From Desulfurococcaceae archaeon (lineage in GTDB: Archaea; Thermoproteota; Thermoprotei_A; Sulfolobales; Desulfurococcaceae), in NCBI GenBank assembly GCA_038845865.1, contig JAWBQJ010000003.1:1-64000 (forward strand): a DNA stretch of 64,000 nucleotides, read 5' to 3'. This document shows, in pieces, positions 1 through 64,000 of the stretch; the first letter of the stretch is position 1; every line of letters begins with the position of its first letter. Under the pieces are notes generated by a model, which saw only the letters and a program-made list of their open reading frames with translations, was not told where the DNA came from and made no database searches. The translations under genes were made by a program, and so were the position numbers.

Positions 1-1913
1 AAAGGGTGATCTCTGAGGTGCACCGAGGCCGTAGAGATCGCTAAAGTCGTAGTTGAAGCAATCAAAAAAGACTGAAAGTCAGCCGACTTACTCTCATGTG
101 AACCAGCCCCACTCATACAACCATCACCATGAAGCAATCAAAAAAGACTGAAAGCTCCTCATCTTCCTCGAAGACGAAGTCGCACATATCTCTGAAGACT
201 ATGTCTGAAGCAATCAAAAAAGACTGAAAGAAGGATCGCGCGGGAACTGCTGAAGCTCGTGGAGAATGGAGTGAAAAGCCCGCGTGAAGCAATCAAAAAA
301 GACTGAAAGGAGGAAGCTGGCGGAGGCGGGTTTCTTCGAGAGAAGATACGTGTCATCGTACGAAGCAATCAAAAAAGACTGAAAGTCCTCTGGCGTTTCA
401 ATGTACTTGTCGAAACCCAGTTCAACGTCCTTGTAGTGAAGCAATCAAAAAAGACTGAAAGTTAAACACAGTGTTAAAGGTACTGTTGATCTTTCGATGT
501 TACACAGAATTGAAGCAATCAAAAAAGACTGAAAGGTCAACGAGTCGTCCGGGCTCGCGAGGTACAAGCAGGTAGTGGTCTGAAGCAATCAAAAAAGACT
601 GAAAGACATATCCTACTGGAGAGAGCGGGGCTATCTCAACCTGCCGTATAAATCGAGAAGCAATCAAAAAAGACTGAAAGCAAACCCCGCGGCTGAAAAC
701 GCCCCTTTCCCACGGAAGCCGGTATCCAAAATTGAAGCAATCAAAAAAGACTGAAAGCCACCAGTACTGCGTAAGCTCATAGCGATTATAAACTTAACTA
801 GCGTTTTTACGTAGAAGCAATCAAAAAAGACTGAAAGAGCACCATAGTGATGAAGCTGTGGTTTGAGGCTTTAGCGAGAGCTAGGTTGAACAAGCCGAAG
901 CAATCAAAAAAGACTGAAAGACAAACCACACAAATTCTTAACTGAAATTGATCTTTTCATCTTCGAGAGAAGCAATCAAAAAAGACTGAAAGGTTTTCAC
1001 TATACTAGCAGGTACATCTCGCTCGCCTGGAAGCAATCAAAAAAGACTGAAAGTTAGCTAGGTCCTCCAGGGATACCTGGTATGGTCTAACATCGAGCAC
1101 GTGAAGCAATCAAAAAAGACTGAAAGTCTCCCACGAGAAGCACGGAGTAGCCCTTACCGGTTCTCACGAGCGCTACTCCGTGAAGCAATCAAAAAAGACT
1201 GAAAGTGTTTCAGCGTCTACGACGTAGCCTTCACTGTAGTCGTAGACCAGCCTCGGCGAAGCAATCAAAAAAGACTGAAAGCTGAGGAACTCTGGGTCTT
1301 CTCTAGCCATGTACCTAGCCATGTGTATGTCTGAAGCAATCAAAAAAGACTGAAAGACCGCGGTACACGGAACGGCTTCGCAAGGGTACAACCGTTTTAC
1401 GATTCAAGGTGAAGCAATCAAAAAAGACTGAAAGATATCATGAAGAGGGGGTGGAGGGTGCGCCTGGTTCTAGTCACCGCGTGAAGCAATCAAAAAAGAC
1501 TGAAAGACATGGGCGAATCACTTAAGTAGTGCACTACTTAAATTAATACGGGTGAGAAGCAATCAAAAAAGACTGAAAGAGTAAAGATCAGCCGTTCATC
1601 ACTATTAGATCAAAGAGTGCTGAGTTCAGAAGCAATCAAAAAAGACTGAAAGACTGAGTTGCTGGCTCGGGGAGTGGTTCAGCAATATACTCAAAGAGCG
1701 ATGAAGCAATCAAAAAAGACTGAAAGATGCCGGATACTGAAACAGCGGTAAGACTGTTTGAGATAGTGAGAGAGCTGGGCAAACTCTTCGCTCTGCACTT
1801 TCCGCATGAGAAATGAAGCAATCAAAAAAGACTGAAAGATCTGCGTCTCGAAGGTTGGAGTGAAGGACGAGGTGAAACTGCGGGCTTGCGAAGCAATCAA
1901 AAAAGACTGAAAG
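1..1913 (+). CRISPR. CRISPR array, trailer-side part (25 repeats)
   Basis: Twenty-five identical copies of the 24-nt repeat GAAGCAATCAAAAAAGACTGAAAG are present; the first is at 55-78 and the last at 1890-1913. They enclose 24 full spacers. Bases 1-54 look like one more spacer cut by the window edge, so the array continues to the left. Spacers run from 37 to 59 nt, mostly 48-55, apart from one of 88 nt (1727-1814). The repeat ends in ACTGAAAG, which matches the 8-nt crRNA 5' handle of crenarchaeal type I-A/III systems. This implies transcription on the plus strand, the leader outside the window to the left, and the oldest spacers on the right. Even the last repeat is undamaged. No cas gene lies in the window. 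Many spacers are open in one frame, as expected for protospacers taken from genes. Confidence 0.98.
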
Positions 1914-1964
1914 GAAACGTTATGTACCTCCAAATGGCGTTTGTTCTTCGCCTCGAATAGAAGC

Positions 1965-4900
1965 TTAGCTATGGGGATTTCTAGAAACCATTTGTATCTC
2001 CTCGTAGAATTCTTTTAGGATGTTTTCGCTCTTCTCTTTACCGGCTTCTACGAGGTCCATTTTTTCCTGAAGAATTCTAGTTCTCTCTTCGCCTATGAGT
2101 TTACCGAAGTTTTCACTAAGGAATTTAAAGACCTTCTTGCCTCTAGGAGTTGCAACTAGCTTGTTTTTGCTAACTTCCAAGATGTAACCCCTTCTTCTGA
2201 GCACGTCAAGTATCTTGGCATATGTTGACGGCCTTCCTATGCCCCTATCCCTCATCAATCTCACCAGCTCACTATAAGTGTAAAGCGGGTACTCGGGTAT
2301 GGTTATGAACGATACGTCGAGAACAGCATATTCGCCGTCCTTTAACGTGCCGAGGTCCACGGGGTTAAAGCGCTTAGTTAACCTGATAAAGCCCTCTTCA
2401 ATAATATTCGTTATAAACGAGAACTCCCTGACGAAGTCTCCGAGAACTAGCTTAAACGACGTTCTCTCCACTCTTGCAGCCTTCATTTGGCTGGCTATAA
2501 ACCTCTTGAATATTAAGTCGTATAGTCTGTAGTCCTCCGGCCTAAGGGGCACGGCTATAGCTATTAACCCAGCGGCCTTTAAGGCCTTGATCTGCCCAGA
2601 ATCCAGCGGCCTCGTAGGCCTGATGCACTCGTGCGCTCCTTCCTTCTCCCACCTCCTGCCGTGGAAGAACTCCAAGCCAAACACTTTCTCAACGTAGTCC
2701 TTCGCTATGCCAATACCTAGGGAGCTCACGGTTGTACTATCCGTTCTGTGGTACGTTATTAAACCAGCTTCGAACAGCCTCTGAGCTGACTCCATGATTT
2801 TTACAGCCGACGCCTTCAACACCCTAGAAGCCTCGGCAAGCATCGTATCAGTGGTGTAAGGTGGTGGCGGATTAACCTCGATCTCTTCCCTCTTAACGCC
2901 AGCTATTGTTACCTTTCCGCTGCTTTTTACGGAGTCCGCGAACCCCTTTGGTGCTTTGAATACTAGCTGGATTGCTAGTCCATCCAGTTTCAGCATTACG
3001 AGCTCCGCCTTAACCTTGTGCTTTTCTGTTCTTTCGACCACCCAGCCGAGAACCGGCGTCTGAACTCTACCAGCCGAAAGGAAGTTGAGATTAAACGCCT
3101 TCCACAGCATTGGGCTCAGCGTAAAACCGATCCACCTATCCTCGATTCTTCTAACTATCTGCGCATTAACCATGTTCTCGTCCAATTCGCCGGGGCTTTT
3201 CAGCGCCTCTGTAATACCCCTCTTGGTTACTTCGTGAAATCTAACCCTGTATATGTTCTTGTTGAAAGGCTTTAACAGTAGAGTCACGTCCCATCCTATT
3301 TTCTCCCCCTCCGCGTCGGGGTCTGTTCCCACCAGCACTTCGTCGACTTGCGAAGCTATTTTCCTGAGAACCTCTATAACGGGTAATGCATCCACTAAAA
3401 CCCTACCACCGCAGTAGGGGCATTCCTCCTCGTCTCTTGGGACATTCCTACCGCATTTAGCACACTTTCGTATAGGCTCGTACACGGGCTTGAAAGAGCT
3501 ATTGTCAACTACCACTCCGAATACTCCAATATTGTCCGTGGTGAGGTCTAGAATGTGCCCCCCCGTCGCGACGATCACCATTAACCTGTTCTCGGCTAAG
3601 ACCTCGTAGGTTTGAACTCCATTTACGACCCTTCTAGTAGGTTTACCGAACATCTTGGCTATGGTTTTAGCTTTGTTAGGTGATTCAACGACGAATAGCG
3701 TCGTCTTCATGAGCTCCTTTTCCTTCATTTTCAACTTGCCTTCCAGCACTAGTCTAACTTTCGCCCTGTCCTCATCTACCTTTTCTAGTACCTCGTTAAC
3801 CAGCTGCTCATTGTACTCTCTAAACTCCACTTCTTCGAGCAAGTACTTCAAATCTCGAAGGAGGGCTTTGAATGCCTTCTCCTCGTCTACTACTAGCACG
3901 CTAAGCCCTTTTGTTAAGCCTCCCACGTAGAGCCTAGATGTTCTGCCACTACCCTGCACGTAAGCCACTACATCCGGTATTATGAAGAAGTACTCTCCTT
4001 CCCTACCACCGAGGACTATCGTTTCACTCCTTTTCAGCTTCTCGACTACTTCGGGGTCTTTTAGCACTTTATTCATGAACTTAAGGGCCTCTCCCGCGAC
4101 CTTTCTCGCAAATTCTTGGTAGCCTTCCAGCTCTTTGCCTGCTTTCAAGGCCTCTCTCACGGCTTCGAGGGCCTCTCTACCTGCCGTTCGGATCTTGATT
4201 AAGCCTCCGAGCACCCGGTTAAATTCTTCCTGGTACTTCTCGTAGACGATGTCCTTTATTTCATTCAGGAGCATGAGCCATCTACTAGGCTGGAAATCCT
4301 CGATGCTGATTTTCAGCTTGAATTTTGGAACACCAGCGAAGACCGCGTACCTGACTCTCTCCGGGAGGTCTATGCCCCTGACGAGTGGGCCTCGGTACGA
4401 TGCTATACCTATTAGCGCGTCCAGTTCCCCGTTCACGAACATCCTGAACAGCTTCTTCTTGGACTTCATGTAGGCTTCTACCCTCAAGCCTCTCTCCTTT
4501 AGATATCCTGCTAGCTTTTCGGCGTACTCAACCCCCCTATCCATTGGTACGTATATTAGCCCGCCGGTACCAAGCTTCGCCACGATTTTTGCGATCACCT
4601 CTTCGAGCTGCTCACCAGCCGGCTTTAAGTAGATGTCTACGATGTTTCTGCCAAACTCAGCCTTACCCCCAACCGTGAAGCCGTAAAGCGCATTTAGCAA
4701 CCTTACTCTCTTTGTTCTCCTAGCGGTTTGCGTAGCGCCGCTAACCACGATCATGCCCTTAACCCCCTCTCGAAGTAGTGTCCTGAGCTTACCCGCCTCT
4801 GCCAGTAGTTGCCTGGACTTATCCGGGTCTTCAACGGCTACCTTTCTAGCCTCCTTTTCCAGGTTCTCAGCCTCTTCGACTATTTTCACTGCTTCTTCCG

Positions 4901-5543
4901 GTACACCGAGCATTCTTAGTACTATGTCTACGCATTTGCTCCTCCTCAAGAAGCTATCTACATCATCCACGAATGCCACATCTACCGGTTGCTGGAGTTC
5001 CGGCCTCTTCATTAGGGAAAGGGGGGTTGTAACTATTATTGATGCTGTAGGCGCTTTGATGAGCGTCTCTTTTTTAGCTTTATCGACCATTAAGCTATGG
5101 TAAGCAACGATCTCCACGTTGGTGAGCCCTAGTTTTTCCCTCGCGACTAGCATCTTCTCATGAACCTGGCTAGCGAGGAGGCTCGTGGGGACCAGGATCA
5201 AGGATTTCTTGCCCTCGCGGGCGGCATAGAGGGCTAGTATTATCTGCATTGTAGTTTTACCGCTCCCTGTCGGCGCAACCATGGCGAAGCTCTCGTTATT
5301 GAAGAACCTGCGCGCCCAGAGCCTCTGGAGTCCCCACATCCTGGAATTGACGACTGCAGTAAACACTTTATCTACTTCTTCAACTCTCCTTTCGATTCTT
5401 TTAATGCCGTAAGAATACCCCCTCAACCTAGTGCCCATTTTACTGGTACACTCGTCGCAGGGCTCTCCGGCAACGAGCCTAGTAGAGGTTATATCTCCTC
5501 TACAATTAGGGCACATTCCTCGAAAAATCGCTTCTACACCCAC
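1965..5543 (-). CDS. rgy: Reverse gyrase
   Basis: ATP-dependent topoisomerase that introduces positive supercoils and marks hyperthermophiles. The 1192-residue protein has the normal order: an N-terminal zinc finger (Cys11, Cys14, Cys29, Cys32), an SF2 helicase half with Walker A APTGSGKTT near residue 90 and a DDVDS box, then a type IA topoisomerase half beginning near residue 620 at VVESPNKAKT. A second CxxC/CxxC finger (CAKC...CPYC) follows, and the catalytic tyrosine sits in LITYHRTDS. There is no intein. The start is GTG. On the minus strand a TATA-like TTTATAAG lies about 40 nt upstream. Only 51 bp separate the stop codon from the last CRISPR repeat. Confidence 0.97.
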   Translation of the reverse strand: MGVEAIFRGMCPNCRGDITSTRLVAGEPCDECTSKMGTRLRGYSYGIKRIERRVEEVDKVFTAVVNSRMWGLQRLWARRFFNNESFAMVAPTGSGKTTMQIILALYAAREGKKSLILVPTSLLASQVHEKMLVAREKLGLTNVEIVAYHSLMVDKAKKETLIKAPTASIIVTTPLSLMKRPELQQPVDVAFVDDVDSFLRRSKCVDIVLRMLGVPEEAVKIVEEAENLEKEARKVAVEDPDKSRQLLAEAGKLRTLLREGVKGMIVVSGATQTARRTKRVRLLNALYGFTVGGKAEFGRNIVDIYLKPAGEQLEEVIAKIVAKLGTGGLIYVPMDRGVEYAEKLAGYLKERGLRVEAYMKSKKKLFRMFVNGELDALIGIASYRGPLVRGIDLPERVRYAVFAGVPKFKLKISIEDFQPSRWLMLLNEIKDIVYEKYQEEFNRVLGGLIKIRTAGREALEAVREALKAGKELEGYQEFARKVAGEALKFMNKVLKDPEVVEKLKRSETIVLGGREGEYFFIIPDVVAYVQGSGRTSRLYVGGLTKGLSVLVVDEEKAFKALLRDLKYLLEEVEFREYNEQLVNEVLEKVDEDRAKVRLVLEGKLKMKEKELMKTTLFVVESPNKAKTIAKMFGKPTRRVVNGVQTYEVLAENRLMVIVATGGHILDLTTDNIGVFGVVVDNSSFKPVYEPIRKCAKCGRNVPRDEEECPYCGGRVLVDALPVIEVLRKIASQVDEVLVGTDPDAEGEKIGWDVTLLLKPFNKNIYRVRFHEVTKRGITEALKSPGELDENMVNAQIVRRIEDRWIGFTLSPMLWKAFNLNFLSAGRVQTPVLGWVVERTEKHKVKAELVMLKLDGLAIQLVFKAPKGFADSVKSSGKVTIAGVKREEIEVNPPPPYTTDTMLAEASRVLKASAVKIMESAQRLFEAGLITYHRTDSTTVSSLGIGIAKDYVEKVFGLEFFHGRRWEKEGAHECIRPTRPLDSGQIKALKAAGLIAIAVPLRPEDYRLYDLIFKRFIASQMKAARVERTSFKLVLGDFVREFSFITNIIEEGFIRLTKRFNPVDLGTLKDGEYAVLDVSFITIPEYPLYTYSELVRLMRDRGIGRPSTYAKILDVLRRRGYILEVSKNKLVATPRGKKVFKFLSENFGKLIGEERTRILQEKMDLVEAGKEKSENILKEFYEEIQMVSRNPHS

Positions 5544-5582
5544 ACGTTTCTCCCCAATAATGTAAATGGAAGTGTTAATGGT

Positions 5583-5593
5583 GACTTATAAAG
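5583..5593 (-). promoter_or_regulatory. TATA element of reverse gyrase
   Basis: On the minus strand the sequence reads GGCTTTATAAGTCAC, a good archaeal TATA box about 40 nt before the GTG start. This predicts a short leader. It lies back-to-back with the plus-strand TATA box at 5621-5628, so the intergenic region is a divergent promoter. Confidence 0.55.
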
Positions 5594-5620
5594 CCTCTGT
5601 GTAGCACTTCTCGCAAAAGC

Positions 5621-5628
5621 CTTATAAA
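5621..5628 (+). promoter_or_regulatory. TATA element for a leader or small RNA
   Basis: CTTATAAA is preceded by the purine-rich AAAAG, which fits a BRE. It would start transcription near 5650, roughly 190 nt before the next coding start. The transcript would therefore either carry an unusually long leader or be a separate small RNA. Confidence 0.5.
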
Positions 5629-5649
5629 ATTAGTAGCTGGCTTGGTTTA

Positions 5650-5830
5650 CAGAGCATTATTAGAGGGTGATCGCTACTTCCACCACCTAGCACGCCGTTT
5701 CTTACGGCGTCCGACCCTTTCACCTCCTCGAAGGGCGTAGAAGAGGCTAGTTGTCAGTGCCTAGTACCATCTAAACTGGTTACCTGGCTATAAGGTATTT
5801 TAAGGTGCTCTGTATCAGTGCAGTAGTGAT
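5650..5830 (+). ncRNA. Possible structured RNA or long 5' leader
   Basis: This stretch between the TATA box and the next gene holds a perfect 7-bp hairpin, ACGCCGT-ttctt-ACGGCGT (5692-5710). Possible outer pairing exists between AGGGT (5663-5667) and ACCCT (5714-5718). It has no open frame of note. I do not recognise an RNase P, C/D or H/ACA signature. It may equally be a regulatory leader of the downstream hypothetical gene. Confidence 0.3.
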
Positions 5831-5848
5831 ACGCTAAAGGTGCTCACG

Positions 5849-6433
5849 TTGAGCGCTGTTGAACTGTCCCTTGCAAAGTTAATTGAGGCTATTAGAAGGA
5901 ATGAAGTGGATAAGCTAAGGGAAGAGCTGAGTAGAGTGGAAAGGATCTCGATGATCGTCTACAAGCTACCCTGGTTCGAGCTGAAAGTTAGAGCGCCTGA
6001 TAAGAGGCTAGTAATGCTCAATCAGGGGATACTCAATAGACTTGAATACGCGTTACTCAAAACAACTGTAGAGGCTGCTAAGAACGGCAGGTTGCCTGTT
6101 TTTAAAGACATAGCTAACGCGGCGGGCGACTACAAGGCATCTGCAAAGTACCTCGTAATGCTAGCCGACATGGGCTACGTGGTCTTCCCTGATCCGGCTA
6201 AAGCGGCAAAACTCAGAGAAGCGGTGAAGGCGGTCTCCGAGAGCAGGTACCGGAGGTGTATACTCAAAGCACTTGACCTCCCCGTGGTGCTAAATATCAA
6301 TGTGCTAGAAAGTAGCGCGGTGAAGGTGGATTGCACGTTTAGAAGTGGTAAACTCTCGTGCAACTTCTATTCACATAACGAAGAGAGGGAGCGCGCGAAG
6401 CTTCAAGTGAACATCTTCAACGAGTACATCTAG
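5849..6433 (+). CDS. Hypothetical protein
   Basis: A soluble, mostly helical protein of about 194 residues, rich in Lys, Arg and Glu, that I do not recognise. A conserved-looking middle part (NRLEYALLKTTVEAAKNGRLP) resembles a helix-turn-helix substrate-contact region, but that is a weak impression. A GTG at 5840 is in frame. I prefer TTG at 5849 because AAGGTG lies 6 nt before it, matching the ribosome-site pattern seen across the window. It stands alone between reverse gyrase and a convergent P-loop ATPase gene. No signal peptide or membrane segment is visible. Confidence 0.7.
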   Translation: MSAVELSLAKLIEAIRRNEVDKLREELSRVERISMIVYKLPWFELKVRAPDKRLVMLNQGILNRLEYALLKTTVEAAKNGRLPVFKDIANAAGDYKASAKYLVMLADMGYVVFPDPAKAAKLREAVKAVSESRYRRCILKALDLPVVLNINVLESSAVKVDCTFRSGKLSCNFYSHNEERERAKLQVNIFNEYI

Positions 6434-6516
6434 TAACTGGTGACATCGTTTAAACGCGCTGTGAGCATGTAGCACTCAGCAAGAGATGGGGGAATTCGTT
6501 ACCTGCTGATTACGAA

Positions 6517-7377
6517 CTACTCCTCCAGAATCGCCTTAATGAAGGCTTTGTGAATGTTGTATGGTTTGGGTTTTAAGGCGAAACCGGTACTTAGCGTGAT
6601 TTGTGCACTCACCTTACCAATGATATGCCTCGTCCTGAATCCTTCCCATCCATACTTCTCTACGTTACTTACTACTAGCTCCTTCAACGTCTTCACGTCT
6701 TCGTATACGAACACCCTTCCGGGAGCTACGACCACGATAGCGTTTACTTTTCCAAGTAGACTTGCGTAAGGGGCTATGGCGTCATTAAAGCTCTCAATGA
6801 ATACCACGTTGTTACCCCCCCGTATAAGTTCTAGGCACTCGTTCAGGCTTTCTTCGGAATTGGCGGACTCCATGTACTTAACTAACTCGTCAATAGAGCT
6901 TTCCTCGGCATGAAGCGCTAATAGCATCTTCTCGAGGGTCCTTCTCGTGGCCGGGGGCGCCCTCTTGAGGCTCTCCGGGTAGTAGTAGTGTCTAGTTGCT
7001 TTGCTACGGCAATTCGTTATTCTAGAAAGTACTGCCGTCGAGTACATGCTCTCCAAGTCCGCCATGTAAGTATCCATACTTTGTTCATAGAAGCGGGGAT
7101 CGGGTGGTATGGTGGCGATCGCTAGAGGGTTGCTCAAAGCCGGATCCTTAACGAACCCGTTTTCATAGTATAGTGTAACGTCATTGCCAACTAGTAACCC
7201 CAACTCAATGCTTTTCTTAATAGTCCTCGGACTATACCATAGATTATGTCCTGCGACAGGTTTAAATACTCCAACTCTTAACCCAGTACTCCTAGCATAC
7301 GATGCAGAACTGAGCACGAACCACGTTTTACCCGAATCGTAGGGTATTAAACCAGTAACCAGTATCAGCTTGTCCAC
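6517..7377 (-). CDS. Predicted P-loop ATPase/GTPase (BioD-like fold)
   Basis: A 286-residue protein that begins with a strand and the loop TGLIPYDSGKT, a deviant Walker A like that of dethiobiotin synthetase and other SIMIBI P-loop enzymes. GVFKPVAG, about 30 residues later, resembles the substrate-side KPV motif of BioD. VVFIESFNDAIAP (Walker B/switch region) and AIVVVAPGRVFVYEDV follow in the second half. No other biotin genes are nearby, so dethiobiotin synthesis is not supported; an archaeal P-loop ATPase of unknown substrate is safer. The start is GTG. It is convergent with the preceding hypothetical gene. Confidence 0.65.
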   Translation of the reverse strand: MDKLILVTGLIPYDSGKTWFVLSSASYARSTGLRVGVFKPVAGHNLWYSPRTIKKSIELGLLVGNDVTLYYENGFVKDPALSNPLAIATIPPDPRFYEQSMDTYMADLESMYSTAVLSRITNCRSKATRHYYYPESLKRAPPATRRTLEKMLLALHAEESSIDELVKYMESANSEESLNECLELIRGGNNVVFIESFNDAIAPYASLLGKVNAIVVVAPGRVFVYEDVKTLKELVVSNVEKYGWEGFRTRHIIGKVSAQITLSTGFALKPKPYNIHKAFIKAILEE

Positions 7378-7498
7378 GAACCGTCCACCCTACCATAAAG
7401 ATGTAACGTAGCTGTTAAAGAGGATTATACTGGAAGATCCCGGGATTCAGCTCTTATATAAGTTTATAGGGTGATTTCACTGCCTCATCTTTGCCCCC

Positions 7499-7651
7499 CT
7501 ACATCGGTCTCGGGGATTCATCATTGAGGGCGTTCAGGGGTACCCCTAAACCCTTGAACCTGCCCCACTCCTTGGGCACGTGGATGATGTTTTCCTCGGG
7601 GTGGTGTGCGTAACCTGGGTAATGGACAATATATAGGCATATATAGTTAAT
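7499..7651 (-). pseudogene. C-terminal remnant, possibly of a TnpB-type transposase
   Basis: The otherwise empty gap holds about 50 in-frame sense codons on the minus strand, ending VPKEWGRFKGLGVPLNA and then NDESPRPM-stop. There is no start codon or N-terminal part. A related tail, GVP with LNAKTPR two bases out of frame, occurs near 58.0 kb. Such proline-rich tails ending in SPR are reminiscent of archaeal IS200/IS605-family OrfB (TnpB) proteins; that family call is inference. It probably marks the scar of a lost insertion sequence. Confidence 0.4.
7628..7650 (+). promoter_or_regulatory. TATA region of the phosphate permease operon
   Basis: Two AT-rich boxes, CAATATATAGG and CATATATAG, lie 50-75 nt before the TTG start of the permease. 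Either could serve as the TATA element of the pit-DUF47 pair. Confidence 0.4.
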
Positions 7652-7702
7652 TTAGTCCTTACTTAAAGCACCAAATCCGTATGTAAATCAACGGGGCTCA
7701 CG

Positions 7703-8728
7703 TTGAACGCGCTTCTACTCACCGGGTTAGCGCTAGCAGCACTATACGCCATTGCGATAGGAGCCAACGACATGGCCAACATTATAGGTGTACTCGTCGG
7801 CGGTAAAGTTACAAGCTATAAAATAGCGGTCGCTGTGTTTACTAGTAGCGTCATTGCTGGCGCCCTGCTTCAGGGACACATGGTTATAAAGACTCTAGGA
7901 CGCGGCATCGTGAAGACTCTTGACATCCACGGGGCTGTCGCAGCCTCCTTAGCCGCCATACTGTGGATCATTATTGCTTCGAGACTCGGATTACCAGTTT
8001 CAACATCCCAGAGTGCCGTCAGTAGCGTAATCGGCGTAGGGCTAGCATACATCCTGAAGAAGTGGGAGTGGAGCCTTGTAGATTTCAGTGTCATTAATAA
8101 GATATTAATTAGCTGGTTAGCCTCGCCAGCGCTGGCGATGCTCCTCGCCGCCATCATTTACACCAGCTTAAATAGACTACTGGAAAAGAAGGCACCGAAG
8201 GAAGGCCTCATCAAGGCGCTGGCAGTAACACTCGCGGGCTGGGATGGCTACTCGTTCGGCGCGAACGACGTTGCCAACGCTACGGGAGTATACTTAGCAG
8301 TAATGGAGGTTGCCGGGTACTCTAGGGGTATTGGTGCGTCGGTACTACTAGCTCTACTGGGTGCTGTATTCATCGCGCTGGGAGGGGTAATTATGGGAAG
8401 GCGGGTGGCAGAAACGGTGGGGTTTAAGATAACTCGGCTCGACCCCGTGGGCTCTATTTCGTCATCCCTGGTATCGGCTTCATCTACATGGCTTTTCACA
8501 ACGATACCGTATATGGTTATGGGTTACGGCATACCGGTGTCAACGACATACATAACCGTTGGCACGGTAATGGGCATTGGAGTAGCTAAGTACAGGAGTA
8601 TTAAGAGAGGCCTTAACGTTAAACTAGTACTAACAATACTGTCAGCCTGGGTGCTAACGCTACCCATTGCCGCACTCTTGGGAATGTGCTTTTATTACGC
8701 TTTGGTGATTCTATTTGGAGGTGCGTAA
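7703..8728 (+). CDS. pit: Inorganic phosphate transporter, PiT family
   Basis: A 341-residue, strongly hydrophobic permease with about ten membrane segments. The two PiT signature repeats are clear: GANDMANIIG near residue 21 and SFGANDVANATG near residue 190, in inverted-topology halves. The family imports phosphate (or metal phosphate) with H+ or Na+. The start is TTG. The DUF47 gene follows 2 nt after the stop, and its ribosome site lies inside the last codons, so the two are co-translated. This pairing is classic for archaeal and bacterial Pit systems. Confidence 0.93.
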   Translation: MNALLLTGLALAALYAIAIGANDMANIIGVLVGGKVTSYKIAVAVFTSSVIAGALLQGHMVIKTLGRGIVKTLDIHGAVAASLAAILWIIIASRLGLPVSTSQSAVSSVIGVGLAYILKKWEWSLVDFSVINKILISWLASPALAMLLAAIIYTSLNRLLEKKAPKEGLIKALAVTLAGWDGYSFGANDVANATGVYLAVMEVAGYSRGIGASVLLALLGAVFIALGGVIMGRRVAETVGFKITRLDPVGSISSSLVSASSTWLFTTIPYMVMGYGIPVSTTYITVGTVMGIGVAKYRSIKRGLNVKLVLTILSAWVLTLPIAALLGMCFYYALVILFGGA

Positions 8729-8730
8729 AT

Positions 8731-9396
8731 TTGTCTACTTGGAGCTGGATTTCGAGAGATAAGGAGAGAAGAGCTCTTAGACTCTATATCGAGCACGTCT
8801 CTAGAGTTCTTAACGTAGTTGAGCACGCCACCGAGGCGTTAAAAGCATATCATGCAGGCAACTGGGAGAAGTTCAGCGAAGAGTGGAGAAAGGTGTTTGA
8901 TTTAGAGCGTGAAGCTGATGAGATCAAGAGGAAAATTCTCGCCGAGCTGTCACAAGAAGTTTTTCACCCCATTGACCGCGAAGAGGTAATTAGGCTTGTT
9001 ATCACGAGCGACGATGTGGCCTCACATGCGAAGGCATGGACGAGAAGGCTCGGTTACGTGCATGACGATGTTTTACCGAAAGGCATTGTAGAGAGGTTCA
9101 TAGAAATAGCCAAAAACGTGCAAGAAGCAACGACGTTAATTAAAGAAGCAAGTAAAGAGCTACTGGCCGGGCACAAAGAGAAGGCGTTGGAGCTAGCGGA
9201 TCGTATAGAAGTCATCGAGGAAAGGGTAGACGATATGCGCGTTGAAACACTAAAAGAAGTCTTCTCCTACTGCGATTCAGCGAGGATCTCTTACTGCCTA
9301 CTGGCAAAGGAAGTCGTGGACATCTTGGAAGACGCTGCTGACAAGTGTGAAGACGTGGCTGACGTTCTGAGGTCAATTGCACTACTAAGGCGCTAG
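8731..9396 (+). CDS. DUF47 family protein, PhoU-like regulator of Pit
   Basis: A 221-residue all-helical protein of the DUF47/PhoU-like family, a cytosolic partner of PiT permeases thought to control phosphate uptake. Metal-binding acidic motifs are visible: EREADEIKR near residue 67 and EDAADKCEDVADVLR near the C terminus. The start is taken as TTG at 8731 because GGAGGTG lies 8 nt upstream, across the stop of pit. A frame extension to 8686 would overlap the permease and has no ribosome site. Confidence 0.88.
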   Translation: MSTWSWISRDKERRALRLYIEHVSRVLNVVEHATEALKAYHAGNWEKFSEEWRKVFDLEREADEIKRKILAELSQEVFHPIDREEVIRLVITSDDVASHAKAWTRRLGYVHDDVLPKGIVERFIEIAKNVQEATTLIKEASKELLAGHKEKALELADRIEVIEERVDDMRVETLKEVFSYCDSARISYCLLAKEVVDILEDAADKCEDVADVLRSIALLRR

Positions 9397-9673
9397 CAAG
9401 CGCTCCACTACTTGCTGTGAACCTAGGAAATACCTTTAGGCCTGCCTAGCGCACGAGAGTCGAGATCGGTGGTAACGACTCGAAAACGGGTGTCCATAGT
9501 ACCGGGTACCAGTAGGAGAGCGTAAAGATGCGTTTTTAAACCGTCAAGGTCCAGCCTGAATAGGAGTCACGAAGGCTGAGTTAAGCCCCAAACACTACGT
9601 ATTTAGATCATTTTTAGATTAAAGTTATCAGTGTAATGTTCTTTCATATCTAGGGGCAGGCGGCTGATAGAGC
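9397..9673. other. Intergenic region with a small hairpin
   Basis: No gene is seen in these 277 bases. There is a 6-bp stem, GAGTCG/CGACTC, at 9457-9481 with a 13-nt loop, then GTACCGGGTAC. The A/T-rich part near 9600-9640 is the likely promoter of the epimerase gene. Confidence 0.4.
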
Positions 9674-10570
9674 TTGGAAGTGGTCATTACTGGAGGAGCC
9701 GGGTTCATTGGGGGGCACATAGCGTTACACTTGGAGGAAAGAGGGTTCGATGTAATCGTTGTAGATAGCTTAGAACGCGCTTCGATGACTAATTACTTAA
9801 AAGGTAGAAGAATAAAGGTTATTACCGCCGACTTGAGAGGGCATGTCGAAGTGCCCTGCGCCAATGTAGTGATTCATGCCGCGGCATACGTTGATGTAGC
9901 AGAGTCTTTCGAAAAACCCTACGACTACTTCGTTAACAACGTCGCTGTAACGTCTAAAATCGCGAAGAAGGCCTCAGAGTGTAATGCATTCGTGATTTAC
10001 CTAAGCTCAGCTGCCGTGTACGGTAACCCAGTATACCTGCCTATAGATGAAAATCACCCTACGAGTCCGCTATCACCTTACGGGCTCACGAAACTCATGG
10101 GTGAGGAAGTGGTCAAGTTCTATGGTAAACTGGGACTTCAGTACGCTGTTATGAGGCTATTCAACGTCTACGGGCCGTGCCAAAACAGAGCATATGCAGG
10201 TGTAATAACAAAGTTCGTGGAAAGGGTCAGGCAGGGGCTCCCCCCGATAATATATGGTGACGGCGACCAGACAAGGGACTTTATACACGTAGATGACGTG
10301 GTAAAGTTCATTGAGATGGTCCTCGATAAGAAACCACGGGGCACGTTTAACGTAGGTACTGGTAGAGCCACCTCTATAAGAGAGCTTGCTAAGCTAGTAA
10401 TAGAGCTTGCTGGTATTGAGGCCGAGCCCGTTTACACCTCCCCGAGACCAGGAGACATAAGGCATAGCGTAGCAGATATAAGGAGGGCGTTAAGCCTGGG
10501 CTGGAAACCGCGAGTAGAACTACGAAGTGGCATCAAATCGCTAATTGAAGGCAAGTCGTACTGCCCTTAA
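9674..10570 (+). CDS. NAD-dependent epimerase, UDP-glucose 4-epimerase-like
   Basis: A 298-residue extended short-chain dehydrogenase. The Rossmann motif GGAGFIGGH is at residues 7-15, Ser/Ala-rich YLSSAAVYG lies in the middle, and the catalytic pair is in YGLTKLMGEE (YxxxK). RLFNVYGP and the C-terminal RPGDIRHSVADI are typical of the GalE/RmlB-like sugar-nucleotide branch. It likely interconverts UDP-hexoses for glycoprotein or S-layer glycans. The exact substrate cannot be read from sequence. The start is TTG at the first strand. It stands alone, with no glycan cluster around it. Confidence 0.85.
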   Translation: MEVVITGGAGFIGGHIALHLEERGFDVIVVDSLERASMTNYLKGRRIKVITADLRGHVEVPCANVVIHAAAYVDVAESFEKPYDYFVNNVAVTSKIAKKASECNAFVIYLSSAAVYGNPVYLPIDENHPTSPLSPYGLTKLMGEEVVKFYGKLGLQYAVMRLFNVYGPCQNRAYAGVITKFVERVRQGLPPIIYGDGDQTRDFIHVDDVVKFIEMVLDKKPRGTFNVGTGRATSIRELAKLVIELAGIEAEPVYTSPRPGDIRHSVADIRRALSLGWKPRVELRSGIKSLIEGKSYCP

Positions 10571-10751
10571 TAACCACACCCCATTGTAGACGAGAGCTCC
10601 TACACGCCTCCATGAAGCTATACGATTCTACGCCTACTCCATACGCATACTTCGACTAACCCCAATGCACCTTCACGCAGGAGCTTAAAATGGCGTTAAG
10701 AGCCTCCCACTTATTTAGGGGTTTAAGAACTACATCTATCCCGGTGTTTAC

Positions 10752-11432
10752 ATGGACTTCAATGAGCTATTGAGGCTCATAATCGTACTCGCGCTAATCG
10801 ATTCCATAGATCCCTGCATCTACGCCATATTTGCGCTCATAGTCGTGTCAGCTACGCTCGTAAACCTCAAGTACGCTGTTAAAGCGGGCACCACGTTCAT
10901 AGCTTCCGTATACTTCGGATACGTGGCGTTCGGCATGCTACTGAGGTACGCTTTCATAAGACTACCAATGCAACTACTAGCAGTACTGTTACTGATATAC
11001 GGGTTTACTTTACTACTTTACAGCGCTTTAACGAGGAAGAAGGGTTACGTAGGCGAACTTGTTTGCCGCGAGGATGACGTACCTTGTAAAGTGGCATCTA
11101 TTCTCAGACTCGACAGGCTCGTGTACAAGGGATTGCCTATGATATCGGTTCTAGGGCTGGTGTCGTCGTTCACCTTACTGCCGTGTAGCGCCGGGCTCTT
11201 TTTAGCATTCAACGTCATATTGAAGAACTATGAATTCTGGGTCTGGCTACCTTCAACGCTATTTTACGTACTCGTATTCGTGTCGCCCTTAATACTACTG
11301 CTACTGGCACTCATATACGTGTCAAAACTCAAGGCAGTATATGACATCCTATTGAAACACGAGAAATTCCTCAAGATGATAGGCTCGTTGATAATGATGT
11401 CCACGGCAATTTATATACTATTAACGTATTGA
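10752..11432 (+). CDS. CcdA/DsbD-like thiol redox membrane protein
   Basis: A 226-residue polytopic membrane protein with about six helices. Two conserved Pro-Cys motifs, DSIDPC near residue 22 and FTLLPCSAG near residue 142, occupy the same places in helices 1 and 4 as in CcdA, where the two cysteines carry electrons across the membrane. The loop also has a Cys pair (CREDDVPC). It probably feeds reducing power to extracytoplasmic thiols. No thioredoxin-like or cytochrome c maturation gene is next to it, so its partner is unknown. Confidence 0.72.
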   Translation: MDFNELLRLIIVLALIDSIDPCIYAIFALIVVSATLVNLKYAVKAGTTFIASVYFGYVAFGMLLRYAFIRLPMQLLAVLLLIYGFTLLLYSALTRKKGYVGELVCREDDVPCKVASILRLDRLVYKGLPMISVLGLVSSFTLLPCSAGLFLAFNVILKNYEFWVWLPSTLFYVLVFVSPLILLLLALIYVSKLKAVYDILLKHEKFLKMIGSLIMMSTAIYILLTY

Positions 11433-11530
11433 CCGTACTACCTTTCCCCTAACTTGAACCCGGTCCTATGACAACCCGCTTCAAGACCGCTCGTGTATTC
11501 GTTCTATGATCGCGTTAGGGCTAATCCCCG

Positions 11531-12004
11531 TTAAGGGTTAGTTGAAATTATTAAGGATGTTACCGCGATGCCCGTTAAGCACTCTTCTTCGCTGTACTCA
11601 CTAGTGCATTTTCCGATGAGGTCTTCCGGCTCGCTGACTCCTAGTCTAGGTAATAACTCCACGAGGAGCTTCCTGAGCTCGCGTATGTATGTTTCATGCG
11701 CGCCGTGCCCTTTAACTTCGAGTACTTTATTCAGGAGTTCGTGTATTGTGTTTATGTTCACGCCCGCCTCCCAAAGTGGTATTACAGCTTCCTTGGCGAG
11801 CATCTCAGTTACGTACGGAACGTATCTTAGCGGTGTTACGCGTTCCAGGTACTCATTGAAAGACCTTAAGAGAGCCTCGTAAAGCTCGTCACTCCACGTG
11901 CTGGAATACAGGTTAAGATAACATACCACCCGGTAGGTTATGTCGCCTTCGCGATCGACTAGTCCTCGCTCCGAGGTGGAGAGTTCATGTATGCTTGTAG
12001 ACAA
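11531..12004 (-). CDS. Hypothetical helical protein
   Basis: A 157-residue, mostly helical, acidic protein I do not recognise. A Cys pair near the C terminus (CTSEYSEEEC) might form a disulfide or metal site. The TTG start has GAGGGGAG about 9 nt upstream. It lies 48 bp downstream of the DMT transporter on the same strand and may share its transcript. No membrane segment or motif is evident. Confidence 0.6.
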   Translation of the reverse strand: MSTSIHELSTSERGLVDREGDITYRVVCYLNLYSSTWSDELYEALLRSFNEYLERVTPLRYVPYVTEMLAKEAVIPLWEAGVNINTIHELLNKVLEVKGHGAHETYIRELRKLLVELLPRLGVSEPEDLIGKCTSEYSEEECLTGIAVTSLIISTNP

Positions 12005-12052
12005 GTCACTCCCCTCTCCAGACTGCTTAATAGAAGAATTTAAAGAGAGCGG

Positions 12053-12901
12053 TTACTGGCGAACTATTTGCAAAAGAATGCCAAGAGTCACTAGTAATGC
12101 TCCTATAAACGTCCTCGCGGACAGCTTCTCCCCTCCAATAAATTTACCAGTAAACTGCGAAAGTATTGGTGTAAACGCAGTCGCGATTACCGCGACTGAA
12201 ACACCTAACGAGTATATTGCCTGGATGAAAAGCACCATGCCTATACCCCAACCTAGTATGCCAGTGAAGGCTACTGCAATGAGGGCGTGCCCGCAAATAC
12301 TGGTCCTTTCGCCAACTGTGATGCTCATGAAAAACGTAAATAGGGCAACAGAGATTAGCCTTATGAAAGCTAGCGATAAAACATCAACATACCCCTCTAC
12401 CGCCTTTATGAGCGCAGTCGCTAATCCCCAGCATATGGCAGCTGAAAACGCGTGGAGTATCCCCTTTTTGTTAACTTTGCCAAGGCCATTACTGAAAGAC
12501 GCCACGATTACGCCAGTAAAAGCCAATATACTTCCTGCAATAGCCTTGTAGCTCAGTACCTCGTGAAGCATCAGTACTGAGAACGCCTGCGCAAGGAAGA
12601 TATAGGTGTAACTAATAACCACTGCGAGAGAGCCTCCGAGTAGCTGAATCGAGCGCGTATAAGCAACATCACCCACACCTGGGCCCAGAACTCCTGACAG
12701 CACTATTAGAAGCATTATTAACGAAGGAAGCCCGTGTAGATTCATACCACTGAGAAGCATTAGCACTCCTACGACGAGCAATGCTAGTAGAGCTCTTAGA
12801 GATGTAAATAGGAATGGAGGCGTGCCTCTCGCAAACCTGTATATTACGGCCGGGTTGAGGCTCCATATCATTGAGGCTATTACCGGTATTAACAGCTCCA
12901 T
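12053..12901 (-). CDS. DMT superfamily transporter (EamA type)
   Basis: A 282-residue membrane protein with ten predicted helices arranged as two EamA repeats, the fold of drug/metabolite exporters. Typical features are the N-terminal ASMIWSLNPAVIYRFA, GPGVGDVAYTRSIQLLG at the end of repeat one, and GWGIGMVLFIQAIYSLG in repeat two. The substrate is unknown; family members export amino acids, metabolites or drugs, or import nucleotide sugars. The start is ATG. It diverges from the acetyltransferase gene. Confidence 0.82.
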   Translation of the reverse strand: MELLIPVIASMIWSLNPAVIYRFARGTPPFLFTSLRALLALLVVGVLMLLSGMNLHGLPSLIMLLIVLSGVLGPGVGDVAYTRSIQLLGGSLAVVISYTYIFLAQAFSVLMLHEVLSYKAIAGSILAFTGVIVASFSNGLGKVNKKGILHAFSAAICWGLATALIKAVEGYVDVLSLAFIRLISVALFTFFMSITVGERTSICGHALIAVAFTGILGWGIGMVLFIQAIYSLGVSVAVIATAFTPILSQFTGKFIGGEKLSARTFIGALLVTLGILLQIVRQ

Positions 12902-13103
12902 GTCAAGTCCCGTTGTTTTGAGTTGTCTATATTCTCCACTTTTAGCTAAACAGGTACCTACGGCCTTAATAAATAACTCTTCTGAGTACGTGAAACCCCT
13001 TTACACTACAGCCTGTCTAAAGGTTGAAACCCCGGTGCGGATTGGAAGCACAGGTTTAAAATACCCTTTATCCTCCTTACTAATGTTGAGGGTTTAGTAC
13101 ATC

Positions 13104-13979
13104 ATGAGTTGACTCGGAAATAGGGCGAAGGCATTAACGATAAGAAAAGCCAGTAGACGAGACTTAAAGCAAATAATTGGGATTTACTCCCAATACTTAA
13201 ATGAACTTGGTAAAGAAAACCCGTACTGGCTTGAGGCCATTCTTAGGTCTAAGTCTAAGAGGGTTATTGTGCTCGCCTGCGAATACAATAAGAAAGTTGT
13301 CGGCTTCATCATAGCGTATAAGAAAGGGAATGAAGCTTACATTGAGAGCTTAGCGGTGAGTAACGGGTACAAGGGCTTGGGCATTGGCAGTAAGCTGCTC
13401 GCAGAAGCGGAGAAGATCCTGGCCAGTAGAGGGGTTAAAACCGTCTACCTGAGCGTGAAGAGCTGGAACATCCCCGCATTAAACTTCTACATAAGCAAGA
13501 ACTACAGCGTTCGTGGAATAGTCCTATTGATGTGCGCCAGGCCCGAAGAAATAACTGTTGTTAGAAACAACGAGTCTTACACTGCTTTAGACCTCAACGC
13601 AGGTAACATTAAAACACGCATTAGTAAACCACTTACATGGTGGAGTAACCTAGTAGATGACGTAGACCGGCTCATTTACAGGAAGTTCTACAGAGAGGAA
13701 AGGGCGCTCATAGTTAGAAAAGGCCATAGCGTCAAAGCTCTAGTCATGTACACTGTAAACCACGACTTGGTAGTAGACAGTATGGTGTTTTCCTCTTATA
13801 GTGCGCTCGAGGCGCTTACAGCGGTACTCCACTATTTGCGGAATACGGCGTTAGCATGGAAGTCGCGTTCGATCGAGATACCAGTTGATGCCTCCAAGAA
13901 GAAGTTCGTAACGCTCCTCAAGAAGGCGGGTTTCAGGGTCTGCGAAGTAGAGTATTTGCTGTACAACAATCTCCTTTGA
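13104..13979 (+). CDS. GNAT-family acetyltransferase with in-frame TGA at codon 3
   Basis: The GNAT core is plain: LTIRKASRRDLKQI begins the fold, IESLAVSNGYKGLGIGSKLL holds the acetyl-CoA loop, and a second, diverged domain follows. The homologous N terminus is encoded upstream of the first usable GTG (13269). That upstream part has no ATG, GTG or TTG of its own except the ATG at 13104, which gives ATG AGT TGA and then runs on in frame. So either the gene has a nonsense change at codon 3, or it uses an unusual start, or the shorter protein from 13269 is made. A TATA-like TTTAAAAT lies near 13053. Substrate unknown. Confidence 0.7.
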
Positions 13980-14041
13980 TAACGTATATGTGCTTGTCGC
14001 GCTTAAAGCCCCGTATAATTAGCTATTAAAAGCAAATCGGG

Positions 14042-14308
14042 CTACCGGAGAACACACTTTTCTACAATTACGGGCCTACCTATTAGTTGCCCCGGTATGC
14101 CTCCTCTAAATGCGACGACGAGCTTGGGATTTCTTGACCCGAGTACCTTGATAACCCTGCCTACATAGACATTACCATATTCGTCTCTCGCAACAACCTT
14201 TGTCCCGACTAAGCTGTAAATACCTTTCCGGTCAATCGGTGCACTTACTAAGACCTGCCCTGGGTACTGCGTGTTGGAGCCACGCCTATAACCTAGGATT
14301 AGACCCAT
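14042..14308 (-). CDS. rpl35ae: Ribosomal protein eL33 (L35Ae)
   Basis: An 88-residue basic protein of the archaeal/eukaryotic L35Ae family of the large subunit. GYRRGSNTQYPGQVLV at the N terminus and the central GRVIKVLGSRNPKLVVAFRG are diagnostic, and the length is right for the family. The start is ATG. A minus-strand TATA box (ACTTATAAGCC) lies about 65 nt upstream. It is a single gene between the acetyltransferase and thrC. Confidence 0.92.
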   Translation of the reverse strand: MGLILGYRRGSNTQYPGQVLVSAPIDRKGIYSLVGTKVVARDEYGNVYVGRVIKVLGSRNPKLVVAFRGGIPGQLIGRPVIVEKCVLR

Positions 14309-14487
14309 ACATGTCTGGCCCGTCTAGACCACCCTGTCCCGGTAAACGTGGTCACAGAGCATTAATGTCCAGGTGGCTTATAAGTAATTCTCTTTTATAG
14401 TTAAAGCAGTACCAGCTCTCTACCGAGAACGCAGTACGTTAATTACAGGTTATTTATTTTTTAGCACTGCTCGCCCTCTTACTTGAT

Positions 14488-15564
14488 GTGGTGGCCACGT
14501 TGAGGTGGAAGTGCGTATACTGTGGCTTCGAGAAAGGCCTGTTTGAAGCATACTATTGGAAGTGCCCCATCTGTGGAAGGCCCCTAACCATCGACTATAG
14601 CGCTAGTGGAGAAATACACCCTTCTCGAAGCGTTTGGAGGCGTTACCAGGGTTTTCTACCATTTTTGCCTACGAAAGCCCGTGGGGAGGGTTTAACGCCT
14701 CTTATCGAGGAGAAAATGCATTCACATAAGTTGCTATTTAAGCTAGAATACCTAAATCCCGGAGGTAGTTTCAAGGACCGGGGAACGTCTCTCGCCATGT
14801 ACTACGGATATGTCATGGGCTTCAAAAAGGCAGTTGTCGATACTAGTGGAAATACTGGCATATCTGTAACGCTGTACTCTAAACTGTACGGTTTAGAGCC
14901 GCTTGTGATAATGCCTAAAACGGCTCCACCGGGCAAGAAGAAGGCGGTCATTAGAATTGGCGGTAAAGTCGTAGAATCCGCTAGTAGGATGGAAGCAAGC
15001 AAGGTGGTTGAAGAGTATGTTCGGGGTAAAGACGTGTACTATGTTGCTCATTTATGGAATCCACTTTACGTGGTAGGCCATGCAACAATAGCCTACGAGG
15101 TGTACGAAGATTGGGGTATACCCGATTACGTGGTGGTACCCGTAGGCTCTGGCGGCCTCCTCCTCGCTATTGCTTACGGCTTCAAGAAATTACGGGAATA
15201 CGGGTTTGCGGAAAAAGTCCCAAGAATAGTGGCCGTTCAAGGGTACAGCTGTCAACCAGTACACGAAGCTTTGTACGGTGCGCGAGTTGAAGGCGAGGAT
15301 TCAACCCTAGCAGATGGCATAATGGTTGCGGATCCCCCCAGGCTAGGTGAAATTGTTCAAGAAGTAAAAACAACTGGAGGCGAGGTAGTGCTCGTCGGTA
15401 ACAACGAAATAGTCATAGCACTTAACGAGCTCTGGGAGTACGGGTTCTTAGTGGAGCCTACATCCGCTAGCGTATTTGCCGCTTACAAGAAACTTAAGAG
15501 TAAGATACCCGAGAACTCCACACTATTGCTAGTACTTACAGGTTCCGGGTTAAAGACTCTTTGA
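14488..15564 (+). CDS. thrC: Threonine synthase
   Basis: A 358-residue PLP enzyme that converts O-phosphohomoserine to threonine. The N-terminal zinc ribbon (CVYC...CPIC) is followed by the PLP-lysine motif NPGGSFKDRGTS near residue 93, DTSGNTGIS for phosphate/substrate binding, and VPVGSGGLLLAIAYG, the glycine loop that holds the cofactor phosphate. A related PLP lyase such as a cysteate-forming enzyme cannot be excluded. The GTG start sits about 30 nt after a TATA-like TTTATTTTTT, suggesting an almost leaderless mRNA. No other threonine genes are adjacent. Confidence 0.88.
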   Translation: MVATLRWKCVYCGFEKGLFEAYYWKCPICGRPLTIDYSASGEIHPSRSVWRRYQGFLPFLPTKARGEGLTPLIEEKMHSHKLLFKLEYLNPGGSFKDRGTSLAMYYGYVMGFKKAVVDTSGNTGISVTLYSKLYGLEPLVIMPKTAPPGKKKAVIRIGGKVVESASRMEASKVVEEYVRGKDVYYVAHLWNPLYVVGHATIAYEVYEDWGIPDYVVVPVGSGGLLLAIAYGFKKLREYGFAEKVPRIVAVQGYSCQPVHEALYGARVEGEDSTLADGIMVADPPRLGEIVQEVKTTGGEVVLVGNNEIVIALNELWEYGFLVEPTSASVFAAYKKLKSKIPENSTLLLVLTGSGLKTL

Positions 15565-15570
15565 AGGGTA

Positions 15571-15578
15571 AATAAATA
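15571..15578 (+). promoter_or_regulatory. TATA box of SRP RNA
   Basis: AATAAATA lies 25-32 nt before the predicted 5' end of the SRP RNA, the normal archaeal TATA spacing. It comes directly after the thrC stop codon. Confidence 0.5.
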
Positions 15579-15602
15579 GCTCCTAGGACTAATATTACAA
15601 AT

Positions 15603-15893
15603 AGCCCGCAGGCAGGGGCAGGCCCTGGTATGCCAGGGCAGATAACCGTACCGTGTATAAGGCCATACACCATCCCTCACGTGCAGGCTATGAACTCCGC
15701 CCCATGGGGCTGGCGGAGGCGGAGCCCTCTCTGGAAAGGGAGGGTGAACCGCCTTAGCTGGGGGAACCCGGCCAGGCCCGGAAGGGAGCAACCTAACCCT
15801 GGACGCTAGCGTTCATGGGTCACCGGGGGAAGCCGCCGTGAGACGGCTCTGGTGTATGGCCTTATACACGGTGCGGGGCTCTGCCTGCGGGCT
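15603..15893 (+). ncRNA. ffs: SRP (7S) RNA
   Basis: The RNA scaffold of the signal recognition particle. The diagnostic helix 8 core GGCCAGGCCCGGAAGGGAGC lies at 15770-15789, with the asymmetric loop for SRP54 and the GGAA tetraloop. The ends AGCCCGCAGGCA and TGCCTGCGGGCT pair perfectly as the closing helix 1/5 terminus of archaeal SRP RNAs. The region is far more GC-rich than its surroundings, as expected for a structured RNA in a hyperthermophile. About 291 nt is within the archaeal range. Confidence 0.96.
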
Positions 15894-15900
15894 AAGTGAG

Positions 15901-17013
15901 CTATATTCTCACGCTCACCAAGAATGCTATTAGTAGAATTAGCAGTATGCCAGTGTTTACCGCGTTGCCTAGCCTTTCTCCTAATAGCTCTTTAAATATC
16001 CTTCCGCCATCGGTTATAAATAGGGGAAGGGAGTTCAAGATCAGTAAGCTGTAGTTTACTACGTAAATCCACGAAAATATCCTGTGAAGCGTCAAGAACG
16101 CTACCGCATTTACTAAGCTTACGATGTTCTTGGACGGCGCGATACAGGTCTTAGATAGCTGGTTACAGTAAAGCGTCACGCCGAGTTTGTTATCGGGTGG
16201 CTCTTTGATGAGCGTTAGGTTCATGTAGCCTAGTCCAGGGCGGAATACCTCTAGCACGAATACCAGCGATTCATTACTGTTCAAGTACTCGATCAAGGTC
16301 CCCAGAACGTTGAAGGTCGCGTCCGTTCCATTTACTTTGTAAACTACGTCGTAAGGCCTGAGCCCAGATCTATAGGCTAGGCCATTCTCCCTAACATCCG
16401 TGATCATAAAACCGCTATTCGTCGTTATCAGACCTAACACCACCATTGAGAGCAAAACAACCACGAGGTTTGCGGCGACGCCCGCCGCCAGCACGGTTAC
16501 TCTCAGTTTCTTTCTCGCCTGCTTAAAAGTTTCCTCGTCTATTTCCACGAACGCGGCCGGCATGATCAGTAGTAACGCGACACCAAACGACTTTACCGGT
16601 ATGCCCGAACTTAGAGACGTCCTGGCGTGTAAGTATTCGTGCAGTACGATGCCTATTGCAGCCGCGAGTAAGAAGTATAGGAGGTCTTCACCGCTTATAT
16701 TTAATCCCGGTATGAGTATTACCGCGCTTCGAGTACCCGCGAATATTCCAGCATGTATCATCCCTATAAGTGTGAATAGCGCTAGCGACAGTGAAACCGC
16801 GTACAGGGCTATGCAGATATATATAGGTGCCCTCCTCCCGGCTGGAAGGGGCCTTCCCTCGTAGCGCTTTTTAACTATTAGCAACACGCCATACTTTAAA
16901 CTCAGACTTGCAGTTCTCGTCTTAAAGAACCTCGTGAAAACCCTGTAAACCAGGTTTAAGATAAGCCATACTAGCCCAATTATCACCACAAACGTCGGGA
17001 CGTCCATGAACAC
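15901..17013 (-). CDS. Site-2 protease, membrane zinc metalloprotease with PDZ domain
   Basis: A 370-residue intramembrane protease of family M50. The zinc site HEYLH (HExxH) lies near residue 127 in a membrane helix, and the third ligand motif is NSLPLFITDGGR near residue 337. Between them are a PDZ-like domain (DVRENGLAYRSGLRPYDVVYKVNG) and several further membrane helices. Such enzymes cleave transmembrane regulators or leftover signal peptides; no substrate is evident nearby. A GTG at 17013 and ATG at 17007 are both possible starts. It converges on the SRP RNA gene. Confidence 0.88.
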   Translation of the reverse strand: MFMDVPTFVVIIGLVWLILNLVYRVFTRFFKTRTASLSLKYGVLLIVKKRYEGRPLPAGRRAPIYICIALYAVSLSLALFTLIGMIHAGIFAGTRSAVILIPGLNISGEDLLYFLLAAAIGIVLHEYLHARTSLSSGIPVKSFGVALLLIMPAAFVEIDEETFKQARKKLRVTVLAAGVAANLVVVLLSMVVLGLITTNSGFMITDVRENGLAYRSGLRPYDVVYKVNGTDATFNVLGTLIEYLNSNESLVFVLEVFRPGLGYMNLTLIKEPPDNKLGVTLYCNQLSKTCIAPSKNIVSLVNAVAFLTLHRIFSWIYVVNYSLLILNSLPLFITDGGRIFKELLGERLGNAVNTGILLILLIAFLVSVRI

Positions 17014-17109
17014 AACACCAGCAAGTATATGTACCCTTATACCGTTTCAAATCCCCAGTAATTACTTAAATACGGTGTTTAAGAGGTTTTCAAATGGTGA
17101 ACGCCTGTC

Positions 17110-17829
17110 GTGTCTAGGGTTAAAGTTAGATATAGCCCAGAGTTCCGGGAGGTTGTTTACAGCGAAGATCACTGGAACCTACTGAAAGGGCTTAGAAGAG
17201 AAGCTTGTAGGGTAATGAGCGTATTTGCGGAGAGGGGTATTGAAACGTGGCTTCACGGCAGTGTTGCTAGAGGCGACGTTTACGATAAAAGCGATATAGA
17301 CATTGTTATACCACGTAGGATTCCAGGATACCTGGTCGAGCTGGTCCTAGAAGAGGGGGGACTAAAACCTTATGCTAGATACCTCGTGGCTGCAACGCCT
17401 ACAACCACCCTTAAGGCGTACATTGCACTAGACGAGGAAGAACGCGTAACTTTGAGCTTCCCCCTAGTTGACTTCAAGTCAAGCGAGATCGAGTTTTACA
17501 GGTATGGTGGCATTTTAACTTACAGGGAGCTCATGGAGGATAAGAGGGTTCCAGGAGTCAATAAAACCCTTACACTAATCGTGCCCACGAATCGCGGTCA
17601 CCTGGAAATGCCCGTTATCGGATACGAGGATCGTGTTGCGAGGATTCTCGGCGTTAGCGTCAGCGTTGTACGCGAAAGAGTGGAAGTGCTGACTAGAAGA
17701 GACGAAGTGGGTAGAACTGGTATATTTGCGAAAATAGCGTTATCTCCGAGCGAGACGTTCGAAGAGGGGCTTGAACGGTTGTTCCGAGAACGCCCATTAC
17801 TCCGTAAGATCTACTCGGGTCTTGTGTAG
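17110..17829 (+). CDS. Predicted nucleotidyltransferase
   Basis: A 239-residue protein with the pol beta-type nucleotidyltransferase signature HGSVARGDVYDKSDIDIVI near residues 49-67, that is GS followed by the metal-binding DxD. The rest (PVIGYEDRVARILGVSVSVVRERV and an Arg/Glu-rich C terminus) matches conserved archaeal proteins of unknown substrate, and it is too long for a minimal MNT toxin-antitoxin protein. The start is GTG. Its 3' end overlaps the Pelota gene by 33 bp in convergent orientation. Confidence 0.75.
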   Translation: MSRVKVRYSPEFREVVYSEDHWNLLKGLRREACRVMSVFAERGIETWLHGSVARGDVYDKSDIDIVIPRRIPGYLVELVLEEGGLKPYARYLVAATPTTTLKAYIALDEEERVTLSFPLVDFKSSEIEFYRYGGILTYRELMEDKRVPGVNKTLTLIVPTNRGHLEMPVIGYEDRVARILGVSVSVVRERVEVLTRRDEVGRTGIFAKIALSPSETFEEGLERLFRERPLLRKIYSGLV

Positions 17830-18876
17830 CTTAAACCTGAGAATAGCTACCACGCCCCCGAAACCCTCAAGTTCCAAGCCCACATCACTCTTGCCGGGGA
17901 CAATCACCACCTCTGCGCCGTGTTGATGGGCCTGCCTGAGGGCTTCAAACAGCATGTTCCTTTCCTCATCACTAGGTGTTCTTAGTAACCCGTCTACTAC
18001 CACGAGGCTCTTAACCGCGCCCATTAGAGACGCGTCGAACACTTCACGAAGTCCGTAGGAGACCATGTCATGATCTTTGACGAGCAGCTCTTTGAATTCT
18101 TCTAGAATACTCCTTGCTTTCAAGACCCCCAGCTCGCCAATTACTCGTTTAATGGTATCTCGTTTTAAAGTTTCATTTAATCCCTGACATCCACCCGTAG
18201 ATGTGGAGTCCGAGTACACGGGTAACTCTGTCTTATCGGCTAGTTCCGTTTTAACGTAGTTCTTGATCTCGCCGGGTCCCGATATTAAAATAGCTTTTAC
18301 ATCTTCTCTTTTCGCGATTTCAAGCACTATCTTGGCGACTTCGGTAATGAAATCTCTCAATAACTTCTCGTAGTCTACGTGGTATAGCTTACTTGGTAGA
18401 TTTAGAGTACCCTCCCAAACATGCCGGACACCCTGCTCGCTCAGGACGCCGAGGCACGCCTCGTCAAAATCTATTGATAAAATCAGTACTGAGCCCCTCC
18501 TTACAGCGTGCTTGCGGATAAACTCCAGCTCGTGTTCATCCCACCGTTCTTTCACCACCGTGATTACGTCCCCCACCCCGACTGAGAAAGTGTGATGCTT
18601 CCCCTTTACACCGTACTCTTCGGGCCCTTCGACCACTACCCCCTTAACTCTGAGTTTGCTACTAAATTGTTGAAACTCAACATTCTTTACCTTTAACCCC
18701 AGTACCATTGGTACCCTAGAGCCCGGTGAGCCGTCACCTACCTTAACTTCTCTCGTTGTCTTAGCGTATACAGTATCGTTCTCCCTCAAGACGTTGTAAA
18801 GTACCCATAAGTCATCTAAGGTTTCAACTTGGAGTTTAACCCAGCCTCGCTTGTAATCCTCCTCCAGTATTCTCAT
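17797..18876 (-). CDS. pelA: Pelota (aPelota/Dom34) mRNA surveillance factor
   Basis: An eRF1-like protein that rescues stalled ribosomes together with aEF1A and ABCE1. MRILEEDYKRGWVKL at the N terminus is the typical Sm-like start of Pelota. A central eRF1-2-like domain contains ILISGPGEIKNYV, and the C-terminal domain ends in HQHGAEVVIVPGKSDVGLELEGFGGVVAILRF. The GGQ motif of eRF1 is absent, as expected. The start is set at the ATG at 18876 by family comparison, although an in-frame ATG occurs 18 nt upstream. It is divergent from polB. Confidence 0.93.
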   Translation of the reverse strand: MRILEEDYKRGWVKLQVETLDDLWVLYNVLRENDTVYAKTTREVKVGDGSPGSRVPMVLGLKVKNVEFQQFSSKLRVKGVVVEGPEEYGVKGKHHTFSVGVGDVITVVKERWDEHELEFIRKHAVRRGSVLILSIDFDEACLGVLSEQGVRHVWEGTLNLPSKLYHVDYEKLLRDFITEVAKIVLEIAKREDVKAILISGPGEIKNYVKTELADKTELPVYSDSTSTGGCQGLNETLKRDTIKRVIGELGVLKARSILEEFKELLVKDHDMVSYGLREVFDASLMGAVKSLVVVDGLLRTPSDEERNMLFEALRQAHQHGAEVVIVPGKSDVGLELEGFGGVVAILRFKLHKTRVDLTE

Positions 18877-18946
18877 TAAAACACCATTCCACATGAATTA
18901 GCGTTTTTCAGGTTCTTAAACAATTATTCACTTAAAGGAGTCAAGC

Positions 18947-21358
18947 ATGGAAGAACTCGAATTTTACTTGCTCGATGTAACCTACGAAGTGGTAAGTAGT
19001 GAACCCCACATAATTATGTGGGGAATTACTCGCGACGGTAGGCGGATCGTACTACGTGACCGTTCTTTCAGACCGTACTTTTACGTAGTTCTACAAAGCG
19101 ATAGCGATGTTCAAGGAGTTGCCAGTAGAATAAAAGCGCTGTCAGAGCCTTCGTCCCCCATAATTAGGGCAGAAGTGGAAGACAGGTACTACTACGGGAG
19201 GCCCGTTAAGGCTGTGAAAGTAGTAACAGTTATTCCAGAGTTTGTTAGAAAATACCGCGAGAAAATAAGGACTATTAGTGGCGTGAAAGAGGTAGTTGAG
19301 GCAGACATCAGGTTCAGTATGCGGTACATACTCGATAAGGGTCTCAGACCTTGCGGATGGCACAAGGCAAAAGCTAGCAGGCTAAAGCATACGAGGCATT
19401 TTAGAGTGGATGATGAGTATGAAGTCGCCGGAGGCGTAGAATCGCTTGAAAACGCTACTCCACCAAAAGATCTGCGGGTATTGGCAATCGATATAGAGGT
19501 GTACACCGAGCACGGTTCCCCGAAAACTGAGCGTGATCCCGTGATAATCATAGGCACGATTACGAACAACGGCGCCATTGAGCAGTTCGTCTCAGAGGGG
19601 TTAGATGACAGAAAGGTAATAGGCGAGTTCTCCGAGTACGTTGTAAAGATTGATCCTGATATAATACTCGGCTACAATAGCAATCTGTTCGATTGGCCCT
19701 ATTTACTCGAACGGGCGAAGATCAACGGCTTGAAGCTAGATGTTGGTAGAAGAATTGGTACCCCGCCCTCACTCAGCACATACGGACACGTCTCCGTGCC
19801 AGGCAGGTTAAACGTGGATCTACTAAACTTCGCCGAGGAAATTCCCGAAATAAAGTTGAAAAGCCTCGATGTCGTGGCAGATTATCTCGGCGTGATGAAG
19901 CGCGAAGAAAGGGTTTTAATAGATTATACGGAAATTCCCAAATACTGGAATGACCCAGAAAAGCGCAACATCCTACTAAAGTACAACCTTGACGACGTAA
20001 AATCCACAATGGGTTTGGGAGAAAAGTTCCTGCCTTTTGCAATGCAGCTTTCATACGTGACAAGGTTACCGCTCGATCAGGTAGGTGCGGCGAGCGTTGG
20101 TTATAGGTTAGAGTGGTTTCTAATGTACGAGGCTTATAGGAGAAACGAGCTGATGCCTAACAGAGAAGAGCGTGAGGCCGAACCCTATAAAGGCGCCGTA
20201 GTGCTCCAGCCCGTACCTGGCATCCACGAAAACATCGCCGTACTAGACTTCACCAGCATGTATCCGAGCATAATGATAAAATACAATGTGGGACCCGATA
20301 CTATTACCGTCGGGGAACTATGTAACGAGGAGGAGTACTATGTGGCGCCCGAAGTGGGGCACTGTTTCAGAAAATCACCACCTGGATTCTTCAAGAGCGT
20401 GTTATCTATGCTACTGGAGCTTAGAAGGAAAATTAGGGAAGAGATGAAAAGATACTCCCCCGACTCTTACGAGTACAGGTTACTCGATGAAAGGCAGAGG
20501 GCTATAAAGATCCTCGCGAACGCGACATACGGCTATATGGGCTGGGCTGGCGCAAGGTGGTATTGCCGCGAGTGCGCAGAGGCTGTAACAGCCTGGGGTA
20601 GGCAGTTGATTAAGAAAGCCATCGAAATATCGGGCAACCTCGGACTCAAGGTCATTTACGGGGACACCGATTCCCTTTTCATCACGTATCAGCCAGATAC
20701 GAGCAGGGCCTTCATAGAGCTCGTGGAAAACGAGCTCGGATTTGAAATAAAGATCGATAAAGTGTACAAGAGAGTGTTCTTCAGCGAGGCTAAGAAAAGG
20801 TACGCCGGCATCTTAGGTGATGGGAGAATGGACATTGTTGGTTTCGAAGCCGTAAGAGGGGATTGGGCCGAAATAGCCAGGGAAGTCCAGGAAAAAGTTA
20901 CAGAAATACTCCTCAAAGAAGGCAGTGTCGCTAAAGCGGTGGATTACGTGAGGAGCGTTCTCTCAGACCTCGCGCAGGGCAAAATACCGATAGAGAAGCT
21001 AATAATATGGAAAACCCTCACGAAGCCTATAGAGGAATATGACGCGGAAACCCCCCACGTCAACGTAGCGAAGAAGATGCTAAGATACGGGTTTAGAATC
21101 GGGGTTGGTGACAAAGTGGGTTACGTTATAGTGCGCGGTACTGGCAAGATATCGGAGAGGGCAGAACCCTACATGCTGGTGAAAGACCCTAGAAACGTCG
21201 ACTACAACTACTACGTAGATCACCAAATAGTACCGGCCGCTCTCAGAATACTCGAGTATTTCGGCGTGACGGATATGCAGTTGAAGAAAGCTACTACCGG
21301 TAGGAAGAGCCTGTTCGACTACGCCGGTAAAAAGCCTAGTAGTTCAAGAGTTCATTAA
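18947..21358 (+). CDS. polB: Family B DNA polymerase
   Basis: An 803-residue replicative-type polymerase with proofreading. The 3'-5' exonuclease Exo I motif DIEVY is near residue 181 and Exo III YNLDDVKST near residue 345. Polymerase motif A is DFTSMYPS near 427, motif B KILANATYGYMG near 525, and motif C YGDTDS near 566. The N terminus (FYLLDVTYE) carries the archaeal uracil-sensing type domain. It has no intein. The start is ATG. The 3' end overlaps the dnaG gene by 23 bp, tail to tail. Confidence 0.96.
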   Translation: MEELEFYLLDVTYEVVSSEPHIIMWGITRDGRRIVLRDRSFRPYFYVVLQSDSDVQGVASRIKALSEPSSPIIRAEVEDRYYYGRPVKAVKVVTVIPEFVRKYREKIRTISGVKEVVEADIRFSMRYILDKGLRPCGWHKAKASRLKHTRHFRVDDEYEVAGGVESLENATPPKDLRVLAIDIEVYTEHGSPKTERDPVIIIGTITNNGAIEQFVSEGLDDRKVIGEFSEYVVKIDPDIILGYNSNLFDWPYLLERAKINGLKLDVGRRIGTPPSLSTYGHVSVPGRLNVDLLNFAEEIPEIKLKSLDVVADYLGVMKREERVLIDYTEIPKYWNDPEKRNILLKYNLDDVKSTMGLGEKFLPFAMQLSYVTRLPLDQVGAASVGYRLEWFLMYEAYRRNELMPNREEREAEPYKGAVVLQPVPGIHENIAVLDFTSMYPSIMIKYNVGPDTITVGELCNEEEYYVAPEVGHCFRKSPPGFFKSVLSMLLELRRKIREEMKRYSPDSYEYRLLDERQRAIKILANATYGYMGWAGARWYCRECAEAVTAWGRQLIKKAIEISGNLGLKVIYGDTDSLFITYQPDTSRAFIELVENELGFEIKIDKVYKRVFFSEAKKRYAGILGDGRMDIVGFEAVRGDWAEIAREVQEKVTEILLKEGSVAKAVDYVRSVLSDLAQGKIPIEKLIIWKTLTKPIEEYDAETPHVNVAKKMLRYGFRIGVGDKVGYVIVRGTGKISERAEPYMLVKDPRNVDYNYYVDHQIVPAALRILEYFGVTDMQLKKATTGRKSLFDYAGKKPSSSRVH

Positions 21359-22547
21359 AGGTTATTATTGTCACGTTTTGAGGCTTATATTGAACCTTGC
21401 CTACTCGGGCTCCGATGAGTAGCTTTATGTTCTTACTTGAAGCCGTATCTATGAGCCTTTGCGTTATAATACCGTCCATTACTACTGCATACACTTTTAC
21501 TTTTTCCGGCTCCGCTGACTCCAAGTCCGTGACGAGGTCCTTCACCGGCAATCTCTTAACTTCACTCCAGTCACTGAGGTACTGTATTGATTCTAGGGTA
21601 CCTTGAATACCTTTAATTGCTTCAACAACCGCGTTAGGGATGGTTATGGTCTCTGTTTCAACCAGTTCTTCGGGTAATTTGTGGAGTTTTCTCTGAACCT
21701 GTAAGAGGAGTTCTGCCTCTCTATCACCATTTCTTACCTTCTCCTCTAGGTACTCGAATACCGCTTGAGACTTGCTGAGAACCTCCTCTACCTCCTTGCC
21801 GGTTAAATCTTCGACTTCTTTATTCGGAGGTGCCCTGGCTACGTAGTCTACTTTTAGTGTCCTAAGCACTTCCTTTAAGATCAGGTCCCCTCCGTGGTCG
21901 CCGTCGATCAGTAAAACGATCTTCTTTTTACTCGCTAGGTTCTTAATGGTATCTGGTACCCTTCGGGCACCTCCAAGTGCTATGACGTTCGTGTAACCGT
22001 ATTTTAGCAGGTTAATTACATCAGCCCTACCCTCAACGACTATTATGGCATCACTCTTGTCAATATCTGGGCCTGCGGGTAATCCTTCAGGGCCATAGGG
22101 CATTGGTTCCGGCGCCTTTAGCTGTTCTTGAATGTTTCTAACAACCTCCTTAAGGTCAGGGGTCTTTTCCTTGCCCCACACTTTGAGGATCTCCACCGTT
22201 CTCTCCACGATCTTCTTAATCTTCTCTATTCTGAGATCCTGTATGTCGGTTACTTTCACCTCGGCGTCGTAGGGCCCCACCTTCTCGACTGTTTCAATCA
22301 TAGCGGCAAGTAATGCTGTTTCAATACGGTCCAGGTTGCTTGGTATCAGTATTTCGCCAATGGTTTTGTTACCCTGCACCTTAGTGTTTACGACTATTCT
22401 GCCTAGTCTACCTTTGTCTTGTAGTGTTCGTAGGTCGAACTCGCTACCAAGTAAGCCTTCTGTTTGACCGAATAATGCTCCAATGATGTCGTGCTTCTCG
22501 ACTACGCCATCTACTGATATCCGCGCCCTGATCAGGTATTTTGCCAT
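21336..22547 (-). CDS. dnaG: Archaeal DnaG primase
   Basis: Bacterial-type TOPRIM protein which in archaea is part of the exosome and may also prime. MAKYLIRARISVDG at the start and the TOPRIM motifs VVEGRADVINLLKYG (glutamate motif) and LLIDGDHGGD (DxD) identify it. Length is 403 residues from the ATG at 22547, chosen because all relatives begin there and GGTG lies 9 nt upstream. A frame extension to 22589 is unlikely to be used. It is followed tail to tail by polB. Confidence 0.93.
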   Translation of the reverse strand: MAKYLIRARISVDGVVEKHDIIGALFGQTEGLLGSEFDLRTLQDKGRLGRIVVNTKVQGNKTIGEILIPSNLDRIETALLAAMIETVEKVGPYDAEVKVTDIQDLRIEKIKKIVERTVEILKVWGKEKTPDLKEVVRNIQEQLKAPEPMPYGPEGLPAGPDIDKSDAIIVVEGRADVINLLKYGYTNVIALGGARRVPDTIKNLASKKKIVLLIDGDHGGDLILKEVLRTLKVDYVARAPPNKEVEDLTGKEVEEVLSKSQAVFEYLEEKVRNGDREAELLLQVQRKLHKLPEELVETETITIPNAVVEAIKGIQGTLESIQYLSDWSEVKRLPVKDLVTDLESAEPEKVKVYAVVMDGIITQRLIDTASSKNIKLLIGARVGKVQYKPQNVTIITFNELLNY

Positions 22548-22626
22548 GGATGACGCACCTTCAAGAAGGGACACGAAAACCAACACCACTACTTTTTCGG
22601 TATAGGGTATTAGAGGCTTTAATTCG

Positions 22627-22815
22627 TTACACTATTCGGACTCTGTTTACTTTCTTATTCTGCCAGCTATATTTCCTTATCCTTCTACTTCGCCCAAAAC
22701 CGCACGCCGCGCAGTAACCTTTTGCAACGTTGAAGCTACGTCTTCCACATCTCCTACATCTTATGTGTGTTTTACTTCTTCCGTGCTTACCGAAGCTCGT
22801 AGTACCCTTGACCAT
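22627..22815 (-). CDS. rpl37e: Ribosomal protein eL37 (L37e)
   Basis: A 62-residue zinc ribbon protein of the large subunit. [11 protein letters not shown] and the CRRC...CAACGF zinc site are diagnostic. The ATG at 22815 is chosen because it matches the family start and GGTGA lies 5 nt upstream. It follows the LSm gene by a few nucleotides, a gene pair conserved in many archaea. Confidence 0.95.
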
Positions 22816-22831
22816 TGAAGTCACCGGTAGC

Positions 22832-23059
22832 CTACTCAGTTATGGGTGAGATCAGGATTACGTTGTCCCCCCGAATAACGACAGTTCCGAGCTTTCTCGA
22901 CGAGCCGTCTTTCCTTATCTCCTCTGTACCTTCCAGCACTATGTTAAGGTGCTGATCGTAGCTTTTAAGCCTCCCTCTCAATGCTATTCCTTCTCTTGTT
23001 TTAATTAGCACCGTGTTTCCTATATTCTCTTCGAGTATCTTGTGCGCAGTATCGCTCAA
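22832..23059 (-). CDS. LSm (Sm-like) archaeal protein
   Basis: A 75-residue Sm-fold RNA-binding protein forming heptameric rings. The Sm1 motif ([26 protein letters not shown]) and Sm2 ([16 protein letters not shown]) are both present. The start is TTG. It forms an operon with eL37. Family knowledge places it in RNA processing and poly-U binding. Confidence 0.95.
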
Positions 23060-23193
23060 TACTTAACACCTGGCAGGCATACTTACTAATTTCCATACAT
23101 ATCGTTACTGGATTAAAAAATACCTTTTAACCTCATGTGCACTTAGTTATTACAAAGCACTACACCGGTTACGCGTAGTTAGAGGTGGAAAAA

Positions 23194-23886
23194 GTGCCCT
23201 TTAATAAAGGAGATTTTCTGCTCGTAGAGTACACGGTAAGGGTAAAGGAAACGAGCACAGTAATAGACACAACAGACGCCGAGCTGGCAAAACGTGAAAA
23301 CGTCTACGAGTCTAGCAGGATCTACGGGCCAACACTAATAGTACTTGGGAAAAACTGGCTGAACGCGTACGTGGAAGAAGAACTTTCCAAGATGGGTGAA
23401 AATGAGGAACGGGAAATAGAGGTACTTCCCGAAAAGGCTTTCGGTGAGCGGGATCCCAATAAAGTTAAGGTATTCAGTTTAAGGGAATTCCAGAGAAGGG
23501 GGTACAGCGTGAACGTGGGTGACGTGGTGGAGATCGGGGGAGCACGCGGATTCATAAAGCAAATTAGTGGAGGCAGGGTTGTAGTGGACTTCAATCATCC
23601 ACTAGCCGGTAAGGTCTTAGTGTATAAAGTCAAGGTCATCAAAAAACTAGAAGATTTCAGCGAGAAGATTAGAGCGTTAACGGTAAGGCATTTGAAAATA
23701 CCCGGTAACGAAGTGGAAGTAATCTATGAACCTGAAGGGAGGAAGCTCATAATAAAGATACCCGGTAAGTACATAGCTCACGAAAACATAAGCTACGCGA
23801 AGCTATCACTAGCCTCGGACATATTTGAATTCTTCAAAGACGACGTTTCCACTTTAGTATACCAAGAGGAGCTCAAGAAGTCATAA
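23194..23886 (+). CDS. FKBP-type peptidyl-prolyl isomerase, archaeal long form
   Basis: A 230-residue FKBP with an inserted-flap domain, like SlyD. FNKGDFLLVEYTVRV opens the FKBP fold, VLPEKAFGERDPNKVKVF marks the insert boundary, and VDFNHPLAGKVLVYKVKV closes the catalytic domain. About 80 extra residues follow, as in other archaeal long FKBPs. I place the start at GTG 23194 because AGAGGTG lies 6 nt upstream; GTG 23185 lies within the same motif. It acts as a folding helper and chaperone. Confidence 0.9.
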   Translation: MPFNKGDFLLVEYTVRVKETSTVIDTTDAELAKRENVYESSRIYGPTLIVLGKNWLNAYVEEELSKMGENEEREIEVLPEKAFGERDPNKVKVFSLREFQRRGYSVNVGDVVEIGGARGFIKQISGGRVVVDFNHPLAGKVLVYKVKVIKKLEDFSEKIRALTVRHLKIPGNEVEVIYEPEGRKLIIKIPGKYIAHENISYAKLSLASDIFEFFKDDVSTLVYQEELKKS

Positions 23887-23889
23887 AAA

Positions 23890-24948
23890 CTACTCTATGA
23901 TGCCGGTTTCGCGTAAAACCTTCACAGCTGCCTCCTCCGATAACCCCTTTTCACCTAGAACGGTGTACCTCTCAGGTCTAATCGTGTGCGCGATTGTAAG
24001 CGCGCTAACTATCACCTCATCCGGTATTCCTAGATCCTTCGCGGTAGTCGGTAACCCAACTTTCTTTGCAACGCGCTTAATCCTCTTCCACAGAGGGTCA
24101 CCGTAAATGTAGAGCATTATTATCGTTCCAAGAGCTACTGCTTCGCCGTGTAGGGCCTTTCCCGGTGCCAGTAGTTCTAGAGCATGAGCGAAGAGGTGCT
24201 CGCTACCGCTAGCCGGTCTGCTAGATCCTGCAATGCACATGGAAACCCCACTACTGATTAGGGCTTCAACCAGTATTCTTATGCCTTCTGGTGTGGCGGA
24301 TGCTATCAGTTCGTGATACTTCATTGCGTGCTTGGCGCTGAGTAACGCTAGTTGTGCAGCGTACTCGCCGTAGTATTCTCCCCGCAATCTATGAGCCAGT
24401 GCCCAATCTCTCACGGACACGAATTTCCCTAGAAGATCTCCTAGACCCGACAACACCAGCCTACGCGGAGCCCTTGATACCAGCTCTATATCGGCAATAA
24501 TCGAGTAGGGTACCGTCGTGTATACGCTGTAAGGCCTATTGGCGCCTTTCAGGCTTGAAAAGGGGCTCGCGACACCATCGTGGCTTGGAGCGAGTGGAAT
24601 GCTTAACATGGGTATCTTAGCGACGTAGGCCACGTACTTGGCTATGTCTATGGCCTTGCCTCCCCCCACGCCGATTACGACATTTACCTTCCTTTTCACC
24701 ACCTCTTCCGCTATGTGAGAGGCTGTTTTAACGCTAGGATCCTCGGCTTTCCACAAGTACGCCTCTGCGAGGTCCTTAACCATGTTCTCGACTACATGCC
24801 CGCCCGCTTTGTAGGTGTTCTCACCCGTTATGACCCCCACCTTCAGCCCGTCTACTTTCAGGTCCCCGAGCACCTCTACTACTTTACGTACTGCCCCGTT
24901 ACCCACGATGACTTTCTTCGGGAGGAATATTTCGTGCACGTCGCCCAT
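23890..24948 (-). CDS. egsA: sn-Glycerol-1-phosphate dehydrogenase
   Basis: Makes the archaeal lipid backbone G1P from dihydroxyacetone phosphate. It has the fold of iron-containing alcohol dehydrogenases: VIGVGGGKAIDIAKYVA for NAD(P), SIPLAPSHDGVASPFSS for substrate, and metal ligands in SGSEHLFAHALE and the HGEAVALG region. The ATG at 24948 is preferred over an upstream TTG (24987), because a TATA-like TTTTTAT near 24993 would put the transcript start between the two. It is divergent from psmB. Confidence 0.93.
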   Translation of the reverse strand: MGDVHEIFLPKKVIVGNGAVRKVVEVLGDLKVDGLKVGVITGENTYKAGGHVVENMVKDLAEAYLWKAEDPSVKTASHIAEEVVKRKVNVVIGVGGGKAIDIAKYVAYVAKIPMLSIPLAPSHDGVASPFSSLKGANRPYSVYTTVPYSIIADIELVSRAPRRLVLSGLGDLLGKFVSVRDWALAHRLRGEYYGEYAAQLALLSAKHAMKYHELIASATPEGIRILVEALISSGVSMCIAGSSRPASGSEHLFAHALELLAPGKALHGEAVALGTIIMLYIYGDPLWKRIKRVAKKVGLPTTAKDLGIPDEVIVSALTIAHTIRPERYTVLGEKGLSEEAAVKVLRETGIIE

Positions 24949-25028
24949 AATGCCCAGCTCACTTACATTAAACACAAGGGTATTCAAGAATAAAAACCCA
25001 GCTAACCTAGCTAAATCTAGGTGTTTCT

Positions 25029-25652
25029 ATGAACTTGGAGTCGAAAACCACTACCGTGGGTATTACCTCCAGGGAGTATGTCGTACTAGCTGCAGATAAG
25101 AGGGCTACGGCGGGTCCCACTATATACCATAAGAACGTGAAAAAGATCGCGAGGATTACTGGTAGATCGGCGTTGACGATGTCGGGCCTCGTGGCGGATG
25201 CCCAGTTCATCGTCGAGAACGCGAGGTATTTCGCCAGGCAGTACGAAGTACACATGGGTAAAACACCTGGTATAAAAAGCATGGCGAACTACATGTCGCT
25301 ACTACTCTCTACGTACCTTCGAGTGTATCCGTTCATAGTCCAGTTGCTACTAGGAGGCTATGACCACGAGGGCCCTCAACTCTACTACATAGACCTCTAT
25401 GGTACAGTAACGCGAGAGAAGTACATGGCTACGGGAAGCGGTTCGCCAGTGGCTTTCGGAGTCTTAGAAGCGGGTTATCGCGATGACCTCAACGTAGAAG
25501 ATGCTGTGGACTTAGCCATCAAGGCCGTCACGACAGCATTAATGAGAGACGGGTTCTCGGGTGAAGGCGTAGATATTGTTGTCATAGGCAGGGAGGGAGT
25601 AGTCTCCGAGAAAACGGTGTCGTTGAAAAAAACACTAATAAGTAGTAGTTAG
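25029..25652 (+). CDS. psmB: Proteasome beta subunit, active type
   Basis: A 207-residue 20S proteasome beta subunit with a short propeptide MNLESK followed by TTTVG, so Thr7 would become the N-terminal nucleophile. Asp17 and Lys33 equivalents lie in LAADKRATAG and KKIARITG. GSGSPVAFGVLE and DGFSGEGVDIVVI are further family motifs. AGGTG stands 6 nt before the ATG. A second, apparently inactive beta gene lies at 31.3 kb. It leads a set of genes for RNA end handling (fttA, NMNAT, rtcA). Confidence 0.95.
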   Translation: MNLESKTTTVGITSREYVVLAADKRATAGPTIYHKNVKKIARITGRSALTMSGLVADAQFIVENARYFARQYEVHMGKTPGIKSMANYMSLLLSTYLRVYPFIVQLLLGGYDHEGPQLYYIDLYGTVTREKYMATGSGSPVAFGVLEAGYRDDLNVEDAVDLAIKAVTTALMRDGFSGEGVDIVVIGREGVVSEKTVSLKKTLISSS

Positions 25653-25699
25653 TAAGGTCTTCAGTGGGTTCAGGTTTAAAAAGCCCATTTCCATATTAT

Positions 25700-25727
25700 A
25701 GTGTGGTCTAACTGCCAGCACCACACT
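25700..25727 (+). promoter_or_regulatory. Perfect 8-bp hairpin in the leader of fttA
   Basis: AGTGTGGT (25700-25707) and ACCACACT (25720-25727) are exact reverse complements separated by 12 nt. A TATA-like TTTAAAAAG lies near 25676, so transcription could begin at the base of the hairpin, about 45 nt before the GTG start. It could be a leader hairpin, an operator dyad, or the end of psmB transcripts. Confidence 0.5.
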
Positions 25728-25747
25728 GTCCTCTAAAGGGGTTTTAA

Positions 25748-27688
25748 GTGGCATCAGGTAGGCTGATACTAGATAGAGGCAAGTTAATGCTACTAAAGAA
25801 CATAATGGAAGAGATGCCGGGAGAGCTTGAACTATCCAGCATAGAGTTTGAAGGCCCCTTCATAGTAATATACGTTAAAAACAGGAGTGCACTGATCAAA
25901 TACCCTCTCTTAGCCCAAAATATTGCGAAAAAAGTGCGCAAACGAATAGTAATTAGGGTTTCACCGGACGCTAGACTACCGCCTGAAGAAGCCAAGAAGA
26001 AGATAATCGAGTATTCACCCAAGGAAGCGGGCTTGGACCCCAACGGCATATTCTTCGACGAAGCTAGCGGAGAGGTCATAGTTAAAGCTGAAAAGCCCGG
26101 TCACCTCATAGGCAAGAATAACATGTTTAGAAACGTGTTACTGGCGGAAACCGGTTGGAGAGTGATACCGCTTAGAATAACGCCATTCGAGTCCAAGACC
26201 TTGAGGGAGGTGAACTCGGTACTACTCAAGCAGAATACGTATAGGCTGGATTTTCTAAGGTCTCTTGGTGAAAGGGTCCATAGGGATGTGATTTATAGAA
26301 ACAACTATGTTAGGTTAACTGCTTTAGGCGGGTTCAGAGAGGTGGGTAGATCGGCAATCTTCGTGGAGACTAGGGAAAGCAAGATACTGCTAGACTTTGG
26401 AATAAACGTGGGGGCGTTGAGCGACCCCAATAAGGCCTATCCAATAATAGATGCACTAAAGATCGACGAGCTTGACGGGATAGTTGTAACGCACGCTCAC
26501 CTAGACCACGTCGGTTTAGTACCATTGCTGTACAAGTACGGCTATAGAGGCCCAGTGTACGTCACTAAACCGACACGAGAATTAATGAGTATAATGTTGA
26601 AGGACTTAATAGAGGTTTCAAAGAAATCGGGGAGGTACCTACCTTACGGGGAAAAGGACATCGTTTCAACCCTCTTACACACCATTACAGTTGATTACGA
26701 GGAAGTGACTGATGTCGCGCCCGACATAAAGTTAACAATGTATGATGCAGGCCACCTGCTTGGATCCGCGATAATTCACTTACACATCGGTATGGGCCTC
26801 TACAACATCGTGTATACTGGGGACTTTAAATACGCGGACTCCAGGCTTTTAAACAAAGCGCACACGTCGTTCCCGCGAGCAGAGGCATTGATCATGGAGA
26901 GTACCTACGGAGCGACGCTACAAGAGTCGAGAACGCTGGCAGAAGCCAGGTTAGTGGAAATAGCGAAGAGAGTCATTGAACGCGGCGGCGTAATCCTCAT
27001 ACCGGTATTTGCAGCGGGCAGAGGGCAGGAAATGCTACTTATACTGAACAACGCGATGGAGCAGGGCTTGATACCGAGGGTGAACATCTACGTAGAGGGG
27101 CTCGTCAACGAGGTGACGGCAATACACATGCAATATCCTGAGTGTTTAAGTAAGAAGGTGAAAGAGGAGATCTACAACGGGGAAAACCCCTTTATTTCAG
27201 ATAGCGTGAAAATAATAGAGGGGCCCGTTGCCAGACCGGATATAGTCGAGGACAGGCCTTCAATAATAATTGCGACAAACGGTATGCTGAATGGAGGACC
27301 AGCCGTTGACTACTTTAGGTTACTCGCTAACGATCCGCGCAACGCGATCGTATTTGTAGGTTACCAGGCGGAGGGGACCCTGGGCAGGGCTGTAAAGGAT
27401 GGTGTAAAGGAGATTCCCGTAGTAGTGGAGAACAAGGTAGAAGTCGTTAAAGTACAGATGGAGGTTTACAGCATAGATGGGTTCAGCGGTCATAGTGATC
27501 AGAGGGAGCTCTTAACGTATGTTAAGGATCTAAACCCGAAACCGAAAGTTGTCATTTTAAAGCACGGCGAGGAAAACGCGATAGAGGCGCTAGCAACACT
27601 TCTAAAGAAAACGCGCGAAATAAGGCAATTCGTCCAACACATATACGCGCCTTCAAACCTCGACTCCATAAACCTAACAGCTATATAA
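25748..27688 (+). CDS. fttA: Archaeal CPSF1 / FttA transcription termination factor
   Basis: A 646-residue metallo-beta-lactamase/beta-CASP ribonuclease with N-terminal KH domains (KPGHLIGKNN near residue 120). The zinc site HAHLDHVG lies near residue 250, a further ligand is in DAGHLLGSAIIH, YTGDFKY is motif 3, and IATNGMLNGGP plus GFSGHSDQRE carry beta-CASP residues. This factor cleaves nascent RNA and ends transcription in archaea. The GTG start is preceded by AAAGGGG. A perfect hairpin precedes the gene. Confidence 0.95.
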   Translation: MASGRLILDRGKLMLLKNIMEEMPGELELSSIEFEGPFIVIYVKNRSALIKYPLLAQNIAKKVRKRIVIRVSPDARLPPEEAKKKIIEYSPKEAGLDPNGIFFDEASGEVIVKAEKPGHLIGKNNMFRNVLLAETGWRVIPLRITPFESKTLREVNSVLLKQNTYRLDFLRSLGERVHRDVIYRNNYVRLTALGGFREVGRSAIFVETRESKILLDFGINVGALSDPNKAYPIIDALKIDELDGIVVTHAHLDHVGLVPLLYKYGYRGPVYVTKPTRELMSIMLKDLIEVSKKSGRYLPYGEKDIVSTLLHTITVDYEEVTDVAPDIKLTMYDAGHLLGSAIIHLHIGMGLYNIVYTGDFKYADSRLLNKAHTSFPRAEALIMESTYGATLQESRTLAEARLVEIAKRVIERGGVILIPVFAAGRGQEMLLILNNAMEQGLIPRVNIYVEGLVNEVTAIHMQYPECLSKKVKEEIYNGENPFISDSVKIIEGPVARPDIVEDRPSIIIATNGMLNGGPAVDYFRLLANDPRNAIVFVGYQAEGTLGRAVKDGVKEIPVVVENKVEVVKVQMEVYSIDGFSGHSDQRELLTYVKDLNPKPKVVILKHGEENAIEALATLLKKTREIRQFVQHIYAPSNLDSINLTAI

Positions 27689-27731
27689 GCAGTATGTAAA
27701 TTCTACTAAGCTGGACTAGTAGGTGTCTTAG

Positions 27732-28277
27732 TTGGGTAAAAAAGTGCTTTTTCCGGGGAGGTTTCAGCCATTTCATAAAGGGCACCAAAGCGCTCTTGCC
27801 CAGCTACTCGAGGAATTTGACGAAATAATTGTAGCTATTGGTAGTGCACAGGAGGGCTACACGTGTAAAAACCCCTTTACAGCTGGTGAGCGCTGGGAAA
27901 TGATATACCGCGTCGTGAAAAACGGCAACCTCGTTGGAAGGGTGTGGACCATACCCGTATCAGATATAAACATGCCACTAGCTTGGACCGCATACCTACT
28001 TTCACTAGTACCACGAGTGGACGCCGTGGCTTCTGGCAATTCCCAGATACTCTACCTGTTTGAATGGCTAGGGTTTAAGGTAAAGAAGATAAAGCTCGTT
28101 GAACCGGAGAGGTACCATGGAACGAGGATAAGAAACATAATGATATCTGGTAGCGACGAGTGGAGGGAACTCGTGCCTCCTGAGGTATCGGAGTACATCG
28201 ATGAGATTAGAGGAGTTGAAAGGGTAAGGAGGCTGTGCATAGATGAGCATTCTCAGAATAGATGGCAGCATGGGTGA
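27732..28277 (+). CDS. nadM: Nicotinamide-nucleotide adenylyltransferase
   Basis: Archaeal-type NMN adenylyltransferase of the HIGH/T superfamily, 181 residues, joining NMN and ATP to form NAD. GRFQPFHKGH near residue 9 is the nucleotide-binding motif, and RYHGTRIRNIMISG carries the ISxTxxR-like C-terminal motif. The start is TTG with AGGTG 7 nt upstream. Its last 35 nt overlap rtcA. Confidence 0.95.
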   Translation: MGKKVLFPGRFQPFHKGHQSALAQLLEEFDEIIVAIGSAQEGYTCKNPFTAGERWEMIYRVVKNGNLVGRVWTIPVSDINMPLAWTAYLLSLVPRVDAVASGNSQILYLFEWLGFKVKKIKLVEPERYHGTRIRNIMISGSDEWRELVPPEVSEYIDEIRGVERVRRLCIDEHSQNRWQHG

Positions 28278-29316
28278 GGGAGGAGGGCAAATACTGAGAT
28301 ATGCATTAGCATTATCAGCACTGACTCTTAAATCCGTAGAGGTCTTTAACATTAGAGCCAAGAGAAGTAACCCGGGTCTCAGACCACAACACTTAACGGC
28401 GGTTAACGCGATCGCCGAGCTCACCGGTGCGGAGGTAGAAAACGCCCACGTGGGCAGTACGAGGCTCGTTTTCAAGCCTAGGGAGAGGCGTTGCGGGAAC
28501 TTCGAGTTCAATATTGGTACCGCCGGTAGCACGTCTCTAATAATACAAGCGATCCTACCAGTACTCTTATTTAGCAACTGTAAATCGAAGGTGACGATTA
28601 AGGGAGGCACAGACGTACCTCTGAGCCCTCCAATAGACTACATGATCCGCGTATTCAGTTACAACATTAAACACTTCGGCGTGAGTGTAGACATAAAGTT
28701 GCAGAGGCGCGGACACTACCCGCGTGGTGGGGGATTAGTGGAAATCCACGTAACGCCTGTTAAGGATCCTCTAAGGCCAGTAAATAAAGTTTCGCGCGGA
28801 AACCCGGTGAAGCTGTACGTTGTTAGCCATTGCGTGAAGCTACCTCACCACGTGGCTAGGAGGCAGGCCGACTCTGCTACGAGAATACTGAGCAAGTTAA
28901 TTAAGGTAGAGCCCATTATCGAGCTAGAAACTTACCCTCCAGAACGAGACCCCCACTTAGGTCCTGGAAGTGGTATAACGGTATACGTCGAGACGGATCA
29001 TGACGTAAGGCTGGGAGGCGACTCCGTAGGCGAAAAGGGTAAACCAGCCGAGATAGTGGGCGAAGAAGCCGCTAAGCTGCTGATCGAGGACTACGAGACG
29101 GGGATGGCTTTTGACAGGCACATGGGTGACATGCTAGTACCATACATGTTCTTAGCGCAAGGTACCAGTAAAGTAGGCGTAGCCAGAGTGACCGCGCACT
29201 TAACTACAGCAATCGAAATAGCAAAGGTGTTCATTCCCGGAGCGGAGGTTAAAGTGGATGGGGAGCTTAATAGGCCTGGGATAGTGACAATCAGCGGTAT
29301 CGGGTTCTATCCGTAA
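28243..29316 (+). CDS. rtcA: RNA 3'-terminal phosphate cyclase
   Basis: A 357-residue enzyme that makes 2',3'-cyclic phosphate ends using ATP. It opens with ILRIDGSMGEGGGQILR, the hallmark of the family. KGGTDVPLSPPIDYM, RRGHYPRGGGLVE and the catalytic histidine region AFDRHMGDMLVPY follow. The ATG start has AGGAGG 9 nt upstream, inside nadM, pointing to coupled translation. Confidence 0.95.
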   Translation: MSILRIDGSMGEGGGQILRYALALSALTLKSVEVFNIRAKRSNPGLRPQHLTAVNAIAELTGAEVENAHVGSTRLVFKPRERRCGNFEFNIGTAGSTSLIIQAILPVLLFSNCKSKVTIKGGTDVPLSPPIDYMIRVFSYNIKHFGVSVDIKLQRRGHYPRGGGLVEIHVTPVKDPLRPVNKVSRGNPVKLYVVSHCVKLPHHVARRQADSATRILSKLIKVEPIIELETYPPERDPHLGPGSGITVYVETDHDVRLGGDSVGEKGKPAEIVGEEAAKLLIEDYETGMAFDRHMGDMLVPYMFLAQGTSKVGVARVTAHLTTAIEIAKVFIPGAEVKVDGELNRPGIVTISGIGFYP

Positions 29317-30325
29317 GGTGCTTTACTAGGATTTCGCGTACCTTATCTAGGTTAAAACCCGTCAAAGCCGAAATGGGGATGGGCCTTATACCAGTCGAGT
29401 TTTCAATCTCATTAATTGTACGCAACATCTGCTCCTTGTCTAGGAGGTCTACTTTACTTAGGAGCACCGTGATGGGCCTATCTCCGAGGACCCTTTTAAC
29501 CATGTAATAAACGTTAAGCTGTTCTGCTAAGGTGTAGTAGAAGCCTGGATACGTCGCGAACAGGTAAAGCACGTGATCGGCTAAGTGCTTTATTGCCAGG
29601 ATAGCCTTGTACTCGATTAAGTTCTTCTCCTCAAGAGGCGAGTCAAGAATGCCCGGCGAGTCTATGAGGACTACCCTGCCATAGGGTTCAACGAACATGT
29701 GACCTACAACAATAGTTTTCGTCGTAAACGGGTACGTCCCGATCTCAGGCCTCGCTACTGTAAGCTTTGAAAGTAACGTTGATTTGCCAACCTGGGGTAA
29801 GCCGACGATCACTACCGAATAGTCTCCCCTGACATCAGGCATTTTAGATATATCTCTCAAGTACTCTTTAAGCGCCAGTACTTTCCTATTAACTCTCCTA
29901 TATAACGACAAGAGCTTGCCTGTGCCGGCTTTAAAAACATCCACCGCGCTCGGGTCGTTTTCACCGAGTTCGTCGAATTCCTTGACAACGTTTCTACGTA
30001 TAATATCTGCCTGCTTCATCCGCCTTCTAACTAGGTATACTAATCGCTCAACGTCTTCGCCGGCATAGGCTTCAAGGAGCTCCGTGAAGAAGGCGCCAGA
30101 AGACTTTATTTCGAGCAGTACACGGTGCACAAGGCTTAGTTCCCCCTTTAAAACACTGTATACATACATGAACTTCCTTTTCATGAGGTCTCTGAAAGAC
30201 CCCCCTCTAATTGCTTGGAATCGCTTTAAGTTTTCGTTTAAGTACTCGTAAAGCTCCCTGTACGTCTTTACGTGACATTTCTTGAAGTCTCGGGGACGTT
30301 TAGGATTCGTTAACATGTTCTCCAC
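29291..30325 (-). CDS. NOG1-type GTPase
   Basis: A 344-residue GTPase related to the nucleolar ribosome-assembly protein NOG1. An N-terminal helical domain of about 160 residues is followed by G1 GLPQVGKST, G2 region YPFTTKTIVVG, G3 DSPG and G4 SKVD. The G4 has Ser in place of the usual Asn/Thr. G5 is ISALTG. It likely helps 50S assembly. It converges on rtcA with a 26-bp overlap. Confidence 0.88.
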   Translation of the reverse strand: MENMLTNPKRPRDFKKCHVKTYRELYEYLNENLKRFQAIRGGSFRDLMKRKFMYVYSVLKGELSLVHRVLLEIKSSGAFFTELLEAYAGEDVERLVYLVRRRMKQADIIRRNVVKEFDELGENDPSAVDVFKAGTGKLLSLYRRVNRKVLALKEYLRDISKMPDVRGDYSVVIVGLPQVGKSTLLSKLTVARPEIGTYPFTTKTIVVGHMFVEPYGRVVLIDSPGILDSPLEEKNLIEYKAILAIKHLADHVLYLFATYPGFYYTLAEQLNVYYMVKRVLGDRPITVLLSKVDLLDKEQMLRTINEIENSTGIRPIPISALTGFNLDKVREILVKHLTDRTRYR

Positions 30326-30588
30326 GCGGCTTCTTTTAGTTAGCTAATGTAATGCACTCATATAATCCACTACACGAATGCTTGGCATCTCTATAGAAAT
30401 GAACTCTTGCAGCTTAAAATACTTAGGACTCGGTGCCGAGGCTTAGAGCCTTGTTATGCTTTCCTCGACATCTCTCACAGGCTTTCATCGATACGGGGCT
30501 TTTAAGATAGCTTCCAATACCTTTAACGCGCTAATGCGGTGAGAACAAAGCACATCGATGGAAACAAAACCATGTTTACACGTTTAAG
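30326..30588. other. Intergenic region, nothing firm
   Basis: These 263 bases between two minus-strand genes have no coding frame or repeat that I can support. The part nearest 30330-30360 should contain the promoter of the GTPase gene. Confidence 0.4.
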
Positions 30589-31203
30589 CTATTCAAGACG
30601 TGCTTCTTTGCGATTTCTTCCCATATGTAACATTAAAAGCCTCTCAGCTAGTAAGCACAGCCTACGGTAACTGGTATCACTGATATTGAATACGCTGACT
30701 ACTCTCTCCCTACTCGGATACCTCCCAGTTTTGAGCCTTACAGCTACCATATATGCCAGCGCATACTTGCTTCTCTCGCTCCTCGTCAAGTATGCGGGGT
30801 TAATCGAGTAGATGTGCTTAAGTCCCTCGTTCACGTCTTTCCAGTAATTGTGCGCTTCAATGTTCTTAAGGGCCTTTAATGAAGCCCTGGATGTAATTGC
30901 GTGGATAAACCTGCCCGTTTTGAAGACCCTGTCGAAGTCTATTTCAAGCCAGGGCTTACCCCTAGTTAGTCTTAGGCATTCCACGTACAGCCCGGCCCTA
31001 TACCTGTATTCTCTCGAGGGTATTCGCTTAAGGCTTCTTGTACCTCTCCGCGCACTGCTCACCTCCACGTTACTAGCACCTGTCCTGTAATCAGGTAGCT
31101 CTAGTGAGGTCAACTTATCATGTACTAAACCGCACGTACTACATACTACCTCGCCGTGCTCATAATCCCACACTAAGAGTCCGCCGCAATGAGTACACTT
31201 CAC
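30589..31203 (-). CDS. TFB-like zinc-ribbon protein, shortened
   Basis: The 204-residue protein starts with a TFIIB-type zinc ribbon, CTHCGG...CSTCGLV at residues 3-25, joined to a basic linker (SARRGTRSLKRIPSREYRYR). About 130 helical residues follow, enough for only one cyclin-like domain, and they end in a helix-turn-helix-like SERVVSVFNISDTSYRRLCLL part. Normal TFB is about 300 residues with two cyclin repeats. It may be a transcription factor B paralogue with a modified role; it could also be an unrelated zinc-ribbon regulator. The start is ATG. Confidence 0.6.
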   Translation of the reverse strand: MKCTHCGGLLVWDYEHGEVVCSTCGLVHDKLTSLELPDYRTGASNVEVSSARRGTRSLKRIPSREYRYRAGLYVECLRLTRGKPWLEIDFDRVFKTGRFIHAITSRASLKALKNIEAHNYWKDVNEGLKHIYSINPAYLTRSERSKYALAYMVAVRLKTGRYPSRERVVSVFNISDTSYRRLCLLAERLLMLHMGRNRKEARLE

Positions 31204-31347
31204 TAAATCACCTGTCTGCCTTTATTTAGGCACCACCACTATTATGCCAGGCGCTACTTGAACCGCACTCCCGGGGGTTACCGAAAGTATTCCCTCAAGT
31301 AAACTATTTTACCTTCTTTTACCCCTTGTGCTAGTAAGGGGAGGGCT

Positions 31348-31953
31348 TTGAGCATCATACCTGGTACGGCTATAGGAATAAAAACGAGGGAGGGGGTCGT
31401 ACTAATTAGCGAGAAAAGAGTTACCTATAACGGATTTGTTCTCAGTAAGCAGGCGAAGAAGGTCTACCCGATAACTAGCAGGGCGGGTGTTGCGTTCGCC
31501 GGTTTAATGGGCGACATAGGGTACCTAGCCAAGCTACTGAAGCTCGAAGCCAAGTACTATGAGCTACAGTACGGTAGGGAGATTAAAACGAGGGGGTTAG
31601 CTAAACTGCTATCAGTAATACTTTACAGCTATAAACTATTTCCAATGTTCACGGAAGTCGTTGTAGGTGGCTACGACGAGGAAGGACCATCCCTCTTTAT
31701 ACTAGACCCGGTGGGTAGCTTAATAGAAGAGCGCTATGCCGCGGTTGGCTCTGGTTCACAACTAGCCCTAGGTTACATCGAGCCTAGGTACAAGGATGAG
31801 CTGGGGCTAGAGGAGGCAGAAAAGATCGCTATTGAAGCTGTGAAAACTGTTATTGAAAGGGATGTGCTTTCAGGCGACGGTGTAGACCTAGTAGTGTTCA
31901 CGAAACAAGGCTATACCACTAAGGAATACCTCTTCAAGACGTCTGCCGGTTAA
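31348..31953 (+). CDS. psmB: Proteasome beta subunit paralogue, probably not catalytic
   Basis: A 201-residue second beta subunit, clearly homologous to the one at 25.0 kb. The N terminus reads MSIIPGTAIGIKT. Aligned with TTTVGIT of the active paralogue, the nucleophile position is Gly rather than Thr, and the Asp17 position is Glu (SEKR). In Sulfolobales a silent beta subunit assembles with the active one. The same is inferred here. The TTG start follows GGGGAGGG closely. Confidence 0.85.
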   Translation: MSIIPGTAIGIKTREGVVLISEKRVTYNGFVLSKQAKKVYPITSRAGVAFAGLMGDIGYLAKLLKLEAKYYELQYGREIKTRGLAKLLSVILYSYKLFPMFTEVVVGGYDEEGPSLFILDPVGSLIEERYAAVGSGSQLALGYIEPRYKDELGLEEAEKIAIEAVKTVIERDVLSGDGVDLVVFTKQGYTTKEYLFKTSAG

Positions 31954-31999
31954 AGGCTAAAGAATATCTATACGCTCCCCTACTATTTAGCTTAATAGA

Positions 32000-32074
32000 G
32001 GGCCCGTCGCCTAGCCAGGATAGGGCGCCGGCCTTCGGAGCCGGAGGACCCGGGTTCAAATCCCGGCGGGCCCG
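32000..32074 (+). tRNA. tRNA-Arg (anticodon TCG)
   Basis: A full cloverleaf of 75 nt: acceptor GGGCCCG/CGGGCCC, D-arm GCCT...GGGC, anticodon stem CCGGC/GCCGG with loop CTTCGGA, and T-arm CCGGG-TTCAAAT-CCCGG. There is no intron. CCA is not encoded. It is isolated between psmB and feoB. Confidence 0.95.
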
Positions 32075-32130
32075 CGGAGCTGAAACCCATCTATTGGGCT
32101 CACGTACTTTGAGGGGGTGTGCAACGTCCT

Positions 32131-34206
32131 CTATACGATGTAATTCAGGATACTATATACTAATAAAGACGTAAAGTACGCTGTTACGTTTATTAATAGC
32201 ACCGATTTGAGTACTAGTTTAAAGCTTTTCGTCTCGGAGTACATGGTCACCATGGTTGCGAGGCATGGAACATACAATGACACGAACACCGCCATCGCCA
32301 CGATCGACGCTGGGGTTAGTTGGAGTACGGAGAACGCCTCCTTCACGGTAGTAGTACCTGTCGCCGAAATTAGAGTTGTTAGAAAGAGTTCCTTGGCAAT
32401 AAAGCCCATTAACAACGCGTATGCAACTATCCACGCATTATCACCGACCACTCCAAGCGGCACTAGAAGAACACTAATACTGCGAGACGCGGTGGCGGCT
32501 AAACTCTCATTTACACTTCCCGTTAACCGCAAGCTATGGTTCGCGTTCACGAAGAACCAGGCCACGGCGTTAGCCGCCAAGATCACCATTCCCGCCTTGA
32601 CTAAGAAGTGCTTTAAGTGAAACCACGCGTACCACCAGACAACCTTAAATATGGGCTTGTGCACTGGAGGGAGTTCGAGGAGTATTTCCGGGGTAATGGC
32701 CTCGCCGAGCCTCTCAGCCAATTTATAGAGAACCCAGTTGATCATTATGAGAACCGTAAAGGACACTACGTAGGCCAGTGGGAGAAGGGCTACGCCCGCG
32801 AAGCCCCCGAGAGAACTAGCAATAGCTAGGAGAATGATTAGTCTGGCCTGGCAGGGAATGAACGAAAGCAACATTACTAACCTTACCCTCTCCACCTCAT
32901 TAGGAGTCGCCCTCGTGGCGAGAATGCCGGGCACGTTACAGCCAAAGGAAAGCGTTATTGGAAGCAATGCATGGCCTGAAAGCCCCACTTTCTGGGCTAG
33001 TGCATGTAAACCCACGGCTATTCGCGGCATCAGTCCCGAATCCTCTAGCATGCCGATTACGACGAGGACCAGCAGTATTAAGGGGGTGAACAGCAGTATC
33101 ACCGATACTCCGCCTAGAACAGCCTCTACGAGAAATCGTGAAATCGTCGTGTACCCAGCAATGCTATAAATACCCCTCGACAAGGCCTCTAGAGCGCGTT
33201 CCATCATACTAAATAGACTGTGCTCGCTTAACCACATAGAGGCTTGGTGTAACCCCATGCTTTCAAATAATGCAGTTAACGGGTACCCGGTATTTACAAC
33301 GAAGACGGTCACGAAGATCGATATTAACAGCGCCAAGGACACCAATGGCGCTAAATATGGATTATAAAACACCCGCAAAAGCCTCCCTTCCCGGCGGGTT
33401 TGTATGCACTTCCTTATTACAGCACCTCTTACAATAGACTCTACAAACTCGAATCTCTTCCTCGACATCAAAGCAGCTAGGTCTTGCCCGGACCTCTTGA
33501 TGGCTTCTTCCCTGATTCCTTTGAGCCTTTCATAAAGGTCTTTACCGAGAGCCTCAAGCTGCTTGGTTACTTCGGGGTCTCCTTCAAGGTACTTTATTGC
33601 CGCCCATCGGTGTGGATAGTTTAGTTTAATGTTAGCTTCCTGGAGTATGGAGGTTAATGACTCTATGAAAGTGTTCAGCTCGCCGTAATTTACGAGTAGC
33701 AGTTTGTTCTCTACTTCAGCGTAGCGCACTACACTATTGAGTAATTCTCTTAATCCAAGACCCTTAACGGCGGAGACCGGGATCACTGGGGCTCCAAGGG
33801 CTTTTTCGAGTAGTTCGTAGTTTATGTGGATCCCTTTACTGTGAGCTTCATCTACTTTTGTAACGGCTACAACTGCCTTTCCGGTCAACTCTAGCACCTC
33901 TATCGCTAAGTACATTGTCCTCTCCAGCGCTAAGGAGTCCACTAAGACGATCACGAGATCCGGCTTGTCCTTCAATATGAAGTCTCTGCTGATCTTTTCT
34001 TCGAGGGTAGAGTACGTCAGCCCGTACACGCCCGGTAGGTCCACTACTACGACTTCGTGATCACCATAGGTGACGGTGGCTTCGTGCTTTTCTACGGTCG
34101 TGCCAGGCCAGTTCGTTACGATCACGTGTCCACGAGTAATAGCGTTGAAGAGCGTGGACTTGCCGACGTTAGGCTGACCTATTAGCGCTACAAGTAGCCT
34201 CTTCAC
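32131..34206 (-). CDS. feoB: Ferrous iron transport protein B
   Basis: A 691-residue Fe(II) permease. The cytosolic N-terminal G domain has G1 GQPNVGKST, G2 WPGTTVEKHEA, G3 DLPGVYGL and G4 TKVDEA. The membrane part has two Gate motifs: PLILLVLVVIGMLEDSG followed by FGCNVPG with its conserved Cys, and AMAVFVSLYVPCLAT. Translation is coupled to feoA by a 4-bp overlap (ATGA). The upstream dyad and DtxR gene point to iron-responsive control. Confidence 0.96.
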   Translation of the reverse strand: MKRLLVALIGQPNVGKSTLFNAITRGHVIVTNWPGTTVEKHEATVTYGDHEVVVVDLPGVYGLTYSTLEEKISRDFILKDKPDLVIVLVDSLALERTMYLAIEVLELTGKAVVAVTKVDEAHSKGIHINYELLEKALGAPVIPVSAVKGLGLRELLNSVVRYAEVENKLLLVNYGELNTFIESLTSILQEANIKLNYPHRWAAIKYLEGDPEVTKQLEALGKDLYERLKGIREEAIKRSGQDLAALMSRKRFEFVESIVRGAVIRKCIQTRREGRLLRVFYNPYLAPLVSLALLISIFVTVFVVNTGYPLTALFESMGLHQASMWLSEHSLFSMMERALEALSRGIYSIAGYTTISRFLVEAVLGGVSVILLFTPLILLVLVVIGMLEDSGLMPRIAVGLHALAQKVGLSGHALLPITLSFGCNVPGILATRATPNEVERVRLVMLLSFIPCQARLIILLAIASSLGGFAGVALLPLAYVVSFTVLIMINWVLYKLAERLGEAITPEILLELPPVHKPIFKVVWWYAWFHLKHFLVKAGMVILAANAVAWFFVNANHSLRLTGSVNESLAATASRSISVLLVPLGVVGDNAWIVAYALLMGFIAKELFLTTLISATGTTTVKEAFSVLQLTPASIVAMAVFVSLYVPCLATMVTMYSETKSFKLVLKSVLLINVTAYFTSLLVYSILNYIV

Positions 34207-34442
34207 TCTTTAATTACCTCTACGAGAATGCTCCTGGCTATTCCACGCCCGAGAGAGACTTCTATGTCCCGGATCCTCACAACTACTGGCCCGTACCCAT
34301 TATTAGCAACAACTTCCAGCTCCGTTCCAGGCGTTAATCCCATATAGTATAGTCTGCGGGCAATACCTCCCTTATGTAAGATTTCCTTTACAACCGCCCT
34401 TGAACCGCTCTTCACGAGGTCCAAGCTCGTGGCGTTTTGCAA
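34203..34442 (-). CDS. feoA: FeoA, SH3-like partner of FeoB
   Basis: A small protein of about 79 residues with the FeoA/SH3 fold: GIARRLYYMGLTPGTELEVV and the C-terminal VSLGRGIARSILVEV. It is required for FeoB activity. TTG at 34442 is chosen because GAGAGGTG ends 6 nt before it. The GTG at 34451 seems to be part of that ribosome site. The operator and TATA box lie directly upstream. Confidence 0.9.
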   Translation of the reverse strand: MQNATSLDLVKSGSRAVVKEILHKGGIARRLYYMGLTPGTELEVVANNGYGPVVVRIRDIEVSLGRGIARSILVEVIKE

Positions 34443-34477
34443 AGCAAGCACCTCTCGATAAACCCTATGGCTGGGAA

Positions 34478-34487
34478 CTTTATAAAT
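34478..34487 (-). promoter_or_regulatory. TATA box of feoAB
   Basis: On the minus strand AATTTATAAAG gives a strong TATA element about 36 nt before the feoA TTG. This predicts a transcript start near 34453 and a leader of roughly ten bases. The upstream half of the box is shared with the dyad operator. Confidence 0.65.
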
Positions 34488-34505
34488 TTGGACACGTCTA
34501 AATTT
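34484..34505. promoter_or_regulatory. Dyad operator over the feoAB promoter, probable DtxR site
   Basis: The 22 bp read AAATTT-n-GAC-nn-GTC-n-AAATTT, an exact two-fold symmetric pattern at 18 of 22 positions. It covers the BRE side of the feoA TATA box and lies between the dtxR and feoA genes. Binding of the DtxR-family protein encoded next door would block TFB/TBP access, so repression in iron-replete cells is expected. That this protein binds here is inference from position. Confidence 0.7.
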
Positions 34506-34523
34506 TTGAAACTCTTCCCTAGG

Positions 34524-35201
34524 CTACGCGTCGTTAAGGGACCTGCAACTGACGTAAACAAACCGTGCATAGTAGCTTGGAACTTCAATCCGTCGTTTAT
34601 CCTTCAACTCGATTACGACTCCCTCACTCGCGTGCTCAACGATGACTATTGGATCGAAAACCCGCATCCCCGCGTTGTAAATATACTCGAGGACTTCTGC
34701 AAACTCGCCCGCGATTTTTTTAATAGTACATATCTGGCCTTTCCGAGTACTATTTAGGTTCATGAGTTCCTCGATCTCGCGCTTACCAATTACACCTGGA
34801 ATGCTATTACCGTGAGGGCAGAGCGCAGGTTTACTTACAATTGTAAACATGCGCTCAATAATGATGTCTGGTAAGTGTTCCAAGTGGTGGGCGTAAAGGT
34901 GCGACTCCAGCTCATTGAACCCCAGTACCTTGAGTAGGAAAACCTCAGCTATTCTATGCTTTCGAACAATCTCCTCTGCGATCCTTTTACCCGTGCTAGT
35001 TAGCTTGACGTATCTATACCTCTCTCTTCTAACTAGGTCCCCGTCTTCCATCTTTCTTATGATCTTCGAAACCGTTGCAGGGGAAACTTTTAATTCCCTA
35101 GATATGTCGGTGATCCTCGCGGATCCGAAGGCTTCTTCAAGCCTATATATCGTGGTTAAGTAGTCTTCGAGCCTGGCCCTCGTCGTTTTAGGCTTTGACA
35201 T
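34524..35201 (-). CDS. DtxR-family metal-dependent regulator
   Basis: A 225-residue regulator. The N-terminal winged helix includes LEDYLTTIYRLEE and the recognition helix in SPATVSKIIRKMEDGDLV. The dimerisation and metal domain has HRIAEVFLLKVLGFNELESHLYAHHLEH, with the usual metal ligands (His, Glu, Cys in CPHG). A C-terminal FeoA/SH3-like domain follows. It presumably senses Fe(II) or Mn(II) and represses feoAB. The start is ATG. It is divergent from the eL38 gene. Confidence 0.9.
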   Translation of the reverse strand: MSKPKTTRARLEDYLTTIYRLEEAFGSARITDISRELKVSPATVSKIIRKMEDGDLVRRERYRYVKLTSTGKRIAEEIVRKHRIAEVFLLKVLGFNELESHLYAHHLEHLPDIIIERMFTIVSKPALCPHGNSIPGVIGKREIEELMNLNSTRKGQICTIKKIAGEFAEVLEYIYNAGMRVFDPIVIVEHASEGVVIELKDKRRIEVPSYYARFVYVSCRSLNDA

Positions 35202-35285
35202 CCGTACACCTACTACACTACTAGAATCACTATAGAATTTAAAAAGCCGTAATGCATAAGAGCATGAAGTAGAGGTGTATAACGC

Positions 35286-35492
35286 GTGCCTAAGGAAATC
35301 ACAAACCCCGAGGAATTCATAGCGATCACGGAGAGGGCAACTGAGTGTAGAGTCATTAAACTGGAAAAGGAGGGAGTGGCGAAGGTTAAGGCTAGAACCT
35401 CAAGATACCTCTATACCATAAAAATTCCTTTAAACGAGCTTGACGGGTTTTTGAAGAAGCTTAAATGCCAAAACGTAAGGTTCATCGAGTAG
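35286..35492 (+). CDS. rpl38e: Ribosomal protein eL38 (L38e)
   Basis: A 68-residue protein matching archaeal eL38: PKEITNPEEFIAITERATECRV and VKARTSRYLYTIKI. It is a large-subunit protein found only in a subset of archaea, mostly Thermoproteota. The start is GTG, with AGAGGTG upstream. A TATA-like TTTAAAAAG near 35240 is shared with the divergent dtxR promoter. Confidence 0.93.
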   Translation: MPKEITNPEEFIAITERATECRVIKLEKEGVAKVKARTSRYLYTIKIPLNELDGFLKKLKCQNVRFIE

Positions 35493-35512
35493 CAGAGCGG
35501 AGAACGACGCAG

Positions 35513-35614
35513 AGCCGGGGGCGGGATTCGAACCCGCGGTAAAACGGGTATCTGAGCCCCTAGTTAGCTATAAGCCCTGCAGCCCGCCGCCTTAGGCCGC
35601 TCGGCCACCCCGGC
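35513..35614 (-). tRNA. tRNA-Cys (anticodon GCA) with intron
   Basis: Acceptor GCCGGGG/CCCCGGC with discriminator U, T-arm GCGGG-TTCGAAT-CCCGC, and anticodon stem GCGGG/CCCGT. The anticodon loop reads CTGCAG then about 27 extra bases and A, so the intron sits at the standard 37/38 site. Discriminator U73 and the anticodon fit cysteine. The mature length is 75 nt. A TATA box lies 28 nt upstream. Confidence 0.92.
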
Positions 35615-35641
35615 TTCCATGTATACTACTGCATTTTACCA

Positions 35642-35651
35642 CTTTATAAAG
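35642..35651. promoter_or_regulatory. Palindromic TATA box, bidirectional
   Basis: CTTTATAAAG reads the same on both strands. It is 28 nt from the 5' end of tRNA-Cys on the minus strand. On the plus strand it would start a transcript near 35670, exactly where a GC-rich structured segment begins. Confidence 0.6.
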
Positions 35652-35667
35652 CTAAAAAAGTCGACTG

Positions 35668-35745
35668 GCTGAGAGGATGGGGCAATCCGCCCCCTCCTCA
35701 TCCTGCCTCCGGTACAGCGGAGGTGTCGTAGGGGTACCGGGGTAT
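35668..35745 (+). ncRNA. Candidate structured small RNA
   Basis: This GC-rich block stands out in an AT-rich gap. It contains a hairpin GAGGA-t-GGGGC-aatcc-GCCCC-c-TCCTC (35673-35699) and then CCGGTAC (35709-35715) pairing with GTACCGG (35734-35740); CCTCCG/CGGAGG is an alternative. GC-rich islands between genes in hyperthermophiles are usually RNA genes. I recognise no known family, and an insertion-sequence end is an alternative. Confidence 0.4.
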
Positions 35746-35816
35746 ATCGATAAGTATGTTTTGACAGCGGGGTAAAATAGTTTTACGTTATTTAATCTGC
35801 AGTTATCGCATCTTGA

Positions 35817-36854
35817 TTACTTCACGTCAAGCTCGCTCGTTTTAGCTACTTTTATGTTTAACACGGCTTCCGCTATGCCGTTAGAGTACCTGGCAATCCT
35901 CTTCACGCCGTCTAGGATCAACGTTACCGTTACCTTTTCCTTGGCGTCTGCGGCCGCTACAAGGACTTTGTTGTACAGGGTATCCTCGATTTCGTTAACT
36001 ATTTTCCTGCTTTCCGAGATGACGTCTTCGGCCTCTCTTCTGCTACAGGTGTAGAGTGCATTCATAGCCTTGTTGAATAGCTCTGCGTCTTTTAACAAGA
36101 ACTCGTTTACGAGTTCGGGGTTTTTCAGCCCGTTCACGGCTAAAACTCTTTTCGCGATATTAACGACGTGATCCGCTATTCTCTCAAGGTTTCTCGCTAT
36201 AATCCTGTAACTTAGGATTTCTGTAATGTTTGTTATTCCTAGCTCGTGCTGTATCCTTATGTCAAGAAGCGCTGTAGATAGTTCTCTTACAATCATGTGG
36301 TGGAATCTGTCCGCCTCGTCGTCTCTCTGTATAATGCCGTATGCTATGCCCAAGTCACCAGTTTTTAGCATATTTATGGAGTCCTGGAGCATGCTATTCA
36401 CTATCAAGTGTAGCCTCCTAATTGCGCTCATTAAGGGTAATTCATGAATATTGAGTAACACTTTTAACATCACGCTGTTGTACGTTTCCTCAATTACTTC
36501 TATTCCAGGGAGCTTTGCACGGATCAGGTTCTTAATGTCGCTGATGTATTTAGCTAACTCGGTGGTAGACTTGTCGAAAACAATTGCTATTATGTTGTAA
36601 CCTGATGTATACGCTCCTAGCACGCTTCGAAATACCTGTGCCACGTCGGTAACCGTAGGGTGAACCTTAATCGTTATCTTAAGTTGTGAAGGCTCCGCCG
36701 AGGGCGGGGTTATTATCAGCTTGTTACCAAGCTTTTCTACGATTACGTAGTCCCCACTCTTGAGTTTGACGGCCTCTACCCACTCTTTCGGTAAAGTAAT
36801 GATAAATGAGGACGAACCTGTCCTTTGAACACGCCTTCTCTCTATTCTAGACAT
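35817..36854 (-). CDS. phoU: PhoU-domain regulator with AbrB DNA-binding domain
   Basis: About 345 residues. The N terminus is a SpoVT/AbrB domain (RRRVQRTGSSSFIITLPKEWVEAVKLKSGDYVIVEK), followed by two PhoU helical repeats with acidic metal motifs such as RDDEADRFHH. It probably ties phosphate status to transcription. A frame start at GTG 36869 is possible; ATG 36854 gives the usual MSRIERRRVQ start. TATA candidates lie near 36920. No Pst transporter is nearby; the PiT system is 28 kb away. Confidence 0.85.
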   Translation of the reverse strand: MSRIERRRVQRTGSSSFIITLPKEWVEAVKLKSGDYVIVEKLGNKLIITPPSAEPSQLKITIKVHPTVTDVAQVFRSVLGAYTSGYNIIAIVFDKSTTELAKYISDIKNLIRAKLPGIEVIEETYNSVMLKVLLNIHELPLMSAIRRLHLIVNSMLQDSINMLKTGDLGIAYGIIQRDDEADRFHHMIVRELSTALLDIRIQHELGITNITEILSYRIIARNLERIADHVVNIAKRVLAVNGLKNPELVNEFLLKDAELFNKAMNALYTCSRREAEDVISESRKIVNEIEDTLYNKVLVAAADAKEKVTVTLILDGVKRIARYSNGIAEAVLNIKVAKTSELDVK

Positions 36855-37010
36855 GGATTGTCTACCCACATATGTTAATACGGTCTAATAGTACTTAGCT
36901 ATACTAATCATGATTATAAAGCACCTTATAAATACAACTATATAGGCATTAGCTATACCCATACTGTACATTTAGGGCGTTGATTGAAAGCATTTTCTAA
37001 GTGTGTGTTA

Positions 37011-37098
37011 TGGGCCCGCGGGGATTTGAACCCCGGACCTCCGCCTCTCCAAGTGGGCTTGTAAGGGCGGCGTCCTAACCAGGCTAGACGACGGGCCC
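37011..37098 (-). tRNA. tRNA-Val (anticodon TAC) with 13-nt intron
   Basis: Acceptor GGGCCCG/CGGGCCC with discriminator A, D-arm GTC...GAC, anticodon stem CCGCC/GGCGG and T-arm CGGGG-TTCAAAT-CCCCG. The loop CTTACA is interrupted by 13 bases before the closing A, giving the loop CTTACAA after splicing. The mature length is 75 nt. Intronic CTTG can pair with CAAG at the exon edge. Confidence 0.92.
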
Positions 37099-37172
37099 CT
37101 TACATTTCTTCCTTAAATCTTAGGAGTATAGTAGGTTTTAAAAGCGTTTCATCCTCGATGTACTCATTCGCA

Positions 37173-37829
37173 TCACGTCTGCGACATGTAGTTCTCTACC
37201 TTACGTGTTTCCATGCACCGTACAGAGTTCTTGGTGCTTAAGATGAGAACGCGGGTGTCTTCCAGTAATCTGAACGCTATATCTACCTTGTGCCTTACAC
37301 CCGGTATTAGGGGATCGGGGTAGTCGAGGAGCCTTAAACCACTGTATATGGCTTCCATGACGTTTAGGTACTTTTCGGCCTCAGAAATTCTTAGCTCATT
37401 CAGCAACTTGATGATAAGTCGCCTTAATTCACCTACAAGGTCTCCTAAACCCTGCAAATAAGGCACAATAGGTACCTTTAATTCATCGAACGCGGGGACG
37501 TTACTCTCCACCACGATGGAGTAAAAGAGGTGCGCTTCAACGTACTCGCTTAGCCCGTTATACGTTAGCCCAGAGTACTTTAGGTCGTGGTGTCTTTCAA
37601 CAAGATTTAGCAGTTTTTCTACCAGTTCACGCGCCTTAAGGAGGCTTGACTTCGCTTCTTCCTGCTTACCGCCATGAACACTGTTTATGGCGCTACCTGA
37701 CAGCCTTATAATCTCGCGTGTTAATTTAATCAATTCCTCCCTGACGGCGTCCTTCTCTCTAAGAGCGTTATCTATTCTCTCTACATCCCTAGCAATAGTG
37801 TTGGTAAGTCTATGTATAAGGGGCTCCAC
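37173..37829 (-). CDS. Translin-family protein
   Basis: A 218-residue, all-helical, RNA/ssDNA-binding protein of the translin superfamily. EYVEAHLFYSIV in the middle and MEAIYSGLRLLDYPDPLIPGVRHKVDIAFRLLEDTR near the C terminus are shared with archaeal translins. Archaeal members form octamers and may act as ribonucleases. The GTG start has GGTGAAGG just upstream. It is divergent from tRNA-Tyr. Confidence 0.85.
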   Translation of the reverse strand: MEPLIHRLTNTIARDVERIDNALREKDAVREELIKLTREIIRLSGSAINSVHGGKQEEAKSSLLKARELVEKLLNLVERHHDLKYSGLTYNGLSEYVEAHLFYSIVVESNVPAFDELKVPIVPYLQGLGDLVGELRRLIIKLLNELRISEAEKYLNVMEAIYSGLRLLDYPDPLIPGVRHKVDIAFRLLEDTRVLILSTKNSVRCMETRKVENYMSQT

Positions 37830-37912
37830 AGGCCTTCACCGCTCTCTTAAAATTAGCATTAACACTAACAAAACTTTTAAGGTGCTACAAAGGAAATATC
37901 TACAGCGGAGTA

Positions 37913-37995
37913 CCCGCCGTAGCTCAGCGGTAGAGCGCCCGGCTGTAGTGAGGGCGGGCACCGGGTGGTCGGGGGTTCGAGTCCCCCCGGCGGGA
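37913..37995 (+). tRNA. tRNA-Tyr (anticodon GTA) with 11-nt intron
   Basis: Acceptor CCCGCCG/CGGCGGG begins with the C1-G72 pair typical of archaeal tRNA-Tyr; the discriminator is A. D-arm GCTC...GAGC, anticodon stem CCCGG/CCGGG and T-arm GGGGG-TTCGAGT-CCCCC are complete. The loop CTGTAG is followed by 11 extra bases before the final A. The mature tRNA is 72 nt. Confidence 0.93.
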
Positions 37996-38079
37996 TTTAA
38001 TCCCAGCTAACGGTTCTGAGCTAGTAACAGCAATTTACTAACTTTGGATCACTGCCATTTCGCGGCTAAGTCGCTAGAA

Positions 38080-38140
38080 GGATTCAGCACGGCTCTTCTA
38101 CATCACGTGTCAGGTTCGCGGTTGTACATCATCAACCGCA
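38080..38140 (-). ncRNA. C/D box guide sRNA
   Basis: On the minus strand the boxes come in perfect order: C (TTGATGA), a 15-nt guide, D' CTGA (38110-38113), three bases, C' GTGATGT (38100-38106), a 12-nt guide, and D CTGA (38084-38087). This is the compact archaeal layout for guiding 2'-O-methylation. The C box overlaps the TGA stop of the glycosyltransferase gene, so the sRNA may be processed from that mRNA. Confidence 0.78.
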
Positions 38141-39250
38141 TATTAATGGTTTCGTAATCTCATAAACCTTTTCTTTAAACAGCTTTCGATCGAGTTCTAG
38201 CGCCCTCGCGCGCCCATTAAGACTTAGCATGTTCCAGAGATGCTGGTTCTCTGCGATGTCTTTTATGGTACAATAAGCCTCCTTCACGGACCTATAAGGT
38301 CTCGCTACCAGTGGGTTTTGCTGAGCTACATCTATCCAGGTCCCAGAATCTACGGGTACTATAGCCGGCGTACCGGCAGCCATGGCCTCGACAACGCTTA
38401 TGCCGAAATGCTCCTTGGGCGTTACGTGTATGTATGCCAGGGCGGTCCTGTATAGTTCTATGAGGTCTTCCCTTGATATGTTAACGAGTATGTCGAGGTA
38501 GTCGTCTACGCGCTCCTTTAAGGCCAGTTCTACCAGGGCATCGTACAGCGGTTTATTGTAACTCGAGAGGACACCTACAACCGTAACCCTGATACCGTGT
38601 TTCTTGAGCAACTTAGCGAGATAAATTGCCCTTTCCGGCCTTTTCTCGGGGCTTATACGCGAGACAGTGAGTACGTATTTGCCTCTCTCAGAATAGGGTA
38701 GTGGTTCCTTGTTACTGATGTTATCCAGGTTCACGGGGGGGTGTATGACTATTGGATTTACTCTCAAGTACTTCTTGAAAAACACCGCTGTAAACCACGA
38801 ATTAGCCAGGTAGAGCTTCACCTTTCGCGCTAGAACAGGAAACGCTATTGTATTGGTAAGCGAGTAGACCTTGCCGAATAGGTCAAATACTCCGTGTAGC
38901 GGGGAGTAGTATGTCCTGTAATCTAGGAAGAACGGGTAATGCAGGTACATCACATCCCCAGCACCTGAAAGTACGTCTCCACTCGTATTGATGACCACTA
39001 GTTCGGAGGTTTTAGGCTCACCTATGCCTATACCTACCAGCTCCTTCTTGTTAACTCCGAAGAACTCCGCTAGCCTAAGCAGCTCGCAACGAGACGTTAT
39101 AAAGGGACTATCTATGTAGGTCTCTAAACCGCGCTCCGCGAATGCTATTGCAGTCTCCAGCATTACATAGTGTGAGCCGCCGATGCCCATTAAGTGAGCG
39201 TTTAGCATGTGGTGCCGTACAATAACGCTCTTCACTTCACGGTACCTCAT
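38132..39250 (-). CDS. Glycosyltransferase, GT4/GT-B family
   Basis: A 372-residue GT-B enzyme. TVSRISPEKRPERAIYLAKLLKKHG opens the C-terminal nucleotide-sugar domain, and HVTPKEHFGISVVEAMAAGTPAIVP is the EX7E motif of family GT4. The N terminus (HHMLNAHLMGIGGSHYVMLETA) resembles ALG11-like transferases. Likely acts in N-glycan or lipid-linked sugar assembly. The ATG start overlaps the stop of the MBL exonuclease gene by 4 nt, so the two are co-translated. Its stop lies in the C box of the sRNA. Confidence 0.87.
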   Translation of the reverse strand: MRYREVKSVIVRHHMLNAHLMGIGGSHYVMLETAIAFAERGLETYIDSPFITSRCELLRLAEFFGVNKKELVGIGIGEPKTSELVVINTSGDVLSGAGDVMYLHYPFFLDYRTYYSPLHGVFDLFGKVYSLTNTIAFPVLARKVKLYLANSWFTAVFFKKYLRVNPIVIHPPVNLDNISNKEPLPYSERGKYVLTVSRISPEKRPERAIYLAKLLKKHGIRVTVVGVLSSYNKPLYDALVELALKERVDDYLDILVNISREDLIELYRTALAYIHVTPKEHFGISVVEAMAAGTPAIVPVDSGTWIDVAQQNPLVARPYRSVKEAYCTIKDIAENQHLWNMLSLNGRARALELDRKLFKEKVYEITKPLICG

Positions 39251-40290
39251 GGTAGTACAGTCGTGCAGAAACCCCGCTCGATGAGGGCAGCTTTAAGGAA
39301 CTCTGCATTACTTGAACGAGAACCATCAACCACCACCAGCTTCGGGCTCGCTAGCTCAACGTACTTAATTAGGTCCGTAAAATCCGCATGATCGCTGAGA
39401 GAGACCACATAGGTGTAATCGTCGACTTTCACGAACGGATCCTTCGTGAACCTACCGGTCAGCACTATGTGGAGCCCGCTACCGTCTAATCTCCTGTTAT
39501 ATGCGGTATTGAAGTGCTTGAACACTATAAGCCCGTTTTTAGAATTCACTGGGTCGCGCTCCCGGTAATACCGTCCATAGTTAAATCCGTACTTTTCTTC
39601 GAGTATTTTCGTCGCCTTATGCACCCTTTCCGGCAAAATGAATGGGGACTTTATCCCCCCCGCTCGAAGGATTGTCATGGCTTCTTGCATCTTGCCGTGA
39701 TAGGCATATATGTAGACCCTTCTATACTTCGCGAGCCCTTCTACGACAAGGTCCACTAGTATCTGTGGAATACTCTCTTTAAAGGACCGTACTTGGAGGG
39801 GGTTACCATAAGTGGCCTCAGTGATTAAGACGTCTAAGCCTTCCATGATGTCTGTTTTATCCGTTAGTTTGAAGTCCCCCGTATAACCGACCTTGAGATC
39901 CCCGTTTTTCAGCTTAACCAGCACTTGTGCGGAGCCCGGTATGTGATCAGACTTGTAAAACTCCAGCCGATCTCCATTAAACGAGAACTCCTGGTGGTAC
40001 GCTAGCGGCACGCCTTTACTCTTCAAGAGTGGGGAGAGGTCCCGGCTAACGTAGCTTAGTGCCTCTATGAGGTCGAGTGTAATGGGAGACGCTACCACGT
40101 GCTTAGAGTACTTCAAACTGCTCTCAATGTCTCGTACATGGTCTGCATGAGCGTGCGTTATCACCCTGACCGGTTTTTCCGAGAAACCGTCTATGGAGAA
40201 GTTTGTACCAATTATAACTGCGCCATTGCTGAGTACATTAACGTGTTTTAGATACTCTCCGTACCTGTAGACGCAGAGCTCTTTACTCAA
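39247..40290 (-). CDS. MBL-fold exonuclease, archaeal Snm1/beta-CASP-like
   Basis: A 347-residue metallo-beta-lactamase nuclease. Zinc motif THAHADHV near residue 46, DHIPGSAQVLV as motif 3, YTGDFKLTDK as motif 4, and a late LSDHADF histidine match single-chain archaeal nucleases that degrade DNA or RNA ends. The start is TTG. It is the middle gene of a three-gene minus-strand set: coiled-coil protein, nuclease, glycosyltransferase. Confidence 0.85.
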   Translation of the reverse strand: MSKELCVYRYGEYLKHVNVLSNGAVIIGTNFSIDGFSEKPVRVITHAHADHVRDIESSLKYSKHVVASPITLDLIEALSYVSRDLSPLLKSKGVPLAYHQEFSFNGDRLEFYKSDHIPGSAQVLVKLKNGDLKVGYTGDFKLTDKTDIMEGLDVLITEATYGNPLQVRSFKESIPQILVDLVVEGLAKYRRVYIYAYHGKMQEAMTILRAGGIKSPFILPERVHKATKILEEKYGFNYGRYYRERDPVNSKNGLIVFKHFNTAYNRRLDGSGLHIVLTGRFTKDPFVKVDDYTYVVSLSDHADFTDLIKYVELASPKLVVVDGSRSSNAEFLKAALIERGFCTTVLP

Positions 40291-40302
40291 CGTTACCAGC
40301 CA

Positions 40303-41010
40303 TCACGGAATAGTACTTTGCAGAAACCTCCACTTCCTAGTCTTCGAGTCAAATATTAGGAGGTTATCACTATATAATGCTTTCCAAAGCTCGTAGCCCT
40401 TATCACCAAGCGTAGCCAGCACGTCCTCCTCTTTATTAGAATTCACCTCTTCGAGTAGCTTGTGCTTAAACACCTGCCAAAAGTCAGGGTCAACCGCTAC
40501 GCGTTCTCGATTCAATTTAAGGACAACGATACCAGCTCGCTCGAAGTGAGCGAAGAGCCTATCCCTCTGTACCCTGGCGGGCAATCTGCTTTCAAAAAGC
40601 ACTTTTTCCTCTTTTAGTCTCTCGATGGCAGTTTTTCGCGGTCGTGTTTCAACGACCGTTCTTGCCCTTCCAGCTTCCACCTCGCGAAGCGATGACTCGA
40701 GGGCACTTACACGCTGCTCCACCGCTTCCAGCTTCTCGTAAAGCTCTACAACCTGCCTTCTCAGCCCCTCAACAACTGATATTCTCCTGTTCAGCTCGTC
40801 TTGTAGGTACCTTTCAAGCCTCGTTTTGAGCTTTTCCACGAGCTCGTCTAACGGTGGTACCCGCTGAGACCTGGCTAAGTTTACCAAGATGGATGCTACG
40901 TAGTCTGGTACACTTAGGTACCCCTCCTTCTTAGCTAGTTCCTCGAGTACGACGTATATGTCCTCTGGGACCTGTACTTTGATCTCTTTAACACGGCTTT
41001 CCGACTTCAT
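40303..41010 (-). CDS. Ribbon-helix-helix and coiled-coil protein, unknown function
   Basis: The 235-residue protein starts with a CopG-like strand-helix-helix (EIKVQVPEDIYVVLEELAKKEGYLSVPDYVASILV). A long charged coiled coil follows at about residues 55-115, then a C-terminal globular part ending in KTRKWRFL. It may be a DNA-binding regulator or a chromosome-organising protein. It sits 12 bp before the MBL nuclease and diverges from the TatD-like gene. I know no closer family. Confidence 0.7.
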   Translation of the reverse strand: MKSESRVKEIKVQVPEDIYVVLEELAKKEGYLSVPDYVASILVNLARSQRVPPLDELVEKLKTRLERYLQDELNRRISVVEGLRRQVVELYEKLEAVEQRVSALESSLREVEAGRARTVVETRPRKTAIERLKEEKVLFESRLPARVQRDRLFAHFERAGIVVLKLNRERVAVDPDFWQVFKHKLLEEVNSNKEEDVLATLGDKGYELWKALYSDNLLIFDSKTRKWRFLQSTIP

Positions 41011-41079
41011 GGACCATACTCCACTCTTAACCTACCTTAATCTATTTACCTAGCTATACTAAAATAGGAGGGGTTTCCG

Positions 41080-41937
41080 GTGTTGTACGTGCTTTACAGC
41101 GATGCGCATTTACATGTAAATCCGTTAAAAGGCCTCGGTGCTGAGAAAATCGCAAAGAAGTTTAGAAGTAGAGGGGGCTGGTTCATCGCAATAGTAGGGC
41201 TCCCACCGTACCATTACGGCTTCGTAGAGCCCAGCGTAGAATCCTATAGAAAGGTGCTTGATCTAGTTAGTAAGGAAGCCGCGAAGGCGGAGGAGCGGGG
41301 ACTAGAAGTTAGCAGGTTCGTGGGGGTACACCCAGCAGAAATAGACAACTATTATAGGCAGGGGTTAAAACCAGAGAAACTGCTTCCTCTCTTAGAAGGC
41401 GTCTTTAAGCTTTTTGAAGACGCGTTGAAAAACGGCCTCGTTGACGGTATTGGAGAAGTAGGGCGCCAACACTATGGTACTAGCCCTGAGAGGCTCGTGT
41501 TCTCGGAGATGGTAATGGTCCGTGCACTAGTCCTAGTGCGCGATTACGGGGTCCCCGTACAGCTACACCTAGAGCAGGGTGGCTTTGCAACGGCCTATTC
41601 GGTCAAAACGCTAGCTAACCTAGTTAAAGCTGATCTGGGTAAAGTCGTAATGCATCATGTAAACCTCGAAACAGCCAGATGGGCCGAGGAACTCGACATA
41701 CCGTTTACGGCCCCCATTAAACAGTTTAACGAAGAATATGCTAAGCGCCGGTGGAGGTACTGCATGCTAGAATCGGACTTCCTAGACGACCCCTCCAAGC
41801 CTGGCGCTTCCGCTTATCCGTGGGAAATACCAGATGTTATCGAAAGCCTTATAAAGCATGGTCTACTAAGCGAAGAGCAGGCCTACAAGATGCTACTTGA
41901 CAACGTCATAAAATACTTCAACGCGAAACCGCCGTGA
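41080..41937 (+). CDS. TatD-like metal-dependent hydrolase
   Basis: A 285-residue TIM-barrel hydrolase of the amidohydrolase superfamily, in the archaeal branch related to TatD. SDAHLHVNP near residue 8 is the first metal motif, with GIGEVGRQHYG, QLHLEQGG, VMHHVN and LESDFLDD supplying the other ligands. The substrate is unknown; TatD itself is a DNase. The start is TTG. It leads a tight operon with a zinc-finger protein, an AIR-synthase-like protein and an unknown protein. Confidence 0.82.
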   Translation: MLYVLYSDAHLHVNPLKGLGAEKIAKKFRSRGGWFIAIVGLPPYHYGFVEPSVESYRKVLDLVSKEAAKAEERGLEVSRFVGVHPAEIDNYYRQGLKPEKLLPLLEGVFKLFEDALKNGLVDGIGEVGRQHYGTSPERLVFSEMVMVRALVLVRDYGVPVQLHLEQGGFATAYSVKTLANLVKADLGKVVMHHVNLETARWAEELDIPFTAPIKQFNEEYAKRRWRYCMLESDFLDDPSKPGASAYPWEIPDVIESLIKHGLLSEEQAYKMLLDNVIKYFNAKPP

Positions 41938-41943
41938 AGGGTA

Positions 41944-42207
41944 GTGGAGTTGAAGTGCGAAATATGCGAGATAAAAGAACCTCTTTACACTTGTAAGATG
42001 TGTGGTAGGAGGGTTTGCGATGATGACTACGACAAGATCACCGGCTATTGCCTCGTGTGCAAGGACGCCATTTGTAAGATATGCAACAGATATCTATCTA
42101 TAGGCGTGTGCAAGTACTGTGGAAGGCTTGGCTGCGAGAGGTGCCTTATACAGGTATCTCCGATAGAATACACCTGTGTAGATTGCCGTAGAAAGGGGTT
42201 AAAGTAG
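41944..42207 (+). CDS. Cys-rich zinc-finger protein
   Basis: An 87-residue protein with about 15 cysteines arranged in CxxC pairs: CEIC, CKMC, CLVC, CKIC, CKYC, CERC and CVDC. It could bind three or four zinc ions in a B-box/double-ribbon-like manner. The start is GTG, 6 nt after the TatD-like gene, and its stop abuts the next start. It may bring protein or RNA partners together. No exact family is known to me. Confidence 0.72.
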   Translation: MELKCEICEIKEPLYTCKMCGRRVCDDDYDKITGYCLVCKDAICKICNRYLSIGVCKYCGRLGCERCLIQVSPIEYTCVDCRRKGLK

Positions 42208-43215
42208 GTGGTAAATACATTGGGAAGAAAGGAATTGGAAGATACCGCGTACAGGTTGCCTTCATTATTGCCGGTGAAAGACGTGGACGTACTAATGGGC
42301 CCAGTACGAGGCGAAGACGCTGCCGTTATCAGATTTAGTGATGGGTTTCTAGTCACCCAGTCCATGCGCGTGATTACGGGCACAAAGCGTGCAGGTTACT
42401 TAGCGATTCACGTAGCTAGTAATAGCATCGCGGTTAGGGGTGCGCGGCCTCGATGGTTTCTACTAGCAGTATTCTTGCCTACCTGGTTTAGCGAAGCATA
42501 CAAAGTAGAGTTTTTCGAGGACATGAAGCGGGCTTTAAACGAGGTTGGCGGGGTCGTGGTGGGAGGTTTCGCGGAAACGGCCGAAGTTGCCAAACCTCTG
42601 ATCGCGGTGACCGCGATGGGCTACACTAAGACAAGGGTCATCTTAACGCGCGATGCTAGAATAGGTGATCTCGTGTATGTCGTAGGCAAAGTAGCGGGCG
42701 AGGGAGTTGGAGTTATAGCATGGGACTTTGAAGAGAAGCTACTCGAAGAAGGCATTAGCAAGGAGGTGGTGAATGCCGCTAAGGAGTTAATACACGAAGT
42801 GAGCGTAGTGGACGTGGCGCTGGAAATAGCAGATTACGTGAATACCATGCACAACGCGGTTGAAGGGGGGATTCTCCAAGCCCTTCGCGAAGTAGCCATC
42901 GCCAGCGGATCTGCCGTATCAATTAACAAAGAGAGAGTTCAATTGGAGGAGCCTGTAAGGACCATAGCTAGCCGCGTTAACGTCGACCCGCTGAGATTAC
43001 TTAGCGGTGGTTGTATCGTAGTGACAGTACCTCCTAGTAACCAGAGGGAGTTCGAGAAGGTAGTTGAAGGGCTAGGGAAACCCTTCAGCTTAATAGGCCA
43101 AGTCGTGGAAGGCCGTGGAGAGGTCCTCGTTAATGATGGAGGTGGGGTCGAGGTTATTAAGGATGATCTAGTAGATGATATTTATAAGTTATGGCGACAA
43201 TTAGGCAGAGGGTAA
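42208..43215 (+). CDS. AIR synthase-related protein (PurM/HypE/ThiL superfamily)
   Basis: A 335-residue two-domain ATP-dependent enzyme. GPVRGEDAAVIRFSDGFLV is the N-terminal ATP/metal segment, HVASNSIAVRGARPRWFLLAVFLP the dimer strand region, and GGFAETAEV, HNAVEGGILQALREVA and LLSGGCIVVTVP are typical of the C-terminal half. Purine and hydrogenase genes are not nearby, so a novel aminating or phosphorylating role is possible. The start is GTG directly after the previous stop. Confidence 0.8.
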   Translation: MVNTLGRKELEDTAYRLPSLLPVKDVDVLMGPVRGEDAAVIRFSDGFLVTQSMRVITGTKRAGYLAIHVASNSIAVRGARPRWFLLAVFLPTWFSEAYKVEFFEDMKRALNEVGGVVVGGFAETAEVAKPLIAVTAMGYTKTRVILTRDARIGDLVYVVGKVAGEGVGVIAWDFEEKLLEEGISKEVVNAAKELIHEVSVVDVALEIADYVNTMHNAVEGGILQALREVAIASGSAVSINKERVQLEEPVRTIASRVNVDPLRLLSGGCIVVTVPPSNQREFEKVVEGLGKPFSLIGQVVEGRGEVLVNDGGGVEVIKDDLVDDIYKLWRQLGRG

Positions 43216-43226
43216 GGGGGTGTTAG

Positions 43227-43754
43227 GTGTCTTCGCTATCTCAGGGCTTAGAAGCAGGTATAAGGGTGCTTAAAACGGCCGTACAGAGCATTGAAAGTAA
43301 CATCATTCGGTCCCGCAAGGAGACCGTGGATAAGAAAACAGTCAGCGTGGCGTCCCGGCTGGTAGAACTGCTAGAGAAAACTATGCGGTTACTTGATGTA
43401 CTGAGTAGAAGGATACAACATGTAGAAGATGGGTTAGTAACTATTTCAAACTACACGTACATCTTTAGAACCTCCAAGGAAGTAGTTTTAGTTAGGACGA
43501 GGCCAGAGCACGTCGTCTTATCGCTTGATCTTGAGAGCAATGCTGTGTCCTTAAAAACGCGGGACGCTACACTCTCAGTTTCCCCGAACTCGCTAACCAT
43601 TAGTATACGCAGTAAACTGGTTAAAATAAGCCCGCTAAGCGAAGAGCAGTTTACGAGCAAGAGGGACGAATTGCGAATGGCGCTTAAAACCATTGAAAAA
43701 GCCGTTTATAGAAGGTTGCTGCCTTTAATCGAGCAGAAGCTACAAAAAGTCTAA
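43227..43754 (+). CDS. Hypothetical protein
   Basis: A 175-residue protein with a helical, coiled-coil-like N half (residues 1-75) and a beta-rich second half (TYIFRTSKEVVLVRTRPEHVVLSL). It starts at a GTG 11 nt after the AIR-synthase-like gene, so it is the last gene of that operon. I do not recognise it. Confidence 0.6.
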   Translation: MSSLSQGLEAGIRVLKTAVQSIESNIIRSRKETVDKKTVSVASRLVELLEKTMRLLDVLSRRIQHVEDGLVTISNYTYIFRTSKEVVLVRTRPEHVVLSLDLESNAVSLKTRDATLSVSPNSLTISIRSKLVKISPLSEEQFTSKRDELRMALKTIEKAVYRRLLPLIEQKLQKV

Positions 43755-43800
43755 TCTTAAAAAAGACTTCACGGATGCGTGAGGTTCTCTTACCGCGTCT

Positions 43801-44427
43801 CTATGTAGGTGCTTTCTGCTCCGTTTCAGGTAACTGAATGGCTTTCGGTAGCTCCGCGAACCTCTCTCTCATCTTCTGCTCCGCGACGATTCTCGCCTCT
43901 TCTAGCACCTTCTTAGCCTCACTGTCCAGCCCTGCGCCGGCCTCTATGGTTAAGTCTACGATTCCCGCGCCCATAGCGGTTTCAAGTTCTCTTGCTGCCA
44001 CCTGCAGATCTATCCAAACATCAGGTGCGATGGTTTTCACTATGTTAAGGGCCTCCCTCATTATGCCTAGTACAGGTACGACTTCATTTACTGCACCGCC
44101 ATATATTATAAATGTTTCTAGTTTAAGGGCTGCGTGTTCAAGAGCGTATTGTACTGTTAGTAGCTGTCTACTAATCTTCCTGATCTCTGCTACCTCCTTG
44201 GCGTACATTTTCGCCCTTATCTCGTCCTTCTTAACTAGCGCGTCTACAATGTTCTCGAAGAGGACTTTATCTCTCTCCGACAGCTTCTCCACGTAGTTCG
44301 CGATCCTGCCCATCGCCGTTTTAAGCCTGTACTGCGCTATTATGGCCTTCTTCTCGAGGGACTCCTGCTCGTTTATAAATAGCTTCTTTATCTTATCCCC
44401 AATGGTCTCCTCTCTTCTCCACGCCAT
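43801..44427 (-). CDS. ESCRT-III/CdvB-family protein
   Basis: An Snf7-like protein of about 208 residues. A basic N terminus (DKIKKLFINEQESLEKKAIIAQYRLKTAMGRI) is followed by long helices and an acidic end (LDLTIEAGAGLDSEAKKVLEEARIVAEQ). It lacks the C-terminal winged helix that recruits CdvA in CdvB, and so is more like CdvB1/B2 paralogues of crenarchaea that act in membrane cutting. The ATG at 44427 begins MAWRREETIGDK. No CdvA or CdvC gene is nearby. Confidence 0.83.
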   Translation of the reverse strand: MAWRREETIGDKIKKLFINEQESLEKKAIIAQYRLKTAMGRIANYVEKLSERDKVLFENIVDALVKKDEIRAKMYAKEVAEIRKISRQLLTVQYALEHAALKLETFIIYGGAVNEVVPVLGIMREALNIVKTIAPDVWIDLQVAARELETAMGAGIVDLTIEAGAGLDSEAKKVLEEARIVAEQKMRERFAELPKAIQLPETEQKAPT

Positions 44428-44503
44428 ACCGTGTACCCCGTAGAGGCTATGCGGCAATGAATTGCTTTTAAGGTGAAGGACTATGAGACTATGTAGTGGC
44501 TAG

Positions 44504-44806
44504 GTGAGATTGTTGAATATAGAACAGTACGTTCAATGTTTTGAAAACTGCACGTTACGGTACTTAGAGTCGCTCGCAATGCTGGGACTCTTAGTGGAAG
44601 TCCGTGAAGAAGAGTGCGCACAGCGGCGTTTTAAAAGACTGATAGGGAAGCTTTTCAACGGTAAAACGGTATCTTCGGCATGCTGTTTCGACGAGGAAAC
44701 GGCTCAATCCGTTAAAATCATCAACACATACGTGGAAATCGCGAAAAGGAGTAATGCCATCGGCAAGCTTACGGTAGCAGAAGCCTCAAAAGAGGGTGAG
44801 TTGTAA
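44504..44806 (+). CDS. Small hypothetical protein
   Basis: A 100-residue protein with six cysteines (CFENC, EEC, ACC among them) and a mostly helical make-up. The GTG start lies 76 bp from the divergent CdvB-family gene. In-frame TTG codons just downstream are other start options. No known family. Confidence 0.5.
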   Translation: MRLLNIEQYVQCFENCTLRYLESLAMLGLLVEVREEECAQRRFKRLIGKLFNGKTVSSACCFDEETAQSVKIINTYVEIAKRSNAIGKLTVAEASKEGEL

Positions 44807-44837
44807 CATTATTAAGCGTGTACAAGGAGATGTCTTT

Positions 44838-44892
44838 ACGATGATGACCGGTATTACCTGTGACCGGTGAACGGGCCCCATTCACTGAACAT
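44838..44892 (+). ncRNA. Probable C/D box guide sRNA
   Basis: C box ATGATGA (44841-44847), a D'-like CTGT (44858-44861), a C'-like GGTGAAC (44866-44872), a 12-nt guide, and D box CTGA (44885-44888). Spacing is right for a compact archaeal guide, but the internal boxes are imperfect. It lies in an otherwise empty 160-bp gap. Confidence 0.5.
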
Positions 44893-44966
44893 ACTACTTC
44901 AATTAGCCCCAATATTCCAGGTCAACGTGAAATAGCCAGCCCGAGAACCGGGGTTTATGCTGGTTT

Positions 44967-45596
44967 CTAGGAGCAGCGTGTACTAGTTCCCATTCGACCA
45001 ATAGCTTTCTTAACCGCTTCTCTAGCCGAGTAGTCTACTCCGACATTCACGTGTACACGTGCCTTTATGTAGTCCAATTGGTTGAGTATAAACTTGTTTA
45101 AAACGGCTAGAACCCCTCTAATACTGACTTTGAGAGGTAGCGATCCGCTGTTAAGGAGTAGCATTGCGGTATTGAATAGTGTACTATAAGCGTGTACCAG
45201 ATTGTTCAGGAGATCGTTAGGAATACTCTTCGGGGTGAAGTAGCCGATGTGGTACTCCCTTTCAACGCCATCCTCGTAGTACAAGCTTTCCCGCTCCATT
45301 ATCTTAGAGGCCTTAATGAGTGCGTAAAGGGGATTTTCATGAACAACTGAAACTACGCGAATACCCGGATACTCCGCATTCATGCTCTCATAAAGCTCAT
45401 AGTGGTCCTCTTTACTTAACCCATTAGATAACACTATGAGCGCGCCTGGTAGCACTCTATAAGAGGCGCATCCACGCGCTTTTTCATACCTCTTCACGTA
45501 GCCGCTCAACGGGGTGCTTCCTGTACACCTGTGCCGTTTTGCCATTTCATTACGTCTGGTTGACGGCGCGGTTATTATTAACGTAAACCTGCTCAT
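44967..45596 (-). CDS. Hypothetical protein
   Basis: A 209-residue protein with an N terminus rich in Arg and Cys (RHRCTGSTPLSGYVKRYEKARGC) and an alpha/beta core (PGALIVLSNGLSKEDHYELYESM). The early TAPSTRR part loosely recalls Imp4/Brix-type starts, but the rest does not fit, so I give no function. It is divergent from glmS. Confidence 0.6.
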   Translation of the reverse strand: MSRFTLIITAPSTRRNEMAKRHRCTGSTPLSGYVKRYEKARGCASYRVLPGALIVLSNGLSKEDHYELYESMNAEYPGIRVVSVVHENPLYALIKASKIMERESLYYEDGVEREYHIGYFTPKSIPNDLLNNLVHAYSTLFNTAMLLLNSGSLPLKVSIRGVLAVLNKFILNQLDYIKARVHVNVGVDYSAREAVKKAIGRMGTSTRCS

Positions 45597-45668
45597 CGCT
45601 GATTCCTCGCAAAAATTTATACTGGTTAAAGGACCATATAAACATCTAGCCTAGCGGGTGATGTTGCG

Positions 45669-47489
45669 ATGGGCGGTATTTTCGGCGCGGTGTGCCGGGA
45701 TACAGTACCGCGAGGGGCAATTTACGAGGGTCTTCGCAGGCTTATATACCGAGGCTACGATGGCGTTGGATTAGCCATACTGCGAGGAGAGACGCTGGAG
45801 GTGCGTAAGGCGCCAGGTCACCTTAGCACGGTATCGAAGCAACTTGACCTTATAAACGTGGATTCCCCCGTAGCTGTTGGTCATACAAGGTATGCAAGCC
45901 GCGGATGGCCGGTTTACGAGAACACCCATCCCTTTACGGATTGTAGTGGCAGGATAGCAGTTGTAGGAGACGGAATAATAGAGAACTACGAGGAAGTCAA
46001 AGCAGTACTTGAAAAGAAGGAGCATTCATTTAGGTCAAGAACGGATACCGAAGTAGCCGTTCACCTACTCGAAGACTACTTAAAGCAGGGGCACGACGTC
46101 ATTAGCTCTTTAATTAAAGCCGCTTCAAACCTTACAGGCAACTATTCGCTAGTATTCTTATTAGCGCCGGAGAAGCGGCTGTACCTGGTTCAGCACGGTC
46201 AACCCCTCGTCCTCGGGTTCAGCCACGATGGCAGCTGCATTTACGTATCGAGCGACATACCCTCCCTGTATGGATATGCCGAGCTTGCTTACATAGTCGA
46301 AGACAACACTGTGGGCGTGGTATCACTAAGCTTAGTGGAGTTCTACGACATTGCAACCCAGTCGAGGATGGGTCTGGAGCGCCTTCAGTCTAAGCGGGTT
46401 AAGTACCCTATTGAGCGGGTAGATAAAGGAGGTTACCCGCACTTCATGATAAAGGAAATATACGAGGTACCGGAAGCCCTTCTAGGGGCGACTATCGCGA
46501 TCATGGAAAAATACCTTAGATTGGCATCAATGATACTTCAAGGAGCCCGCAAGGTCTTCGTGATCGGGACTGGTACGAGCTTTCACGCTGCACTGACCTC
46601 TACCTACTACTTCAGCGAGCTCTCAGGGCTGAGTGTGATTCCCGTATCGGCTGCCGAATTCCCATACTCGATCCTCGAGAGTGTGGAGACGGGGACGGTG
46701 GTCATCGCGATAAGCCAGAGTGGAGAGACCAGCGACGTGATAGCGAGCGTTAAGTTAGCAAAACAGAGGGGGTCGGTGATCGTGGGAATAACCAACAATG
46801 TGGGATCAAGACTGGCTTTAGAATCAAACGTTTACCTGCCCATCGGCGCAGGGCCCGAATTAGCCGTTCCTGCAACCAAGACCTTCACATCGACGCTGGC
46901 AACCTTGTTGATACTAGCATCCTACACTGGAGTGTTTACAGGTAAGCGGAGTGTGCAGGAGCACAAGGAGCTTCTCGAAGACATTAAGCACTATAGTAAG
47001 AAGTTACGAGACTACATACCGGTGCTGGAAGAGCAGGTCTTAAAGGCTGCAAACGAAATAGGCGACTCCGATAGTGTTTACGTAGCCAGTAGTGGTATAA
47101 CGTACCCCATAGCCATAGAGGGCGCTCTTAAGCTTAAAGAGGCCGCACTAGTTCACGCTGAGGGCTTTCAACTCGGCGAATTGAGACACGGACCGTTATC
47201 GATAGTCGGACCTAACTTCCCCGTAATAGTCGTTGAACCCCACGAAGAGCAGGCGCAACCGCTGTTCTTGAAGGTTTTAGGAGAACTGGAAACCAAGAGA
47301 GCAAGAATTGTTTCAATAGAGTCGAGGCTACAGACCAAGTACCGGACTTTAGAATTACCCAGCACGACGAGATATCTCTATCCCATATCAGCTGCAACTG
47401 CCTTACAGCTCATAGCATACTATGTGGGGGTTACTAGAAATTCCCCCATAGACACGCCTCCGGGACTGGCGAAGACTATAACCACGTAG
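45669..47489 (+). CDS. glmS: Glucosamine-6-phosphate synthase homologue with degenerate glutaminase
   Basis: A 606-residue protein with the full GlmS architecture, an N-terminal Ntn glutaminase plus two SIS domains. The SIS part is intact: GTGTSFHAAL, SQSGETSDVI, ATKTFTSTLATL, GELRHGP and the C-terminal Lys in GLAKTITT. The glutaminase has lost its nucleophile: the start is MGGIFG, where Cys2 should be. The oxyanion Asn is replaced too (VGDGIIEN instead of HNGIIEN). The GGGTGAT ribosome site 5 nt before the ATG supports this start. It probably uses free ammonia or another nitrogen donor, or runs as a deaminase/isomerase. Confidence 0.9.
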   Translation: MGGIFGAVCRDTVPRGAIYEGLRRLIYRGYDGVGLAILRGETLEVRKAPGHLSTVSKQLDLINVDSPVAVGHTRYASRGWPVYENTHPFTDCSGRIAVVGDGIIENYEEVKAVLEKKEHSFRSRTDTEVAVHLLEDYLKQGHDVISSLIKAASNLTGNYSLVFLLAPEKRLYLVQHGQPLVLGFSHDGSCIYVSSDIPSLYGYAELAYIVEDNTVGVVSLSLVEFYDIATQSRMGLERLQSKRVKYPIERVDKGGYPHFMIKEIYEVPEALLGATIAIMEKYLRLASMILQGARKVFVIGTGTSFHAALTSTYYFSELSGLSVIPVSAAEFPYSILESVETGTVVIAISQSGETSDVIASVKLAKQRGSVIVGITNNVGSRLALESNVYLPIGAGPELAVPATKTFTSTLATLLILASYTGVFTGKRSVQEHKELLEDIKHYSKKLRDYIPVLEEQVLKAANEIGDSDSVYVASSGITYPIAIEGALKLKEAALVHAEGFQLGELRHGPLSIVGPNFPVIVVEPHEEQAQPLFLKVLGELETKRARIVSIESRLQTKYRTLELPSTTRYLYPISAATALQLIAYYVGVTRNSPIDTPPGLAKTITT

Positions 47490-47643
47490 TCGGGAATTTT
47501 AACGCCCTTTAACATGTCTAAGCTACACGGAGCAATGAAGAGTCCTAGTCAAGTTGAGCGGTGATAAAGAGCTCCGGGGCTGAGCGCTATTTGCCGCTTA
47601 ACTAACTTTTTAACTCGTAAAGTACTAGACGGTATTTATAGGT

Positions 47644-48750
47644 GTGAATGTGGGTATTCGGATAGATCCGTGGGGTTGCGGAATTATAGAGGACTACGAG
47701 CGTTTAATGGAAGAGTTCGGTATCCGCCCGCTGAGCGAGCTTCTTTCGAAGTACGGGCTGGACCACTTTTACTTTACGCGGAGCATTGTATTCGGTCACA
47801 GAGACTTTGACGCGTGGTTAGAAAAACTCCAGGCTGGCGAGAAGGTTGCCGTTCTCACCGGTGTAATGCCTAGTGGAGAGCCACATCTGGGTACGGCAAT
47901 GGTATACGAGGAGCTGAAGTATTTCCAGCAAAGGGGGGTCTTCGTCAAGATCGCCGTTGCAGATGCCGAAGCTTACGCTGTGAGGCGTGAAGACAGAGAA
48001 AGCACAATTGCGCAGGGCCTTAGGTTCATCGCACACGCGATTGCATGGGGCATTGACCCCGAGAAAGCCGAGTTCTACTTCCAGACGGAAATGGGGAGCA
48101 CCTATTACAGGCTTATTCAGATGTTCTCGAGAAAGGTTACAGAGGCCGAGATGAAGGCTATTTACGGCGATCTATCCCCGGCAAAGGTGATGGCCGCTCT
48201 CACCCAGGTGGCTGACATATTGCATTTACAACTAGGCGAGTATGGTGGTTACAGGTACATACTGGTACCCGTTGGTATTGATCAGGATCCTCACATAAGG
48301 TTAGCGAGGGACTTGGCAGATAGGTTTGAAAATGAATTGTTGTTGAAGAGGCCCTCATCTATCTACCATAAGCTCATTAGGGGGCTCGATGGGAATAAAA
48401 TGAGTAAGAGTAGGCCAGAGTACGCGATACACTTGAGCGATCCAGTGGACTTAGCGGAGAAAAAGGTTTTAAATGCCTTTACCGGAGGCCGCGCTACCGC
48501 AGAAGAGCAAAAGGTGCTTGGTGGCGAACCGTGGAAATGCACTATATTTGAGCTGTACCTATACCACCTGATCAGAGATGAGCGCGAACTTAAAGAAATC
48601 TACGCAGACTGCATGTCCGGCAAACTACTCTGCGGTGCATGCAAGAAAAACGCGGTGGAGAAGTTAAAGAACACGCTTCGAGAACACCAGAAAAGGTTTA
48701 ATGAATTCGCCCGTATCGTTGAGAAGTTCGTGAAAAAACCAGGGTTTTAG
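47644..48750 (+). CDS. trpS: Tryptophanyl-tRNA synthetase
   Basis: A 368-residue class I synthetase of the archaeal/eukaryotic type. The HIGH-like motif is in TGVMPSGEPHLGT near residue 80, and KMSKS occurs exactly in GNKMSKS near residue 255. IDQDPHIRLARDLADR is the typical Trp/Tyr-RS segment. A C-terminal Cys group (CMSGKLLCGACKK) may hold zinc. The start is GTG. Confidence 0.95.
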   Translation: MNVGIRIDPWGCGIIEDYERLMEEFGIRPLSELLSKYGLDHFYFTRSIVFGHRDFDAWLEKLQAGEKVAVLTGVMPSGEPHLGTAMVYEELKYFQQRGVFVKIAVADAEAYAVRREDRESTIAQGLRFIAHAIAWGIDPEKAEFYFQTEMGSTYYRLIQMFSRKVTEAEMKAIYGDLSPAKVMAALTQVADILHLQLGEYGGYRYILVPVGIDQDPHIRLARDLADRFENELLLKRPSSIYHKLIRGLDGNKMSKSRPEYAIHLSDPVDLAEKKVLNAFTGGRATAEEQKVLGGEPWKCTIFELYLYHLIRDERELKEIYADCMSGKLLCGACKKNAVEKLKNTLREHQKRFNEFARIVEKFVKKPGF

Positions 48751-48761
48751 GTAAAAACGGT

Positions 48762-49415
48762 CTAAGGAAGCATTTCTCTAAGAATGGTGATGACCACGTC
48801 TACGGGGTTGGGGGAGGAGGTTATCGCGGATCCGACAACTACGACATCTACGCCTTGGGATATTAGGGGCTTAATCAAGCCTGGTTTAAGCCCTCCAGCA
48901 ACTCCGACCCTCATACCTGTTTCCTGCTTAACCTTAACAGCCTCCTTTACTAACACGTCACTAGTAATTCCCCGTGCACGCTGCGTGCTTATACCTACGT
49001 GGAATAATACTACGTCGGGCTCATACCTCGCGATTTCGAGCGCTCTTTTATAGGGGTCACGGCATCCGATCAAGTCTATGAAGAGGCTCTTACCATACCT
49101 TTCTCTCACTTCGGTGGCCTCTTTGAGGGTATCATCGTCCGCGACACCGAGCACGGTGAAAGCGCTCGCACCCGCATCAAACATTACCTTAGCTTCCAGC
49201 TCCGGCACGTCCATGGTCTTCGTATCTGCAACTATGTAGCAGTTGGTTAGCTCTTTCAAAGCCTTCACAGCTAGCTTACCCCACGCCTTTATCAAAGGGG
49301 TTCCCGCCTCAATCCACACCTGTTCACACTTTGTTGCAAGGGCTATTTTCGACGCTATGTCAACGGCCTTCACGAGCTCCTCCATGTCGAGAGCAATTTG
49401 CAGAACCGGTTTCAT
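48762..49415 (-). CDS. hps: 3-Hexulose-6-phosphate synthase (HUMPS family)
   Basis: A 217-residue TIM barrel of the orotidine-monophosphate decarboxylase superfamily. LQIALDMEELVKAV, WIEAGTPLIKAWG, VADTKTMDVPELE (the DxKxxD site) and FTVLGVADDDTL mark the HPS subfamily. In archaea without the oxidative pentose pathway the enzyme acts in reverse to give ribulose-5-phosphate. The isomerase partner PHI is not in the window. It is divergent from the cycloligase-like gene. Confidence 0.88.
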   Translation of the reverse strand: MKPVLQIALDMEELVKAVDIASKIALATKCEQVWIEAGTPLIKAWGKLAVKALKELTNCYIVADTKTMDVPELEAKVMFDAGASAFTVLGVADDDTLKEATEVRERYGKSLFIDLIGCRDPYKRALEIARYEPDVVLFHVGISTQRARGITSDVLVKEAVKVKQETGMRVGVAGGLKPGLIKPLISQGVDVVVVGSAITSSPNPVDVVITILREMLP

Positions 49416-49494
49416 GCGTGCTCACCGTGCCGTGGGTCTAACCCAGTAAGTAGTTAAGAACTCGTGAGCATATAAGTTACCCACGTGTTGTGAT

Positions 49495-50265
49495 ATGGAA
49501 TACCATAGAGGAGATGCTACTGGAAGTAGGCCGGCTGTTAAGCACCTAAAAGAACAGATAAGAAACATGGTTTGGAACCTGCTCGAACAGCTTAACGTAG
49601 CCGCCTTTCCACGTCCAGTATATGGTAGAATACCCAACTTTAAAGGAGCGGAAATAGCCGCGCAGAGAGTTACTACCTTAAAAGAGTGGCAGAAAGCCCA
49701 CGTGGTTAAAGCAAGCCCTGATGCGCCTCAGTACTACTTAAGGCATTTAGCGCTACGGGAGGGCAAGCTCTTGATCATGGCATCACCCAGGCTGAGAGCA
49801 GGGTTTATAGCTCTGGATCCAGACGTTATTCCCCCAAGTAAACTGCACCAAGCGGCTACTATTAACGGTGCGTTCAAGTATGGAAAAGTAGTTAAGCTTT
49901 CCGAGATACCTGTAATAGATGTGGTAGTAACGGGTTGTGTAGCCGTAGATCCGCAAGGCGTTAGATTAGGTAAAGGAGGGGGATTCGCGGAATTAGAGTA
50001 CGGCATATTGCGCGAATTAGGCGCGATCGGCGCGCAAACCCCCGTGATAACGACTATTCATGACCTACAAGTAGTTGGAGAAAGCATACCTTTAGAAGTG
50101 CACGATTTAACGGTAGACTACTATGCAACACCTACACGGCTCGTGAAGGTGGAGGCTGGTACGAAGCATAAACCGAAAGGAATCTACTGGGAACTTCTAA
50201 CACCTGAGCTGAGGGGGCTAGGTGTTATAAGAGAGCTCCTTGAAACGAAGAAGTTGAAACAGTAG
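49495..50265 (+). CDS. 5-Formyltetrahydrofolate cyclo-ligase-like protein
   Basis: A 256-residue member of the MTHFS/5-FCL family. FPRPVYGRIPNF near the start, VVVTGCVAVDPQGVRLGKGGGFAELEY near residue 150 (the phosphate/nucleotide loop) and TTIHDLQVV are archaeal family marks. Members close the folate ring, and archaeal ones may handle modified folates. The start is ATG. Confidence 0.82.
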   Translation: MEYHRGDATGSRPAVKHLKEQIRNMVWNLLEQLNVAAFPRPVYGRIPNFKGAEIAAQRVTTLKEWQKAHVVKASPDAPQYYLRHLALREGKLLIMASPRLRAGFIALDPDVIPPSKLHQAATINGAFKYGKVVKLSEIPVIDVVVTGCVAVDPQGVRLGKGGGFAELEYGILRELGAIGAQTPVITTIHDLQVVGESIPLEVHDLTVDYYATPTRLVKVEAGTKHKPKGIYWELLTPELRGLGVIRELLETKKLKQ

Positions 50266-50327
50266 CAGGAAGCTAAAAATTGTGGTGGTGATATATATCT
50301 AAGACCGTGCTTAGAGGTGTTTATGCT

Positions 50328-51419
50328 ATGAGTAGAGAAGACGTGTTGGAGTTCGCCATGAACATCGTAAACAGCAATCTCGCCGAGTTTTTTAATGCGC
50401 TGTACAACGAGGTATACGAAGAGGCGCCGAAAGCCGCAGACCTCGTCACCGTAAGCCGAGACTACACCCTTCGTGGTGGAAAAAGGCTACGAGCGTTACT
50501 GGTGCTCGTTGGGTATTGGAGTGGAGAGTGGGGTAATGGAGATAGGCGAATAGTTGCCAGCGTCATGACGGCAATAGAGTTACTCCAAAGCTACCTTCTA
50601 ATACACGACGACATCATGGACCGCGATGAGATGAGAAGAGGAGGGCCTACCGTCCATGTCTGGTTTTCGAGGATGTGCAGAGAAAGGGGGTGGCGTGATT
50701 GCGAACACTACGGTGTGTCCCAGGCAATCACCACCGGAGACTTGCTCGAAGCTTCGGCAGTAGGTCTACTGGCATTGCACGAACTGGCACCACGAATTTT
50801 AAAGGACCTTATATACACTTATGCTAAAGGCCTACGCAAAGTTGCGTACGGGCAGTTCCTAGACGTGATGTTCTCACAGCTTCCTTTAAGTGGTATCGGG
50901 GAAGAAGATGTTATCTTGGTCTACAAGCTGAAAACCTCATCCTATACCGTTGAGTTACCACTTCACTTAGGGGCAATCATCTCGAGCAAGTACAATAGCG
51001 CGTTACTGAAAGAGCTCTCAAGCTACGCAATACCCGCGGGTATAGCGTTTCAAATAAGAGACGACATTATAGGACTTTACGGAGACCCCGCTACCACGGG
51101 TAAACCGGCTGGAAGCGATGTCAAGAGCAAGAAGAAGACCATACTCGTAGTTAAAGCACACGAACTAGCAGGTAGTAGCGACAGGCAACTACTCGAAGAG
51201 GTCTACGACAAGCTGGGTGAACACGAGATCTCCGATTACCACGTCGAAGCTGTGAGGAGAATAGTAAAGGAAACAGGTGGATTGCAATACGCAGAAGAGT
51301 TAATAAGCAAGTACGTGGATATGGCTAACGAGGCTTTAAACTCTTCAAGAGAGATTTGCGAAGAGGCGAAGGAGTTTCTCAGGTGGCTTACCTATAAGCT
51401 ATCTTACCGGGAGAAGTAG
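50328..51419 (+). CDS. idsA: Geranylgeranyl/farnesyl diphosphate synthase
   Basis: A trans-prenyltransferase of 363 residues that builds C15-C20 chains for archaeal lipids. The first Asp-rich motif is HDDIMDRDEMRRG, the second RDDIIGLYGD. RGGKRLRALLVL is the allylic-phosphate-binding region, and the K in the downstream SDVKSKKKT stretch is conserved. The ATG at 50328 has AGAGGTG upstream. IPK, 6 kb away, works in the same pathway. Confidence 0.92.
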   Translation: MSREDVLEFAMNIVNSNLAEFFNALYNEVYEEAPKAADLVTVSRDYTLRGGKRLRALLVLVGYWSGEWGNGDRRIVASVMTAIELLQSYLLIHDDIMDRDEMRRGGPTVHVWFSRMCRERGWRDCEHYGVSQAITTGDLLEASAVGLLALHELAPRILKDLIYTYAKGLRKVAYGQFLDVMFSQLPLSGIGEEDVILVYKLKTSSYTVELPLHLGAIISSKYNSALLKELSSYAIPAGIAFQIRDDIIGLYGDPATTGKPAGSDVKSKKKTILVVKAHELAGSSDRQLLEEVYDKLGEHEISDYHVEAVRRIVKETGGLQYAEELISKYVDMANEALNSSREICEEAKEFLRWLTYKLSYREK

Positions 51420-51798
51420 AGGGGACGATGGCTTGGTTGATTCTTTTAAAAAGAAATTTGTGACTTCCTTCATGTTCATTTATTTCTCGCTTCCTTGCCC
51501 TACCGATCCCCTCTCTAGATCTTAGAGACCTGGATAGCTCACCGCGGCTCCTTCACATCCCTTCTCACAGGTGGCCATGGGTCCCGGAAACCAGGAGTCA
51601 CTGACGAACTCGTAGGTCTCAGAAGTTTACGAGTCTCTAATTAGGGCTCGAAGAAGAGGTGAAGAAGCTAAAAGCAGGTGAATGCGGTAAACACTTAATA
51701 TCTCCGAGCACCAAGAAGCCCGAAACAGAGAAACTGTTATACTAACTCGGTTTCACCCCTCATAACCGAAAGCCCTACCCCTTCAGGCGGTAAGGAGA
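51420..51798. other. Gene-free region, possible insertion-sequence remnant
   Basis: These 379 bases hold no complete gene. The left half has an inverted repeat, ACTCGTA/TACGAGT (near 51608-51634). The right half is described in a separate entry as a possible decayed transposon end. Confidence 0.4.
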
Positions 51799-51802
51799 TC
51801 AG
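51641..51802 (+). pseudogene. Possible transposon right-end remnant
   Basis: An open stretch ending EEEVKKLKAGECGKH and then PSTKKPETEKLLY-stop (51743-51745) has no start and is cut by a TAA on its left. Directly after it comes CTACCCCTTCAGGCGGTAAGG, which recalls the conserved right ends of archaeal IS605/TnpB-type elements. Both points are memory-based impressions, so confidence is low. Confidence 0.3.
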
Positions 51803-52053
51803 CTAGAACATGTGCACTCTCCATCGTCGTCAAGATCCCTAATCGGTGGAATGCTCGGAGTTTTCAGCAGGCCTAAGCCTATAACAATAAATACCGACAT
51901 GAAAACCACCATTATCACGAACACAGTAATTTTGAGCGTGAAGCTTTGTATCTCGGGCCGTGCTAGGAATAACAGGTAGGTGTAGAATGCAAGTACGAGT
52001 GCAGAGGCTATAATCGTGAAAATGCCTATGAGCTTACGTCTGTTCAAATGCAA
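51799..52053 (-). CDS. Small membrane protein
   Basis: An 84-residue protein with two membrane helices (IGIFTIIASALVLAFYTYL and ITVFVIMVVFMSVFIVIGLGL) and an acidic tail with a Cys (DLDDDGECTCSS). Function unknown. It is divergent from the DUF504 gene. Confidence 0.6.
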   Translation of the reverse strand: MHLNRRKLIGIFTIIASALVLAFYTYLLFLARPEIQSFTLKITVFVIMVVFMSVFIVIGLGLLKTPSIPPIRDLDDDGECTCSS

Positions 52054-52167
52054 ACACCATTAACTTTCGCGCACCCGATATTGTGGTTTTATTTATATTA
52101 ATTAGGAAGTACGTATTTAAGCGTGTCCAGGCGCCATGTGGAGTAATGCATCGCTCGGTTGTACGTG

Positions 52168-52416
52168 ATGGGTAGGAAACGGGGAAAGATAGAGGAGTGG
52201 TTAAAGCGGGTTTTCTTCAGTGGACGTGGAGATCAGTACGTGGTCTTCATCAAGCACAGGACTGACGGCGAGGAAATCTTAAAGCCCATTCCCGGAGATG
52301 AGATCAGCGATGTGAGAGGGGGCTTCGTATACGTTAAGTCGGGTGAAGTCATACCTTACCACAGAGTTGTGGAAATTCGGAGAAAAAACGGGGAAGTAGT
52401 TTATAGGAGGAGTTAG
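52168..52416 (+). CDS. DUF504 family protein
   Basis: An 82-residue basic protein. VFIKHRTDGEEILKPI and the closing VIPYHRVVEIRRKNGEVVYRR are characteristic of DUF504 (UPF0248), a small archaeal family. Members are often linked to RNA repair or tRNA processing, though no activity is established to my knowledge. The ATG at 52168 is preferred; the frame extends to 52159. It ends 1 bp before the convergent gdhA. Confidence 0.78.
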   Translation: MGRKRGKIEEWLKRVFFSGRGDQYVVFIKHRTDGEEILKPIPGDEISDVRGGFVYVKSGEVIPYHRVVEIRRKNGEVVYRRS

Positions 52417-52417
52417 G

Positions 52418-53698
52418 TTAGATCCAGCCGCGTAGTTTCATGGCTTTAACTACTCTATCTACGGAGATCGCATATGCCGCCATTCTCATCGGGTACGTCG
52501 AATACTTCTTCTGCCATTCATCGAATACTTTGTGGAAGTTCTGTGTCATCATCTTATCTAACCTAGCTAAGGCCTCCTCATCCGTCAGGAAGCAACCCAT
52601 TCTATTGTGGCTCCATTCGATCCAGCTCATGGTGACCCCGCCGGCATTGGCTAGTATGTCGGGAATTACCACGGCGCCCTTTTCGTGGAGTACCTTGTCG
52701 GCTTCGGGTGTTGTTGGTCCGTTCGCTCCCTCTGAAATAATTCTCGCTTTTACCCTGTTAACGTTTTCGCTTGTAATAACGTTTTCGATCGCTGCCGGTA
52801 CTAGTATGTCTACTGGCAGTTCAAGTAATTCCATGTGGTTAGCAGCCTTCCTTACGTCGCCTTTCCCGTAATTCATCACAGTATCTGTGGCTTGTTTAAC
52901 TTTAATTACTTCTTGAACATCTAGTCCTTTGGGGTCGTATACGTATCCCTTACTATCACTTACCGCAACTACTGTGGCCCCCCATTCTGCTAGGTATTTA
53001 GCGGCATACATGCCCACATTTCCAAATCCATGCACAGCAACTGTCCTCCCCTCCAGCCCGCCGAAGACCTTTTTGGCCGCCTCCCTAGCCGCTAACGCCA
53101 CTCCGTAACCCGTTGAAACTACTCTTGCGTATAAGCCTCCTAGCTCCGCTGGTTTTGCCGTTACGACCCCCCATGCGGGGTATCCTACGATTTTACTGTA
53201 TTCGTCGAAGTACCACGCCATCGTCTGGGGGTTTGTGTAGACGTCTGGGGCCGGGATGTCTATGTCTGGCCCTACCTCTCTAGCTATTGCGGCGAAGTAC
53301 TTTCTACTAAGCTCTTCTAGTTCTCTTTGACTAAGCTCTTTGGGATTAACCCTTACGGCGCCTTTACCGCCGCCATATGGTAGCCCTGCAAGAGCGTTTT
53401 TCCACGTCATCCACATGGATAGCGCAACTGTCTCGCCGGCAGTAGCGTTTGGACTGTACCTTATCCCGCCTTTATAGGGCCCTAAGGCACTATTATGCTG
53501 GCTTCTCCACCCAATGAACGTGGCTACCTTTCCATTGTCACGCCTTATCGTTACCTTCACTTGGACTAGCTTTTCAGGATGTTGGAGTACTTCGATTACT
53601 TCTTCGGATAGACCTAAAATGTTCGCTGCTTCGCGTAGCTGCTTCACTGCCATTTGGTAAACAGGGTCGTTTTCGTAGAGTACCGCGTATGCAGCCAT
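52418..53698 (-). CDS. gdhA: Glutamate dehydrogenase
   Basis: A 426-residue hexameric enzyme linking ammonia and 2-oxoglutarate to glutamate. GPYKGGIRYSPNATAGE and GGGKGAVRVNP carry substrate lysines, PAPDVYTNPQTMAW follows, and VAVHGFGNVGMYAAKYLAEWGA is the Rossmann motif. The start is ATG with a GGGGGGT ribosome site 5 nt upstream and a TATA-like TTTTTAAAT at 53734-53742. Its nitrogen product can feed the GlmS-like and other reactions. Confidence 0.95.
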   Translation of the reverse strand: MAAYAVLYENDPVYQMAVKQLREAANILGLSEEVIEVLQHPEKLVQVKVTIRRDNGKVATFIGWRSQHNSALGPYKGGIRYSPNATAGETVALSMWMTWKNALAGLPYGGGKGAVRVNPKELSQRELEELSRKYFAAIAREVGPDIDIPAPDVYTNPQTMAWYFDEYSKIVGYPAWGVVTAKPAELGGLYARVVSTGYGVALAAREAAKKVFGGLEGRTVAVHGFGNVGMYAAKYLAEWGATVVAVSDSKGYVYDPKGLDVQEVIKVKQATDTVMNYGKGDVRKAANHMELLELPVDILVPAAIENVITSENVNRVKARIISEGANGPTTPEADKVLHEKGAVVIPDILANAGGVTMSWIEWSHNRMGCFLTDEEALARLDKMMTQNFHKVFDEWQKKYSTYPMRMAAYAISVDRVVKAMKLRGWI

Positions 53699-53733
53699 AT
53701 TTACCCCCCTTTATTACTGAGAGGTGGTGGAGT

Positions 53734-53742
53734 TTTTAAATC
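53734..53742 (-). promoter_or_regulatory. TATA box of gdhA
   Basis: On the minus strand ATTTAAAAA lies about 40 nt before the ATG, and the ribosome site GGGGGGT is at 53704-53710. It predicts a short leader. Confidence 0.5.
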
Positions 53743-53931
53743 TACTGATTGCCTTGACGTCTATATTCTGGTATATATTGTACGTGGTGTACTTGGCGGC
53801 AACGACTCCAGCAGAAGCCAGGATCAGCCCTCACACGGCTCTTCACGGTTCTGAATCATACTCTGAACCGAAGTCGTTCATCACCCAGTAAATATAAAGC
53901 ACGAGGACATATATAGCTTTCGGGCTGGTCT

Positions 53932-54477
53932 ATGAAGCCCGCTCTTATAGTAATTGACATGCTGGAAGAATTCGTGTACGGTAGGCTAAAAAGCCCTTCA
54001 GCAGTCGAAATAGTTCCGGCCATAAAGAGCCTCGTAGAAAAGGCACGAGAAAGAAACGTGCCTGTAATATTTGTAGCGGATAGGCACCTGCCCTTTGACC
54101 ACGAACTCGGAATATGGGGGCCGCACGCGATGCACGGTAGTAAAGACGCGGAAATTATAAGTGAGCTAAAACCCACCGGCAAGGACATTGTTCTATATAA
54201 GAGATCTTATAGTGGATTCCGAGAAACAGGGCTGAACTACATTCTACGAGATCTAGGAGTGGACACGGTGGTCTTAACCGGCATTCACACGCATATTTGT
54301 GTACTGCACACTGCCATAGATGCTTTTTACGAGAGATACAAGATAATACTGGTAAAAGACGCCGTTGCAGCCCTTAGCCGAGAAGACCACGAATACTCGG
54401 TTAAGTACATGCAACAAGTACTAGGAGCTATGGTGATGGACGCTAGGCAAGTAGCAGAGCTTTTTGAAAAGTTCTAG
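53932..54477 (+). CDS. pncA: Nicotinamidase/isochorismatase-family hydrolase
   Basis: A 181-residue cysteine hydrolase. The catalytic Asp is in VIDMLEEF near residue 9, the Lys in YKRSYSGFRET, and Cys in THICVLHTAIDA near residue 122, completing the triad. Metal-binding His residues occur in ADRHLPFDHE. Nicotinamidase in NAD salvage is most likely. The start is ATG. It overlaps dphB by 4 bp tail to tail. Confidence 0.87.
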   Translation: MKPALIVIDMLEEFVYGRLKSPSAVEIVPAIKSLVEKARERNVPVIFVADRHLPFDHELGIWGPHAMHGSKDAEIISELKPTGKDIVLYKRSYSGFRETGLNYILRDLGVDTVVLTGIHTHICVLHTAIDAFYERYKIILVKDAVAALSREDHEYSVKYMQQVLGAMVMDARQVAELFEKF

Positions 54478-55226
54478 CACTCTTTCCAGTACTTGATGAG
54501 CTCTTCTTCAACGGGGTCTAAACGTGCTAGTACTACCACGCTGTGAGGTGGAGGTGGGAATTTCTTTAATTTTAACCCGGGAAGAACGTCAACGCATACT
54601 TTTTCATCTCTCCATCCAAGCCTAGCGACCCCCAAAGCCAGCTGATCTTTCAGTACATTCAGGTAGTCTAGCTCCAAGAGTACGTCAACTGCTTCCTGTA
54701 TTGTCATCGCTTTGCGTTCTTCGACACGGAGGTCTAGGAGAACCAGTGTATGGAGCCCTCTTTTCAGGTTGTCATATATTACTTCAATGGAGCTGTAAGG
54801 CCTGAAATGAGTAGGGTAAACTAGTGTGACGTGCTTACCGAACCTATAGGACTGTAAACCGAGCCTGCTAAAAGCCATCGTCACGATCGATATGCCGTTC
54901 ACTATTCTGACCTCGATGCCCTGCCTTAAGGCATCGGCCAGTACCGCATCATGCGTCGTAGCTATGAAAGGATCTCCCGGAACGGCGATTACGACTTTTC
55001 CCCTCCTTGCTTTTTCAATCACCTCCCTGGCGGATGCCCCTTCAAGGTCTTTCCTACGTGCAATTATTACTTCGGCATCCGGGTTAAGCTCTATTATCTT
55101 GGTGAGGGGGTCTTCGTATATGGATGTGTACACATCTATGTAAATGACATCTGCGGATTTGAGTTCTTCAACGGCTTCTAGGGTTAGGTGCCTAGTAGAG
55201 TACCCCAGGCCTACGAAGACGAGCAT
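54474..55226 (-). CDS. dphB: Diphthine synthase
   Basis: A 250-residue SAM methyltransferase of the tetrapyrrole-methylase fold that methylates the modified His of EF-2. FVGLGYSTRHLTLEAVEEL opens the fold, VPGDPFIATTHD holds the SAM loop, and THFRPYSSIEVIYDNLKRG matches the family. The start is ATG. Confidence 0.94.
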   Translation of the reverse strand: MLVFVGLGYSTRHLTLEAVEELKSADVIYIDVYTSIYEDPLTKIIELNPDAEVIIARRKDLEGASAREVIEKARRGKVVIAVPGDPFIATTHDAVLADALRQGIEVRIVNGISIVTMAFSRLGLQSYRFGKHVTLVYPTHFRPYSSIEVIYDNLKRGLHTLVLLDLRVEERKAMTIQEAVDVLLELDYLNVLKDQLALGVARLGWRDEKVCVDVLPGLKLKKFPPPPHSVVVLARLDPVEEELIKYWKEC

Positions 55227-55276
55227 GAAAGCCCTATCACCCCGGTACTTAAAATCATCTCGTTCTCCACACTATT

Positions 55277-56650
55277 CTAGGACTTGTAGGGCCTCTTAAC
55301 GGCTGAATAAATTATGTAACAGAGCGCATAGGCGTATATTGCGCAGAGGAAAGCTAGGAAGTAGCTGTGCGTTAAAGCAAGCGATTTGCACGTTTCTCTA
55401 AGTGCTGATATGGACCTGAAGTACAGCATTATCACGTACGCCATACCGAACGGCTCTTCCGCGTAGCATTTTACAAAAAATTCATCAGCCGGAACCCAGT
55501 TCCAGTCCTCGAATATAAAGATCGGGTAGCCCGCAACGACCTGAACAAACACCGTCAAGAACCCGAACACTACCGTGATGGCGAAGGATGTGAATATAGA
55601 GATCGTAGCTAACTTTTTTGCCAGCACGGAGTCGTGTTTCTTAGCGCTAGCGGTGAAAATTATAAGGGGCACGCTCAGCCACAGGAAGTAGTTGATGTTC
55701 CCAACCTTATTCAGTAGTAAAAAGCCTGCCATCAAGATCACTATGTACCTTACATATAGGGTTTCGAGATCTGGGCGTCCTTCCTTTGAATCCTTTAAAA
55801 ACAAGTAAAAGATCGGCGCGATGAACGCGATGAACGGAAATATCCACGCACTACTAATCCACCCGGGCACTCTATTTAACTCGTACTTGACCAAGTACGC
55901 GGGAACGGCCCATATGCTCAAATACTGTGGGGGCCTTTTAGCGTGGAAAAGGAGTACTTTTTCGATAAAGCCTTTAGGGTCAACCACGAAAAAAGGGAGT
56001 GTGAAAAGCGCACCAGTAACCACAACTACCAGCACGTATTTTACAGCTTCCTTATACGCTCTTCTTCCTAAGAGCTCTATTATGGGAAGGGCCAGGATGA
56101 CCGCGAAGCCCTGTTTGATTAGCGTCGCGATGGTAGAGAACAAACCGTACAGAGCATAACGACCTTTTTTCACGCTCAGTATAGCTAACAGTACGAATAG
56201 CGATGATATTGGTTCAAACTGATAGGAGCTTATAACGGAATATGTGACGAAATTCAATAACCATAGATTTGACGCGAACTTACCATAATTTCTTCGTAGG
56301 AGGAAGTATATGGCGTTGAACGATACCAGCAGAGGTAACTTATCTACGAGTCTCCACACAAAGATGTTGCCTGGAGAAATGGCTACCGCCAAGGAGTGCG
56401 TAAGGACGAATATCAGTACTGCTAGAGGAGGGTACGCTACTTTTAGATCTGACGCATAGACCTCGAAAATTCTGCCCCTGGCAAAGTAATTATCATGCCA
56501 TAAAATGAAATACCTTATGTCGTAGTAGTTCCAGCCAGACATCGCGAGGTAGATGACACCCGCATTTGCAATGATGAGTACTAGGTGCCCCCTTACCATT
56601 TTCACTGTTTTGGCTTTCAGGCTACTCCATGGAGCACCGTGATATCCCAT
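55277..56650 (-). CDS. Membrane glycosyltransferase-like protein (GT-C type)
   Basis: A polytopic protein of about 457 residues with about ten membrane helices. A large outer loop after the first helix begins GWNYYDIRYFILWHDNYFARGRIF and contains YASDLKVAYPPL, which is typical of GT-C mannosyl- or arabinosyltransferases that use lipid-linked sugars. The frame reaches 56731. A TATATATAG promoter at 56685-56695 puts the likely start at TTG 56659 or ATG 56650. It shares a divergent promoter region with the IPK gene. Confidence 0.7.
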   Translation of the reverse strand: MGYHGAPWSSLKAKTVKMVRGHLVLIIANAGVIYLAMSGWNYYDIRYFILWHDNYFARGRIFEVYASDLKVAYPPLAVLIFVLTHSLAVAISPGNIFVWRLVDKLPLLVSFNAIYFLLRRNYGKFASNLWLLNFVTYSVISSYQFEPISSLFVLLAILSVKKGRYALYGLFSTIATLIKQGFAVILALPIIELLGRRAYKEAVKYVLVVVVTGALFTLPFFVVDPKGFIEKVLLFHAKRPPQYLSIWAVPAYLVKYELNRVPGWISSAWIFPFIAFIAPIFYLFLKDSKEGRPDLETLYVRYIVILMAGFLLLNKVGNINYFLWLSVPLIIFTASAKKHDSVLAKKLATISIFTSFAITVVFGFLTVFVQVVAGYPIFIFEDWNWVPADEFFVKCYAEEPFGMAYVIMLYFRSISALRETCKSLALTHSYFLAFLCAIYAYALCYIIYSAVKRPYKS

Positions 56651-56748
56651 GCGATTCAAGAACGCGGGCACCCGTAATTCAGCACTATATATACTTGTAG
56701 AGCAGTAAAATAAAAGTTGACGAGAGGGCATTCTCCCGGGGTTTAGGG

Positions 56749-57540
56749 GTGAAATACGTCTTCGTAAAGATTGGAGGAAGCTTCATCACCTATAAGAGTA
56801 AGCCCGTGTCCCTAAACTATAGCGCACTGGTAGCCCTCAAGGAAATTTTTCGTAAAGTCCTGGACCAAGGCGACCTGAAGATAGTCGCAGGTAATGGTGG
56901 GGGGAGTTTCGCGCACTACGCTGTCATGAAGTATAACGCTACTAGCAGTAACTTGTTACTAGTAAAGTGTCAAGAAGCAACGAGGCTACTTAACAGAATA
57001 GTAGTAGATTACCTGGTTGAAAGCGGAATTCCCGCTACTAGTGTGCAAACAAGCGTGATTGTGCAGTACGACGAGAATAGAGGAGAATTCGAAGTGTTCT
57101 ATAAACCCATCGAAACCCTCCTAGAAGCCGGCATTGTGCCAGTAGTTTACGGGGAATGCGTCTTGAAGGCCGGTAAGCCCGTAGTGGTTTCTACGGAGAA
57201 GGTGTTTGAACTCCTCGCAAAGCGTATAAAGCCCAGCAGAGTAGTCCTATTAACGGACGTTGATGGCATATATACGTGCGACCCGAAAACCTGTCCCCAT
57301 GCAGTACTTATAGAGAAAATAACGCCGCATAACATAAGCGAAGTGCTTAAAATGCTAATGCAGTACAGAAATGCAGACGCTACTGGAGGGGTGTTCGGCA
57401 AGGTTCAATCTATGAGTAAGCTTGCAATGGAGCTTGGCGTAGAGGTGCTGATAACGTCGGGGTTTGACGTAGACTCTGCCGTATCTGCAATTCTTGGAAG
57501 ATACCCGGACCGGCGGTACACCCTGATCACTTCACTATGA
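56749..57540 (+). CDS. Isopentenyl phosphate kinase
   Basis: A 263-residue amino acid kinase-fold enzyme that converts isopentenyl phosphate to IPP in the archaeal mevalonate pathway. The N-terminal KIGGSFIT, GNGGGSFAHY with the key His, and VLLTDVDGIYTCDP match the family, and DATGGVFGKVQSM is the nucleotide/magnesium part. The start is GTG. It connects with idsA and egsA for lipid synthesis. Confidence 0.9.
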   Translation: MKYVFVKIGGSFITYKSKPVSLNYSALVALKEIFRKVLDQGDLKIVAGNGGGSFAHYAVMKYNATSSNLLLVKCQEATRLLNRIVVDYLVESGIPATSVQTSVIVQYDENRGEFEVFYKPIETLLEAGIVPVVYGECVLKAGKPVVVSTEKVFELLAKRIKPSRVVLLTDVDGIYTCDPKTCPHAVLIEKITPHNISEVLKMLMQYRNADATGGVFGKVQSMSKLAMELGVEVLITSGFDVDSAVSAILGRYPDRRYTLITSL

Positions 57541-57555
57541 CGAGGTAAAGCGCCT

Positions 57556-57981
57556 TTATACTATGTAAAGCGTTAGCACGTTGCCAGCCATCTCCGCATA
57601 CACTTCCCTGCGCCCCGGTAAGACAATCGCCATTGCGCTCTCGTCTACAACGATATAGTCGGTTAAAAAGCGGCCTGATGTTATGATCGTCAAATACCCG
57701 CCCAGGCGGCTCCTCGTGTACTTGATTTGGGCAAGAGGGCTGGAGATCTCCTGTACTATCTCTCGGAAACTATTACACCTCATGGTAATACCTACGTGGC
57801 GCACGTAAACCGCTTTTTTCCTACCGTTTCTGATACCATGAACCTCACTACTTAGCACCCCGTGAACCATCACCATTCTCTCCCGGACCTCGAGCTCTAA
57901 CCCGCTACGGACTCGTATGGCATCGCTAGTAAATTCTACTTCAAAACACTCTTCATTAAATCCAACAAGGTACCCCCGCAA
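57556..57981 (-). CDS. Hypothetical protein
   Basis: A 141-residue beta-rich protein with a C-terminal hydrophobic strand pattern (GRREVYAEMAGNVLTLYIV). No recognisable domain. The ATG lies after the empty 58-kb gap. It converges on the kinase gene. Confidence 0.55.
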   Translation of the reverse strand: MRGYLVGFNEECFEVEFTSDAIRVRSGLELEVRERMVMVHGVLSSEVHGIRNGRKKAVYVRHVGITMRCNSFREIVQEISSPLAQIKYTRSRLGGYLTIITSGRFLTDYIVVDESAMAIVLPGRREVYAEMAGNVLTLYIV

Positions 57982-58005
57982 AGCACTACACCGCCCTGAT
58001 CTCTC

Positions 58006-58070
58006 TCACTCGCCTCTGGGTGTTTTAGCATTCAGGAACTCCCACTTCATCCATGGGGACCCGTACACCC
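58006..58070 (-). pseudogene. Frameshifted remnant, TnpB-type tail
   Basis: On the minus strand, VPMDEVGVP is followed two bases out of frame by LNAKTPRGE-stop. Joining them gives GVPLNA...TPR, the same signature as the remnant at 7.5 kb (GVPLNA...SPRP). It lies in a 329-bp gene-free gap. The shared tail suggests two decayed copies of one transposase family; the identity as TnpB is inference. Confidence 0.4.
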
Positions 58071-58310
58071 CCGTGGTGTCATGAGCGGGGGTTAAAGCCT
58101 CCATCCACGTCTAACCCAAGGTAGCTCAGAGCTCCACCCCCTCGCCACCCAGCACTTTCACATAGTCTACAAAGCATATAAATGCTCCCTGAAACTCTGA
58201 ATTCAGTTATAAGATTGCAAGACATCACTTTACACTAACTTTTATAAGTATGTAAGTGTACTATACAGTACTACGAGGGGGTTCACTTAAACCCGACGGG
58301 TGCAGATCTT

Positions 58311-58526
58311 ATGCCGAAAAACCCTACAGAAGTGCTTAGAGAGGAGCTCAGGAAACTCAACATTGAACTACTGGATATTTATAGTTTTAAAGACCACGAT
58401 GTAATAAGGGCGTACAATAAACAAGTAGGCAAAGTTATATTGTATAGGAGCAAGAGAAAGGTTAACGCCATAACCTCTCGTGAAGAGGCTACTAACTTAG
58501 CGCTAGAAATAGTTAAGCAGGTCTAG
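58311..58526 (+). CDS. Small hypothetical protein
   Basis: A 71-residue alpha/beta protein (LREELRKLNIELLDIYSFKDHDVIRAYNK...) with high Lys/Arg content. The ATG start has GGGTG about 10 nt upstream, and a TATA-like CTTTTATAAG near 58230. It ends overlapping cysS by 4 bp, tail to tail. No family known. Confidence 0.65.
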   Translation: MPKNPTEVLREELRKLNIELLDIYSFKDHDVIRAYNKQVGKVILYRSKRKVNAITSREEATNLALEIVKQV

Positions 58527-59971
58527 GTTTTAGCGCCCTTTGCGCGTATCCAAGTAGTTTCAAGTCCCCGGTCCATTAGCTGAATTCCTATTTTTAGTAG
58601 CTCGCTTCTAATGGTATCGGCGAGCGCGTACATTCCCTGTTTACGTAGCTCTTTTCTAACATCTAACAGTATCTTCATGACATCGTTTAGTAAAGCCTCG
58701 CTTTCACTCGCGATCTCCCTTTCTTCGAATAGCCCAAATACCTGGTTGAATGCTCTAAGTGCTTTTAGCGCTAGTGATACAAGCATGTATTTGGGGTTAT
58801 ATTGTAACTCTTTAAAAGTCAAAGATAGTATATCGCTTACAACGGCTAGTGCTCGAGGCGTGTTAAAGTCCTCTCCCAGGGCATTGTGAAATTCGTTGAT
58901 CGCCTCTACGAGCTTCTTAGCGAGCAGTAGGTCGCTGTCTTTCAAATAGTGCAGGTCACGTGCCTCTTTACTGAGTTTTAGCAGCAAATCGTGTGCCGTT
59001 ATCACTTTATTGTAGAGTTTCTCGATCTGCTCTAGGCTTTCATCCGAGAAGTTTATTGGTTTTCGGTAATGTACGTGCAAGTACCACAGCCTGATGACGC
59101 CGGGACCCCACTTCTTCAATGCTTCCTTTAACGGTATTATGTTTCCCAGGCTCTTACTCATCTTGTCTGATCCAACCATTACGAGCCCTACATGCATCCA
59201 TATGGAAACCCACGGCCTCTTGCCGAAGAATGATTCGCTTTGTGCTCTTTCGTTTTCGTGGTGTGGGAATATAAGGTCCGTGCCACCACCATGTATGTCG
59301 AATGTTCCACCGAGATACCTAGAACTCATAACGCTACACTCTATATGCCAGCCTGGCCTACCTCTACCCCACGGGCTTTCCCAGTAGGGTTCTCCGGGTT
59401 TTGCGGCTTTCCATAACGCGAAGTCATAAGGCTTTTTCTTCTCGTTCAGGAACTCTACTTCCTGATTCCACAGCTCTTTTTCAAGCCTGCCCGAGAGCCT
59501 GCCGTAGTCGTCGTACCTGTCCACTTCGAAGTAAACGCTTCCACTGGGCGCCACATATGCGTAGCCCTTTTCAATTAGTACCTGGACGAATTCTATGATT
59601 TCCCCGATATGGGCTGTTACACGCGGGTGGTGGTCTATCTTAATGCCCAGTAGGTTCAATGCCTCCAAGTAGTCCTTTGTATATTCATCTGCGATTTCTT
59701 TCCAGCTCCTCCCCTCCTCATTTGCTCTCCTGATAATCTTATCGTCTATGTCGGTAATGTTCATTACGTGGATGACGTTATAACCCCGCTGGTTGAGATA
59801 CCTCTTCAACGAGTCATAAACCACGTAGGTTCTTCCATGACCGATGTGTGTGTAGTCGTATACTGTCGGGCCGCAAACGTATATTTTGACCGTGCCCGGC
59901 TCTATGGGTATCAGTTCCTTTTCCTCCCTGCTCAGGGTGTCGTGTAGTCTAATCTTGTAACTCGATGACAC
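58523..59971 (-). CDS. cysS: Cysteinyl-tRNA synthetase
   Basis: A 482-residue class I synthetase. The HIGH motif is in DYTHIGHGRTYVVYD near residue 38, zinc-binding Cys/His residues are in YVCGPTVYD and CSVMSSRYLGGTFDIHGGG, and KMSKS occurs in SDKMSKSLGN. The C-terminal anticodon region is complete. The window also carries the tRNA-Cys gene. The nucleoside phosphorylase gene ends a few bp upstream on the same strand, so the two may be co-transcribed. Confidence 0.96.
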   Translation of the reverse strand: MSSSYKIRLHDTLSREEKELIPIEPGTVKIYVCGPTVYDYTHIGHGRTYVVYDSLKRYLNQRGYNVIHVMNITDIDDKIIRRANEEGRSWKEIADEYTKDYLEALNLLGIKIDHHPRVTAHIGEIIEFVQVLIEKGYAYVAPSGSVYFEVDRYDDYGRLSGRLEKELWNQEVEFLNEKKKPYDFALWKAAKPGEPYWESPWGRGRPGWHIECSVMSSRYLGGTFDIHGGGTDLIFPHHENERAQSESFFGKRPWVSIWMHVGLVMVGSDKMSKSLGNIIPLKEALKKWGPGVIRLWYLHVHYRKPINFSDESLEQIEKLYNKVITAHDLLLKLSKEARDLHYLKDSDLLLAKKLVEAINEFHNALGEDFNTPRALAVVSDILSLTFKELQYNPKYMLVSLALKALRAFNQVFGLFEEREIASESEALLNDVMKILLDVRKELRKQGMYALADTIRSELLKIGIQLMDRGLETTWIRAKGAKT

Positions 59972-59977
59972 AATGCC

Positions 59978-60709
59978 CTAATCACCTCCATAGAATCTAT
60001 TGAATACTTCCATTAAAGCTTTTCCAACCCGGACAAGTATGTCGCTGAGCTCCTCCGTGGTAAGGTACTTCTTAAACGCCTCCTCGCCGTGAAGTACATC
60101 ACTTACGACTAGGACGCACCCCGCTTCAAAGCCCCTCATCCACCCGAGAGCGAACAACGCCGCTGCTTCCATCTCGACCGCTACTATTCCGTGATGTTCC
60201 ATTTTTACTGCGAAATCCGGTGATTCAGCGTAGAAAGCGTCACTGGAGAACACGGGCCCGTACTTGTAGGGTATTCCACGCTCTTCGAGAACGTCCATTA
60301 CGCGGGTCGTTAACCTGGGATGGGCCCCTGTGGCGCCGCACATTCCTGGCATGTACTGTCCAAGGGTACATCCTCCCACGTGGTACGAGGCAGCGGTGGC
60401 AACGATAACGTCGCCTATTTTGGTGTCTCTTCTTACGCCTCCCGCTGTCCCGAGCCTTACAATTCTCCTTGCACCTAGCTGGTGGAGCTCTTCGAAGACT
60501 ATAGCTGCGCTAGGTCCGCCGATCCCGTGCGTGGCTACCGTTACTGAGGTACCCTTGTAGAGTCCCGTGGTGACTTTTAACCCCCTATGGGTATTCACGA
60601 CCTTTGCGTCGTCTAGAAGGCTAGATAGCAGGTCTACTCTACCCGGATCCCCACAAGCAATGACGTTTTTAGCTATGTCGCCTTTCGATGCTTTAATATG
60701 TATAGGCAT
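59978..60709 (-). CDS. Purine/uridine nucleoside phosphorylase
   Basis: A 243-residue phosphorylase of the PNP/UDP family, trimeric or hexameric type. IACGDPGRVDLL is the phosphate-binding loop, THGIGGPSAAIVFEEL and RLGTAGGVRRDTKIGDVIVA are diagnostic, and VAVEMEAAALFALG binds the ribose. It could cleave methylthioadenosine, inosine or guanosine. The ATG starts MPIHIKA. Confidence 0.9.
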   Translation of the reverse strand: MPIHIKASKGDIAKNVIACGDPGRVDLLSSLLDDAKVVNTHRGLKVTTGLYKGTSVTVATHGIGGPSAAIVFEELHQLGARRIVRLGTAGGVRRDTKIGDVIVATAASYHVGGCTLGQYMPGMCGATGAHPRLTTRVMDVLEERGIPYKYGPVFSSDAFYAESPDFAVKMEHHGIVAVEMEAAALFALGWMRGFEAGCVLVVSDVLHGEEAFKKYLTTEELSDILVRVGKALMEVFNRFYGGD

Positions 60710-60722
60710 GGTTCAAACCCCC

Positions 60723-61271
60723 TTAGTTCTTAGAGGATGGTTTCCTTTTACGCTTTTTTCTAGCTTTTTTAACCACATGCTTTACTCTCGGTTGAGAGAG
60801 TTCGTGGGGAAATAGCACCCGGGCGTGATCGTCGCATTCGAGTACTATGAGGTCGTAATCCAGGTTACTAACGCTAATCGAGCCCTCATACACGATCAAT
60901 TGTGATCTGGGCTTAAATTCGTACACCGCCTTGCAGTTACTAACGTCATCGCACTTCACGAAGACCATTCTACGAAGGTATGAAGGTTTTGGAGTAAGGA
61001 CTGTAGAGGACTCGAACCTCCCTCCATCGCCCAGCACTACTCTCAGTCCAGGTGCCTCCACCTCAGATAGGGTAAACGCATCGGGACTCCTTTCCTTGAC
61101 ATTATACTCGGCCGCTACTTCCAGCAATCGGTCAATTACATTGACTTGCATGTTACCGGGTATTTCACGAAGAGCCCATTTCTCTTCGCGAATGATATAA
61201 CCACTTATGCCGACCACGCCATTATCTTCAATCTTCGGGAAGAGTTTAAGCACTTTCACGATAACGTTCAT
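60723..61271 (-). CDS. Hypothetical protein with basic tail
   Basis: A 182-residue protein with a beta-rich core and a strongly basic C terminus (KKARKKRKRKPSSKN), which suggests binding to RNA or DNA. Two Cys lie in CDDVSNC. It lies 13 bp upstream of the phosphorylase and may be the first gene of a three-gene transcript with it and cysS. No family recognised. Confidence 0.6.
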   Translation of the reverse strand: MNVIVKVLKLFPKIEDNGVVGISGYIIREEKWALREIPGNMQVNVIDRLLEVAAEYNVKERSPDAFTLSEVEAPGLRVVLGDGGRFESSTVLTPKPSYLRRMVFVKCDDVSNCKAVYEFKPRSQLIVYEGSISVSNLDYDLIVLECDDHARVLFPHELSQPRVKHVVKKARKKRKRKPSSKN

Positions 61272-61343
61272 GGGTTTCGCCGGGGGTTACACGCTTACTA
61301 TTAATTAAGTCCCAGTTATTTCTCTATTTATAGGGGAGTTCAA

Positions 61344-61832
61344 ATGGATGTTAAAGTACTTAAAGTACCTGTAAAAATACCCGAAGGCGCGAATGTGATT
61401 ATTGGGAGAAGCCATTTCATAAAAACCGTTGAAGATATATACGAGGTACTCGTAACGAGCGTTCCAGGCATTAAATTCGGGCTGGCATTTAACGAGGCAA
61501 GCGGAAAGAGGCTTGTAAGGTACGAGGGAAACGACGAGGAACTGGTAAAAGCCGCTATTGAAACAGCCCTTAACATTGGAGCCGGGCATACATTCGTGCT
61601 GTTCATAAGAAATGCGTACCCGATAAACATATTAAACCAGCTAAAGAACGTCCAAGAGCTGGTTTCCCTGTACGTGGTAACGGGCAACCCCGTTGAAGTC
61701 ATCGTTGCTGAAACATCGCAGGGAAGAGCCGTAATGGGGGCGGTAGACGGTTACTCACCTCTCGGCGTGGAAACTGATGAGGATAAACGCGAAAGAAGGG
61801 AGTTCTTAAGAAAAATAGGCTATAAGAAGTAG
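61344..61832 (+). CDS. Adenosine-specific kinase
   Basis: A 162-residue protein of the archaeal family first seen in Pyrobaculum (DUF355 type). [32 protein letters not shown] and [31 protein letters not shown] are strongly conserved. It phosphorylates adenosine to AMP. The start is ATG. Confidence 0.9.
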
Positions 61833-61879
61833 TAATTAGTTGCACACTAAGTAGCCGGTACCTGTACAGCAAAGGGGCT

Positions 61880-62188
61880 TCAGTACTCTGTACTCGATTC
61901 ACTTAATACCCCAATTATATGGGCAAATGCCACCTCCCCTTGCACCCTCACTATTTTTACCTTGACACGCGAACCACTAGTAGCGTTTGGTATGATTACT
62001 TTTAGGTCTTTGTAGTGTACTACCCCGCGTCCTCGCTCATCCACATCGTAGACGTTGACGACGATGATATCGCCTACTCTAATTCCTCTACCTTCAACCA
62101 TTTTAATGGAGGGGTATACGCTAAACCTCTGCAAGTCGCTCGTATAGGGGTTCCAACCCTGCTTTTTACTGTTTCGTGACACGTTCAC
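61880..62188 (-). CDS. TRAM-domain protein
   Basis: A 102-residue protein with a single TRAM beta-barrel: VGDIIVVNVYDVDERGRGVVHYKDLKVIIPNA...VKVKIVRVQGEVAFAHII. TRAM-only proteins of archaea bind RNA and have been linked to cold adaptation and RNA chaperone activity. The GTG start is followed by a lysine- and serine-rich lead. It is divergent from the next gene. Confidence 0.85.
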   Translation of the reverse strand: MNVSRNSKKQGWNPYTSDLQRFSVYPSIKMVEGRGIRVGDIIVVNVYDVDERGRGVVHYKDLKVIIPNATSGSRVKVKIVRVQGEVAFAHIIGVLSESSTEY

Positions 62189-62249
62189 ACACTATCAACA
62201 CGCGAGTATTAAAAGCACGAAATAGCCTTAAAAACTTTTCGGTGAAACA

Positions 62250-62855
62250 ATGAAACCCGATTTCTTAAGGCACATCGTCAACCCAGTTATTGACAGTTAC
62301 ATTAAACCCGGTAAACTAGCGCTCAAAGACGCCATTGAGGCAAAGAAGTTGGTCTTTGCGGCTGAGGAAAGGTACAAATTTAGCGTATATGACGGGGATC
62401 CGGCGAACCTCGTAACCTACTTCAAGTCAGAGGAGTTTAAGGCCTTCGCCAACCTGCTTGAATCGTGTAATGCCAAAGAAGCATTAATGGAGATTCTAGA
62501 AGAGGTTAAAAGGTCTTATAGCGATATACGCGAGCTGGTGGATACCGTAGAACAAGTAGCGGAGCTGTTAGAGCGGGGGCCTTTAAAGCACGTTTCCTCG
62601 CCGGGAACCAGTAATGTGCTGGATTTAAACTTAGAAAAAGTAGCTAGTGCTTTAAAGGACAGACTCAACGCCGAGGTCTTAGCCACCCCTAATAGTGTTT
62701 ACGCGAGACTAGGCAACGTACTTGAACTAGAGGTGTACATCTTTAAACATCACGTAAAGCTCATATTCAAAGTCAACAAGAGAACTGGCAAGCATGTACT
62801 TGAAGCACTATTTGGAAAGGTGTTAAGCCTTGCGGAAGAAGTTGGTAGTATTTGA
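62250..62855 (+). CDS. Hypothetical protein
   Basis: A 201-residue protein, helical in the first half and with a beta-strand pattern near the C terminus (VLELEVYIFKHHVKLIFKVNKRTG). Its last 26 nt overlap the HAD gene, pointing to coupled translation. No family recognised. Confidence 0.62.
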   Translation: MKPDFLRHIVNPVIDSYIKPGKLALKDAIEAKKLVFAAEERYKFSVYDGDPANLVTYFKSEEFKAFANLLESCNAKEALMEILEEVKRSYSDIRELVDTVEQVAELLERGPLKHVSSPGTSNVLDLNLEKVASALKDRLNAEVLATPNSVYARLGNVLELEVYIFKHHVKLIFKVNKRTGKHVLEALFGKVLSLAEEVGSI

Positions 62856-63468
62856 TTGTGACGGGGTTTTAACCTATGAAAAAAGCAGTTGGAAAGCACT
62901 CCACGAGTATTTTGGAAGCAAGGGCAACCTCTATTTCGCGGATCTCTACCGGCGTGGAGCGATTTCGTACTTGGACTGGATGAAGATAGACATCGCCCTC
63001 ATGATACATAGTCATGGTAAACCATTAACGAGAGGCGAGGTGGAAAGGGCGGCCTCTAGGATTAGGGCGCGGCCGTTGGCGAAGAAGGTCGTTGAAGGCG
63101 TGGTTAAAAGAGGTCATATCCCCGCTGTCGTGAGTAGCGGCATCGACCTCGTAGTCAAGCGAGTCTGCGAAGAGCTGAATATAGAGCTGTGCTTCTATAA
63201 CGAGCTAGTATTCCTAGGAGAAGAACTAATTCCCGGGGGCGTGGTACACGTGCCTCTTAAAGATAAACAGCTTGTCGTCAAAAAACTCGCCGAAGAAACC
63301 GGCATAGGGTTAGAGAACACGGTGTACGTAGGCGACGACGAGTGGGACATAGATGTCTTCAAGCTAGTGCCCGTTTCGATAGCGGTTGAGCCCTGCGGAA
63401 CGGCATGTGAGTACGCGACATACGTGGTTAGGGAACTCGAAGAGATACTTGAACTTGGCATTTTATAG
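62830..63468 (+). CDS. HAD-family phosphatase
   Basis: A 212-residue HAD hydrolase similar to phosphoserine phosphatase. Motif I VFDCDGVLT (residues 7-15), motif II VVSSGIDLVV, motif III Lys in PLKDKQLVVKK and motif IV VGDDEWDIDVF are all in place. The substrate may be phosphoserine or a sugar phosphate. The TTG start lies inside the previous gene. Confidence 0.87.
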   Translation: MRKKLVVFDCDGVLTYEKSSWKALHEYFGSKGNLYFADLYRRGAISYLDWMKIDIALMIHSHGKPLTRGEVERAASRIRARPLAKKVVEGVVKRGHIPAVVSSGIDLVVKRVCEELNIELCFYNELVFLGEELIPGGVVHVPLKDKQLVVKKLAEETGIGLENTVYVGDDEWDIDVFKLVPVSIAVEPCGTACEYATYVVRELEEILELGIL

Positions 63469-63512
63469 GGGTACATCATAGACAACACGTACTCGTTAGC
63501 TATTAGGGACTT

Positions 63513-64000
63513 TTGAACACCTACTTCCTGGGATGGGGTTTGGCTGACTGGTTTATTACGCTGATCAGCTATAGGCCGGACGCCCTTTCAGTATGGTCAA
63601 ATATGACGGTGAGGGAGAGGCTATTCCATTACTATAGCGTTATGAGGAATGAAAGGCCGGCGAGATTCCTAGTGGCCAAGCTCATGCCCGTCGACCTAGA
63701 CCCCTACTCGGGTGAGATCGCGTTAAAAGACCTCCTGAACGTGCACGATAAACTGGCAAAAGAGTTCCAGCTTTTTTATAGGGACCTCAGTACCGAGAAC
63801 GTCGCTAAGCTAGAAAGGCTTGAAAGGCCTAGATACAGCTACCTCGACGTTAAGGTAGCCCTGGCGTACAGGTTTATGAGCCCTTGCAGTCTTTGTGAAA
63901 GGAGATGTGGAGCCCTCAGGTTAGAGGGTAAGCCTGGAACGTGCACCATGGATAAGGAGGCGATCGTTCACAGCTATTTTCACCACATGGGCGAGGAGGC
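63513..64000 (+). CDS. Radical SAM protein, PflX-like (partial)
   Basis: The frame is open from a TTG at 63513 to the window end, so the C terminus is missing. MSPCSLCERRCGALRLEGKPGTC matches the Cys-rich N-terminal part of the PflX/pyruvate formate-lyase-activator-like radical SAM family. The radical SAM CxxxCxxC itself would lie beyond the edge. The gene starts 44 bp after the HAD phosphatase. Confidence 0.72.
   Translation, partial: MNTYFLGWGLADWFITLISYRPDALSVWSNMTVRERLFHYYSVMRNERPARFLVAKLMPVDLDPYSGEIALKDLLNVHDKLAKEFQLFYRDLSTENVAKLERLERPRYSYLDVKVALAYRFMSPCSLCERRCGALRLEGKPGTCTMDKEAIVHSYFHHMGEE

Follow-up and report, generated by a model that had tools for sequence, protein, structure and literature searches.

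Results

A GlmS-type gene in the window and its start

The stretch of DNA analyzed here, 64,000 nucleotides long and referred to as the window, carries on its plus strand at 45669 to 47489 (stop codon included) an open reading frame for a protein of 606 amino acids that we call GlmS2, a paralog of GlmS. The call was made from the reading frame, the TIGR01135 profile, and the SIS and GATase_6 domains of Pfam, which mark the product as a full-length GlmS homolog. Against TIGR01135, a GlmS equivalog profile that is blind to the nucleophile residue, the protein scored 474.7 bits and passed the cut-off of 418, and its SIS half (46536 to 47486, plus strand) matched PF01380 in two stretches with 128.9 bits. 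An earlier note on this DNA had placed the feature at 45669 to 46100; its start is that of the gene, but the range covers only the first 144 codons.

The protein begins with Met-Gly-Gly (MGGIFGAVC). The ATG at 45669 is the sole in-frame start, the frame being closed upstream by a TAA at 45639 to 45641 with no intervening ATG, GTG, or TTG, and a possible ribosome-binding site (GGTGAT, 45657 to 45662, plus strand), read in the sequence, lies 6 bases 5′ of it. In the orthologs of loci L005 and L006, the start codon immediately follows a stop codon, which fixes residue 2 there as glycine. An upstream start giving a Cys2 N terminus, which the earlier note had left as a possibility, is ruled out by the in-frame stop and by these two orthologs.

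The gene sits amid housekeeping genes, with trpS 158 bp downstream, and relatives share a stable block of trpS, an orotidine-phosphate-decarboxylase-like gene, a prenyltransferase gene, and a glutamate dehydrogenase gene. Glutamate dehydrogenase lies 4.3 to 5.9 kb from GlmS2 in eight genomes; given this stable spacing within a conserved block, we regard its proximity as ordinary synteny, and the earlier proposal that free ammonia is used gains nothing from a glutamate dehydrogenase gene 5 kb away. On the opposite strand beside glmS2, across the genus, lies a gene for a 209-aa protein (44970 to 45596, minus strand, in the window) with no match in Pfam or NCBIfam.

Residues of the two halves

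The window protein was aligned to E. coli GlmS (4amv), which is numbered without the Met. The site of the Ntn nucleophile Cys1 is occupied by Gly2 (45672 to 45674, plus strand, as are all codons given here), and the oxyanion residue Asn98 is replaced by the Asp of Asp101-Gly102 (45969 to 45974), a pair in which Gly99 is kept. Arg73 of the glutamine site is retained in Arg74-Tyr75 (45888 to 45893), where Tyr takes the place of the channel gate Trp74; Asp123 is retained as Asp126 (46044 to 46046), and Ala400 has become Pro401 (46869 to 46871). Further swaps are His77 to Arg78 and His97 to Gly100. Of the SIS half, all catalytic and phosphate-binding residues compared are retained, namely Ser303, Ser347, Gln348, Ser349, Thr352, Lys485, Glu488, His504, and Lys603. 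Its catalytic Glu488 and His504 and its Schiff-base Lys603 correspond to Glu491 (47139 to 47141), His507 (47187 to 47189), and Lys602 (47472 to 47474), and these three, together with Lys485, were also kept 49/49. The alignment bears out what had first been read from the letters, namely a Gly nucleophile site, an oxyanion Asn changed to Asp, and preserved SIS residues. From its sequence, the sugar half of the window protein looks catalytically intact, and the view that the protein would be unable to hydrolyze glutamine by the known mechanism is well supported.

Canonical GlmS in the same genomes

The window genome (1.45 Mb, 99.5% complete) encodes a second, canonical GlmS (C1:454942-456735) that carries the motifs MCGIIG and HNG and is 37% identical to the window protein; this copy rules out the window gene as the genome's only GlmS. 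It scored 683.7 bits against TIGR01135 (cut-off 418), and since both proteins exceed the cut-off, automatic annotation would name both of them GlmS. Of the 49 genomes with GlmS2 and a completeness of 90% or more, 47 also contain a canonical GlmS. In two drafts that are 97 to 99% complete (G052 and G080), we found GlmS2 and a GlmD-like gene and no canonical GlmS.

An ancient clade with a fixed signature

The order was searched with 147 genomes and the phylum with 299, and many orthologs turned up. Gly1, Asp98, and Pro400 occur in all 60 aligned GlmS2 rows, a few of which are copies or near-copies of others, and position 74 is Tyr in 54 of them, Phe in five, and Ser in one. The relatives, in which the earlier note had proposed to look for the same change, thus all have Gly1 and Asp98, and these 60/60 rows rule out sequencing error, chance, or a local pseudogene. 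The 100 other GlmS chosen for comparison, from Thermoproteota, Lokiarchaeota, one haloarchaeon, and many bacterial phyla, have Asn98 and Trp74 without exception (100/100 for each), Ala400 in 98, and at position 1 Cys in 95, Ser in one, and start-of-alignment gaps in four. An otherwise canonical-looking GlmS of an Acidobacteria bacterium (L237) has Ser for Cys1 (MSGIIG), a residue that might serve as the nucleophile or else reflect an error.

In a maximum-likelihood tree, all 55 GlmS2 rows included fell on one side of a single branch (SH-aLRT 100), so that a single loss, predating the divergence of several families, is enough; taxon-labelled contigs from another genome collection place the group in Thermoproteota. 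Judged by the tree and the alignment, GlmS2 is an ancient, strongly supported Thermoproteota clade of GlmS paralogs in which the change is fixed. The scan of that contig collection returned mostly canonical GlmS and put names to few relatives, and in a plasmid collection only distant GlmS were found, all below 60% identity, with the five listed at 35 to 36%. In the open-access literature covered, no paper on a Cys-less archaeal GlmS paralog was found, which does not prove absence.

The glutamine pocket, the channel, and a structure model

Conservation in GlmS2 differs between the two halves: mean column entropy is 1.90 bits in the glutaminase half versus 1.41 bits in the SIS half, with 18 versus 80 invariant columns. 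The invariant glutaminase columns include 1, 73, 98, 99, and 123, which are the core of the glutamine site. Given the invariance of Arg73, Gly99, and Asp123, the GlmS2 pocket looks altered or repurposed rather than decayed. The columns that are fixed differently in GlmS2 and in other GlmS are 1, 74, 98, 328, 398, 400, 408, 588, and the C-terminal Glu608. Positions 398 to 400 presumably border the ammonia channel of the GlmS structure.

An AlphaFold model of GlmS2 (16 sequences) reached a mean pLDDT of 88.2 and a pTM of 0.62, a low value that leaves the domain arrangement in the model unsure. The model matched GlmS and GFAT across both domains, with 3ooj as the best structural match. In E. coli GlmS, the ammonia channel is closed by Trp74 and the C-tail (PMC7948480).

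Linkage to nagA

Among the 147 genomes of the order, nagA, the gene for GlcNAc-6-P deacetylase, is present in 50 and GlmS2 in 60; 41 have both genes, 19 GlmS2 alone, nine nagA alone, and 78 neither (Fisher p 2.6e-13, with phylogeny ignored). In 19 of the 41 two-gene genomes, no more than 1 kb separates nagA from GlmS2, with about 0.1 expected by chance position. These 19 close pairs come from six families, and their orientation is divergent, convergent, or either of the two tandem orders. Two of the neighbors were tested and exceeded the cut-off of the equivalog profile TIGR00221 for NagA. By the listed coordinates in the genomes of the order, no canonical GlmS lies within 1 kb of nagA. Outside the order, all six genomes of family f32 have a same-strand nagA directly upstream of GlmS2 at a distance of no more than 13 bases, and PTS enzyme I is encoded close to GlmS2 in each of them (6/6, one confirmed by Pfam). 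A divergent nagA adjoins GlmS2 in a Sulfolobaceae MAG from another collection, and a BadF-type kinase gene is next to GlmS2 at L245 and L248. At the loci of families f19 and f28, nagA does not adjoin GlmS2 in the stretches read.

Classical NagB (PF01182, Glucosamine_iso) was found in 0 of the 147 genomes of the order, while nine control genomes do match the profile, and the window protein has no PF01182 match. In one genome (G050), the place of GlmS2 next to nagA is taken by a SIS-only GlmD-like gene, and SIS-only GlmD-like genes also lie within the nagA clusters of G118 and G145. The link to nagA that serves as a mark of SIS-type deaminases is seen in the GlmS2 clade but not in the window genome, where nagA, a PF01869 kinase, and a PIG-L deacetylase are all missing.

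Two further observations concern the surroundings of nagA. In several relatives of this archaeon and in all six f32 genomes, it has PTS genes next to it (L144, L145, L146, and L246 to L251), identified from Pfam matches or by inspection as EIIA, EIIC, HPr, and enzyme I; amino sugars may thus be taken up by a PTS in Thermoproteota. A 247-aa SIS_2 protein of the PRK02947 family recurs beside it in many loci, for example at L144:5652-6392 and L247:2429-3169.

Discussion

A probable deaminase

Synthases and SIS-type deaminases share ring opening, a Schiff base at Lys603, and proton transfer by Glu488, and at the level of sequence the catalytic residues alone do not discriminate between synthesis and deamination. 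With no ammonia drawn from glutamine and NagA as a neighbor, the likeliest reaction is that from GlcN-6-P to Fru-6-P and ammonia. We therefore lean, with some but limited confidence, toward the view that GlmS2, an ancient GlmS paralog with the signature of a dead glutaminase, acts mainly as a hexosamine-6-phosphate deaminase, a reading in which we infer both direction and substrate. GlmS2 would convert GlcN-6-P and H2O to Fru-6-P and NH3 by running these steps of the GlmS sugar chemistry in reverse, and it would take the place of NagB downstream of NagA in amino-sugar breakdown. The points in its favor are the second, canonical GlmS, the fixed one-clade signature, the nagA linkage, the absence of NagB, and the swap for a GlmD-like gene in G050; against it stand the window genome, with GlmS2 among housekeeping genes and with neither nagA nor the kinase and PIG-L deacetylase, the other members of the 19 of 60 GlmS2 genomes that have no nagA, the lack of a phylogenetic correction in the co-occurrence test, and the two near-complete drafts (G052 and G080) in which no canonical GlmS was found. 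The nagA linkage and the lack of NagB thus speak for the deaminase-like role raised in the earlier note, whereas the window genome itself does not. Deaminases are known among SIS proteins that have no glutaminase domain: one archaeal enzyme of this kind acts on GlcN-6-P, and genetic evidence points to AgaS as another (PMC3668189).

As for the glutaminase half, the altered pocket (Gly1 and Asp98, with Arg73 and Asp123 retained) may bind a ligand without hydrolyzing it or let ammonia out, rather than being a vestige, and the changed channel gate (Tyr74 and Pro400) may share in that role, both being weaker suggestions than the reaction itself. A bolder version, which we offer tentatively as possible but not probable, is that of an amidotransferase turned round, a clade-conserved deaminase annotated as GlmS whose glutaminase chamber now either lets ammonia out or gates breakdown by sensing an amino acid.

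Alternative readings

An ammonia-dependent GlcN-6-P synthase, in which the dead glutaminase half admits free ammonia and synthesis proceeds when ammonia is plentiful, seems less likely but is a live rival, and some members of GlmS2 may work in this way. The deaminase reaction is reversible in principle, as with NagB, the sugar site is intact, the window genome lacks nagA, and no canonical GlmS was found in the drafts G052 and G080. Nevertheless, the canonical GlmS of 47 of the 49 near-complete GlmS2 genomes leaves no need for a second synthase, the nagA linkage indicates breakdown, and the proximity of glutamate dehydrogenase is conserved synteny.

We consider it quite improbable that GlmS2 is an amino-acid sensor or pseudoenzyme whose pocket binds glutamine or glutamate uncut and regulates either the sugar half or the canonical GlmS. 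The residues that hold the amino acid in GlmS (Arg73, Gly99, and Asp123) are invariant in 60/60 rows while the rest of the domain drifts, and the closest solved fold is a C1A mutant with glutamate bound (3ooj); however, these pocket residues may be structural, and the greater conservation of the SIS half argues for catalysis. Just as doubtful is the idea that GlmS2 isomerizes hexose 6-phosphates or acts on a different amino-sugar phosphate, for example GalN-6-P. Although GFAT isomerizes Fru-6-P without glutamine (PMC7948480) and in E. coli the SIS-domain protein AgaS has been proposed to deaminate GalN-6-P (PMC3668189), a pure isomerase leaves the nagA link unexplained and the two tested neighbors score as NagA above the TIGR00221 cut-off, an argument against GalN-6-P that is weakened by the mutual substitutability of NagA and AgaA (PMC3668189).

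If GlmS2 is indeed a deaminase, the two "GlmS" genes of many Thermoproteota genomes would work in opposite directions, the second of them misannotated as a synthase, since family profiles ignore the catalytic Cys. In archaea with nagA and without NagB, GlmS2 would then account for the deaminase otherwise missing from amino-sugar use, and it would be a natural, fixed counterpart of E. coli GlmS C1A for studying ammonia channels and amidotransferase reversal.

Comparison with known systems

GlmS2 shares with GlmS/GFAT (TIGR01135) the full-length two-domain architecture, both folds, and all SIS catalytic residues, but differs by Cys1 to Gly, Asn98 to Asp, Trp74 to Tyr, Phe, or Ser, and Ala400 to Pro, and forms a separate, nagA-linked clade. 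The E. coli GlmS C1A mutant (3ooj), the top structural match of the model, likewise has a small residue for Cys1; that change is man-made, whereas the one in GlmS2 is natural and fixed and is joined by Asn98 to Asp. With GlmD of Thermococcus, the archaeal SIS-type GlcN-6-P deaminase (NF041128), GlmS2 has in common a GlmS-derived SIS chemistry and the proposed reaction, and GlmD-like genes occupy its place beside nagA in some genomes; GlmD, however, has no glutaminase domain, and the window protein, which has one, reaches 82 bits against the NF041128 cut-off of 580. NagB-II (SO3506; NF046059) is also a SIS-type deaminase, and bacterial operons, for instance in X. campestris, place its gene next to nagA (PMC13055268), but it is SIS-only, and the window protein scores 124.6 bits against its cut-off of 430. 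Finally, AgaS of the E. coli aga cluster is a GlmS-type SIS enzyme paired, as GlmS2 is in part of its clade, with an amino-sugar-6-phosphate deacetylase and a PTS (PMC3668189), but it lacks the GlmS N-terminal domain and its sugar is galactosamine.
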